Shown: piece by piece, positions 1-44,391 of the stretch | Layout: each line of letters begins with the position of its first letter | Position numbering within the stretch: position 1 is the stretch's first letter | Assembly: GCA_030601755.1 (NCBI GenBank) | Contig: JAUWBF010000022.1 | Coordinates: 1 to 44,391, forward strand | Length of the DNA: 44,391 nt | Source of the DNA: Verrucomicrobiota bacterium | GTDB taxonomy: Bacteria; Verrucomicrobiota; Verrucomicrobiia; Opitutales; Opitutaceae | Direction: 5' to 3' | Position numbers and translations under genes: made by a program | The notes under the pieces: generated by a model | The model's database searches: none | What the model was told of the DNA's origin: nothing | What the model saw: only the letters and a program-made list of their open reading frames with translations

Positions 1-690
1 CCACCGCGTGAGCCAGCGGTCCAGCAGCGCGACGGTCGCCGCGGCGTGGCGTTCGGCGCCGGCGAGCAGTTCGTCGCCCGACTGCACCCAGCGTCCGCCG
101 CCGGCGAGTTCGTCGGCGCAGCCCTCCGCGATGGTCGCGACCGCCGCCGCGTCCATCTCGATGTGAAACTGCAGGCCGAGCACGCGCCCGCCCCAGACAA
201 ACGCCTGCTGCGCGCACGCCTCGCTGTCGGCGAGTCGCACCGCGCCGGGCGGCAGCGAAAACGTGTCGCCGTGCCAGTGCAGCACCATCGTCTCGGCCGG
301 CAACGCGAAGCCGTCCACATCAACATCAGCCGGCGTCGACACGGGACGGATCGGCCACCAGCCGATCTCGCGCTCTGCATTGCGCGTCACCGCGCCGCCG
401 AGGACGTCGGCGATGAGTTGCGCGCCGAGGCAAACGCCGAGCACGGGTTTGCCCGCGAGGATGGCCTCTCCGATGGCGGCCTTCTCCGCGACGAGCCACG
501 GATGGGCGTCGTGTTCGTAGATGTTCATCGGGCCGCCCATGATGATGAGCGCGTCAAAGGTGTCGCCGGCCGGAGCAGCCTCGCCGTTCCACCAACGCGT
601 GGCGGTCAACGTGTGCCCGCGTTCGACGAGCCACGGCTCGATCATGCCCAGACCCTCGAACGGAACGTGCTGAAACCAGTGGATGCGCAT
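1..690 (-). CDS. Class I glutamine amidotransferase (GMP-synthase-type domain), 3' end cut by window edge
   Basis: The frame is open from an ATG at 690 to the left edge, so 230 residues are visible and the C-terminus is missing. Seen: a nucleophile elbow GVCLGAQL with the candidate catalytic Cys at residue 87, and a FHIEMD segment supplying the His176/Glu178 pair of the class I GATase triad. IIMGGPMNIYEHD at about 49-61 is the usual oxyanion-side loop. Stand-alone proteins of this family resemble the GMP synthase amidotransferase domain, and several hydrolyse gamma-glutamyl compounds; the substrate here cannot be read from sequence. It is divergent from the YdeI-like gene across an 87-bp gap. 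The family call is secure, the substrate is unknown. Confidence 0.88.
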   Translation of the reverse strand, partial: MRIHWFQHVPFEGLGMIEPWLVERGHTLTATRWWNGEAAPAGDTFDALIIMGGPMNIYEHDAHPWLVAEKAAIGEAILAGKPVLGVCLGAQLIADVLGGAVTRNAEREIGWWPIRPVSTPADVDVDGFALPAETMVLHWHGDTFSLPPGAVRLADSEACAQQAFVWGGRVLGLQFHIEMDAAAVATIAEGCADELAGGGRWVQSGDELLAGAERHAAATVALLDRWLTRW

Positions 691-777
691 GGCCCAGAGA
701 TAGCCGTCGATGCTCCGTCCGCCAGCCGGCAAAACGCTCCGCTCGCATTTTCCAAGACCGGCGGGTTCACTGCGGAC

Positions 778-1284
778 ATGCCGACGCAGCCGGAGCTTTC
801 ATTCGCCTTCACCAGTCGGGTCGTGCGGCTCGACCACGGTTTTCGTTTTCACGCCGTGCCCGTGCCGGACGATGCGACCACCGCGTGGAAGGCCGCCGGT
901 GTGCGCCGACTCGAGGGCACGCTCAACGGCCATGCGGTCAACCGCGGCCTGCAAAACCACGCCGACGGCGACGCGTTCATCGTGATCGGACAAGATACGC
1001 TGAAAGCGTTCGGATTAGCCGAAGGCTCGGAGGTGCGCCTTAGCCTGAAACCCGACCCGAAGCCCGATGTGTTCGAACTTCCGGAAGAACTGGTTCTCGC
1101 CCTTGAGCAGGACGACGAGGCACGGGCCCGCTGGGAAACGTTCACGCCGGGCAAGCGCCGTTCACTGGCCCACTACGTTATCAGCGCCAAACAAGAGGCG
1201 ACACGTATCCGGCGAGCCGTGGAGCTGGCGGAAAAAATCCGCACCCATTCGCCCCATGGCGACCGGGCACGGACTCGTGACTGA
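778..1284 (+). CDS. DUF1905 / YdeI-OmdA-like protein
   Basis: This is a 168-residue protein. Residues about 5-92 look like a DUF1905 beta-barrel, containing RLEGTLNGHAVNRGL and the FIVIGQDTLKAFGLAEGSEV stretch. Residues about 100-158 match the YdeI/OmpD-associated C-terminal helix pair (LPEELVLALEQDDEARARWE, then TPGKRRSLAHYVISAKQEAT). Proteins with this pair of domains are widespread and poorly characterised; links to stress or antimicrobial-peptide resistance are known only for some YdeI members. The same frame stays open far upstream, but that part is antisense to the amidotransferase, so the ATG at 778 is preferred. The stop lies 8 bp from the stop of the convergent DUF4139 gene. Confidence 0.85.
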   Translation: MPTQPELSFAFTSRVVRLDHGFRFHAVPVPDDATTAWKAAGVRRLEGTLNGHAVNRGLQNHADGDAFIVIGQDTLKAFGLAEGSEVRLSLKPDPKPDVFELPEELVLALEQDDEARARWETFTPGKRRSLAHYVISAKQEATRIRRAVELAEKIRTHSPHGDRARTRD

Positions 1285-1292
1285 CACCCGCC

Positions 1293-2684
1293 TCACCGCC
1301 AATCGTAGCGGACGCGGTAGGTGATGACCTTTTCCTCGTCGGGCTTGAGCTTCACGCGAAACTCGGCGGTGTCGGCGGAGGTTTTTTCGGACGGGTCGGA
1401 CTGTTGCACGAGGGTCCAGTTGGGCCAGTTATAGAAGTGCTCGGTCACGCGCACCTCGACAGTCTCGGACTTGCGGTTGCGCAGGGTGATCTCGAAGGCC
1501 TCCTCGCGCTGGTCCTTGTAGCTGCTGAGCTTGGAGTCGGTCTGTTTGCGCTCGGCGACGATGTCGAAGACGTTGCCGGTGTAGATGCGCACGGTCTCGT
1601 TTTTCGCGGTGTGGTCGATGTTGTTCTCGCCCACAAACTCGAGGCGACCGTCGGCGTCGTCCTGCCGGTAGAAACGCGCGCGGCCCTTGGGCAGCGGCAG
1701 ACCGAGACCGCCGTTTTCCTCGGTGTTCTTGAACTCGCGCACGGTGGCGACCTTCGCGCCGTATTTCTGCTGGTCGAAGATGTAGAGCTGCGGCGCGGTC
1801 ACGCCGGCGGCGCGCAGAAATTCGACCTGCTTGGTCTCCTGATCGCGCAATGTGACCGGACGCGGCAGTGAGTAGAGGTGAAACTCGTCGAAGGACTTTT
1901 CGGTGACGGCGGCGTCGGCGACCATTCCGAATGCCACCATCTCGTTCTTGGTGCGGCGCACGACTTGCGGCTCCGGTTGCACGCGATTCACGTCGCCTGC
2001 CATGAGCTTGATCGAGGCGTCGGTGAAGACCTTGCCGGTGTGGTTGCGCACGGTGATCCAGCCGACGATGTCAACGAGGTCGCCTTTTTCCGGCGCGATG
2101 AAGTTGTAGGCGGCTTCCCAGCCCATGCCGTTGGTGAGGTAGCCGAGCTCGGCGTCGAGTTTGCCGGGCTTCTCCGCGGCGAGCTGCCAGGAGAGCGTGG
2201 GCTGCAGAATCGCGTCGTCGCCGAGCGAGGGAAAGATCGGCTGGCCCGGCAGCGAGAAGCGGAGCTGGCCGTCGACCTCGATGATGGGAGTGGAGGCCTG
2301 CCCAGCGGCGTTGTGTCCGCTTCGGACGACGCGTCCTTGGACAATGTGTTCCTTGCCGTCGCCGTCGCGCACGATGAAGTCGAGGGTCTTCCCTTCGTTC
2401 ATCGCGAGCAGCAGGCTCTGCGAGGCGGCGTCGGCTCGGTAGCTTTGCTCGAGAATGCGCAGGGCGACCTTGCCGGTGCGGTCGCGCAGGACGACCGAGT
2501 CGGGTTCGACCTGCGTGGTGACGCCGGCGAAGTTGACGGCGTTGACGCCGGCGGCGAGGTCGAGCGGGATCTCCTCGCGCACGACGGCGAAGTTTTGGTT
2601 GTAGATGGTGAGCGCAGGTCCGGCAGAGAGGACGCCGGCGGAGAGCGCGGCGAACGCGGCGAGGGAAAGATGACGGGGGTTCAT
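1293..2684 (-). CDS. Exported DUF4139 domain protein
   Basis: The product has 463 residues. A signal peptide is evident: MNPRHLSLAAFAALSAGVLS, with a likely cleavage after the alanine-rich stretch. The mature start (LTIYNQNFAVVREEIPLDL) is typical of DUF4139 proteins, and the whole chain is a beta-rich DUF4139 fold ending in a C-terminal beta sandwich (VEVRVTEHFYNWPNW and EKVITYRVRYDW). No catalytic motif is visible and the function of the family is not established. The start at 2684 (ATG) is chosen over an upstream TTG at 2702 because the signal peptide begins there. It lies 57 bp downstream of the SGNH hydrolase on the same strand and may be co-transcribed with it. Confidence 0.85.
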   Translation of the reverse strand: MNPRHLSLAAFAALSAGVLSAGPALTIYNQNFAVVREEIPLDLAAGVNAVNFAGVTTQVEPDSVVLRDRTGKVALRILEQSYRADAASQSLLLAMNEGKTLDFIVRDGDGKEHIVQGRVVRSGHNAAGQASTPIIEVDGQLRFSLPGQPIFPSLGDDAILQPTLSWQLAAEKPGKLDAELGYLTNGMGWEAAYNFIAPEKGDLVDIVGWITVRNHTGKVFTDASIKLMAGDVNRVQPEPQVVRRTKNEMVAFGMVADAAVTEKSFDEFHLYSLPRPVTLRDQETKQVEFLRAAGVTAPQLYIFDQQKYGAKVATVREFKNTEENGGLGLPLPKGRARFYRQDDADGRLEFVGENNIDHTAKNETVRIYTGNVFDIVAERKQTDSKLSSYKDQREEAFEITLRNRKSETVEVRVTEHFYNWPNWTLVQQSDPSEKTSADTAEFRVKLKPDEEKVITYRVRYDWR

Positions 2685-2741
2685 GCCGACATCTGACCGC
2701 AACTCGAGTCATGAGTGCAGTCGAAAGTTGTCAGGTGTTTG

Positions 2742-3953
2742 TCAAAGCCCGGCGATCTCGACCGTCGCGGGTGCTCCGGCGATGCAGACACTTTCGATTC
2801 GCAACTCCTGTCCCTCGGCGAGCAGCGGGGTGATCTCGATCAGGTGCTCGCGATCCGCCGCGAGATCCTGCGCGATGAATTGCACGTGGCGAAAGTTGCC
2901 CCCCTTCGCGTGCCGGCCCGGTTCGTAGATCGTCGGGTCGCCGCCGTTCACCCGCACCGCATAGCGACCGGAGAGCGGCGTTCCGTTGCCGAAGAGCAGC
3001 ACGTTTTTGCCGCGCACCTTGAGCGTCAGCGGGGCGGCGTCCGGCCCCCGCGCGATGGTCATGTCATCGGCCCAGCGCGACATCACGAAGTCGAATGCTA
3101 CGGCGTTGCGATGCGGTTTGCCCATGCTCCAGCCGGTGGGCAAAGCGCCCAGTTCCGACAGACGCGCGCGGGTCACCGTCAGGTAAGTGTCGGCGTGCAA
3201 CATCTCCTCCGGCACGCGGCAGACAAGGTTCGCCGTCACGGCCTCTTCGTAGGCCGCCCACACCGCCTCGGCGTAGAGCGCGTAGCCCTTGTCGCCGGGA
3301 TGGGTGACATCCGGCGGGCAATCCCAGAGCTCCTCCGCCGTCACCTCGCCGGCCCAGACCGTTGCGCGCATCAGCGCGACCGCGTCGCCCGTCGGCAAAC
3401 CGTAGGCGCGCGCGATGGCCGTGTGCTGCGCGTCGAGCGGACGCGGTTTGGCGTCGGGCATCACATCCTGTTTCACCGCGAAAATCGCCTGCACCACCGG
3501 CACTCCCGCCGTCACCAGCCGCCGCACGATGCCCTCATAGGACGCGAGGCGATCCGCGTTGGGCGCGGAGAACGGATCGTCGTTCACCGTGAAATCCAGA
3601 AACACCAGGGCGGGCTCGCGCGCCAGCACGTCGCGCTCCAGACGAAACGCGCCCAGTTGCGAGGTCGTGCCCCCGATGGCTGCGTCCCAAAAGCGAAACC
3701 GCGCCCGCGGATAACGTGCCTCCAGCCGCCTCGCGGTCAGCGCGCGATAGGACGTCAACATCGGATCGGTCGCCTGCGCGCCCCACGTGAGGCTGCCCCC
3801 TAGGAAGACGACGCTCAACGTCTCGCCGGCCTCGGCGCGACGGTCGAATGACGCGAAATCGGCGGATTCAGCGGCGCGCGACATCGACATGACAACGCTG
3901 CAGGTGAGCACGCCCCACATCAGAACGCGGATCAAAAACGGAGTAACAGGCAT
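2742..3953 (-). CDS. Exported SGNH/GDSL-family hydrolase (putative carbohydrate esterase)
   Basis: The product has 403 residues. An N-terminal hydrophobic segment (residues 5-25, MPVTPFLIRVLMWGVLTCSV) is a signal peptide or anchor. All four SGNH blocks are present: VFLGGSLTWG with nucleophile Ser54, AAIGGTTS (Gly94/95), LDFTVNDD (Asn124) and DVTHPGDKGY (Asp215/His218). The C-terminal 150 residues form a second, beta-rich domain. SGNH enzymes hydrolyse esters, often acetyl groups on polysaccharides. Being divergent from a PL8 lyase and an SSS transporter makes a polysaccharide deacetylase plausible, by inference. A longer start at 4016 exists but would add 21 residues ahead of the signal peptide, so 3953 is preferred. 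Confidence 0.85.
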   Translation of the reverse strand: MPVTPFLIRVLMWGVLTCSVVMSMSRAAESADFASFDRRAEAGETLSVVFLGGSLTWGAQATDPMLTSYRALTARRLEARYPRARFRFWDAAIGGTTSQLGAFRLERDVLAREPALVFLDFTVNDDPFSAPNADRLASYEGIVRRLVTAGVPVVQAIFAVKQDVMPDAKPRPLDAQHTAIARAYGLPTGDAVALMRATVWAGEVTAEELWDCPPDVTHPGDKGYALYAEAVWAAYEEAVTANLVCRVPEEMLHADTYLTVTRARLSELGALPTGWSMGKPHRNAVAFDFVMSRWADDMTIARGPDAAPLTLKVRGKNVLLFGNGTPLSGRYAVRVNGGDPTIYEPGRHAKGGNFRHVQFIAQDLAADREHLIEITPLLAEGQELRIESVCIAGAPATVEIAGL

Positions 3954-4162
3954 GGATAAAATCAGACAAGAGGGCAGGTTAAGCTTCCCTGCCAGTAAGC
4001 CGCACTTTCGATTCATAATCCATTACGCAAGCCTGCATATTGCTGGGAAAATAATGGAGATTCTAAACCCGGCCCAAGCGCCTTTGTTCACAATAAGAAT
4101 CTCGTATGCGTAACCGGGCTTGGCGCGCGGGCTCGAAGCCGCGTAGGTTGCCAGCCTGCTCC

Positions 4163-6199
4163 ATGTCCATCACCCCCAACGCCAAAGGCTCCCCGCTGGA
4201 CCAAGTGCGCTCCCAATTGCTGGAGCAGGTGCGCCTCAATGTTCGGCGCGCACCCTTGCCGCAGGAGCCCGGTCCCGAGGGCACCTGGTCCGATCTCGAT
4301 CTCGCCGAGGCACGACCCAGCAACTGGGCGGGACGTGAGTTTTTGTTGCGGGTCGAGACTCTCGCCGCAGATGGCCGCACCGATGCCGCGCTGAACGCGC
4401 TCGACTGGTGGGTCCGGCACGATCTGCTCAACTCAAACTGGTGGCACAACCAGATCGGCACTCCGCGACTTGTCGGCGGCACCCTCGTGCTGCTCGGCGA
4501 TCACGCATCCCCGGAATTGCTCGCCGACTGCCGGCCGATCCTTGGGCGATCAGGCGACTTCCTGCTCTCAGCCGATGGCTTCACACGAACGCCCTGCGTT
4601 TGGACCGGCGCAAACCTGCTGTGGATGTCGATCAACCGCCTCATCTCCGCGGCGCTCTTCGGCGAAACCGAAGCGCTGGCAGACGCGGTGTCCGCCGCGA
4701 TGCGCGAGGTCTTCGTCGGCTCCTCCGGCCAGGAGGGCATGCAGGTCGACGGCAGCTTTCACCAGCACGGTCCGCTGCTCTACAACGGTGGCTACGGGCG
4801 CGCCTTTCTCAATGACTGCGGTTTCATTGTCGCCGCCACGCGCGGCACGCCATGGAAGCCGTCCGAAGAGACGCGACGACTGCTCGTCGACCATCTGCTC
4901 GACGGCACGCGTTGGATGCTTCGCGGTGCCGAGGTGATGTCCGCATGCCGCGACCGCAACATCACCCGCGACCTGCGCGAGCCCGCCGACGACCTCGCCC
5001 GCGTGGCCGACAACCTGGCAACCGCGAACGGGTATCGACACGACGAGCTGTCCGCCTTGTCCGCCGCGATTCGTAGCGCCACCGCCCCGGCCCCGCTGGC
5101 CGGCAACCGCATGTTTTACCGGTCCGACTTCATGGTGCAGCACTGCGTGGAGGCGAGTGTCGCCGTGCGCATGCACTCGGCCCGCACCAAGCGCGCCGAG
5201 TCCATCAACGGCGAGGGCCTGCACTCGCATCACCTCGCCGACGGACTCACCTGGTTGCTGCGCGACGGCAGTGAATACCGCGACATCTACCCGGTCTGGG
5301 ATTGGCAACGCCTGCCCGGCACCACCTGCGCGCTGACAACCGATCCTGAGCCGCCGGCGATGGTAAACAGTCCGTCGCCTGCGACCGCCGTTGGCGGTGT
5401 GAGCGACGGAGCCTGGGGCGCGTGCACCCAGCACCTCGTCAACGACCGGCTATCTATCCGCAAGAGCTGGTTCTTCGGCCCCGGCGCGATGATATGCTTC
5501 GGTGCCGGCCTGCACGCGGAGGCGGGTCTTCGCGTCGTGACGACGCTCGACCAAAGTCTTCTGCAGGGCCCGGTAACCATCGATGAAGCGTGTGAGCCGC
5601 TGACCGTCGGCCGGCACGCGTTGAAGAGCGTTCGCCGCCTCGCTCACGGCCCGTGGAGTTTTGAGTTCCCCGCCCCCGCCGAGGTCACCGTGGAAATCGG
5701 CCCGCGAACCGGCAGATGGAGCGACATCGGCTCGGGTTCCGACCAGCCGGTCAAACAAGACGTATTCATCGCCCAACTCACGCACGACGTCGGCGGCATG
5801 CCCGGCGACTACGCCTATGCCATCCGCCTGGGCGACGGAGCGTGCGTCCGTTATGAAATCTTGGAGAACACCCGCCGCGCCCAAGCCGTGCGCTGGCCGG
5901 ACGCCGGCCTTTGGCAGATCGTGTTTCACGAGCCGGGCTCATTGAGCCTCGGGACAGGCCACGAACTCGACGTCGACCGTCCCTGTTGCGTTCAACTCGT
6001 TGGGGACGAACGCCGCGGCTGGGAATTGACCGCCGCCGAGCATACCCAGCGGGGAGGGACATTGGCCATCACCCTGCGCGGACCAGACGGCGCGCCGCAG
6101 GTCGACGTATGCACCCGGCTCCCGGACGGCGATCACTCGGGGAAGTCATTCTGCGTCGATGTGCGGTCGGGCTTGGATCAAGCCGTCGACGGGCATTAG
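4163..6199 (+). CDS. Polysaccharide lyase family 8 (hyaluronate/chondroitin/xanthan lyase-like)
   Basis: The product has 678 residues. It shows the PL8 alpha-toroid followed by beta-sandwich domains. Active-site signatures are intact: NWWHNQIGTPR (92-102), TGANL with Asn151, DGSFHQHGPLLYNGGYG with His202 and Tyr211 at the positions of the catalytic His/Tyr of streptococcal hyaluronate lyase, and CRDRNITR with Arg265/269. The beta part starts near NGEGLHSHHLADGLTWLL and VWDWQRLPGTTC. PL8 enzymes cleave uronic-acid polysaccharides by beta-elimination; which polymer cannot be told. No signal peptide is visible from 4163 or from the alternative ATG at 4106, which is odd for an enzyme family that normally acts outside the cytoplasm. 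An SSS transporter follows at 6347. Confidence 0.85.
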   Translation: MSITPNAKGSPLDQVRSQLLEQVRLNVRRAPLPQEPGPEGTWSDLDLAEARPSNWAGREFLLRVETLAADGRTDAALNALDWWVRHDLLNSNWWHNQIGTPRLVGGTLVLLGDHASPELLADCRPILGRSGDFLLSADGFTRTPCVWTGANLLWMSINRLISAALFGETEALADAVSAAMREVFVGSSGQEGMQVDGSFHQHGPLLYNGGYGRAFLNDCGFIVAATRGTPWKPSEETRRLLVDHLLDGTRWMLRGAEVMSACRDRNITRDLREPADDLARVADNLATANGYRHDELSALSAAIRSATAPAPLAGNRMFYRSDFMVQHCVEASVAVRMHSARTKRAESINGEGLHSHHLADGLTWLLRDGSEYRDIYPVWDWQRLPGTTCALTTDPEPPAMVNSPSPATAVGGVSDGAWGACTQHLVNDRLSIRKSWFFGPGAMICFGAGLHAEAGLRVVTTLDQSLLQGPVTIDEACEPLTVGRHALKSVRRLAHGPWSFEFPAPAEVTVEIGPRTGRWSDIGSGSDQPVKQDVFIAQLTHDVGGMPGDYAYAIRLGDGACVRYEILENTRRAQAVRWPDAGLWQIVFHEPGSLSLGTGHELDVDRPCCVQLVGDERRGWELTAAEHTQRGGTLAITLRGPDGAPQVDVCTRLPDGDHSGKSFCVDVRSGLDQAVDGH

Positions 6200-6346
6200 C
6201 GCCGCGCCGTCAGCGCACAACCGTTGCTTTACTATGTAACGATGAAAATGCTTGCACCGCATTAGCGTTGCCAACGAGCCGCCGGCCATAGATGCATCAT
6301 CCCTTTGCCCCGAGTCACGGCCCGGAGCACCTCCCATTACCCTGAC

Positions 6347-8644
6347 ATGCATCTCATCGACTGGCTCATCGTCATCATCCCCGTCCTGTTTATTCTTGGG
6401 GTTTCCGTTTATTCCAAACGCTACGTGCGTGGCGTCGTGGACTTTCTCGCCGCCGGGCGCGTGGCCGGGCGCTACGTGATCTCGGTGGGCGACATGACCG
6501 CCGGCCTCGGCGTCATCACGCTCGTCGCGCTGGTCGAGTCTAAATACCAGGTCGGCTACGCCCTCACCTTCTGGGAGTTCCTCACGGTGCCCGTCGGCAT
6601 CATCATGGGTCTGACCGGCTACTGCACCTACCGCTTCCGCGAGACCCGCTCGCTCTCCATCGGCCAGTTCCTGGAGATGCGTTACAACCGCCCCTTCCGT
6701 ATCGTCGCCGCCACGATTCGCACCATCTCCGAGATGATCACCAACGCGATCGGTCCGGCGGTCGCGGCCAACTTCTTCATCTATTTCCTCGGCCTGCCCC
6801 ACAAGATCATGATCTTCGGCATCAACATGCCGACCTTCGCCCTGCTGGTGGGCGTGGTGCTCACCATGGCCATGATCGTCATCTGGCCGGGCGGCCGCAT
6901 CTCGCTGCTGATCTCCGACTCGTTCCAAGGCCTGATCAGCTACCCCGTCTTCGTCATCATCGCCGGCTACATCTTCCTCAACTTCAACTGGGGCGACACC
7001 ATCGCCCCCGTCATGATGGATCGCGTCGACGGCGAGAGCTTCATCAACCCCTTCGACATCGAGAAGCTCCGAGACTTCAACATCTTCGCCCTGTTCGTGA
7101 CCATTATGGGCAGCGTGCTCAACCGCGCCAGCTGGATCGGCAACGATACCACCAACTGCGGCCGCACCCCGCACGAGCAAAAGATGGCCGGAATCCTCGG
7201 CACCTGGCGCACCGGCTTCTCCGGCCTCATGTGCCTTCTCGTGGCCATCATGATCATCACCCTGATGACCCACGCCAACTTCGCGGACAAGGCCCACGAC
7301 ATCCGCAAGGAGCTCACCCAGCAGGTGGCCGGCGAAGCCATCAATGATCCCGAGATGCGCGCGCGCCTCGACGCCAACATCGCGGCCCTGCCCGTGCAAC
7401 GCCACGAGATCGGCGTCGACGCCCCGCTCTCCCGCGAGAACAACCTCGACACCCTCTACATGCAGACCGCCCGCGAGACGCTGGGCACCGACACCGAGGG
7501 CAACGTGCAATTCCAGAAATTCCGCACGCTCTACAACCAGATGATGCTGCCCGTGGCGCTGAAGAACCTGCTGCCCGTCGGCATCATCGGCCTGTTCTGC
7601 CTGCTGATGATCATGCTGATGCTCTCGACCGACGACTCCCGCATCTTCAACGCGTCCTCGACCATAATCCAGGACGTGGTGATGCCGTTCCGCAAAACGC
7701 CCTTCACCCCGCAGCAACACCTGCTCTGGATCCGCTACTGCTCGCTGGGCGTCTCGATCTTCTTCTTCGTGGTCTCGCTGTTCTTTGTTCAGCTCGACTA
7801 CATCCAGATGTTCCTCGTCATCATGACCTCGCTCTGGCTCGGCGGCGCCGGCCCGATCATGATCTTCGGTCTCTACAGCAAATTCGGCACGACCACCGGC
7901 GCCTTCTGCTCGCTGATCTTCGGCTCCGGCCTGTCCATCGCCGGCCTGTTCCTCCAGCGCAGCTGGGCCGAGACCGTCTACCCGTGGATCGACGGCATGG
8001 GCTGGGTGCCGATGGTCGACGGCTTCCTGCGCGGCGTCTCCGCGCCGTTCAATCCCTACATTCACTGGGAGATGAGCGCCGTGAAGTTCCCGATCAACTC
8101 CTACGAACTGTTCTTCATGGCCATGGTCAGCGGCATCATCGCCTACGTGCTCGGCTCGCTGCTCACCTACAAGAAACCCTTCAACCTCGACCGTCTGCTG
8201 CACCGCGGCATCTACAACGTCGAGGAAGACACCAAGGAGCGCCTGCCCTGGACGCCCCGCAACGTCGCCAAGAAGCTAATCGGCATCACCCACGAATACA
8301 CCCGCGGCGACCGCATCATCGCCTGGTCGGTGTTCGGCTACGCCATCGTCTACAAGTTCGGCCTGTGCTTCATCGCCGTGCTGATCTGGAACCTCATCTC
8401 CCCGTGGCCCGAACACTGGTGGAGCCACTACTTCTTCATCACCAGCCTGGTGGTGACCGGCATCGTCGGCATCGTGTCGACCTTCTGGTTCCTGATCGGC
8501 GGCGTCATGGATACCAAGCGCCTCTTCCGCGATCTCGCCGCCCGCGTCGACAACCCGCTCGACAACGGCCAAGTCGAGGGCCACGTGTCGCTCGCCGACA
8601 AGGCCATCTTCGAGGCCAAGACGCACCAGAAGCAGGACGACTGA
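6347..8644 (+). CDS. Sodium:solute symporter (SSS family), long form
   Basis: The product has 765 residues with roughly 13-15 membrane segments, beginning HLIDWLIVIIPVLFILGVSV. The YSKRYVRGVVDFLAAGRVAG motif after helix 1 and the GDMTAGLGVITLVALVE helix are typical of the SSS family, which imports sugars, amino acids or organic anions with sodium. A hydrophilic block at about 320-410, between membrane segments, and a C-terminal extension with further helices make it longer than classical symporters of about 550 residues. Similar long forms are common in Verrucomicrobiota and Planctomycetota. The start at ATG 6347 is preferred over an upstream TTG at 6305. It lies 147 bp after the PL8 lyase, so uptake of lyase products is a reasonable guess. 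A strong terminator follows. Confidence 0.88.
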   Translation: MHLIDWLIVIIPVLFILGVSVYSKRYVRGVVDFLAAGRVAGRYVISVGDMTAGLGVITLVALVESKYQVGYALTFWEFLTVPVGIIMGLTGYCTYRFRETRSLSIGQFLEMRYNRPFRIVAATIRTISEMITNAIGPAVAANFFIYFLGLPHKIMIFGINMPTFALLVGVVLTMAMIVIWPGGRISLLISDSFQGLISYPVFVIIAGYIFLNFNWGDTIAPVMMDRVDGESFINPFDIEKLRDFNIFALFVTIMGSVLNRASWIGNDTTNCGRTPHEQKMAGILGTWRTGFSGLMCLLVAIMIITLMTHANFADKAHDIRKELTQQVAGEAINDPEMRARLDANIAALPVQRHEIGVDAPLSRENNLDTLYMQTARETLGTDTEGNVQFQKFRTLYNQMMLPVALKNLLPVGIIGLFCLLMIMLMLSTDDSRIFNASSTIIQDVVMPFRKTPFTPQQHLLWIRYCSLGVSIFFFVVSLFFVQLDYIQMFLVIMTSLWLGGAGPIMIFGLYSKFGTTTGAFCSLIFGSGLSIAGLFLQRSWAETVYPWIDGMGWVPMVDGFLRGVSAPFNPYIHWEMSAVKFPINSYELFFMAMVSGIIAYVLGSLLTYKKPFNLDRLLHRGIYNVEEDTKERLPWTPRNVAKKLIGITHEYTRGDRIIAWSVFGYAIVYKFGLCFIAVLIWNLISPWPEHWWSHYFFITSLVVTGIVGIVSTFWFLIGGVMDTKRLFRDLAARVDNPLDNGQVEGHVSLADKAIFEAKTHQKQDD

Positions 8645-8688
8645 TCCGCGCGGCGCGGCCGCCATACCGCCAAACTCAAATCAACCCG

Positions 8689-8717
8689 AAGACCCGGCTC
8701 CCGCCGGGTCTTTTTTT
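8689..8717 (+). terminator. Intrinsic terminator after the SSS transporter
   Basis: A perfect 10-bp stem AAGACCCGGC/GCCGGGTCTT with a four-base loop runs straight into seven T residues. It lies 45 bp after the symporter stop. Confidence 0.9.
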
Positions 8718-8747
8718 GGCGTCAGTCAACCGTCCGGCGATGGACGC

Positions 8748-8777
8748 AAAAAAGCCGGCCACCGCGTGGGTGCCGGC
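8748..8777 (-). terminator. Intrinsic terminator after rpmG
   Basis: Read on the minus strand, GCCGGCACC and GGTGGCCGGC form a GC-rich stem (one bulged base) that leads into six T residues (plus-strand A run at 8748-8753). It is placed 28 bp downstream of the rpmG stop. Confidence 0.85.
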
Positions 8778-8805
8778 CAAAAGCAACAGGCGATTTAACC
8801 GCAGG

Positions 8806-8970
8806 TTACTTGATCTCCTTGTGGATCGTGTGGCGCTTAAGAGCAGGGTTATACTTCTTCTTCTCGATACGCTCGGTCACGGTCTTCTTGTTACGCTTGG
8901 TCAGGTAACGGGAGGCGTATTTGCCTTCCTTGCGGGCTTCGGTGCACTCGATTTGGACAAGTTCTTGCAT
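8806..8970 (-). CDS. rpmG: 50S ribosomal protein L33
   Basis: A 54-residue basic protein beginning [18 protein letters not shown] and continuing [36 protein letters not shown]. This is the complete L33 pattern, including the conserved Y-x-T-x-KN and KYNP-LKRH segments. Only one Cys (residue 9) is present, so it is the form without the zinc-binding CxxC pairs. It is a large-subunit ribosomal protein. It lies 84 bp downstream of the DAC gene on the same strand and has its own terminator. Confidence 0.95.
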
Positions 8971-9054
8971 GATTGAAAGGTGTTGAAAGGAAGAGCAGAA
9001 GCCGCTGCACGAGCCGGCGCAATCCCAAAGTTCGCCTCCGGCGCAGGAGCCAGA

Positions 9055-10398
9055 TCAGCGTTTTTCGGTCAGCGGCAACATGACTCCACGACGGAAGAGC
9101 GTCACCTGGCCCGTGCTGGAGGAGACCACGATCGAAATGCACTGCGTGGCCACGGACACGGCTGCCGCGGCGGCATGCCGGCTGCCGAGGCCGCTCGGGA
9201 GCGCATGGTCGGTGTCGGTCGCTTGGATCAGGCTGCCGGCCGACATGACCACGCCGTCGCCGCGGATGATGAACGCTCCGTCGATCGAGGAAAACTCCTT
9301 CACGGTCTCGTCCATGAACGGGCTGAGGATGTTGCGATCCTCCTCCTTGTATCCGTAGAATGGATTCAGCACGAGCGGCTTGATGAGTTTCTCGACCCGG
9401 CCGGCGTCGCCGAGCACGAAGAGGCAGCCGACGGGCTTGCCCTCGCGCCCCTCGACGGCGAGCTCGACGGCGATGGCCAGCACACGCTCGAGGACCTCGG
9501 GCTTCACGTCGTCGGGCAGCAGGTCGGCGTGCCCGGAGAGCAGGGTCTGGAATTCGCGCTCGACGTCGACGATGACGACGGTGTCGAACTGGTTGCTGCC
9601 GGCGATGCCACCGACGCAGCAGATGCGGTCATTGAAGGAGATGAGCTCGCGGGTCAGAGCCACGAAGATCGCGCTGCGCAACTGGGCGAGGCGCTGGTCG
9701 GAGAACGAGCGCACCTGGATGACCTCGGTGACCTCGTCCTCGTCGTCGTCGACCTCGATGAGGTTGCGGGTGACGAGGATGGTCTTGCTCTTGGGGAACC
9801 ACGCGCCGGGCTGGATGCCGCCGACGAAGGTGTCGCCGAAGACCATGATCGCCCCGCAACCGGCGCCGCGCGCGACGCGGTCGGCCTCGCGGATCATGAG
9901 GCGGTTGATGCGGTTCTGCTGCGCCTGCACGGGACGCGAAAGCAGGCCGCCCGCGCCGACGAGGAGCTTGTCGTGAAACTCGTCGATGTCGGCCGCCTCG
10001 GTGAGGGAGCGGACGAAGTCGGGCTCCTTGACCAGCCGCGCGACGGAGGCGAGCACCTGCAGGTAGTTGCGGGCGCGCTCGTCGGCGAGCAGCATGACGA
10101 TGATGTGGATCTTTTCGCCGTCGGGGGAGCCTTCCTGAGCGATGCCCTCGCGGCTGCGGCCGATGGCGATGACGTAGCGGCGGCCCATCTTGACCCGCAC
10201 GTGGGGGAGCGAGACGCCCAGCCCCAGATAGGTGGTCATGGTGCTCTCGCGCTGGAGCAGGCCGCGCAGAAGGCTGTCCTTCTTGAGGTCGGGAAACTTC
10301 GCGATGGAGGCGTCGAGCAACTCGCCGAGCGCCGACTTCAGGTCGGTCCCGGACAACTCGACCACGCGGCTTCGAGCGATGTATTTATCGAGCCGCAT
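9055..10398 (-). CDS. Diadenylate cyclase with N-terminal PTS EIIA-like domain (c-di-AMP synthase)
   Basis: The product has 447 residues. Residues about 5-145 resemble a fructose/mannitol-type PTS EIIA domain, with the phospho-acceptor-like His66 in GVSLPHVRV. A linker rich in Asp/Glu (216-225) lies within the central domain. Residues about 300-440 form a DisA_N diadenylate cyclase domain: ELAVEGREGKPVGCLFVLGD, the SSIDGAFIIRGDG motif (DGA 373-375) and GLGSRHAAAAAVS (Arg407-His408). DAC enzymes join two ATP into c-di-AMP. The usual third residue of the RHR motif is Ala here. There is no transmembrane segment, so it should be cytoplasmic. The EIIA domain may sense carbon or nitrogen status through phosphorylation; that is inference. 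pgpH and an RCK antiporter lie within 17 kb. Confidence 0.9.
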   Translation of the reverse strand: MRLDKYIARSRVVELSGTDLKSALGELLDASIAKFPDLKKDSLLRGLLQRESTMTTYLGLGVSLPHVRVKMGRRYVIAIGRSREGIAQEGSPDGEKIHIIVMLLADERARNYLQVLASVARLVKEPDFVRSLTEAADIDEFHDKLLVGAGGLLSRPVQAQQNRINRLMIREADRVARGAGCGAIMVFGDTFVGGIQPGAWFPKSKTILVTRNLIEVDDDEDEVTEVIQVRSFSDQRLAQLRSAIFVALTRELISFNDRICCVGGIAGSNQFDTVVIVDVEREFQTLLSGHADLLPDDVKPEVLERVLAIAVELAVEGREGKPVGCLFVLGDAGRVEKLIKPLVLNPFYGYKEEDRNILSPFMDETVKEFSSIDGAFIIRGDGVVMSAGSLIQATDTDHALPSGLGSRHAAAAAVSVATQCISIVVSSSTGQVTLFRRGVMLPLTEKR

Positions 10399-10440
10399 GA
10401 TTCAGGGGTAAGGGTGCCGCGCGCGGGGTGTGGCCGGGGA

Positions 10441-10818
10441 TTATTTCTCCCACTCGAGGGCGCCCTTCTTGACCTCGTAGAAGAGGCCGAGGACGAGCAC
10501 GCCGAGGAAGAACAGAATCGGGCCGAGAATGGAGAGGTTGTTGGCGAGGAAGTCGCGGTAGATGAACGCGAACGGGATGAGGAACACGACCTCGATGTCG
10601 AACAGGATAAAGAGCATCACCGTGACGTAGAACTTCACCGAGAAGCGCGTCTGCACGAGGGGCTCGACCTTGACGCCGCACTCGTAGGGCGTGTCGGTGA
10701 TGGCGGTGCGCTTGCGCACGCGCTGCCCGAGCAGGTGGCTCACGCCGACAATGCCGACGGCGAGACCGGCGGCGAGGATGGCCTGGATGAGGATCGGGAG
10801 AAAATCGAGGGACGTCAT
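10441..10818 (-). CDS. nuoA: NADH-quinone oxidoreductase subunit A
   Basis: The product has 125 residues with three membrane helices (about 8-28, 62-85, 93-113). The family signature is complete: TPYECGVKVEPL followed by RFSVKFYVTVMLFILFDIEV, where Cys47 and the Asp/Glu in the second helix are the conserved complex I residues. NuoA is a small membrane subunit next to the quinone channel. nuoB to nuoN are not beside it: the next gene downstream is the DAC gene and upstream is a DUF362-like gene. It is therefore a solitary nuoA, with the rest of complex I presumably encoded elsewhere. Confidence 0.95.
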   Translation of the reverse strand: MTSLDFLPILIQAILAAGLAVGIVGVSHLLGQRVRKRTAITDTPYECGVKVEPLVQTRFSVKFYVTVMLFILFDIEVVFLIPFAFIYRDFLANNLSILGPILFFLGVLVLGLFYEVKKGALEWEK

Positions 10819-10873
10819 GACTCGGTGAAGTGTAAAAAAGGACTTACCCCAACCCGCGTGACAAGGGCAATGT

Positions 10874-11977
10874 TCACGGAGAACCCGCCGGGGACGCGAT
10901 TTCCAGCGGCGGACGCACGCGGCGGGTGCCCACGCCGAGCTTTTCGGCGAACTCCAGCGTGCGGATCTCGGGCGAGACGGGTTTGAAGCCAGCGTCGACG
11001 CGGTGGGCGTCGATCTTGGTCAACATGAACGAGTCCATCATCACCGGGTCGGTGCCCAGCAACAGGGTCGGCTCGGACGCCGTGTAGAGGGAGTTGAACC
11101 ACGGTCCGCCGACAAATTGGTAACGCTCGAGACTGGCCAACGTGAAGAGCCAGGTCTGGCGCAGCTCGGGGATGGCGCTCATCTCGGCGACGGCCGCGGG
11201 CGCGTTGGCCTCGGAGCGAAAGAAACGCGCGGTGTTTGAGGCGTTCCAGAGCGTGGCGTTGACCAAGGCCCCGTTGACCCCGAGCACCTGGTGATCGGAG
11301 TAGGCCGGCAAGTTGATCCAGAAATCCGCGTCGAGAAACAGCGGCGTGGCCAGGAAGCTCTTGCGGTTTTCCTCGAGCGCGGCGGCCTGGCCGGCCTCGT
11401 CGACGGGAGCGGCCGGTTGCGCGAGGAACGGGTCGAAGCGCGACGGCAACGGGTTTTCGTAAAACCACTTCGAGTCGTAGTAGCCGGCTGACTCGAGCAC
11501 GTAGACCTTCTGCCGCGGGAACGGATCGGCCCCGCCCCCCAGCGGCGGCAGGAAGCCGCAGACCTGCAACTGGAGCTGGTTGAGCCCCACCAGAAAGATG
11601 TTCTCCTCCGCGTAGCCACGCCGCACCAACGCGTCGATCACCGCGCGCACCAGCGGCACCGGCGTCGCCAGACCCGGCCCGGACTCGGCGTAGACCTTGA
11701 GTCCAACGCGGCCCTTTTCACCCGGCTGGATGCGTAGGCCGAGTTGCCCCTCGAAAGCGCCGACCAACGACTCGACCGCCGCGTCATAGCTGCGCGCACG
11801 CTCATCGCGCAGACCGGGCAGCGTCGCCGACCAGAGTTTCACGAAACCACCGGCCGGAGGCGTCGGCTCGGCCGCGTTCAACGCCGCTCCGAGCGCGCAC
11901 GACGCGACGCAAACACCGGCGCGCGACCACGCCCGGAACCAACGACACACCGTGAGACTTGCCCCCGTTTTCCTCAT
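10874..11977 (-). CDS. Exported DUF362-like protein
   Basis: The product has 367 residues. The N-terminus (MRKTGASLTVCRWFRAWSRA, then GVCVASCALGAALNAAE) is basic then hydrophobic, consistent with a signal peptide. The body resembles DUF362: VGLKVYAESGPGLATPVPLV, then DADFWINLPAYSDHQVLGVN followed by GALVNATLWNASN, and a C-terminal TLLLGTDPVMMDSFMLTKID. These correspond to the substrate-free alpha/beta core of DUF362, whose biochemical role is not known. No Fe-S cysteine motif is present, unlike DUF362 proteins fused to ferredoxins. It is divergent from dnaG and lies 55 bp upstream of nuoA on the same strand. Confidence 0.65.
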   Translation of the reverse strand: MRKTGASLTVCRWFRAWSRAGVCVASCALGAALNAAEPTPPAGGFVKLWSATLPGLRDERARSYDAAVESLVGAFEGQLGLRIQPGEKGRVGLKVYAESGPGLATPVPLVRAVIDALVRRGYAEENIFLVGLNQLQLQVCGFLPPLGGGADPFPRQKVYVLESAGYYDSKWFYENPLPSRFDPFLAQPAAPVDEAGQAAALEENRKSFLATPLFLDADFWINLPAYSDHQVLGVNGALVNATLWNASNTARFFRSEANAPAAVAEMSAIPELRQTWLFTLASLERYQFVGGPWFNSLYTASEPTLLLGTDPVMMDSFMLTKIDAHRVDAGFKPVSPEIRTLEFAEKLGVGTRRVRPPLEIASPAGSP

Positions 11978-12054
11978 AAAAAGCGCAATCCTTGACAGAG
12001 CATCCCCTCCCCCGAAAGTGCAACCTCCGTCTTGTCCGGCGCTCGCCGCAAACC

Positions 12055-13914
12055 ATGCCCGCCATCAAACCCACCTGCGTCCGCGACCTGAAACTCCGCG
12101 TCAACATCGTCGATGTCGTCTCGCGGGTCGCCACACTCAAACGGGCCGGCGCGCGCTTCAAGGGACTGTGCCCGTTTCACAACGAAAAGAGCCCCTCCTT
12201 CCATGTCGATCCCGACAAGGGCTTCTTCAAGTGCTTCGGCTGCGGCAAGGCCGGCGACATTATCTCCTTCGTGCGCGAGACCGAGCAGCTCGGCTTCACC
12301 GAGGCCATCGAGGCGCTCGGACAACGTTTCAACGTTCCCATCGAATACGAGGACGGCGCCGGCCCCACCCGCGAGGAGCGTTCCCTGCGCCAGGAGATCT
12401 TCGACATCCACGAACTCGCCGCCGAGCACTACCATCAGGCCTTCAAGGCCGACACGACCGACGGCCGCTGGATGCGCGCCTACTGGACCGACAACCGCAA
12501 GTTCAGCCCCGAACTCGCCGAGGAGTTCAAGATCGGCTGCGCCCCGCCCGCCGACACCGGCCTCAGCGCCGCGTTGCTCAAACGCAAGTTCACCGAGGAC
12601 GCGTTGCGCCAATGCGGCCTGTTCTTCGTGCGCGAGGGCGTCGTGCTCACCCTCGGCGCGCTCCGCCCGCGCTTTCGCGGCCGGTTGATGATCCCCATTC
12701 GCGACCATCAGGGCCGCGTGGTCGCCTTCACCGCCCGCCAGACCGACCTCACGCCCGAGGACGACCCGGCGCGCGAGGCCAAATACGTCAACTCCCCCGA
12801 GACCCCCATCTTCAGCAAGAGCCACCTGCTCTTCAACCTCGACCGCGCCCGCACCCACGCCAAGGAAGGCCACCCCTTCGTGCTCGTCGAGGGCCAGCTC
12901 GACGCCCTGCGCTGCTGGTCGGTCGGGCTCAAGACCGCCATCGCTCCCCAAGGCACGTCGATCACCGAGGGCCAGCTCCACCTGCTGCGGCGCTACCACA
13001 GCCAGGTCGAGTGTTTCTTCGACGGCGACTCCGCCGGACAAAAGGCCGCCCTGCGCTTTCTGCCGCTCGCGCTGAAGACCGGCTTCGAGGTCCGCTTCCT
13101 CGGCGCAGCCGGCGACACCAAGATCGACCCCGACCTGCTCTTCCGAGAAAAAGGTCTGCGCGCCTACGACGAGCTGCGCGATCAGTCGCGCACCGCCATG
13201 CAGTTCGCCTGCGCCAGCCTGCTGCCCGATCCGAATAACGCCGGTGCCGAGCAGAAAAACCGCGCCGCCCAAGCCATCTACGACATCATCCGCCAAAGCG
13301 AGTCCGAGGTCATCCGTTCCCAGTTTCTCGACGAGGTCGCCACCCTGCTGCGCCTGCCGCTGTCCGCGTTAAAAAAAGACTTCGCCACCGCCAACGTGCA
13401 ACGCCCCGCGCCTGTCGAGCGCGTCGAGCCCGGGCCGGTCGAACCTCCGCCCGCCCCGGTTCAAAACACCCACAGCCCCGAGCAACACCTGCTCCTCCTC
13501 ATCCTCCACTACGAGCAACTTGGCAAACCACTCTGCCAACACCTGCCGCACGATTGGATCGACAACACCCAGACCGCCGGCGCCCTGCTCAACCGCTTCC
13601 TCGCCGAGTTCGAGCAGGACGCCTGGCCCGGCAAGGACCATCTCGACCCGCTGCTCGAAACCCAAGAGGAGCGCGCCTTGGTCGCCTCGCTGCTCTTTGA
13701 AAGCACCGAACTGGATGAACCACAAAAGGTTGCCGCCATCGGCATCCAGCAGCTCCGCGCCCGCGCCCTCGAACCGCGCCTGCGCCAAATAGAACTTGCT
13801 CTGGCCCAAACCGCCGCGAACAGTGAAGTTAACCCGATTTCTCTGATCAAAGAACGTATGGAAATTCAGCGCCGACTGCGGTCCCCGATTGATTTGGGGG
13901 CGGCCGTCGGCTAA
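12055..13914 (+). CDS. dnaG: DNA primase
   Basis: The product has 619 residues. The N-terminal zinc ribbon is complete: [20 protein letters not shown] followed by [10 protein letters not shown] (ligands Cys39, His42, Cys60, Cys63). The RNA polymerase/TOPRIM core follows, with [10 protein letters not shown] (Glu279) and CFFDGDSAG (Asp323/Asp325) as the metal-binding acidic residues. The C-terminal part after about residue 430 is a Pro-rich linker plus a helical DnaB-interacting-type domain. It makes RNA primers at the replication fork. The start at 12055 excludes 21 upstream codons that lack similarity. A perfect TTGACA lies 58 bp upstream of the start without a good -10 box. rpoD follows after 32 bp, the classic dnaG-rpoD arrangement. 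Confidence 0.96.
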
Positions 13915-13946
13915 GTTTTTCTTTTTCCCTTCCCGACCCTTTATCC

Positions 13947-15725
13947 ATGCCGCGCAAAGCCAAGTCCGTTGACACCGACTCCAACTCCGAAGCCGTCGAG
14001 GCCGCCCTTGAGCGCGTCGAAGGCGCCAGCGACCTGCCCGCCGGAGGCATCAACGACAAGATCCGCAACCTGATCCGTCTCTCCAAGGAGCAGGGCTACC
14101 TCACCTTCGACGACATCAACGAAGCCCTCCCCGACTCCGTCGAGAACCAAGAGGAGATCGATAACGTCCTCTCCATCCTGCAGAACCTCGAGATCGAGAT
14201 CCTCGAACCCGACCAGGTCGAGGACTTCAAGCAGCGCCAGGAAGAAGCCGAGGAGGAGGAGTCCCGCTCCTCCCAAAACGACATTCTGGACGACCCCGTC
14301 CGCATGTATCTCAAGCAGATGGGCCAGGTCCCGCTGCTGACCCGCGAGCAGGAAGTCGAGATCTCCAAGCGCATCGAGAACGCCGAGCTCAAGGCCCAGG
14401 AAGCCCTCTTCGAGGCCGCCATCGTCGGCGGCTACATCGCCGGCCTCGGCGCCAAGCTCATCACCCGTGAGGAGCGCTTCGACCGCATCGTCATCGACAA
14501 GAAGATCGAGAGCCGCGACGCCTACTTCAAGGCCCTGCCCAAGCTCGTCGAGACCACCGAGAAGAACGAGGCCTCCGTCGCCGACTCCTGGCAGGAGTTC
14601 CTCAAGTCCAAGAACGAGGCCGACCGCAAGAAAGTCCTCGCCAAGCACAAGAAGCGCGAATCCACCCTCCGCTCCAATTTCTCCAAGTTCTACTTCAAGC
14701 TGAAGGTCTACGAGGAGTGGCTCGAGCAGATGCGCCCCGTGCTCAGCGAGATCGAGCAGCTCCACGCCCAGCTCCACCGCGCCAAGCACCCCAAGACCAA
14801 GAAGGACGCGGCCATCGACACCAAGGCGATCAACAACCGCCTCAAGCAGCTCGAGGCCGACTACCGCATCGCCCCCGAGGACTTCCTGCGCGTCGTCAAC
14901 CAGACCAACGTGCACGTCCGCGAGGCCCACAAGGCCAAGACCGAGATGGTCGAGGCCAACCTCCGCCTCGTCATCTCGATCGCCAAGAAATACACCAATC
15001 GCGGCCTCTCCTTCCTCGACCTCATCCAGGAGGGCAACATGGGCCTCATGAAGGCCGTCGAGAAGTTCGAGTATCGCCGCGGCTACAAGTTCTCCACCTA
15101 CGCCACCTGGTGGATCCGCCAAGCCATCACCCGCTCCATCGCCGACCAGGCCCGCACCATTCGCATCCCGGTCCACATGATCGAGACGCTCAACAAGGTG
15201 ATGCAGGTCCAGAAGCAGCTCCTCCAGGAATTCGGCCACGAGCCGACCCCCGAGGAAGTCGCCGACGAGATGAACCTGCCCGTCGAGCGCGTGCAGCAGA
15301 TCATGAAGATGGCCCAGCAGCCTATCTCGCTGCAAAGCCCCGTGGGCGACGGCGACGACACCTCCTTCGGCGACTTCATCGAAGACAAGTCTGCCGAGAA
15401 TCCCTACGACATGACCGCCTACTCGCTGCTTCGCGAGAAGATCATCGACGTGCTCGACTCTCTCACCGAACGCGAGCGCCGCGTGCTCTCGCTGCGCTTC
15501 GGTCTGGTGGACGGCTACAGCCGCACCCTCGAGGAAGTCGGCAAGCAGTTCAAGGTCACCCGCGAGCGCATTCGTCAGATCGAGGCCAAGGCCCTGCGCA
15601 AGATGCGTCACCCGACGCGCATCCGCCAGCTCCACGGCTTCTTCGACGCCGAGCAGCTCGATAACGCCCAGAACCTGCTCAAGCAGGTGCAGGCCAACAA
15701 GCCGGTCATCCCGCCCGCGCCCTGA
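13947..15725 (+). CDS. rpoD: RNA polymerase primary sigma factor
   Basis: The product has 592 residues. Region 1.1 is present ([20 protein letters not shown] at about 33-52). Region 1.2 starts at [21 protein letters not shown] non-conserved charged insert occupies about 150-290. Region 2 carries [20 protein letters not shown] and [17 protein letters not shown], and region 4.2 carries [20 protein letters not shown]. Together these identify the housekeeping sigma-70. It directs RNA polymerase to -35/-10 promoters; good TTGACA -35 boxes are visible elsewhere in the window. It follows dnaG and overlaps the next gene by one base (TGATG). Confidence 0.97.
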
Positions 15726-16102
15726 TGCTCCGCCTCGCGCCGCTGCTGGTCCCCCTGCTGCTCCTGTCCGCCTGCGCGACGGGCGGCGGCAAGCGGACCA
15801 AGCCGGCCAAGGCCGACGCCCAGCCGACCGCCGAGCGCTACGTCGCCCCGGTCCATCCGGCTGTCGGTCGTATCACCTCGGTGAATACACGCGCCGGCAC
15901 CGCCGTGGTCGCGCTCGATCCGCGCGGAGCATCCATCTTTCGCGCCGAGGGCGTCACGTTCGAGTCGCGCCGCGACGATCTCACGCCGACCGCGCGCCTG
16001 ACCGGCACCACCCGCCGCCTCGGCTCGCACCTCGGCCTGCGCATCCTCGAGGGCGAGCCCGCCGAGGGCGACGAGGTCGTGCTGCTGACGCCCGGGCTTT
16101 GA
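15725..16102 (+). CDS. Small lipoprotein of unknown function
   Basis: The product has 125 residues. The N-terminus [20 protein letters not shown] has a lipobox (LLSAC) with Cys17 as the predicted lipidated residue. The mature part starts with a basic, Lys-rich linker and then a compact beta-rich segment (GRITSVNTRAGTAVVALDPR and EGVTFESRRDDLTPTARLTG), reminiscent of small OB- or SH3-like barrels. I do not recognise a named family. The start codon overlaps the rpoD stop by one base, so translation is probably coupled to rpoD. Confidence 0.75.
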   Translation: MLRLAPLLVPLLLLSACATGGGKRTKPAKADAQPTAERYVAPVHPAVGRITSVNTRAGTAVVALDPRGASIFRAEGVTFESRRDDLTPTARLTGTTRRLGSHLGLRILEGEPAEGDEVVLLTPGL

Positions 16103-16160
16103 AGACCGCTTTCCCCCTTTACTCCCTTGCCCCGCGGCCTAGGGTGCGTGGAATCAATTT

Positions 16161-16391
16161 ATGAACAGCCTCAGCACAGGTTTTGGTGGCACTCTCGCGG
16201 TTTTCGGCCTCGGCACGACCGAGCTCGTGGTGATTCTGGTCATCCTCCTGGTCCTCTTCGGCGGCGCCAAGCTGCCCTCCCTCGCCCGCGGCCTCGGCCA
16301 GTCGATCAAGGAGTTCAAGAAAGCCTCCGACGGCGACGACGAGAAGAAGAAGACCGAGGACAAGCCCGGCTCGTCCGACAAGAGCGCCTGA
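16161..16391 (+). CDS. tatA: Sec-independent protein translocase TatA/E
   Basis: The product has 76 residues. A single membrane helix (about 16-34, GLGTTELVVILVILLVLFGG) is followed by the TatA hinge FGGAKLPSLARGLGQSIKEF, an amphipathic helix, and an acidic/basic tail. TatA oligomers form the channel component of the twin-arginine pathway that exports folded proteins. tatC and tatB are not in the window. The stop is 9 bp before the first REP pair. Confidence 0.93.
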   Translation: MNSLSTGFGGTLAVFGLGTTELVVILVILLVLFGGAKLPSLARGLGQSIKEFKKASDGDDEKKKTEDKPGSSDKSA

Positions 16392-16400
16392 GTGCGCCCC

Positions 16401-16500
16401 CGTAGGGGCCTCGCTCGCGAGGCCCGTTCACGTTGATATCGGAGCAAACGTTCCCGCGTGGTTGACGGCAAAAACGAGCCTCGCGAGCGAGGCCCCTACG
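16401..16500. repeat. Inverted pair of GTAG-headed palindromes (REP/BIME-like), copy 1
   Basis: The arms at 16401-16423 and 16478-16500 are exact 23-bp reverse complements. Each arm reads GTAGGGGC and then a hairpin (CCTCGC TC GCGAGG) and GCCCGTT-like tail. The 54 bp between them are unrelated. A 9-bp direct repeat, GTGCGCCCC, flanks the unit at 16392-16400 and 16503-16511, like a target-site duplication. The pair fills the gap between convergent tatA and the antiporter gene. REPs with a GTAG head and adjacent palindrome are known substrates of REP-associated tyrosine transposases; no such transposase is in the window. Confidence 0.85.
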
Positions 16501-16523
16501 CCGTGCGCCCCACCGAAAAACCC

Positions 16524-18836
16524 TCACTCCGCCGCGGCCTCGCCGTTGGCTTTTTCCCGCAACCAGTCCTTGAACCCGCGCACGGCCGCCGGCGTGCCGA
16601 GGGCCAGCAAATCGTCGCCCGCGCGCACCATTTCTCCGCCCCCCGGACTGAGCAAACGTTGGCCGGCGCGATGAACGCCGGCGATCTGCACACCATGGTT
16701 CTGGGTCGGTGACAGCTCACGCAACGTGACCCCGACCGCGCGGCTCCACGCCGGCACGTTGATCGCCTCCATGCCCACCTCGTCGAAATCCGACGAACCG
16801 GCGCCGGACGAGATTTGGTTGAGAAACGCCTTGCCCGCGGCGAGCTGCTCCGGCGCGCCCAGCAGCAGCACCTTGTCCCGCGCGTAAAGCACGCTCTCGG
16901 GGCCGGGCAACGAAATCATGTAACCTTGCCGCTCGATGCCGGCCACGGTGCAGCCGAAGCGCGCGCGCAGGTCCAGCTCGGCGAGACTCTTGCCCTGGCA
17001 GGCCGCCAGATCCGGCAGCACGCAGTCGGTCATGCTCATGCGCCACTCGTCGTGCGGACGCAGCCACGGGGCGTTGGTCACGCTCATGCGGGCGTCGCCT
17101 TGCTCGAGCAGCCCCTGCAATTCGACCTCCAGCTCGCTGTGCCAATAGACCAGTTTGCGCCGTAGCAGCAACAACGCCGCGGCCACCACCAGCGCGCTGC
17201 CGAGGTAGAACCAGCGCGCCTGTCCCTCGCTCGGCAGGAACGAGGACAACCAGATGAACATGGCCACGGCCGCGACGGCACGAATGCCCGTCTCCACCAG
17301 CGGGGCCAGCCGCGAAGCGCGCGGGTGGCCTTGGGTCGAGACCTGCGCATAGAGCAACGCCAGCGCCCCGATGTTTCGCCACACGGCGAGCAACGGCAGG
17401 ACGATCACCAGACACATGCCGATCCAGAAAATGACCTTGGGACCGCCCGGGAACAGCCAGTTGGCGCCGAGCCATTCCTCGACCATCTCGAGCAGCGGGC
17501 CGGCGAAGGTCAGCAGGCCGGTGACGAACAGCACCTCGACGCCGATCTGGATGAAACGTTTGCGGCTGAGCTGCCAGAGCAGGTTGCGCTTTTGGCGGGC
17601 GCGCATGCGCTCCAGCCAGTCCTGGTAATACTCCAGCCACACATGCAGCCAGCGCGGTTGGGCCGCCAGCACGCGGCTCGCAATGGCCCCCGAGTTGCGC
17701 GTGAGCAGCGGTGCCAGCAGGCTCGTCAGCAACGAAAGCCCGACGGCCATCGGGTAAAACTTCGGGTCGATCACCTGCGCCAGCACGCCCATCTGCGCGA
17801 TGATGAACGAAAACTCGCCGATCGGCGTCACCGTGATGCCGGCGCGCAGCGCGTCCTTGGCCGGCGTGCCGATGAGCGTCAGTCCGGTTGACACTGCCAG
17901 CGTGCGCGCGATCAAGGTGAACACCGTCACCCCCACCACCATCAGCCATGAATCGGCCAGCAGGCGCAGGTCGATTTGCATGCCGATGGCCACGAAGAAC
18001 ACCGCGCTGAAGATGTCCTTCATGCCGCCGAAGGTCCGCTCGATCTGGTGCCGGTGCGGCGTCTCCGCGACGATGGTGCCGAGCAAAAACGCGCCCAGCG
18101 CCAGCGAGTAGCCGGCCTTGTAGGCGAGCAGCGCCAGCGCGAACAGCAGCGCGCCGATGCCGAGCGTCTGCAGCTCCTCGTCGGCCTCGAAGCTCATCTT
18201 ACGCAGCATCCACGGCACCAGCAGCAGGCCACCGATGCCGGCGAACACCACGAACGCGCCGAACAGGCCGAGCGTTTCAAAGACCGCCGCGCCGCCGTCC
18301 CCGCCGCCTTCGACGTGGATCAGCGAGTTGAGCACCGTGAGCATGACCACGGCCACGACGTCCTCGAGCACGGTCACGCCCATCGCCAGTTGCGAGGAGC
18401 GTTCGTGCGAGCTGCCGGTCTCGTGCAGCACCTTGCTGATGATCGCCGACGACGACACCATCAGCATGCCCGCGAGGAACAGCACCTCCGTGCTGCCCAG
18501 CCCCAGCGCGACGCCCAAGCCGCGCACCAGATAATAAAGCAGTCCCGCCCCCGCGAACACCGCCAGCAGCAAGCCCGGCCCCATGCGTCGCAGACGCCGG
18601 ATGCTCAGTTGCAGGCCGATCGAGAACATCAAAAACACCAGCCCCACCTGCGCGGCCGTGTCGATGCGCACCACGTCCGAGACAAACGTGAAGGGCGGCG
18701 TGTGCGGTCCCACGACGATGCCCGCCGCGAGGTAGCCGACCACGACCGAGAGGCCCGCCCGCTGGCACAGCCAGCCGACGACACCGGCCACTGTGAGGAT
18801 GACCGCCAGGTCTTGGATAAAGTCGACGCCTTGCAT
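16524..18836 (-). CDS. CPA2-family (Kef-type) cation:proton antiporter with two C-terminal RCK_C domains
   Basis: The product has 770 residues. About 12 membrane helices cover residues 5-385, with the typical sodium/proton exchanger core (VVVGYLAAGIVVGPHTPPF, MVSSSAIISKVLHETG, TPIGEFSFIIAQMG). A second membrane block follows at about 440-580. Two RCK_C (TrkA-C) domains end the protein: one near VLPDLAACQGKSLAELDLRA, the other near INVPAWSRAVGVTLRELSPT. It likely exchanges K+ or Na+ for H+. RCK_C domains of several such transporters bind c-di-AMP; a link to the DAC and PgpH proteins of this window is inference. There is no RCK_N (NAD-binding) domain. The ATG at 18836 fits the first helix better than the longer frame to 18896. 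Confidence 0.9.
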   Translation of the reverse strand: MQGVDFIQDLAVILTVAGVVGWLCQRAGLSVVVGYLAAGIVVGPHTPPFTFVSDVVRIDTAAQVGLVFLMFSIGLQLSIRRLRRMGPGLLLAVFAGAGLLYYLVRGLGVALGLGSTEVLFLAGMLMVSSSAIISKVLHETGSSHERSSQLAMGVTVLEDVVAVVMLTVLNSLIHVEGGGDGGAAVFETLGLFGAFVVFAGIGGLLLVPWMLRKMSFEADEELQTLGIGALLFALALLAYKAGYSLALGAFLLGTIVAETPHRHQIERTFGGMKDIFSAVFFVAIGMQIDLRLLADSWLMVVGVTVFTLIARTLAVSTGLTLIGTPAKDALRAGITVTPIGEFSFIIAQMGVLAQVIDPKFYPMAVGLSLLTSLLAPLLTRNSGAIASRVLAAQPRWLHVWLEYYQDWLERMRARQKRNLLWQLSRKRFIQIGVEVLFVTGLLTFAGPLLEMVEEWLGANWLFPGGPKVIFWIGMCLVIVLPLLAVWRNIGALALLYAQVSTQGHPRASRLAPLVETGIRAVAAVAMFIWLSSFLPSEGQARWFYLGSALVVAAALLLLRRKLVYWHSELEVELQGLLEQGDARMSVTNAPWLRPHDEWRMSMTDCVLPDLAACQGKSLAELDLRARFGCTVAGIERQGYMISLPGPESVLYARDKVLLLGAPEQLAAGKAFLNQISSGAGSSDFDEVGMEAINVPAWSRAVGVTLRELSPTQNHGVQIAGVHRAGQRLLSPGGGEMVRAGDDLLALGTPAAVRGFKDWLREKANGEAAAE

Positions 18837-18964
18837 GTTTGGTAAAGGGAGATGGCCGGCCGCGGTAAAATCGGCGGGGCGGGAAACCCCGTCCATAACG
18901 TTCCGCCAGCGGCCGCAGTCAAGCGAGCCGCACCCTTTCGGCGCGAACGGTCCCCCCTGCCGGT

Positions 18965-19951
18965 TCAGCTAGGGCGCTGCTCGCCGTCCGAGAAGCTGAC
19001 CTTGAGATTGAACAACGGCAGCAGGCTCAGCAGCCCGAGCACCGTGAGTCCGAGCACCGCGTAACCGGCCGCGTCGTGCACCGTGCCCTCGATCGCCTCG
19101 GGGCCGTGGTTGTAGGCCCAGGAAGTGAGAAAGATGCCGCGGATCAGATTGGTCAGGAACGCGAAGACCATTGAGCAGACAACCAGCGCGATCTTCTTCC
19201 AGAGCTTTTCCATGAACACCGCCGCCAGAAACGAGCCGGCGAACAGGCAGGCCGTCAGCGAGCGGATGCCCGAGCAGGCCTCGGCCACGCCGACCTCACC
19301 GGTGGGCAACACCAGCACGTTGCCCCGCTGCTCGATCGGCAGCCCGAGCACCTCGAAGGTGAAAAACACCACCGTCGTGACGCGGTTGAGCAGGAACAGG
19401 CTGACGTTGTTCTCGACCACCGAGACCATCGGCGCCGACACCAGCCAGACCAGCACGGGAAACACGAACAGCGCCACCAGCTTCACGCGGCCGTCCTGCT
19501 TCCACGACGACGGCGTCGGCGACGCGGCCGAGGGGGCGTTGATGAACAACAGCGGGAACAACACGCCGATGCTGCCCAGCGTAATCGCCAGCGTGCCGGG
19601 ATAGGAAGAACCCGCGCCCGCCCGATAAAACGCGCCCAGCAAAAACAAACCGCCGCCGCACAACAGGCTGGCGAACGCCAGCGTCGTCAGGCTCGCGCCC
19701 GCCAAGCCCTGCGCGCGGCCCGAGCCCTCGGCGCCGCAGGCGTCCAGCGCGGCCCGGATGCGCGGCCACCGGTCGTGCACCACATACAGCACAAAGGCCG
19801 GCACCAGCCAGCCGAAGCCGTAGTCCTCCTTGTGCGACCACCAATGCGACTGGTCCCAGGCGATGAAGCCCATGAAGCCCAGCGCGACGAACAACGCCCC
19901 GAGAAACGGGCCGGGGATGTTTTCCGTGAGTCTGCGAATGATGCCGGACAT
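18965..19951 (-). CDS. Exosortase/archaeosortase-family protein
   Basis: The product has 328 residues with about eight membrane helices. The three catalytic residues of the family are in place: Cys226 in VAEACSGIRSL, Arg271 in NLIRGIFLTSW and His292 in GTVHDAAGY. Exosortases are membrane-embedded transpeptidase-like enzymes that process proteins with C-terminal sorting tails such as PEP-CTERM, usually together with exopolysaccharide genes. No PEP-CTERM-type substrate or glycosyltransferase lies nearby, so its client is unknown. The subtype cannot be assigned from sequence alone. It lies downstream of a small conserved unknown gene and 128 bp upstream of the antiporter gene on the same strand. 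Confidence 0.9.
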   Translation of the reverse strand: MSGIIRRLTENIPGPFLGALFVALGFMGFIAWDQSHWWSHKEDYGFGWLVPAFVLYVVHDRWPRIRAALDACGAEGSGRAQGLAGASLTTLAFASLLCGGGLFLLGAFYRAGAGSSYPGTLAITLGSIGVLFPLLFINAPSAASPTPSSWKQDGRVKLVALFVFPVLVWLVSAPMVSVVENNVSLFLLNRVTTVVFFTFEVLGLPIEQRGNVLVLPTGEVGVAEACSGIRSLTACLFAGSFLAAVFMEKLWKKIALVVCSMVFAFLTNLIRGIFLTSWAYNHGPEAIEGTVHDAAGYAVLGLTVLGLLSLLPLFNLKVSFSDGEQRPS

Positions 19952-20036
19952 GTGTGGGGTGACGACTAGGTGAACAGGGACAAGGCGCGGAACGTAGCCG
20001 TTAACAACGGCACGCGGCCAGAACTTTTAAAGACGT

Positions 20037-20402
20037 TCATAGGATAGCCTCGCCGACCAGCGCCGCCAACTCCGGTTCCAATCCGTCGAGACCGGCCGCG
20101 AGCCGCGCCCTCAGGCCGTCGAGCGACACCGACGGCGCGTCGACCAGGATCGGCGTGGCCTGCCGCATTGGCGAACTCGACCCGCTTTCCACCAACTGCT
20201 GCCGCCAGCCACCGGTCCCCGGCCGCCAGGTGTAGGCGCGTTCGCGCAGCCCCTCGGCGTGGCAAAACTGCAGGCCGCTTACCCGCCCGTTCGCGTCATA
20301 CCAGACCATCAGGTCGCCCTGCGGCGCCTGAAACCAGCGACGCCGCCCCGGGCCCGGCTCTTGGCGGACCTGCTTGTATTCGACAAATGGGGACGCGTTC
20401 AC
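20037..20402 (-). CDS. Small conserved protein of unknown function
   Basis: The product has 121 residues with no signal peptide or membrane helix. The central part (GDLMVWYDANGRVSGLQFCH, then RAYTWRPGTGGWRQQLVESG) and ATPILVDA resemble an unnamed small family seen next to varied metabolic genes in Proteobacteria and Verrucomicrobiota; I do not know a function for it. It begins 12 bp downstream of the fabF stop on the same strand and precedes the exosortase, so all three may be co-transcribed. Confidence 0.6.
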   Translation of the reverse strand: MNASPFVEYKQVRQEPGPGRRRWFQAPQGDLMVWYDANGRVSGLQFCHAEGLRERAYTWRPGTGGWRQQLVESGSSSPMRQATPILVDAPSVSLDGLRARLAAGLDGLEPELAALVGEAIL

Positions 20403-20414
20403 GGGACGAAGCGC

Positions 20415-21740
20415 TCAGGCGCGGGTGAAGACCAGCGAGGCGTTGGTGCCGCCGAAGCCGAAGCAGTTGCTCAACGCGGCGCGCACCGGACGCTCGACCG
20501 CACGGCCCGGCGTCAGGTTGAGGCCGAGCGCGGCGACGGCCGGGTCGACGTTGTCCAGATTGATCGTGGGCGGCACCACGCCCTCGTGAACAGCCAGGAT
20601 CGCCGCCAGCGCACCCATGCCGCCCGCGCCACCGAGCAGGTGGCCGACCATGGACTTGGTGGCGGTGACGTTGAGGTTGTCGAGGCTGCCGGCGAAGACC
20701 GCCGCGATGGCCTGCGCCTCCTCGCCGTCGCCGGCGGGGGTCGAGGTCGCGTGCGCCGAAACCACGTCGATGTCGGCCGGGGCGAGTCCGGACTGCGCAA
20801 TGGCGGCGCGCATCGAGCGCTGCGAGCCCTCGGCGCCGGGCGCGAGCGAGGTCAGATGGTAGGCGTCGGCCGACGCGCCATAGCCGGCGAGCTCGGCGTA
20901 GATGCGCGCGCCGCGGGCGAGGGCGTGCTCGCGCTCCTCGAGCACGAACACCACCGCGCCCTCGGAGAACACAAAGCCGTCACGACCCTGGTCGTAGGGA
21001 CGCGAGGCGGCGGCGGGGTCGTCGTTGCGGGTCGAGAGCGCCTTCATCTGCGCGAACGCGCCGACGGCCAGCGCGGTCAACGCGCCTTCGGCACCGCCGG
21101 CCAGCATCACGTCGACATCACCGCGGCGGATCGCCTCGGCGGCCTCGCCCATGGCGTGCCCGCCGGTCGCGCAGGCGGAGGCTACGGCCATGTTTGGACC
21201 GCGCAGATCGAGCATGAGGCTGACCTGACCGCTGAGCAGGTTGGGCGCGATCTGCACGATGAAGAACGGCGATATCTTGCGGAAACCGCCGGTGTTGAGG
21301 GTGGTTTGCATGCCCTCGATCTCGGGCAGACCGCCGAGGCCGACGCCCAGTGCGGCACCGAGACGCTCGGGTTTGATGTTGGCGCGGTGCGCGTCGAGCC
21401 CGGAGTCGGCGTAGGCCTCGACCGCGGCGACGGAGCCGAGGTGGGTGAACCGGCCGAACTTGCGCGCGTCCTTCGGTGTGAAGGCCGTGGTCAGCGCCTC
21501 GCCCTCGGGGCCGCGCGGGTGCAGGGGCGCGGGCAACGGCGCGGTCGGATCGAAGTCGCGCACCTCGCCGGCGATTTTCACCGGGCAGGCCGTGGCGTCG
21601 AAGCGGGTGATCGGGCCGATGCCGGAGCGGCCGGCCTTGAGGCCTGACCAAGTTTCGACCGCGGTGTTGCCGAGCGGAGTGACGGCGCCGATGCCGGTGA
21701 CCACCACGCGGCGGCCGGAGACAGGGTTGGAAGGATTCAT
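20415..21740 (-). CDS. fabF: 3-oxoacyl-[acyl-carrier-protein] synthase II (KAS II)
   Basis: The product has 441 residues. The thiolase-fold catalytic triad is complete: Cys190 in VASACATGGHA, His330 in SAHATSTPAGD and His367 in TKSMVGHLLGGAG. The C-terminal SNCFGFGGTNASLVF is the family ending. It condenses malonyl-ACP with acyl-ACP in fatty-acid elongation. It is some 25 residues longer than the E. coli enzyme, mainly through a Pro/Ala-rich insert at about 66-88 (TAPLPAPLHPRGPEGEA). acpP, often adjacent, is absent here. The start at 21740 gives the usual RRVVVTGIGAVTPLG opening; the frame extends upstream but without similarity. Confidence 0.95.
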   Translation of the reverse strand: MNPSNPVSGRRVVVTGIGAVTPLGNTAVETWSGLKAGRSGIGPITRFDATACPVKIAGEVRDFDPTAPLPAPLHPRGPEGEALTTAFTPKDARKFGRFTHLGSVAAVEAYADSGLDAHRANIKPERLGAALGVGLGGLPEIEGMQTTLNTGGFRKISPFFIVQIAPNLLSGQVSLMLDLRGPNMAVASACATGGHAMGEAAEAIRRGDVDVMLAGGAEGALTALAVGAFAQMKALSTRNDDPAAASRPYDQGRDGFVFSEGAVVFVLEEREHALARGARIYAELAGYGASADAYHLTSLAPGAEGSQRSMRAAIAQSGLAPADIDVVSAHATSTPAGDGEEAQAIAAVFAGSLDNLNVTATKSMVGHLLGGAGGMGALAAILAVHEGVVPPTINLDNVDPAVAALGLNLTPGRAVERPVRAALSNCFGFGGTNASLVFTRA

Positions 21741-21834
21741 GGAGCGGGTGAGTCGGGAAAAGGTAAGAACCTGCGCCGCGAAACCGGCGTTGTCAGCCCC
21801 GATTTCCGCGCGTCGGCGGGGTCGGGATGGGGTT

Positions 21835-21863
21835 TTGACAAGCCTCCCGCGGGCGGCTTGCAT
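21835..21863 (+). promoter_or_regulatory. Possible sigma-70 promoter of the HIT-phoH-pgpH operon
   Basis: A perfect TTGACA (21835-21840) is followed after 17 bp by TTGCAT (21858-21863), a weak -10. Transcription would begin near 21870, ten bases before the ATG at 21880. That favours this ATG over the one at 21862. Confidence 0.4.
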
Positions 21864-21879
21864 GGCGGCTATTTCCGTC

Positions 21880-22377
21880 ATGCAGCAGCTCCACCCTTAC
21901 TGGCGAATGGACTACATCGAGGCCCCGCGCCCGCCCGCGTCCAAGCGGCCCTTCACCGAGCTGCCCGCGTCCGGCGACGATCGCGCCGCGCTCATCGTGC
22001 ACCGCGGTGCCAGCAGTTACCTGATGCTCAACCGCTTCCCCTACAACCCCGGCCATCTGCTCGCCATCCCGTTTCGCGAGGTGACCGACCTGCCCGAGCT
22101 CACGCCCGACGAGGCGGCGGATTTGTTCGACATCCAGATCTTCGCCCAACGCCTGCTGCGCCACGTCATGAAGCCCGACGGTTTCAACCTCGGCTTCAAC
22201 CTCGGCTCGGCTGCGGGCGGCAGCATCGCCCACCTCCACGGTCACATCGTGCCGCGCTGGAACGGCGACAACAACTTCATGCCCGTGCTCGGCCAGACGC
22301 GCATTCTGCCGCAGGCGCTCGAGCAGACTTGGGAACGTCTCGTCGTCGGCATCGCCACCCTGCCCCCGCGCGCCTGA
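21880..22377 (+). CDS. HIT-family hydrolase/nucleotidyltransferase (AP4A phosphorylase-like)
   Basis: The product has 165 residues. The opening MQQLHPYWRMDYIEAPRP is typical of the HIT branch related to ATP adenylyltransferase. The histidine triad is present as HLHGHIVPRW, preceded by NLGSAAGGSIA. These proteins hydrolyse or phosphorolyse nucleotide substrates such as AP4A or ADP-sulfate. It starts the plus-strand run HIT-phoH-pgpH-ybeY, with phoH 44 bp downstream. It is divergent from fabF; the 139-bp gap holds a candidate promoter. Confidence 0.9.
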   Translation: MQQLHPYWRMDYIEAPRPPASKRPFTELPASGDDRAALIVHRGASSYLMLNRFPYNPGHLLAIPFREVTDLPELTPDEAADLFDIQIFAQRLLRHVMKPDGFNLGFNLGSAAGGSIAHLHGHIVPRWNGDNNFMPVLGQTRILPQALEQTWERLVVGIATLPPRA

Positions 22378-22421
22378 GGCCGCCACGCCTCCAGCCACGC
22401 GCAACATCCGTCACACGGCCC

Positions 22422-23405
<984 letters not shown>

Positions 23406-23420
23406 TCCAACCACCACGCG

Positions 23421-25925
23421 ATGAGTTTCCTCGACCGCCTGCAGACCCTCTTTTCCGGCTCCGCCCCGCGCCGCCGCCGCAAGTCCGCCTCGACCAACGG
23501 CCCCGCCGCCTACTTCGAGACCAGCCGCCTGGTCGCCTCGCTCATCTTCATAGCGACCGTCGTCGCCATCGTCTTCATCAGCTTCGTCGGCGTCTCCTCG
23601 GGCAACCTGCCCGTGCTGCCCAACCAGATCGCCCCCGTGCGCATCGTCGCCAGCGTGCCCTTCAGCTACGAAAGCGCGGAGAAAACCCAGCAGCTCCGCG
23701 AGCAGATCCGCGACCGCGTGCCCCCGGTTTTCCGCGTCGACATGGAGGCCTACGAACGCTTCGACGCCGGCCTGCGCCAGCTCCTGGACGGCTTCACCAG
23801 CGTCGACTCTCTGCCGCCCGAGGCCCGCCCCGCCGCCCTCGCCGGCCTGCGCGACAACTTCAACGCCAACGGCCCCTACCGCGCCACCCTCGAGGAGATC
23901 AAGACCCTCTACTCCGCCGGCGACGCCACCGCCCGCACCGCCGTGGTCGAGAACGGGTTGGCCATCCTCAACTCCATCTACCGCCAAGGCGTGCACGACG
24001 ACTCGTCGCTCATCCGCGAACCCGCCTCCGGCCACACCGAGGTTTTCCAGATCGTGCGCGCCGACAACGACGTCGTGCAACGCCCCGCCGACTCGCTCGA
24101 GGACGCGCTCACCTTCCTGCGCATCAGCCTCGCAACCGAAGGCGGCGACCGCGCGCGCAACCAGTCACTCTTCCGCCTCTTCCGCAACGGCCTCGCCCCC
24201 AACCTCGTCTTCGACCGCGAGGCCACCCGCGCCCGCCAGGCCGAGGCGTCGCGCCAACTCCAGCCCGTGGTCGTGCGCGTCGAGCGCAACCAGACCATCA
24301 TCGAGCCCGACACCCGCGTCACCCTGGAACAATACGAGATGCTCGCCGCCCACCGCCGCGCCCTCGTCGAAAAAGGCGGCGCCCTCCTCGAGGAAGGCCT
24401 GCAACTCTTCGGCCGCACCCTGCTCGTGCTCGCCATGGTGTTCGCCAGCCTGCTCTACATCCGCCTCGAGGACCCCGAGACCCTGCAAAGCAACGGCCGC
24501 CTCGGTCTGCTCGCGCTCGTCGTCATCATCAACCTCGCCCTCGTGCGCGCCACCTACTCGCTCGGCAGCCTGCCCTTCTTCATGGAGAACACCGGCGCCG
24601 CGTCCGTGCTGCCCTACATCGCGCCCGTGACCATCGCCCCGCTGGTCGTCGCCATCCTCATCAACGCGGGCTCGGCCATCTACATGGCCCTGCTCATCGC
24701 CATCTTCACCAGCGTCATCTACGGTGGCCGCATCGACCTGCTGGTGCTCACCTTCCTCTCGTCGCTCGTGGCCGTGCACGCCTGCCGCCAGACCCGTCGC
24801 CGCGGCAACATCGTGCGCGGCGCCACCCTGGGCGGCCTCACCGTCGCCATCTTCGCGCTGCTCATCGGCCTCGTCGACCGCCTGCCCCTCGTCACCATCT
24901 CCAAATACATGGCCGCCGGCCTGCTCACCGGCATGGTCTGCGGCATCATCGTCGCCGGCCTGCTGCCCGTGCTCGAGGGCCTCTTCAAGCGCACCACCGA
25001 CATCACCCTGCTCGAGCTGACCGACTACAACCACCCGCTCCTGCGCCTCATGCAGCTCGAGGCCCCCGGCACCTATCACCACTCGCTCGTCGTCGCCCAG
25101 CTCTCCGAAAACGCCGCCTCCGCCATCGGCGCCAACCCCCTGCTCGCCCGCGTCTGCGCGCTCTTCCACGACATCGGCAAGACCAAGAAACCCGAATACT
25201 TCATCGAGAACCAGCGCGACGGCATCAACCCCCACGACGACAACAACCCGTCACTCTCCGCGCTCATCATCAAGAGCCACGTGAAGGACGGCGTCGACCT
25301 CGCCCTCAAATACAAGCTCCCCCGCGCCGTCATCCGCGTCATTCAGCAACACCACGGCACCTCGCTCATCCGCTACTTCTTCCACCGCGCCGTCTCGGCC
25401 ACCCGCCCAAGCGGCGCCGTCACCCGCCCCCCCCTGCCCGCCACCGCCGCCGCATCGGCCACCAAGGATCCGTTCACGCCCAACCTCCCCGGACTCGAGC
25501 CGCCCCCCGTCTCCGAGAGCACCTACCGCTACGACGGCCCCGTTCCCAACTTCAAGGAAAGCGCCATCATCCACCTCGCCGACGGCGTCGAGGCCGCCTC
25601 GCGCAGCCTGCGCAAGGTCAGCCCGCAACACCTCTCCGAGCTCATCGAGCAAATCTTCCGCGACCGCCTCGCCGACCGTCAGCTCGACGACGCCCCCATT
25701 ACCCTCGCCGAACTCGCCGTCATCAAGGACAGCTTCATCCACACGCTGCTCAACATGCTGCACGGCCGCATCGCCTACCCCACCGGCGAGGACGAGGCCA
25801 AACCCGAGGCCCCCGCCGCTGCGATCGCCACCGCCGCGGCGGTCGCCGCGCCGCTCGCCCCGACCGTCCAAGCACCAGCCGCTCCCGCCCCCGCCAAGCC
25901 CGCCGACAAACCCACCGTCGTCTGA
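23421..25925 (+). CDS. pgpH: 7TM-HD c-di-AMP phosphodiesterase (PgpH-type)
   Basis: The product has 834 residues. One membrane helix (about 37-58) is followed by a large extracytoplasmic 7TMR-HDED domain (about 60-330). A seven-helix membrane block covers about 335-530, and a cytoplasmic HD domain follows. HD residues are visible: YHHSLVVAQ (His553/554), LFHDIGKTKKP (His583-Asp584), the INPHDDNNP turn and VIQQHHGT. An Ala/Pro-rich stretch (about 660-685) interrupts the HD domain before YRYDGPVPNFKESAIIHLAD, and a further Ala/Pro tail ends the protein. PgpH enzymes hydrolyse c-di-AMP to pApA. It is the likely counterpart of the DAC protein at 9055-10398. Confidence 0.94.
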   Translation: MSFLDRLQTLFSGSAPRRRRKSASTNGPAAYFETSRLVASLIFIATVVAIVFISFVGVSSGNLPVLPNQIAPVRIVASVPFSYESAEKTQQLREQIRDRVPPVFRVDMEAYERFDAGLRQLLDGFTSVDSLPPEARPAALAGLRDNFNANGPYRATLEEIKTLYSAGDATARTAVVENGLAILNSIYRQGVHDDSSLIREPASGHTEVFQIVRADNDVVQRPADSLEDALTFLRISLATEGGDRARNQSLFRLFRNGLAPNLVFDREATRARQAEASRQLQPVVVRVERNQTIIEPDTRVTLEQYEMLAAHRRALVEKGGALLEEGLQLFGRTLLVLAMVFASLLYIRLEDPETLQSNGRLGLLALVVIINLALVRATYSLGSLPFFMENTGAASVLPYIAPVTIAPLVVAILINAGSAIYMALLIAIFTSVIYGGRIDLLVLTFLSSLVAVHACRQTRRRGNIVRGATLGGLTVAIFALLIGLVDRLPLVTISKYMAAGLLTGMVCGIIVAGLLPVLEGLFKRTTDITLLELTDYNHPLLRLMQLEAPGTYHHSLVVAQLSENAASAIGANPLLARVCALFHDIGKTKKPEYFIENQRDGINPHDDNNPSLSALIIKSHVKDGVDLALKYKLPRAVIRVIQQHHGTSLIRYFFHRAVSATRPSGAVTRPPLPATAAASATKDPFTPNLPGLEPPPVSESTYRYDGPVPNFKESAIIHLADGVEAASRSLRKVSPQHLSELIEQIFRDRLADRQLDDAPITLAELAVIKDSFIHTLLNMLHGRIAYPTGEDEAKPEAPAAAIATAAAVAAPLAPTVQAPAAPAPAKPADKPTVV

Positions 25926-25929
25926 CCGC

Positions 25930-25947
25930 ATTGGTCATTGGTCATTT
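25930..25947. repeat. Short tandem repeat between pgpH and ybeY
   Basis: ATTGGTC is repeated twice in tandem, followed by a partial third copy (ATTT). It fills most of the 33-bp gap before the ybeY start. Confidence 0.5.
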
Positions 25948-25958
25948 CCCCTCCCCCC

Positions 25959-26429
25959 GTGCCCTCCCGCGACATTTCCATCCGCAACGCCCATCCCCGC
26001 CTCAAGCTCGACCGACGCGCCGTCAAAAAACTCGTCGCCACCCTCGACGCCCACCGCGATCGCTTCGAGGGCGGTTGCCCCGACGGCGAACTCTCGCTCG
26101 CGTTTCTGACCGACGACGAACAGGCCGAGTTGCACGGACGTTTCCTCGACGACCCCACGCCCACCGACGTCATCACCTTCGAGGGCGAGGCCGCCTTCGG
26201 CCAAGCCGGCGAGATCTGCGTCTCCGCCGACACCGCGCGCGACTACGCCGCCAAGCACGGCCACGACTTCGCCGAGGAACTCGCCCTCTACGTCGTGCAC
26301 GGCTGGCTGCACCTCGCCGGCTACGACGACCTCAAGCCCGAGCTCAAGCGCCGCATGCGCGCCGCCGAAAAACGCGCCATGACCCTTCTGCGCGAGGCCG
26401 ATGCGCTGCCGCCGTTCCGGCTGACTTGA
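25959..26429 (+). CDS. ybeY: Endoribonuclease YbeY (rRNA maturation factor)
   Basis: The product has 156 residues from a GTG start at 25959; an in-frame TTG at 25938 would add seven. The fold signature LSLAFLTDDEQAELHGRFLD and TPTDVITFEGE is clear. The metal-binding motif reads HGWLHLAGYDD: His114 and His118 are present, but the third ligand, normally the His of GYDH, is Asp124. YbeY processes the 3' end of 16S rRNA and acts in ribosome quality control. Asp can bind zinc, so the enzyme may still work. It lies between pgpH and DUF502, in the conserved phoH-pgpH-ybeY order. Confidence 0.92.
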   Translation: MPSRDISIRNAHPRLKLDRRAVKKLVATLDAHRDRFEGGCPDGELSLAFLTDDEQAELHGRFLDDPTPTDVITFEGEAAFGQAGEICVSADTARDYAAKHGHDFAEELALYVVHGWLHLAGYDDLKPELKRRMRAAEKRAMTLLREADALPPFRLT

Positions 26430-26466
26430 TTAACCGCCGCCCCGGGTCACCGTGAAGGTCGACACC

Positions 26467-27168
26467 ATGTCCGCCACACCCACGAAGTTTTCCTCGCTGC
26501 GCGCCGCCTTCTTTTCCGGCCTCCTGCTGCTCGCGCCGCTCGCCGTCACGCTCATCGTCTTCAACTGGCTCGTGCAGCAGGTCGGCGGCCCCTTCCGCAA
26601 CTGGTTCTTTTTCTACGTCCCCGACAACCTGCTCAACGCCCCCAGCCTCGACCTGCTCTGGGACCTCGTCTCGACGGTCATCGTCGTCCTGCTCGTCACG
26701 CTGCTCGGCTACGTCTCGCGTCTCGTGCTCGGCCGCTACTTCGGCCAGATCGCCGAACGCGCCATCAACAACATCCCCGGCCTCGGCACCGTTTACCGCA
26801 CGGTCAAACAGATCGTCGAAACCTTCAGCGTCCAAAAGCGCAACGTCTTCGAAAAAGTCGTGCTCATCCAGTTCCCCCGCGAAGGCTCCTGGGTCATCGG
26901 CTTCCTCACCAACCAGGCGCAGGGCGAGGTGCAGGGACGCACCGAGCGCGACTTGTGGACCATCTTCATGCCGACCACCCCCAACCCCACCTCGGGTTTT
27001 CTTCTGATGATCCCCAGAGAGGACATCGTCGAACTCGACATGAGCGTGGGCGACGCGATGAAGCTCATCATCTCCGGCGGCACCGTCACCCCGCGCTGGC
27101 CCGCGGTCGCGCCGGCGCCCGCACTCCCACCCTCTCCGTCCGCGCCGCCCGACAAAGTAACCCAATAG
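26467..27168 (+). CDS. DUF502 membrane protein
   Basis: The product has 233 residues. Two membrane helices (about 17-38, FFSGLLLLAPLAVTLIVFNW, and about 64-87) enclose a short loop. The DUF502 signature GRYFGQIAERAINNIPGLGT and VYRTVKQIVETFS follows, then a soluble beta-rich part with LIQFPREGSWVIGFLTN. The C-terminus is Pro/Ala-rich and ends VTQ. The family is membrane-bound and uncharacterised. The last codons and the TAG stop lie inside a copy of the GCAAAGAGTAACC palindrome. A GTG at 26452 is an alternative start. Confidence 0.87.
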   Translation: MSATPTKFSSLRAAFFSGLLLLAPLAVTLIVFNWLVQQVGGPFRNWFFFYVPDNLLNAPSLDLLWDLVSTVIVVLLVTLLGYVSRLVLGRYFGQIAERAINNIPGLGTVYRTVKQIVETFSVQKRNVFEKVVLIQFPREGSWVIGFLTNQAQGEVQGRTERDLWTIFMPTTPNPTSGFLLMIPREDIVELDMSVGDAMKLIISGGTVTPRWPAVAPAPALPPSPSAPPDKVTQ

Positions 27169-27179
27169 GTTACTCTTTG
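27153..27179. repeat. GCAAAGAGTAACC palindromic element, copy 1 (at DUF502 stop)
   Basis: CAAAGTAACC (27153-27162), loop CAATA, GGTTACTCTTTG (27168-27179). The right arm is full length; the left arm lacks two bases (AG). The TAG stop of the DUF502 gene (27166-27168) is formed by the loop and right arm. The sequence matches the copy at 28637-28673, with the loop in reverse orientation. Confidence 0.85.
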
Positions 27180-27191
27180 CCCGAGCCAGCC

Positions 27192-27824
27192 ATGGGCCCG
27201 CCCCTCGTCACCGACGCGCTCGTGTTGCAGCGCCATCCCCCCTCGGAAAACTTTCAGCGCCTCGCGCTCTTCAGTCCGACCGAGGGCAACCTGGCCGCCC
27301 TGCAACGCGTCGTCGCCCGCAAAAGCGCCCCCGAGGCCGCGCCCGCCGACCTGTTCGACGAACTCCACCTGCGCCTCGAAACCGGACGCCAAGGCACCGG
27401 CGGCGCCGGCGGCCTGTGGTTTGTGAAAGAGAGCCGCCTCGTCGCCCGCCACGCCGGCATCGGTCGCTCCTACGACGCCCTGCGCCTCGCCTGCGAATTG
27501 TCCGCGCTCGTCGTGCGCAACCCGGTGTCCGACGAAAGCCTCGCGCCCGTCTACGCGTTGCTCCGGCTGGCCTTCGCCGCCTTCGCCACCGGCGTGCGCC
27601 CCGACATCGTCGCCTTCAAGGGCCTCTACTGTTTCGCCCGCGACGAAGGTTACCCGCTCAAACAGGACTGGCTCCCCACCCTCCCCTCCGCCGACCGCGA
27701 GACCGTCGCCGGCCTGCTCGCCCGTCCCCTAGCCGACCAGACCGCCGCTCCCGCCGAAACAGCCCGCCTCCACCGCCGCCTTGCCGACTACCTCCGCGCC
27801 CACACCGAACTCCACCTCGACTGA
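27192..27824 (+). CDS. recO: Putative DNA repair protein RecO
   Basis: The product has 210 residues. The N-terminus TDALVLQRHPPSENFQRLAL followed by FSPTEGNLAALQRV matches the RecO OB-fold start (xxAIVLrxxxxxExdrlvxlfT). The middle (LFDELHLRL, ESRLVARHAGIGRSYDALRL) and the helical C-terminus also follow the RecO plan, though the cysteines of the zinc-binding forms are missing. RecO loads RecA on gapped DNA together with RecR. The location behind ybeY is common for recO. It overlaps the next gene by one base (TGATG). The gene is divergent enough that I hold the name with moderate confidence. Confidence 0.68.
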   Translation: MGPPLVTDALVLQRHPPSENFQRLALFSPTEGNLAALQRVVARKSAPEAAPADLFDELHLRLETGRQGTGGAGGLWFVKESRLVARHAGIGRSYDALRLACELSALVVRNPVSDESLAPVYALLRLAFAAFATGVRPDIVAFKGLYCFARDEGYPLKQDWLPTLPSADRETVAGLLARPLADQTAAPAETARLHRRLADYLRAHTELHLD

Positions 27825-30226
27825 TGCGCTACGACCTCGATCAACGCACCGTCACGCTCGGCATCGGCGAGTTCGCCACTTTCGCCACCGGGCCGCGCGA
27901 CGACACCGGCGGCGGCCACGCCGGGCTCTGGCGCGCGCAGCTCGGCTCGCATTGGCATCGCGAACTCCAGCTCCGCGCCACCGAGAGCGAGCCCAACGCC
28001 GCCTTCGAAGTGCCCATCGAGGGCAAGATCGTGCACGCCGGCTGGATCGTCTCGCTCACGGGCCGCATGGACCAATACCTGCCCGGTCCCGCCGCCACGC
28101 TCATCCGCGAGATCAAGACCACCCTCCGTCCCCTGCCCCGCGCCGAGGACGAGCTGCGCGCCGAGCACCCCGACTACGTCGTCCAGCTCGCCACCTACCT
28201 CGCCCTGCATCGCGTCGACCGGCCCGACCATCCCGTCAACGGCGAACTCGTCTTCGTCGAGGCCGGCAGCGGACTCAGCCAGACGATCAAGTTCACCCGC
28301 GACGACGACCACCTCTTCCGGCAGCGCCTCGACCGCCTCACCGCGTTCCTCGACCTGCGCCTCGCCGCGCGCGACCGCCTGCGCAACCTCCGCTTCAACC
28401 CGCCCTTCGCCACCCTGCGTCCCGGGCAGGAAACCACCCGCGCCGACCTCGCCGCCGCGCTCGCCGCGCACGACCGCATCCTCTTCACCGCCCCCACCGG
28501 CTTCGGCAAGACCGGCGTGCTTCTCGAATGCGCGCTCGAACACCTGCGCGCCGGCCGCGCCCAACGCCTCGTCTACCTCACCGGCAAGGCCACCGGCCAA
28601 CTCCAGGTCACCCGCACCCTCGCCGCCATGACCACCCCCGCAAAGAGTAACCTATTGGGTTACTCTTTGCGGGAGCCTTTGCCTTCCAGCGAGATGCGCG
28701 GGGTTCAAAACGGCGTGGCGGCGTGGGTGATGCGGCCAAAAAAGGAGCATTGCGTGAACTCGGTGTTTCACTGCACGCGCGAGTCGTGCGGCTACCTGCA
28801 CGACATCGAGGGACGCTGGCAACGCGCCGGCTTGGGACGTTTTCTCCACTTCGAAAACCAGGCCCGCGACCTGCCCGCGCTGCTCGCGGCCGGCAAACAC
28901 GCGCACGTCTGCCCCTACGAGATCACCCGCGCCGCGCTCGGCTACCAGGACGTGTGGGTCGGCGACTACAACTACGTCTTCGCGCCGGCCAACCGCCGCA
29001 TCTTCTTCGAACAACCCGGCTGGGAACCGGCCGACACCTTGCTGGTCATCGACGAGGCGCACAACCTGCCCACCCGCGTCGCCGACGCGCACTCGCACCA
29101 GGTCAACGCCACCGACGCGCAGGCCGTGCTCGCCGAACTCGACCACCACGACGTATCCACTCCGTTGTTACGTGCCTGGGAGGCCTGGACCCGCCTGCTC
29201 GCCAACCTAGACGCCTGCGACGAACTCGACCTCATGCTGGAGGACGACGTGCACGAGGCCGTGCGCACCGTCGCCGACCGGCTGGCCGGCGCGGCGCTCG
29301 ATCCCGCCGCGCTCGGCCCCGTCGTCTGCGAACAGCTCTGGCGTTTGCCGGTGCTGGCCGAGTGGCTCGACCGCCGCGACATGCCGCGCCTGCTCTGGTC
29401 GCCGCGCGCGGGCGAGCTGCACTTCACCTGCCTCGACGCCTCCGCGGCCATCGCCGAGACGCTGGCGCCGTTCGGCGCGGTGGTCTTCGCCACCGCCACG
29501 CCGGGACCGGCCGGAGCGTTCGCCGCCGCCTGCGGGCTGGGCGAGGAGACGCCGTTGCACACGCTCGACGCGCACACTCCGTGGCGGGCCGAGGCGTATT
29601 CGATCGGGTATGACGTCCGCGTGGACACCAGTTACCAAAAACGCGAACGTCACCTCGGCGACACCGCCGACGCCGTGGCCGAGCTGCACGCCGCGGCGCG
29701 CGGGCCGGTGGCTGTGTTTTTCCCGAGCTACGCCTACGCCGAGGCGGTCGAGCGGACGTTGCAACAACGCCATCCGGGCATGCGCGTCGCCCGCCAGCCG
29801 AAACAGTCAGGACTGGCCGCCCAGGCCGACTGGATGGAGACCGCGCTGGCGTTCAACGACGCGTTGTTCCTCGTGCTTGGCAGCAGTTTCGCCGAGGGCA
29901 TCGACGGTCTCGGCGGCCGGGTGAGCCACGCGATGGTCGTCGGCCCCGCCCTGCCCGAGGTCAACGCCGTGCAGCGCGCCAAGCAGTCCGCCGTGCGCGG
30001 CGAGAGTCGCGAGGACGCGTTTCGCCGCGTTTACCAGATCCCCGGCCTGCAAAAGGTGAACCAGGCGCTCGGCCGCCTGGTGCGCGCGCCGGGTCAACAC
30101 GCGAAGGTGCTGCTGCACTGCCGCCGCTTCGTGGAGCCGGGCTACGCGGCGCTGCTCGCGCCGGAATACCAGTTCGGCGACACCATCGCGACCGACGGCG
30201 ACTTGGCCGAGTGGCTAGCTCGGTAG
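27824..30226 (+). CDS. PD-(D/E)XK nuclease fused to an Fe-S (XPD/DinG-like) DNA helicase
   Basis: The product has 800 residues. Residues about 45-180 show a PD-(D/E)XK nuclease: GRMDQYL (Asp83), REIKTTL (Glu96-x-Lys98) and a YVVQLATYLAL helix. A Q-like LRPGQ motif, Walker A APTGFGKT (223-230), LLVIDEAHNLP (DEAH 410-413) and C-terminal QALGRLVRAPGQH (motif VI) define an SF2 helicase. Four cysteines (310, 317, 322, 363: EHC, FHC, ESC, VCPYE) are spaced as an XPD/DinG Fe-S cluster. It probably unwinds and cuts DNA in repair. Residues 272-284 are encoded by a palindromic element. The TAG stop is part of REP pair 2. Start overlaps the recO stop. Confidence 0.9.
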   Translation: MRYDLDQRTVTLGIGEFATFATGPRDDTGGGHAGLWRAQLGSHWHRELQLRATESEPNAAFEVPIEGKIVHAGWIVSLTGRMDQYLPGPAATLIREIKTTLRPLPRAEDELRAEHPDYVVQLATYLALHRVDRPDHPVNGELVFVEAGSGLSQTIKFTRDDDHLFRQRLDRLTAFLDLRLAARDRLRNLRFNPPFATLRPGQETTRADLAAALAAHDRILFTAPTGFGKTGVLLECALEHLRAGRAQRLVYLTGKATGQLQVTRTLAAMTTPAKSNLLGYSLREPLPSSEMRGVQNGVAAWVMRPKKEHCVNSVFHCTRESCGYLHDIEGRWQRAGLGRFLHFENQARDLPALLAAGKHAHVCPYEITRAALGYQDVWVGDYNYVFAPANRRIFFEQPGWEPADTLLVIDEAHNLPTRVADAHSHQVNATDAQAVLAELDHHDVSTPLLRAWEAWTRLLANLDACDELDLMLEDDVHEAVRTVADRLAGAALDPAALGPVVCEQLWRLPVLAEWLDRRDMPRLLWSPRAGELHFTCLDASAAIAETLAPFGAVVFATATPGPAGAFAAACGLGEETPLHTLDAHTPWRAEAYSIGYDVRVDTSYQKRERHLGDTADAVAELHAAARGPVAVFFPSYAYAEAVERTLQQRHPGMRVARQPKQSGLAAQADWMETALAFNDALFLVLGSSFAEGIDGLGGRVSHAMVVGPALPEVNAVQRAKQSAVRGESREDAFRRVYQIPGLQKVNQALGRLVRAPGQHAKVLLHCRRFVEPGYAALLAPEYQFGDTIATDGDLAEWLAR
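28637..28673. repeat. GCAAAGAGTAACC palindromic element, copy 2 (in frame inside the helicase gene)
   Basis: Perfect 16-bp arms CCCGCAAAGAGTAACC (28637-28652) and GGTTACTCTTTGCGGG (28658-28673) flank the loop TATTG. The element is read through in frame and encodes PAKSNLLGYSLRE, between the helicase motif Ia region and the first Fe-S cysteine. In copy 1 the frame shared with recO would read SNPIGYSLPEP, so both copies could encode a similar peptide. Confidence 0.88.
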
Positions 30227-30317
30227 GGCGGCCACTCCGCTGGCCGCCTGATTGGCGTTCCCGAACGGGGTTCCCCAAAGCGACCCCGAACGGCGGCCCG
30301 CGGAGTGGCCGCCCTAC
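30223..30317. repeat. Inverted pair of GTAG-headed palindromes (REP/BIME-like), copy 2
   Basis: The left arm at 30223 reads GTAGGGCGGCCACTCCGCTG; the right arm, ending in CTAC at 30317, is its near-exact reverse complement. The left arm holds a hairpin with an 8-bp stem GGCGGCCA/TGGCCGCC. The GTAG head supplies the TAG stop of the helicase gene (30224-30226). The pair opens the 303-bp gap before the convergent gsp operon. Its palindrome differs from copies 1 and 3, so it belongs to a second subfamily. Confidence 0.83.
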
Positions 30318-30324
30318 CGGGCAC

Positions 30325-30351
30325 AAAAAAAACCGGCGATGTTCGCCGGTT
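30325..30351 (-). terminator. Intrinsic terminator of the gsp operon
   Basis: On the minus strand, a perfect 9-bp stem AACCGGCGA/TCGCCGGTT with a 3-base loop runs into a T stretch (plus-strand A run 30325-30330). It lies about 180 bp downstream of the gspM-like stop. The AT-rich stretch 30392-30529 between them holds no gene that I can see. Confidence 0.75.
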
Positions 30352-30361
30352 AAAATAAGTT

Positions 30362-30391
30362 GGCCGGTCGCCTACCCCTAAGCGACCGGCC
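30362..30391. other. Strong hairpin in the helicase/gsp gap
   Basis: GGCCGGTCGC (30362-30371) and GCGACCGGCC (30382-30391) form a perfect 10-bp stem with a 10-base loop CTACCCCTAA. A T-rich tail (TTTGCTTTCTT) follows on the plus strand, so it may end helicase transcription; it is not followed by a clean T run. An RNA gene cannot be excluded. Confidence 0.5.
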
Positions 30392-30529
30392 ATTTGCTTT
30401 CTTAGTTACCCCAAAAATGCCACTCGCTAAGCGAGGGCACGCTTGAACAAGACTTCTTCACGCGGCTCCCGTCAATGCTTTCTTTTGAATTTCTCGAAAA
30501 AACAAAGCGGTTAATATAGCAATTTAGGA

Positions 30530-31048
30530 TCACTTAACGAGTTCCACCGAGGCGATTTGCATGCGCACGTTGAGCGCGCCGGTGCCGCCCTCGGCCTGCA
30601 AAGTCATCTGTTCAAGCCCAAGGTAGGGAGCACGTTCCGCAAGCGCGGTGTAGAAGCGGATGACCGCCGCGAAGTCCGCCCGGCGGGTGGTCACCTGCAG
30701 GGTGTGGAAGGCAAACTGGCTGGTGCGCTGGGTGCGGGGCGGGTCGGTGTTGACGGCCAGGCCGGCCTGTCCGGCCAGCGCCATGACCTCGGCGACGAGC
30801 GCGGTGGCGTCGTAGGTGCGGCTGGGGTCGAGGTTTTGCACGGCCACGGCGGCGGCGCCCTCGATGGACTGGCGGTTGTCCAGCCAGACTTGCTGGGCGT
30901 CGAGCTCGGCGCCGACCGTGCGCAGGTCGCGCGTCGAGCCGGTGAGGCGCTCGGCCGCGGAGCTGAGCCAGATGATGGCGGCGGCCATCACGAAGACGAC
31001 CATCAGGATTTTTTCGCGGGCGATGCGGGCGAGGAACCAGGTTTTCAA
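30530..31048 (-). CDS. gspM: GspM/PilO-like type II secretion protein
   Basis: The product has 172 residues. One membrane helix (about 14-32, EKILMVVFVMAAAIIWLSSA) follows a short basic cytoplasmic N-terminus, then comes a periplasmic alpha/beta domain with two repeats of the ferredoxin-like PilO/GspM kind. The start is a TTG at 31048: a good GGAGG lies 6 bases upstream and the TTG overlaps the gspL-like stop (TTGA). GspM pairs with GspL in the inner-membrane platform of type II secretion. It is the last gene of the operon. Similarity in this family is low, so position and topology carry the call. Confidence 0.7.
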   Translation of the reverse strand: MKTWFLARIAREKILMVVFVMAAAIIWLSSAAERLTGSTRDLRTVGAELDAQQVWLDNRQSIEGAAAVAVQNLDPSRTYDATALVAEVMALAGQAGLAVNTDPPRTQRTSQFAFHTLQVTTRRADFAAVIRFYTALAERAPYLGLEQMTLQAEGGTGALNVRMQIASVELVK

Positions 31049-32178
31049 AGGGCACCTCCCTCGTCGGTCGACTCGACGGCCTTGAAGGCATCGGCGCGGA
31101 AGTCGAGCGACAACACGAAGCTCGTCTGGCCGTCGCGGGCGCGGATGTCCTTGGTCTCGACCGTGGCGATCTCGGGCAGCGCGCGCAGGGTGTTTTCGTA
31201 GGTGCCGACGTCGGCGGCGTTGCCGGTGCGCGCCTCGATGTCGAGGCCATGGACGCCGCGGGTGATCGTGCGTTGAAACTGGATCGAGTCGGGCCGGCCG
31301 GGGTTGATGGCGGCGAGCATTTCCATGGGCATGAGGCGGCGCTCGCCCAGCTCGGCGATGCGGGTGACGAGCGTCTGCGCGGTCTCGATGCGCTGCACGT
31401 CGGGCGACTGGGCCAGCACGCGCTCCTGCAGCGAGCCGGTGCGCCAGCGCAGGGCCCCGGCGGTGAGGTCGAGCAGAACGGCCAACAGGAGCAGCGCGGC
31501 GGCGGCTTGCAGGCCGCGCCAGAGCCATTGGTCGCGACGGGCGGTGCGTCGGCGGGATTCGAGGAAATCGTCGTCGCGCACGTCGGCGAGATCGGCCGAC
31601 TCGGCGGCGATGACCAGCGGCGCGGTTTCGCCGAGACTCAGTTCGAGGCGGCCGTCATCTGCGGGATTGGCGGCGGGTTCGCCGGTGATCTCGCGCACGG
31701 GCGGCACGCGGTCGAGTCCGGCGCGCGCGGCGGCCTCGGCCACCAGCGCCTCGGGCGTGGCGTCGACGCGCACGAGCACGGCGGCGGGCAAGGGATTGTC
31801 ACCGGTGCGAATGATCGCGGTGAGGCGGCCGTCGGCGCGGTGCAGCTCGGCGACGGTGCCCGCCTCGCGCGGTCCGCACAGCGCGAGGAAATCAGGCAGC
31901 ACCGCGGCGGCGCGGTCCCAGTCGTCGGTGGCGATGCGTTTGCGGTAGGCGGCGTAGACGAGCGCCGAGGTCCGGTCGACGGACAGCAGCGCGCCCCAGT
32001 AGAGCTGGGCGGGGGCGAAGGGCGAGAGGCCCTCGAGGGCGAGCTCGATCTGGGGCTTCGCCTCGGCCTCGGCGGCGAGCGGGATGCGTCGCACAAAAAA
32101 ACTGTCGCCCGGCACGAGCAGGATGGCGGGCGGTGGCGGCGGCGCGGGCAGCAGGGCGGTCAGCTTGGGGAGAGGCAT
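31045..32178 (-). CDS. gspL: GspL/PilM-PilN-like type II secretion protein
   Basis: The product has 377 residues. The cytoplasmic part (1-215) looks like a degenerate actin-like domain (ILLVPGDSFFVRRIPLAAEA near the N-terminus). A membrane helix at 223-244 (LQAAAALLLLAVLLDLTAGA) is followed by a periplasmic PilN-like domain. GspL links the secretion ATPase to the pseudopilus platform. Here no ATPase gene is present. The start at 32178 lies 1 bp after the gspK stop. Sequence conservation is weak; topology and order between K and M support it. Confidence 0.68.
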   Translation of the reverse strand: MPLPKLTALLPAPPPPPAILLVPGDSFFVRRIPLAAEAEAKPQIELALEGLSPFAPAQLYWGALLSVDRTSALVYAAYRKRIATDDWDRAAAVLPDFLALCGPREAGTVAELHRADGRLTAIIRTGDNPLPAAVLVRVDATPEALVAEAAARAGLDRVPPVREITGEPAANPADDGRLELSLGETAPLVIAAESADLADVRDDDFLESRRRTARRDQWLWRGLQAAAALLLLAVLLDLTAGALRWRTGSLQERVLAQSPDVQRIETAQTLVTRIAELGERRLMPMEMLAAINPGRPDSIQFQRTITRGVHGLDIEARTGNAADVGTYENTLRALPEIATVETKDIRARDGQTSFVLSLDFRADAFKAVESTDEGGAL

Positions 32179-32179
32179 G

Positions 32180-33304
32180 TCAGTCGGTTTCCGGCCAGGG
32201 GCCGTGGTCTTCGTGAATTTCCAGAATTTGAAAGGGGTAGTCCAACCTTTCCTCGGCGGCGGCCGGCGCGGCGCCGGAGGCGGCGTTGGGTGCGTTGATG
32301 GTCGAACCACCGGCGGAGGGAGACGGCAGGGGCTCGGGAAAGGTTACCGCCTCGTCGACGGCGACCAGCGCGGTAAGCCGCATGGTGGCCGCGCCCTCGC
32401 GCACGTTGATGACAATGCGCAGCAGATGCAGGTCGACGCCGAAACCGTCGAGCGGGGCGTTGCCGCCGACGAGTTCCTGAATCTCGCGCGTGGTGCGGAA
32501 GTAGGCGGGCCGGCCGGCGGGGCGGCCAAGCGTGCCGTCGAGGTAGCCGCCGAGATTGGCGATCTGCACGGGGTCCAGCTGGTTGGCCTGGAGCAGGACG
32601 GCGGGGGCGGCGTTGATGTTGGAGTCGGGGAAATCGTAGAGCGAAACGCTTTGCTCGAAGGCCTGCGCGAGCGGCGTGGGTTCGCCCTCGGGCGTGAAGA
32701 AAAAATCGCGCGCCACGGCGATGGCGCGAATCTCCTCGAAGGAGCGCAGGGAGCGGTTGGCCGGCTGGTGGGCGGGCGTCTCGCGCTTGTAGGCGTCGGG
32801 CGCGGACTCCCAGTTGACGGGCGTGTATTCGGCGTCGGTCCAAGACTTGAACGCGTCGGCGACCCGCTCGGAGTCGTAGGGCGTCAGGCCGAGGGTCTCG
32901 AACAACACCTGCAGGCGGCGGAAGTCGGCGCGCGGCAGGGAGAGCTTGCCGCTCTCGTCCTCGAACGAGATGGCGACCTCCACGCCTTCGCGGGGCTCGA
33001 TGCCGGCGTAGCCGTAGGGATCGCCCCACCCCTGCGCGGGCGACTGGAGTTTTTCGTCGTCGACGGCGCGGATCTGCGCGATGACCGCGAGCGTGGTCTC
33101 CAGCGCGGAGTAGGCGTCGGCGCGCAGGTGGCGCTGGTCGGCGGCACGGGTGGCGAGCGTGAGCTCGAGCGAGCTTTCCTCGATGAACTTCACCAGCATG
33201 AAGCCGGCGAGCATGATGGTGACGAGCACCATGACGATGACCGAGCCGCGGCGGGACGCAGCGCGCGGGCGAACGCGGAAAACGGCGGGACGGCTCAATA
33301 CCAT
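32180..33304 (-). CDS. gspK: GspK-like minor pseudopilin
   Basis: The product has 374 residues. A basic N-terminus (RPRAASRRGS) precedes the prepilin helix VIVMVLVTIMLAGFMLVKFI, which lacks the usual FTL but keeps the E at the end, as in K proteins. The large domain contains SNINAAPAVLLQA (the GspK helix-hairpin-helix-like core) and LRIVINVREG. GspK caps the pseudopilus tip with I and J. The start overlaps the gspJ stop by 10 bp. The C-terminal 60 residues are Ala/Pro-rich. Confidence 0.85.
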   Translation of the reverse strand: MVLSRPAVFRVRPRAASRRGSVIVMVLVTIMLAGFMLVKFIEESSLELTLATRAADQRHLRADAYSALETTLAVIAQIRAVDDEKLQSPAQGWGDPYGYAGIEPREGVEVAISFEDESGKLSLPRADFRRLQVLFETLGLTPYDSERVADAFKSWTDAEYTPVNWESAPDAYKRETPAHQPANRSLRSFEEIRAIAVARDFFFTPEGEPTPLAQAFEQSVSLYDFPDSNINAAPAVLLQANQLDPVQIANLGGYLDGTLGRPAGRPAYFRTTREIQELVGGNAPLDGFGVDLHLLRIVINVREGAATMRLTALVAVDEAVTFPEPLPSPSAGGSTINAPNAASGAAPAAAEERLDYPFQILEIHEDHGPWPETD

Positions 33305-33948
33305 GTCGCCCCCTCCCCGCGCACGGGCACGTCGACGACGTGCTCGGCGGTGTATTCGCCTTGTTGATACTGGATGCGCAGCCGGCCGGGCAGCAGGAAG
33401 GCGCCGGAAGCGTCGCGGGTGATCTCGGTCTCGGTTTTCCAGCGCTTGAAGCTCTCGTCGTAGTAGTCGTAGGCGAGCGCGGTGACGAAGGGCGACACGA
33501 CCGCGAGGCGCGGGGTTTCCTGGCCGAAGCGTTCCTCGAGGCGGGATTGCCAGCTCAGCGCGAGGCCGGCGCGATCGACCACGCCGAGAGCGACCTCGAC
33601 GTCGGGCAGCGGCTTCTCGGGCCAGGTGAAGAGGCGGCTGCCGGCGGCCATGACGAAGGTGATGCGTGGCTGGGCGAGTCCGTAGGTTTGAGCGACCTCC
33701 TTAACCTCGAGGCCGGAGCCGGCGGCGCCGAACGCGGCGTCCTCCAGCAGCTCGGTGACGTGGCGGGTGACGGCCCGGGCGTGCTGGTCGAAGAGGCGGC
33801 GGTCGCGGTTCTTGCCCCAGATCTCGGCCATGGAGAAGACGAAGACGTTGAGCGCGACCAGCAGTCCGCCGAGCAGCGCGAGCGAGAGCAGCACCTCGAG
33901 CAGGGTGAATCCACGTTTTGAATACGCGCTGGCGGCGGTGGTCCTCAT
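33295..33948 (-). CDS. gspJ: GspJ-like minor pseudopilin
   Basis: The product has 217 residues. A prepilin leader MRTTAASAYSKRG is cut before FTLLEVLLSLALLGGLLVAL, with Glu5 of the mature protein present. The soluble domain has the large beta-rich shape of J proteins (FDQHARAVTRHVTELLEDAA, then DYYDESFKRWKTE). Start and stop overlap by ATGA with gspI. It is assigned by order between I and K. Confidence 0.82.
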   Translation of the reverse strand: MRTTAASAYSKRGFTLLEVLLSLALLGGLLVALNVFVFSMAEIWGKNRDRRLFDQHARAVTRHVTELLEDAAFGAAGSGLEVKEVAQTYGLAQPRITFVMAAGSRLFTWPEKPLPDVEVALGVVDRAGLALSWQSRLEERFGQETPRLAVVSPFVTALAYDYYDESFKRWKTETEITRDASGAFLLPGRLRIQYQQGEYTAEHVVDVPVRGEGATWY

Positions 33949-34394
33949 AACCGGGCGCGCTCCTCGTCGAGGCGGCGCTTGGCGTCGTCGAGCAGTTGTT
34001 TGCGGTCGGCCTCGGTCGACCAGGTGGGACGCAGCAGGACGTGGGTCTCGGTGAATTTTTCCGTGGAGCCGCGGTCGGGCGCGGGCACCTCGACCTCGAG
34101 CGTGGCGCTGAAGAGGTCGGCTACGGGCAGGGGCTCGATCTCGGCGCGCCAGCGGGCGGTGCGCTCGTCGGTGAGCACGACCTCGTCGCCGGTCTCGGCG
34201 GCCTCGAGCTCGGGCTCGGCGAGCAGGGCGCGGCGGGCGAGGCGCAGGGCCTCGTCCTGCGGCTCGGTGCGGCGCAGGGCCTCGTGGGCGAGGATGAGGT
34301 TGACGTAGGCGGCGCCGAGCGCGACGGCGGCGAGCGCGAAGATCGCGAGGCTGACGAGCACCTCGACGAGGGTGAAGGCGCGCGCGCGGTTCAT
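33945..34394 (-). CDS. gspI: GspI-like minor pseudopilin
   Basis: The product has 149 residues. A very short leader MNRARA precedes FTLVEVLVSLAIFALAAVAL, the prepilin methylation/cleavage motif with Glu5. The rest is a small alpha/beta domain (DEALRLARRALLAEPELEAA). GspI starts the I-J-K tip complex. The ATG overlaps the gspH stop by four bases (ATGA). Confidence 0.82.
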   Translation of the reverse strand: MNRARAFTLVEVLVSLAIFALAAVALGAAYVNLILAHEALRRTEPQDEALRLARRALLAEPELEAAETGDEVVLTDERTARWRAEIEPLPVADLFSATLEVEVPAPDRGSTEKFTETHVLLRPTWSTEADRKQLLDDAKRRLDEERARL

Positions 34395-34897
34395 GGCGAG
34401 TTGCCCGCGGGCGGCTGCGGGGCGCAAGTCCAGGGGTCGATGGTCTCGACGCGGCGGGCCTGGCCGCGCTGGATTTGCACGCGCACGGGGTCGCAGGTGC
34501 CGTCGGGGTAAAAACGCACGCGGTCGATCAGGTTTTCCTCGAGCTGGCCGCCGAGCAGGATGGCTTGGTCGAGCTGGGGTTTGATGAGCCGCACGGAGAC
34601 GCCCTCGCGTTCGGGCATGATGAGCGTCTCGGCCTCGCCCCAGACGTAGGCGGCACCGTTTTCCACGGCGGTGACCTCGATGACGCGGCCTTGTTGCACG
34701 GCCTCGCGACGCACGGTTTGAAACAGCGAGAGCAGGGCCTCCTCGGGGCTTTGTTCGCGGGAGTTGTCGAGCAGGTTGCTGGCGCCGCCGATGAAGAGTG
34801 CGCCAAACAGCGCGAAGAGCGACAGGACAAGCAGCACCTCCACCAGCGTGAAGGCGGCGACGGCGCGGACCGGGCGGCTCGCGGGGCGCGGGATCAC
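34391..34897 (-). CDS. gspH: GspH-like minor pseudopilin
   Basis: The product has 168 residues. The leader MIPRPASRPVRAVAA precedes FTLVEVLLVLSLFALFGALF. The start is GTG at 34897, overlapping the gspG stop (GTGA); the open frame upstream of this point is antisense to nothing but belongs to gspG in another frame. The domain after the helix contains LLSLFQTVRREAVQQGR, typical of GspH. It caps the major pseudopilin fibre. Confidence 0.8.
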   Translation of the reverse strand: MIPRPASRPVRAVAAFTLVEVLLVLSLFALFGALFIGGASNLLDNSREQSPEEALLSLFQTVRREAVQQGRVIEVTAVENGAAYVWGEAETLIMPEREGVSVRLIKPQLDQAILLGGQLEENLIDRVRFYPDGTCDPVRVQIQRGQARRVETIDPWTCAPQPPAGNSP

Positions 34898-35373
34898 CAG
34901 TTGCCGATGTCGTCCGGCGTGTCGGCGACCTTGTCCTTGCCCTTGGAGAAGAGGTCGTAGCCGCCGGCATTGGGGTTTTGCTTGGCCGGATAACGATACT
35001 GATAGGGCTCGCCCCAAGGATCGACCGGCACGCCGCCGCCGCCGGTGATCTCGATGTAGGGACCCTTCCAACGCTCGACGCGGCCGGCGGGCGCGGTGAT
35101 CAAGGCCTGCAGGCCCTCGGCGGTCGAGGGGTAGTCGCCGAGGTCGATGCGGTAGCGCACGAGCGGGGTCTTCATCGACTCGGTCACGAAGAGCTTCGCG
35201 ACGGCGTCCTGGCTGCCGCCGAAGATGCCGTCGACCTTGGTGGCGAGCACGCCGACCAGCAGGCCGAGAATGGCGAGGACGAGCAGAACCTCGACGAGGG
35301 TGAAGGCGCGGCGCGCGGCGGAGAGTGAACGGGGAAGGCGTTGGGTGAACATGGACATGAAGGAAAAACTCAC
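34894..35373 (-). CDS. gspG: GspG major pseudopilin
   Basis: The product has 159 residues from GTG 35373 (ATG 35358 would give 154). After a basic leader comes FTLVEVLLVLAILGLLVGVL with Glu5. The soluble domain carries the GspG hallmarks DLGDYPSTAEGLQALI, WKGPYIE, PVDPWGEPYQYRYPAKQNPN and GGYDLFSKGKD (calcium-site loop). GspG polymerises into the pseudopilus. The GTG overlaps the TGA of the upstream exported protein, so translation is probably coupled. Confidence 0.93.
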   Translation of the reverse strand: MSFSFMSMFTQRLPRSLSAARRAFTLVEVLLVLAILGLLVGVLATKVDGIFGGSQDAVAKLFVTESMKTPLVRYRIDLGDYPSTAEGLQALITAPAGRVERWKGPYIEITGGGGVPVDPWGEPYQYRYPAKQNPNAGGYDLFSKGKDKVADTPDDIGNW

Positions 35374-35900
35374 TGGGTGGGGGCGTTGGCCGCGGCGGCC
35401 TGCCGCAGCGCGCGGCGACGGCGCACCTCCGCGGCGACGGCCTCGAGGCGACGGGCGTCGGCGGCGTTGTTGGACGCGGGACGGACGCGGCCGGGGTCGT
35501 TGCCGGCGTTCGCCGTGGTGACGGCCGGCGTGGGCACGGCGCCGGCGACGATGTTGGCCTGCTTCAGCAGCAACTCGTAGGTGCGGCCGCCTTGGCTGAC
35601 GACGAGCCGTCGGGCGTCGTCGTCGTAACTGGAAACGGTGATGCCGGACTGGTTTTCCTCGTCGCCCTCGCCCACCCAGTAGCCACGCTGGGCCGAGGGG
35701 TCGAACACGCTGAAATAACGGCGTCCGTCCTCGACGATGAGGCTGCGAAACTCGAGCGGGGCCTGGGCGGCGGGCACGGTGGTCGACTCCGCGGCGGGCG
35801 GGCGACCGAACGGCGAGTTGTCCAGCAGGGGTTGCAGGTCGGCTCCGCGCAGGGCCGACGCAGCCAACAAAAGGACAACGGTGATCAGGGGAAATTTCAC
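35370..35900 (-). CDS. Exported protein of unknown function at the head of the gsp operon
   Basis: The product has 176 residues from GTG 35900; an ATG at 35927 would add nine. The N-terminus MKFPLITVVLLLAASALRGA is a Sec signal peptide. The mature start LQPLLDNSPFG precedes a small beta-rich domain (FRSLIVEDGRRYFSVFDPSA, GITVSSYDDDARRLVVSQGG) and a basic C-terminal helix (ADARRLEAVAAEVRRRRALR). The position before gspG suggests a periplasmic piece that could play the role of GspC, but I see no GspC transmembrane anchor or HR-domain signature. Treat it as unknown. Confidence 0.65.
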   Translation of the reverse strand: MKFPLITVVLLLAASALRGADLQPLLDNSPFGRPPAAESTTVPAAQAPLEFRSLIVEDGRRYFSVFDPSAQRGYWVGEGDEENQSGITVSSYDDDARRLVVSQGGRTYELLLKQANIVAGAVPTPAVTTANAGNDPGRVRPASNNAADARRLEAVAAEVRRRRALRQAAAANAPTQ

Positions 35901-36036
35901 AGGGGGTAGATAGGGGCAGCTTGGCATTCGGCTGGCAACAACAAGCTAGACGCGGACGGTTACGGAAAGGTTTCCTTGGAGGGGCGGTTTTTCAAGATTG
36001 GTGAGCGCGCGGCGTTCTGCAAAGTGGCGGCGCATC

Positions 36037-36621
36037 ATGTTGATCGCTCTGCACAAGCCCTACGGACTGCTCTCGCAGTTCACGCCCGAGCCCGGCTCGG
36101 CCTGGGGCACGCTGGCGGAGTGTGGACTGCCCAAGGGCGTCTATCCGCTGGGTCGGCTCGACGCGGACTCGGAGGGCCTGCTGCTACTGTCCGACGAACC
36201 GGGCCTGAACTCGCGCCTCATGGACCCCAAGCACGGGCATCGCCGCGAATACCAGGCGTTGGTCGAACGCATCCCCGACGACGAGGCGATCCGCCGGTTG
36301 TGCGCGGGCGTGGTCATCGGCGGTTACCAAACCCAGCCCTGCCGCGCGCGCCGCCTTGAGCCCGCGCCCGATTGGCCGCCGCGCGACCCGCCGGTGCGTG
36401 TTCGCAAGACCGTGCCGGATTGCTGGCTGTCGCTGGAATTGACCGAGGGCAAAAACCGCCAGGTCCGTCGCATGACCGCCGCCATCGGCCACCCCACCCT
36501 GAGGCTGGTGCGGGTGCGCATCGGCGAACTCGAGCTGACCTCGCTTGGCCTCGCGGCCGGCCGGTGGCGCGAGCTCAACGCGGCCGAGCGCAAGGCGGTG
36601 TTCGCCTCGGGGCGACGTTGA
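36037..36621 (+). CDS. rluE: RsuA/RluB/RluE-family rRNA pseudouridine synthase
   Basis: The product has 194 residues. No S4 domain is present, as in RluE. The N-terminus LIALHKPYGLLSQFTPEPGS and the active-site loop YPLGRLDADSEGLLLL with catalytic Asp42 are typical. ELTEGKNRQVRRMTAAIGHP is the conserved C-terminal motif. RluE modifies U2457 of 23S rRNA in E. coli; the exact target here is inferred from the lack of S4. The ATG at 36037 matches the family start, excluding 13 upstream codons. It is divergent from the gsp operon. Confidence 0.9.
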   Translation: MLIALHKPYGLLSQFTPEPGSAWGTLAECGLPKGVYPLGRLDADSEGLLLLSDEPGLNSRLMDPKHGHRREYQALVERIPDDEAIRRLCAGVVIGGYQTQPCRARRLEPAPDWPPRDPPVRVRKTVPDCWLSLELTEGKNRQVRRMTAAIGHPTLRLVRVRIGELELTSLGLAAGRWRELNAAERKAVFASGRR

Positions 36622-36676
36622 CGCGGGTAACCGCGGCTCGCGCGACCAGCGACGCAACCGGCGACGCGGAAGCGGA

Positions 36677-37327
36677 TCAGACGTGCACGATGACCTCGCT
36701 GGCGTCGAAGCGAACCTTCGGCGTCGTGGCGTATTTGTCATCGGCGGCGCGATAACCCGCGGGACACGCGCAAACCGTCGCCCAGCCGCTGCCGGTCAGG
36801 CCGAGGATCTCGTCATATTTGGCCGGAGACAGGCCCTCCATCGGGCAGGTGTCGACGCCGAGCAACGCCGCCGCGGCCATGAACTGGCCGAGCGCGATGT
36901 AGATCTGGTGAGTTTGCCAAGTGTCGAGCCGCCCGTCGCGACGCGCGGAGTCGAGGCTCTGGTTGATGACCTTCAGGAACGGATCGAGCGACTCCACCGG
37001 CACGCCGCGCAGCTCGGCCGTGCGCTGCATGTAGTGGCCGACGTGGTCGGGACCGAGGTCCTTGCGCACCAGGAACACCACCAGGTGCGACGCGTCCGCG
37101 ACCTGCGTCTGGCCCCACGAAGCGCCGACGAGCTTCGCGCGCAGCTCCGGGTTGTCGACCACGAGGAAACGCCACGGCTGCAAACCGAACGACGACGGCG
37201 TGAGCACCAGCGACTGCTCCAAGACCGACCACGTCTCCGCCGGGATTTTCCGGGCGGGATCGAACTTCTTGGTGGCGTAGCGCCAGTTGAGCGTGTCGAG
37301 GAGCTGCTGGGGGGAGATCGGCGTCAT
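36677..37327 (-). CDS. Nitroreductase-family NAD(P)H oxidoreductase (NfsB-like)
   Basis: The product has 216 residues. FMN-binding features are present: NWRYATKKFDPARK near the N-terminus, LVLTPSSFGLQPWRFLVVDN and the late GVDTCPMEGLSPAKYDEILG segment. Such flavoproteins reduce nitroaromatics, quinones or related electrophiles. The start at 37327 gives the usual MxxISPQQLLDTLNWRYATK opening; the upstream extension is unsupported. It is convergent with rluE (55-bp gap). Confidence 0.9.
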   Translation of the reverse strand: MTPISPQQLLDTLNWRYATKKFDPARKIPAETWSVLEQSLVLTPSSFGLQPWRFLVVDNPELRAKLVGASWGQTQVADASHLVVFLVRKDLGPDHVGHYMQRTAELRGVPVESLDPFLKVINQSLDSARRDGRLDTWQTHQIYIALGQFMAAAALLGVDTCPMEGLSPAKYDEILGLTGSGWATVCACPAGYRAADDKYATTPKVRFDASEVIVHV

Positions 37328-37404
37328 AAGATGATGGAAAGGTTGGCTCGGAAAATACCCGCCTGCCCGCGAAGGCAAGGTGCGAAAGCTTGTTTTCAGG
37401 GGGC

Positions 37405-37433
37405 TTGACTTGCCGGAGGCGAACACTTTTCGT
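37405..37433 (+). promoter_or_regulatory. Possible promoter of the tRNA gene
   Basis: TTGACT at 37405-37410 is a near-perfect -35 box. The -10 position after 17 bp (TTTCGT, 37428-37433) is poor. Transcription would begin about ten bases before the tRNA. Confidence 0.35.
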
Positions 37434-37449
37434 GACCGCTCGCTTCCTC

Positions 37450-37524
37450 GCCAGAGTAGCTCAGTGGTAGAGCAGGGGACTCATAAGCCCTTGGTCGGCG
37501 GTTCAATCCCGCCCTCTGGCACCA
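37450..37524 (+). tRNA. tRNA with CAT anticodon (Met elongator or Ile2)
   Basis: A complete 75-nt cloverleaf with encoded CCA: acceptor GCCAGAG/CTCTGGC, D arm TAGCTCAGTGGTAGAGC, anticodon CAT at 37482-37484 in the loop CTCATAA, and T arm GGCGG-TTCAATC-CCGCC. The lack of a C1:A72 mismatch excludes an initiator tRNA. The TTGGTCG after the anticodon arm resembles bacterial Ile2 tRNAs, whose C34 is changed to lysidine by TilS, so Ile2 is as likely as Met. The base pair 31-39 (A-G) is mismatched. Confidence 0.93.
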
Positions 37525-37535
37525 CTTTCAAAATC

Positions 37536-37566
37536 AGCCCGACGCCGTGACGCGCCGGGCTTTTTT
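37536..37566 (+). terminator. Intrinsic terminator of the tRNA
   Basis: AGCCCGACGC (37536-37545) pairs with GCGCCGGGCT (37552-37561) with one mismatch and a six-base loop, followed by a T run. Confidence 0.8.
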
Positions 37567-37683
37567 GCGTCCGCCCCGCCAAAACCGACTCCTCCACCCG
37601 CTTGCGCCGGGCCCGGTTAAGGGCTTGCCAGCGGCGGCTCGAAAAGATTTTTCTGTCCGTTTTCGCCAACCCGTATCCACACC

Positions 37684-39459
37684 ATGAAATCCTCCGCCTC
37701 GCCCACCTCGTTTCCCCAGCCCGAAATCGGCCGTGAAATGAAAGGCGCCGACGTCGTCGTCGAGTGTCTTGCCCGCGAAGGTGTGGACGTCATCTTCGCC
37801 TACCCCGGCGGCGCCTCGCAGGAGCTCCACCAGGCACTCGCCCGCTCCGACAAGGTTCGCGTCATTCTCCCCCGCCACGAGCAGGGCGGCTCCTTCGCCG
37901 CCGAGGGCTACGCCCGCGCCACCGGCAAGGTCGGCGTCTGCATGGCCACCTCCGGACCCGGCGCCACCAACCTCGTCTCCGCCATCGCCGACGCGTTCAT
38001 GGACTCCACCCCCATGGTCGCGATCACCGGCCAGGTTTTCCAAAAATACATCGGCAAGAGCGCGTTTCAGGAAACCGACTTCTTCGGCATGACCCTGCCG
38101 ATCGTGAAGCACTCCTACCTCGTGCTCGATGCGAAGGAACTGCCGCGCATCTTCAAGGAAGCCTTCCACCTCGCCCGCAGCGGCCGCCCCGGCCCCGTCG
38201 TCATCGACATCCCGAAGGACGTGCAGCAGGCCCTCGTCACGCCCGTCTTCCCGGCGACCGTCTCCTTCGCCAACCCGAACATCGACGCCAAGGTCGAGGC
38301 CTCCGACGAGGACCTCAAGCACGTGCTCGGCCTCATCGCCAAGGCCAAGCGCCCCGTCATCTACGCCGGCGGCGGCCTGATCTCCGCCGAGGCGCACGCC
38401 GATCTGAAGGCCTTCGCCGAGACCCTGCACATCCCGGTCGCCACCACTCTCATGGGCGTCGGCGCCTTCCCCGAGACCCACCCGCTCTCCATGCGCTGGT
38501 TCGGCATGCACGGCTCCGCCTACGGCAACTGGGCCGTCGACCAGTGCGACCTGCTGCTCTGCCTCGGCGCCCGCTTCGACGACCGCATCACCGGCGACGT
38601 CAACAAATTCGCCGCCGACGCGACCATCGTCCACGTCGACATCGACGCCTCCGAGCACAACAAGAACAAGCGCGTCCAGTTCCCCGTCGTCAGCGACATC
38701 AAGCACGCGCTCAAGCGCCTCAACGAGCTCATCGTCGCCAACAAGTTCGTCGCCCCCGACACCAAGCCCTGGCTCACCCAGATCGCCGCCTGGAAGCGCG
38801 ACTACCCGTTCTCCTACGAGGAGAGCCGCCACATCATCCCGCAGGAAGCCGTGGCCGCCCTCTACGAACTCACCAAGGGCGACGCCATCATCGCCACCGG
38901 CGTGGGCCAGCACCAGATGTGGGCCGCCCAGTTTTATCCCTTCGACCAGCCCCGCCGCTACATCAGCTCGCTCGGCCTCGGCGCGATGGGCTACGGCTAC
39001 CCCGCCGCCATGGGCGCCAAGGTCGCCTGCCCGGACAAGCAGGTCATCGACATCGACGGCGACGGCTCCTTCCTGATGAACGTCCAGGAGCTCGCCACCT
39101 GCGCCGTCGAGAAGATCGCCGCCAAGGCCATGATCCTGAACAACCAGCACCTCGGCATGGTCGTGCAGTGGGAGGACCGCTTCTACGGCTCCATCCGCGG
39201 CAACACCATCCTCGGTCACCACGACAACATCGGCGGTCCGGACAATCCCTCCGGCATCTACCCAGACTTCGTGAAGATCGCCGAGGGTTTCGGCGTGAAG
39301 GCCCGCCGCGTGTTCAAGCGCGAGGAGCTCAAGGAAGCCATCCAGGAGATGCTCGACCACGACGGTCCCTACGTGCTCGACGTCATCGTGCCCTACACCG
39401 AACACGTGCTGCCCATGATCCCCGCCGGCAAGACGGTGAAGGACATGATCCTCAAGTAA
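37684..39459 (+). CDS. ilvB: Acetolactate synthase large subunit
   Basis: The product has 591 residues. Three thiamine-diphosphate enzyme domains are visible. The catalytic Glu66 lies in [18 protein letters not shown]. The central FAD/structural domain holds [15 protein letters not shown]. The ThDP motif begins [12 protein letters not shown] (GDGS at 459-462) and ends in [16 protein letters not shown]. It joins two pyruvates (or pyruvate and 2-oxobutyrate) in branched-chain amino-acid synthesis. The regulatory subunit gene (ilvN/ilvH), often next, is absent; the convergent aguA gene follows. A strong terminator lies 51 bp after the stop. Confidence 0.95.
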
Positions 39460-39510
39460 GGACCGGCGTCAGGGTCGCGCACAAAGCCCCCTGCCCTTTT
39501 CAAAAAAACA

Positions 39511-39541
39511 AAAGCCGGACCAGCGATGGTCCGGCTTTTTT
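39511..39541 (+). terminator. Intrinsic terminator of ilvB
   Basis: A perfect 12-bp stem AAAGCCGGACCA/TGGTCCGGCTTT with a GCGA (GNRA) tetraloop runs into a T run. The A run just before it may serve the opposite strand too. Confidence 0.92.
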
Positions 39542-39555
39542 GCGGGTTTGATTTG

Positions 39556-39632
39556 GTAGGGGCCGAGCTTGCTCGGCCCGTTACACGCGAGTCATGCAAA
39601 TATCCAACGGGCCTCGCAAGCGAGGCCCCTAC
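39556..39632. repeat. Inverted pair of GTAG-headed palindromes (REP/BIME-like), copy 3
   Basis: Left arm GTAGGGGCCGAGCTTGCTCG at 39556-39582 ends in GCCCGTT; the right arm 39606-39632 is its reverse complement except for paired changes in the hairpin (GAG..CTC against TCG..CGA). Thus each arm keeps its own perfect hairpin despite sequence change. The pair sits between the ilvB terminator and the aguA stop, 12 bp from the latter. It shares the head GTAGGGGC and tail GCCCGTT with copy 1. Confidence 0.87.
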
Positions 39633-39644
39633 GGTCCGCACCGC

Positions 39645-40787
39645 TCACGCCGGCTGCTGCTGCGAGATGCAGTGCAGCGTGCCGAGGCCCCAGATGAGGT
39701 GGTAGCAGTCGATCGGCACGACCTCGCGACCCGGGAAACAACCCGCAATGATTTCGCAGGCCTGGGCGTCCTTGGTCGGTTGACGGAACGTCGGCACGAG
39801 CACGGCGCCGTTGATGATGAGAAAATTCGCGTAGCTGGCCGGCACGCGCTGGCGCTTGTAGCCAAAGGGCTTCGGCATGGGCAGCTCGACGATGTCGAAC
39901 TTCTTGCCCTTGGGCGTGCGGAAGGACTTCAGACGCTCGAGGTTCTCGGCGAGGATGGCGTGGTTCTTGTCCTTGGGGTTCGACTCGACGCAGGTGATGA
40001 AACCGTCGGGCTTGTAGAAGCGCGTCATGTCATCGATGTGGCCGTCGGTGTCGTCGCCGAGAATGCCCTCCCCCACCCAGAGGATGTCGGTCACGCCGAG
40101 ATAGTCGCGCAGGTTTTGCTCGATCTGCTCCTTGGTGAGCTTCGGGTTGCGGTTGGGGTGCAGCAGGCACTGCTCGCTGGTGAGCAGCAGGCCCTCGCCG
40201 TTCACGTCGATCGAGCCGCCCTCGAGGATCATGTCGTTGACGAAGCGCTTGAGCTTCAGCTTGGCGGCGATGCTCGGCGGGATCTCATTGTCGAGGTCGT
40301 AGGGCGGATACTTGTCGCCCCAAGCGTTGTAGGCCCAGTCGGTGATGGCGACCTCGCCGGTCTTGGAGTGCTTGACGAAGATTGGGCCGTGGTCGCGGCA
40401 CCAGGCGTCGTTGGTCGGGTGGTCGTAGAAGGTGACCTTCGACAGGTCGGCGCCGGCCTTGGCGCAGAGTTTTTTCGCGCGGGCGTGCAGCTTGGCGGCG
40501 GCGTTGATGCGCACCTCCTCGAAGCGGCTGATCGCGGCGACGATGCGGGCGTAGACGTAGGGCACCGGACGGAACTTGCCCGGCCAGGTCGCGTAGTTGT
40601 GCGGCCATGACAACCACACCGCGGTCTGCGGCGCCCACTCGGCGGGCATGCGGTAGCCGAGCGCGGTCGGAGTGTCGGCGGCGACAGGGGCGGCGGCGGT
40701 TTTCTTGGCGGCCGTCTTCTTGACCGCGGCCTTTTTGGCGGGCGCGGCCTTGGTAACGGCGGGAGTTTTCGCGGAGGCTTTGGCCAT
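39645..40787 (-). CDS. aguA: Agmatine deiminase with Lys/Ala-rich N-terminal tail
   Basis: The product has 380 residues. The enzyme core begins at about residue 42 (TALGYRMPAEWAPQTAVWLS) and shows the agmatine-deiminase/PPAD fold: DAWCRDHGPIF (129-137), ILEGGSIDVNGEG (187-199), GDDTDGHIDD (His250) and the C-terminal GTLHCISQQQPA with nucleophile Cys373. It converts agmatine to N-carbamoylputrescine. Residues 1-40 are a low-complexity tail (MAKASAKTPAVTKAAPAKKA and so on) resembling histone-H1-like C-terminal domains, which is odd for a metabolic enzyme. aguB lies upstream (77-bp gap), giving a two-gene route to putrescine. A REP pair follows the stop. Confidence 0.93.
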   Translation of the reverse strand: MAKASAKTPAVTKAAPAKKAAVKKTAAKKTAAAPVAADTPTALGYRMPAEWAPQTAVWLSWPHNYATWPGKFRPVPYVYARIVAAISRFEEVRINAAAKLHARAKKLCAKAGADLSKVTFYDHPTNDAWCRDHGPIFVKHSKTGEVAITDWAYNAWGDKYPPYDLDNEIPPSIAAKLKLKRFVNDMILEGGSIDVNGEGLLLTSEQCLLHPNRNPKLTKEQIEQNLRDYLGVTDILWVGEGILGDDTDGHIDDMTRFYKPDGFITCVESNPKDKNHAILAENLERLKSFRTPKGKKFDIVELPMPKPFGYKRQRVPASYANFLIINGAVLVPTFRQPTKDAQACEIIAGCFPGREVVPIDCYHLIWGLGTLHCISQQQPA

Positions 40788-40864
40788 GGAAATAGCGTGG
40801 TGTCGCCGGCGGCTGCGGGGCGGCGACGACGGGTGGTCGAGCGCCGCGCCGGCGCGCGGGGACG

Positions 40865-41749
<885 letters not shown>

Positions 41750-41795
41750 GGTTCGGCTAGGAAACGAGGGAAACGCGGCGAGTCGAACGGAGCGG

Positions 41796-42680
41796 TCAGT
41801 AAACGACCTTGTTGAGCGGGTATTCCACGATGCCCTCGGCGCCGAGCGACTTGAGCTGGGGGATGATCTCGCGCACGACCTTCTCGTCGATGATGGTCTC
41901 GAGCGCGACCCAGTCGGCGTTGCTGAGCGTGGAGATGGTCGGGTTGCGCAGGGCGGGCAGCGCGGAGATGATCTGGTCGAGCGAGGCCTTGGGCAGGTTC
42001 ATCTTGAGGCCGACCTTGTTGTTGGCCTCAAGCGCACCGATGAGCATCATGGCAATGGTCTCGATCTTCTTGCGCTTGGCGGGATTGGCCCAGGCGTCCT
42101 TGTTGGCGATGAGCTTGGTGTTGGTCTCGAGCAGGGTGTCGACGATGCGGAGCTTGTTGGCGCGCAGCGAGGAGCCGGTCTCGGTGATGTCGACGATGGC
42201 GTCGACGAGGTCGGGAACCTTGACCTCGGTGGCGCCCCAGGAGAACTCGACCTTCACCGGGATGTTGCGGGACTCGAAGTAGCGTTTGACGGTGCCGACC
42301 ATCTCGGTGGCGACACGCTTGCCGGCGAGGTCCTCGGGCTTTTGCACCGGGGAGGCCTCGGGCACACAGAGCACCCAGCGGGACTTGAGCGTGGAGGCGC
42401 GGCTGTAGATCAGGTCGCAAACCTCGACGACATCGGACTCGTTTTCCTGGACCCAGTCATAGCCGGTGAGACCGCAGTCAAAGAAGCCCTGCTCAACGTA
42501 GCGGCTGACCTCTTGGGCGCGGACAAAGCGCCCGTCGAGCTCCGGGTCGTCGATGGACGGCTTGTAGGAGCGCGAGCTGGTGGAGATCTTCCAACCGGCC
42601 TTGGCGAAGAGATTCTTGGTGGATTCCTCGAGGCTGCCCTTGGGCAGTCCGAGCATCAGCAATGGAGCTTGGGCGGACAC
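41796..42680 (-). CDS. hisG: ATP phosphoribosyltransferase, long form
   Basis: The product has 294 residues. The catalytic domains show [19 protein letters not shown] at the N-terminus, [20 protein letters not shown] and the PRPP-binding [18 protein letters not shown] (160-177). The C-terminal about 75 residues are the regulatory ACT-like HisG_C domain (histidine feedback in the hexameric long form), so no HisZ is needed. First step of histidine synthesis. Other his genes are not in the window. It precedes aguB by 46 bp and is divergent from the response regulator. Confidence 0.95.
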
Positions 42681-42774
42681 CCCGACAAGGGAGCTTCGCG
42701 CGGAGGTGCGTTCAAGTTAAATCCTTGGCCCCGGTTTTATTCGTAACGATTGTTAAGCCACGCTGATCGGCATG

Positions 42775-42803
42775 TTGATTAACAACCGGCGCCCAGATGT
42801 AAA
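42775..42803 (+). promoter_or_regulatory. Possible promoter of the response-regulator gene
   Basis: TTGATT (42775-42780), a 17-bp spacer, then TGTAAA (42798-42803). It matches the sigma-70 consensus at four of six -10 positions. The -10 box lies within the left arm of an inverted repeat. Confidence 0.45.
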
Positions 42804-42839
42804 AAACGCGTGACGCCGAGGCATCTCTGCTTTTTACAT
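42797..42839. repeat. Inverted repeat ATGTAAAAA/TTTTTACAT upstream of the response regulator
   Basis: Nine-base arms at 42797-42805 and 42831-42839 are separated by 25 bp; the right arm ends 6 bp before the ATG. A second inverted pair, TTGTTAA (42750-42756) and TTAACAA (42779-42785), lies further upstream. They could be operators or a 5' leader hairpin. Confidence 0.55.
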
Positions 42840-42845
42840 TTGCCC

Positions 42846-43592
42846 ATGAGTTCCTCCCCGCAGCCCTTGATTCTGGTGGTCGAAGACGAGCCCGAGCTGG
42901 CCCACTTGATCGCCAACTACCTGGAAGAGGCGGGCATGAAGGCACAGATCTGCAACCGCTCGGCGCACGCGTTGCGCTTCCTGAAGAGCAACTTCGCCAA
43001 CCTGCTGCTGCTCGACATCAATCTGCCCGACCAATCGGGTTTTTCCCTCATCGAGGAGCTGCGCAAAAACGACATTCAGGTTCCGGTCATCTTCGTCACG
43101 GGCAACAGCCTTGAGATGAGCAAAATCAAGGGCTTGGAGCTCGGCGGCGACGACTACGTCACCAAGCCTTTCAGCTACCCCGAGCTCGTCGCCCGCATTC
43201 GCGCCGTGTTGCGCCGGGCCGAGTCCGGCACCGACCTGACCCTCACCAAGAACGTCAAGGTCATCGACGAACCCTTCGAGTTTTGCGGTGCCGAGGTCAT
43301 TCCGCTGCGCCTGGAGATCAAGCTCGCCAACGGCAATGTGCAAAAGATCGGCCGCAAGGAGATCGGTATCATGGCCTACCTCAAGCAGCACCAAGGCGTC
43401 GTCATCACCCGCAAGACCCTCATCCACGCGGTCTGGGGCATCCACGCCAACGTGAAGAGCCGCTCGCTCGACCAATACATCGTCAAGGTTCGCGACATGC
43501 TCAAGGCCAGCGGTCACACACAGGACTCGATCCGCACGGTCCACGGCGTCGGCTACATTTTCGACCCCGAAGGCAAGCACCGCGAGGCCTAA
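42846..43592 (+). CDS. OmpR/PhoB-type response regulator (orphan)
   Basis: The product has 248 residues. The receiver domain (about 7-122) has the acidic pair Glu13/Asp14, phospho-acceptor Asp57 (LLLLDINLPD), Thr85 (FVTGNS) and Lys107 (VTKPFSYPE). A winged-helix DNA-binding domain follows (about 148-240) with KEIGIMAYLKQHQGVVITRK and SLDQYIVKVRDMLKASG, then TVHGVGYIFDPEG. No histidine kinase gene lies next to it. The start at 42846 excludes 12 codons that overlap the promoter region. Its target genes cannot be read from the window, but the palindromes just upstream suggest self-regulation. Confidence 0.92.
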   Translation: MSSSPQPLILVVEDEPELAHLIANYLEEAGMKAQICNRSAHALRFLKSNFANLLLLDINLPDQSGFSLIEELRKNDIQVPVIFVTGNSLEMSKIKGLELGGDDYVTKPFSYPELVARIRAVLRRAESGTDLTLTKNVKVIDEPFEFCGAEVIPLRLEIKLANGNVQKIGRKEIGIMAYLKQHQGVVITRKTLIHAVWGIHANVKSRSLDQYIVKVRDMLKASGHTQDSIRTVHGVGYIFDPEGKHREA

Positions 43593-43648
43593 GAGCCTCG
43601 GCGCACCGCGATGGACAGATCGGTAATGTGCCCGGACTTTTTTGTAAC

Positions 43649-43672
43649 GGTCAACGCAAGCCCGCGTTGACC
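43649..43672. other. Hairpin overlapping the stop of the C-terminal gene
   Basis: GGTCAACGC (43649-43657) and GCGTTGACC (43664-43672) form a perfect 9-bp stem that contains the TGA stop of the minus-strand TPR gene. No T run follows on the minus strand, so it is not a standard terminator; it may limit transcription between the convergent genes. Confidence 0.5.
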
Positions 43673-44391
43673 GCTTGATCCAGCAGTGCGTCCGCCTCGG
43701 CACGAGCGCCTTTCGCGGCGAAGAGCTTGGCCGCATCCAGATAAGCTTGCTCGCGTGCGGCCACCGGTAGCGTGCCGATGCCTTTCAGGACGGATTGCAA
43801 CGCTTCCGCGGATTGACCGAGCAGCAATTGCAATTCGCCCAGACGCATCCAGGGTGCCGGCGATTCTGGCGAAAGCGCGGCCGCTTGCGCGAAGCACCGC
43901 AACGCCCGCTCAAACTCACCGTAACCTATCGCCGCCATACCATGACGGTATGCCGCCTCGGCCGGAGTCTGCGTAAAGTCGACGACGAACAAGCGAACCC
44001 GTGACTCGATGCGCCCAAACTGCGACGGCACATCATAGACCAGCGGACGCAACCACGCCGGATTCGACGACCCGTTCAACAACGCCGGCCCCAACGCCAT
44101 TTCCGCTGCAGAGTCGTCCGGTGCATACAGCCGGCCTCCTCCGTCAAAACCAAACAACGCGAAATGCGTGACGCCCCACCGCCTCGCCAAGTCCGCGGCG
44201 GCGTTTTCATCCTGAGCCGCCAGCAAGCGCGACGCCCGCGATAATCCCTCACGATTTTCCCAATAGAGCGTGCCCAAGCTGTCGAAGTCGCCGTAATACG
44301 CCACCGACGTCGATGCGTCCGGAGCGGCCGCCAACAGGACCGGCCTGCCACGCACATCCGCCCGGATGGTCCGGGCGACATCCCGGTAAAG
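43651..44391 (-). CDS. C-terminal part of a large protein with TPR-like tail (5' end outside window)
   Basis: The frame is open to the right edge, so only the last 246 residues are seen. The visible part starts LYRDVARTIRADVRGRPVLL, continues through an alpha/beta segment (AYYGDFDSLGTLYWENREGL and ADLARRWGVTHFALFGFDGG) and ends with TPR-like helices (AAYRHGMAAIGYGEFERALR, then GELQLLLGQSAEALQSVLKG). Extracytoplasmic C-terminal domains of multi-membrane-spanning glycosyltransferase-like proteins can look like this, with the segment on a missing sugar or YWEN motif, but no membrane helix is visible here. I cannot name the family. Confidence 0.7.
   Translation of the reverse strand, partial: LYRDVARTIRADVRGRPVLLAAAPDASTSVAYYGDFDSLGTLYWENREGLSRASRLLAAQDENAAADLARRWGVTHFALFGFDGGGRLYAPDDSAAEMALGPALLNGSSNPAWLRPLVYDVPSQFGRIESRVRLFVVDFTQTPAEAAYRHGMAAIGYGEFERALRCFAQAAALSPESPAPWMRLGELQLLLGQSAEALQSVLKGIGTLPVAAREQAYLDAAKLFAAKGARAEADALLDQAVNAGLR

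Follow-up and report, generated by a model that had tools for sequence, protein, structure and literature searches.

The perfect 37-bp palindrome found in frame within a helicase gene of an Opitutaceae genome is probably a copy of a tagless, REP/RPE-like palindromic repeat specific to this bacterial family, the old copies of which would be kept palindromic by template switching or by selection. The element, of the GTAACC subfamily, lies at positions 28637-28673 (+ strand) of the window, that is, of the whole stretch of 44,391 nucleotides that was analysed. It consists of CCCGCAAAGAGTAACC, the loop TATTG and GGTTACTCTTTGCGGG, with perfect arms of 16 bp and a 5-nt loop, and is translated as codons 272-284 of an 800-aa ORF (27824-30226, + strand), giving the peptide PAKSNLLGYSLRE (P-A-K-S-N-L-L-G-Y-S-L-R(-E)). 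Both the sequence and the ORF coordinates thus confirmed the palindrome and its position in the helicase coding frame as proposed in the first-pass annotation. Folded as single-stranded DNA, it reached -19.7 kcal/mol compared to -4.48 kcal/mol (sd 1.77) for shuffled sequences (z -8.6). A 19-bp core was found at two places in the window with up to three mismatches and had no match in 100 shuffles of the window; the 17-bp family core of the helicase copy, GTAACCTATTGGGTTAC, spans positions 28647-28663 (no strand assigned). An Rfam scan at gathering thresholds revealed no family at the element, a tRNA gene at positions 37450-37521 being the only match in the window. The peptide is most likely functionless beyond being tolerated.

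The second copy in the window (27153-27179, no strand assigned) had been described as a near-identical palindrome covering a stop codon, with its loop inverted. The loop orientation is indeed opposite to that of the helicase copy, and the copy does terminate the ORF before it, a putative DUF502 gene (26452-27168, + strand; ending PPDKVTQ*), by supplying its stop codon, so that this gene has its 3' end inside the repeat, but the palindrome is imperfect, two bases being absent from its left arm (CAAA-GTAACC vs. GGTTACTCTTTG), and folds at -6.4 kcal/mol. Similarly, the SNxxGYSLxEP frame attributed to both copies is translated in the helicase one, whereas in the second copy it ('SNPIGYSLPEP') lies just upstream of the ATG of the next ORF (27192-27824, + strand, function unassigned), which starts 12 bp past the repeat, and so is only potential there.

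Across the genome to which the window belongs (hereafter the source genome) the motif proved to be dispersed, with 32 copies of the GTAACC type and none for the reversed control, and with 104 copies of a wider family defined by the core GTNACYYAWTRRGTNAC (superfamily GTMACYYAATRRGTKAC). In this genome, the subfamily GTCACTTAWTAAGTGAC and its near variants were about twice as common as the GTAACC type (e.g. L014, L021, L031 and about 65 other places). When 252 Opitutaceae genomes were scanned, the wider family was detected in 113 of them and in 30 of 49 genera, at 0 to 104 copies per genome (the reversed control gave one match in each of two genomes), and the 139 genomes without an exact copy included congeners of copy-rich ones. 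In a phylum-wide sample, the family was present in 21 of 37 Opitutaceae genomes and in none of 350 others, with four matches of the reversed controls, three of them outside Opitutaceae. When the species collection was searched for exact matches to the 23-bp GTAACC form, 60 stretches were retrieved; apart from single ones in a Polaribacter, a Flavobacterium and a Rhodobacterales MAG, all came from Opitutaceae, Opitutus, Opitutia, Lacunisphaera or Verrucomicrobia. The Polaribacter (L083) and Flavobacterium (L103) copies were rejected as family members, since each is a single occurrence flanked by A- and T-runs, with the look of an ordinary terminator. The Rhodobacterales copy resembles the type of the source genome, and its contig may be misbinned.

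Several genomes had a dominant variant of their own, such as GTCACCTAATAGGTGAC in G002 (20/25), GTCACTTAATAAGTGAC in G006 (all 15 copies listed, of 19) and GTAACCCAATAGGTTAC in G017 (13/14); variants were mixed in genomes such as G050, and G173 holds 17 copies. A tandem array of four copies at exact 90-bp steps was detected in G211 (C2:108235-108521). Long copy-specific arms outside the core were discarded as a general rule, because positions 6-12 outside the core mostly paired no better than shuffled partners (in seven groups, 100, 376, 287, 499, 7, 99 and 170 of 500 shuffles were at or above the observed value) and outer arms of 14-25 were found in a few copies only. Simple vertical inheritance of every site was also rejected: the congeners G001, G002 and G006, with 19 to 25 copies per genome (15 of the 19 G006 copies included), shared six site pairs per genome pair, some of them weak.

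The gene hosting the first copy encodes the helicase domains DEAD_2 and Helicase_C_2, and a domain scan and homologue comparison placed the insert in a linker that is hypervariable across 68 relatives (69 rows, G103 appearing twice). The family core was found in the same linker of 11 of these relatives, often as another variant (that of G207 with one unpaired position), and a family-like perfect palindrome with a different stem in G001, G025 and G140 (e.g. TTGGTAGTCTAATAGACTACCAA in G140), whereas G019, G026 and G030 had other perfect arms of 8-9. The remaining 51 of 68 linkers lacked both the family core and any perfect arm of at least 8 bp, so the segment is absent in most relatives, in agreement with the insertion suspected from the window. 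By eye, imperfect versions were seen in G237, G241 and G030 among the 20 of 68 relatives whose linker DNA was inspected. This linker (residues ~270-300) also carries unrelated short-repeat peptides in relatives (FNSQLSTA, IPNPKPQIP, SPITHHPLP and SAIRNPHSAF), so that it is a permissive site, the hypervariability of which does not come from the palindrome alone.

A net insertion was also evident in a TatD-like gene, as 26 of 29 homologues had no palindrome peptide in the corresponding loop (G154, one of these, having a few extra residues), the loops of G207, G217 and G109 carrying other variants of it, which read CNLLSY, CHLISD and CNQIGYT, respectively. The element may have been inserted recently. 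No target-site duplication was noticed by eye in the flanks inspected. At other sites the element was shared: an all-versus-all comparison of element-bearing ORFs revealed at least the following orthologues in which different genomes carry the element at an identical or almost identical codon position, namely a UvrA-like gene (G037 and the MAG JANYFP), an epimerase-like gene (G014 and JANYDX), a SRAP-like gene (CAMBLN and JANJTQ), a GH2 gene (the source genome, CAMBLN and G039), an RsmB-like gene (the source genome and JANJTQ) and an Ogt-like gene 75% identical between the source genome, with a GTCACTT variant, and JANJTQ, with a GTAACC variant. The names UvrA-like, epimerase-like, SRAP-like and Ogt-like are presumptive, motif-based assignments.

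A further shared position was in a SAM-methyltransferase-like gene (C53:68490-69197 in the source genome), where many genera have a palindrome in the segment following the residues HADAT. Relatives including G207 and G217 have this gene next to the RsmB-like one, unlike the source genome. Distinct perfect stems were found at the site in G220 (arms of 16), G012 (GTCATC/GATGAC), G166 (TTCACTT/AAGTGAA), G239 (GTCACG/CGTGAC) and G020 (GTCAAC/GTTGAC), so that the two arms changed in a compensating manner, whereas in genomes such as G002, G104, G106 and G109 a palindrome was not found. Over 37 genomes, pairing at positions 3-12 summed to 6.35, compared to a mean of 4.57 and a maximum of 5.43 in 2000 shuffles, for 37 of 39 rows (G241 and G103 dropped), six with a hand-set register and several included because they hold a palindrome, relatedness being uncontrolled. 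Both loop orientations were present, with 13 T-centred and 10 A-centred loops counted by eye. Among clearly parsed rows, 9 of 15 distant homologues (40-47% identical) parsed cleanly with 9 residues, compared to 12-13 in many of the closer homologues, and several decayed versions still kept 13 residues. The insertion thus looks old, and its stem looks to have been altered by compensating substitutions.

Such a history could also mean that old intragenic copies are permanent sites at which the hairpin is actively kept, the codon being fixed across genera and the stem rewritten. The ~25-bp palindromes would then evolve in concert, copies possibly being replaced in situ by a process acting in trans. 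We regard this as a tentative reading, with the odds somewhat against it. It is favoured by genus g34, where the unusual variant seen in the helicase of G140 occurs also at a different old site, the methyltransferase of G138, which points toward replacement in situ; counting against it, the methyltransferase of G140 itself holds a different palindrome.

The location of the copies was analysed in the source genome for 71 of 72 units (101 of 104 sites), with a crude codon model that missed the helicase copy itself. As judged from one-sided coding calls, the 3' end of a gene faced the element in 28 of the 71 units (13 and 15) and the 5' end in 3. Of the others, 9 lay in frame inside ORFs, 2 were flanked by convergent genes, two groups of 8 and 4 had coding flanks running in the same direction, and 17 had no coding call. 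Together with the helicase copy and those in an Ogt-like (L345) and a ThiE-like (L332) gene, both presumptive assignments from motifs, at least 12 of the 72 units are in frame. Hosts include the TatD-like DNase, the RsmB/F-like methyltransferase, a chorismate-binding enzyme with a doublet between its two domains, and the GH2 enzyme, and several of these copies sit in loops or linkers. A number of in-frame hosts resemble DNA-repair genes (the helicase and the UvrA-, Ogt-, SRAP- and TatD-like genes).

The reading frame that passes through the core as S/C-N/H-x-x-G/S-Y/D is free of stops in both orientations, so that in-frame insertions in loops and linkers can be translated. A second frame (VTYWVT) is open with some loops only and is used in the GH2 gene, although its segment RVTYWVTLSL could be native, and the third frame contains a stop. 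The dispersed palindromic element postulated from the window, tolerated in genes since one reading frame stays open, was supported.

Many copies were found to be arranged as doublets, mostly inverted, and singles also occur. Spacings below 100 bp, 62 in number, fell at 44-47, 53-58, 65-69, 75-79 and 87-90, the intervals 48-52, 59-64 and 70-74 being empty. They thus recur about every 11 bp (R = 0.70 at 11 bp, reached in 0 of 5000 jittered sets), although spacings within one genome are non-independent if doublets copy one another. In the source genome, the doublets measured 62-108 bp core to core, and the two loops had opposite orientation in 19 of 29 and the same in 10 of 29. There, the motif CCTCTG was present in the spacer of 8/8 GTAACC doublets, 1/19 GTCAC doublets and 1/2 mixed ones, and two doublets folded as single strands gave long hairpins. 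A phasing of about 11 bp suggests a putative protein complex that would bind both halves, and the doublet may be the amplifying unit.

The arrangement in inverted doublets, the placement at gene 3' ends and the intragenic copies, in the same host family, are as in the published GTAG REPs, and the element might be a member of the GTAG REP super-family of O. terrae, a canonical REP/REPIN for which a RAYT (Y1) transposase would be the mover. Y1 genes were detected in 216 of 252 Opitutaceae genomes, and the palindrome in 104 of these 216 compared to 9 of the 36 without Y1, a weak link (Fisher p = 0.011, with no phylogenetic correction). However, neither a GTAG nor a CGTC tag stood out beside the core in 101 copies of the source genome (33 + 68), and the palindrome was absent from its three Y1 loci, two of which lie near contig ends, one flank being short. 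It was also absent from the 10 top-scoring Y1 loci of relatives, a weak test as the palindrome is present in no more than 4 of the 10 genomes concerned. Moreover, no Y1 match was found in G015 (97% complete, 17 copies), G170 (94%, 15 copies) or G231 (93%, 10 copies). No mover was found among the Y1 loci inspected (3 from the source genome and 10 from relatives), and a canonical REP appears unlikely. Three identically scoring Y1 transposase matches were seen in tandem, with 836-bp spacing, in G106 (IMCC26134; C1:723729-725730).

The helical phasing of the pairs, the orthologous positions common to several genera and the fact that the sole exact superfamily copy of G105 lies in the methyltransferase gene would also fit a non-mobile sequence conserved as the binding site of a protein, MatP-, Noc-, SlmA- or ParB-like, that organises the chromosome or regulates genes. 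We consider this quite unlikely in view of the net insertions relative to homologues, of the Opitutaceae genomes without an exact copy, and of cores that differ between genomes and stems that change by compensation, with no fixed sequence. Finally, palindromes arising and perfected in place at hairpin-prone loops by template switching alone, with no mobile element, would account for the compensating multi-base changes, for arms extending into adjoining codons (G220, 16 bp) and for both loop orientations at one orthologous site, the mechanism being known to homogenise arms and invert spacers, as stated in PMC8604942 and PMC8794818, but this is highly improbable as it can neither give dozens of unrelated loci in one genome an identical 17-bp core nor phase doublets.

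Under the preferred explanation, a putatively mobile, family-specific repeat, the doublet would be what amplifies, through a protein complex for which the two palindromes must lie on the same face of the DNA, and singles would be what remains of doublets. Insertions would predate the divergence of genera at some sites, such as the methyltransferase and probably the helicase and the Ogt-like, RsmB-like and UvrA-like genes. Template switching during replication, with one arm serving as template for the other, may keep the old copies palindromic, or selection on the hairpin may do so.

The element makes it possible to follow, across a whole bacterial family, how mobile DNA is taken up by protein genes, a natural experiment in which a single short palindrome, with one frame readable on both strands, was placed in loops of repair and metabolic proteins. 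The helical phasing of the doublets points to a candidate protein handling two palindromes together, and the compensating stem changes within coding sequence make persistence of the palindrome by selection or by template switching testable.

Regarding known systems, the likeness to the Rickettsia palindromic elements (RPE) noted in the first-pass annotation holds for behaviour but not for descent. RPEs are of ~150 bp and are inserted in frame in unrelated genes, with one open frame and a recurring peptide, as described in PMC10969869. In-frame palindromic insertion in coding genes, absent from homologues, was likewise found here (TatD-like gene, helicase), but the Opitutaceae element measures ~27-37 bp singly (core of 17 bp), or the length of its doublets, and has another sequence in another phylum, and several of its copies occupy the same sites across genera. 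With MITEs it shares the small, non-autonomous format, the inverted ends (here, inverted doublets) and intragenic fusions, whereas here no target-site duplication was seen by eye, no parent transposon was identified and each end is itself palindromic. Hairpins kept by template switching through compensatory changes, studied in RNA genes in PMC8794818, share the stem changes, but here they affect a dispersed repeat in protein-coding genes.

The closest parallel is found in the REPs tagged with GTAG or CGTC. According to Di Nocera et al. (2013; PMC3733652), these are short palindromes, single or paired in dimers whose spacers mostly measure 20-100 bp; they lie chiefly between genes, close to gene 3' ends, with some in frame in genes, many of them repair genes; the recB gene of two Xanthomonas species holds a REP at about the same site. 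Most GTAG REPs have stems of 6-9 bp, and many are intragenic in O. terrae, of the same family Opitutaceae, according to the same paper, so that the earlier statement that no such element was known for this lineage is not supported. Among the matches listed in a search of the open-licence literature on palindromic repeats of Verrucomicrobia or Opitutaceae and on Opitutus terrae REPs, there was no other description. The element described here has the inverted dimers (19/29 with opposite loops) and the 3'-end location (28 vs. 3) of the tagged REPs and, like them, sits in repair-like genes in several cases. It is set apart from these REPs, by description only, by the lack of a GTAG or CGTC tag in the copies of the source genome, the 16-bp arms in the window, the ~11-bp phasing and the fact that no nearby Y1 gene was seen. 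In-frame REPs of the GTAG type were thus already published for Opitutus terrae, and the Opitutaceae element is a tagless form with phased doublets.
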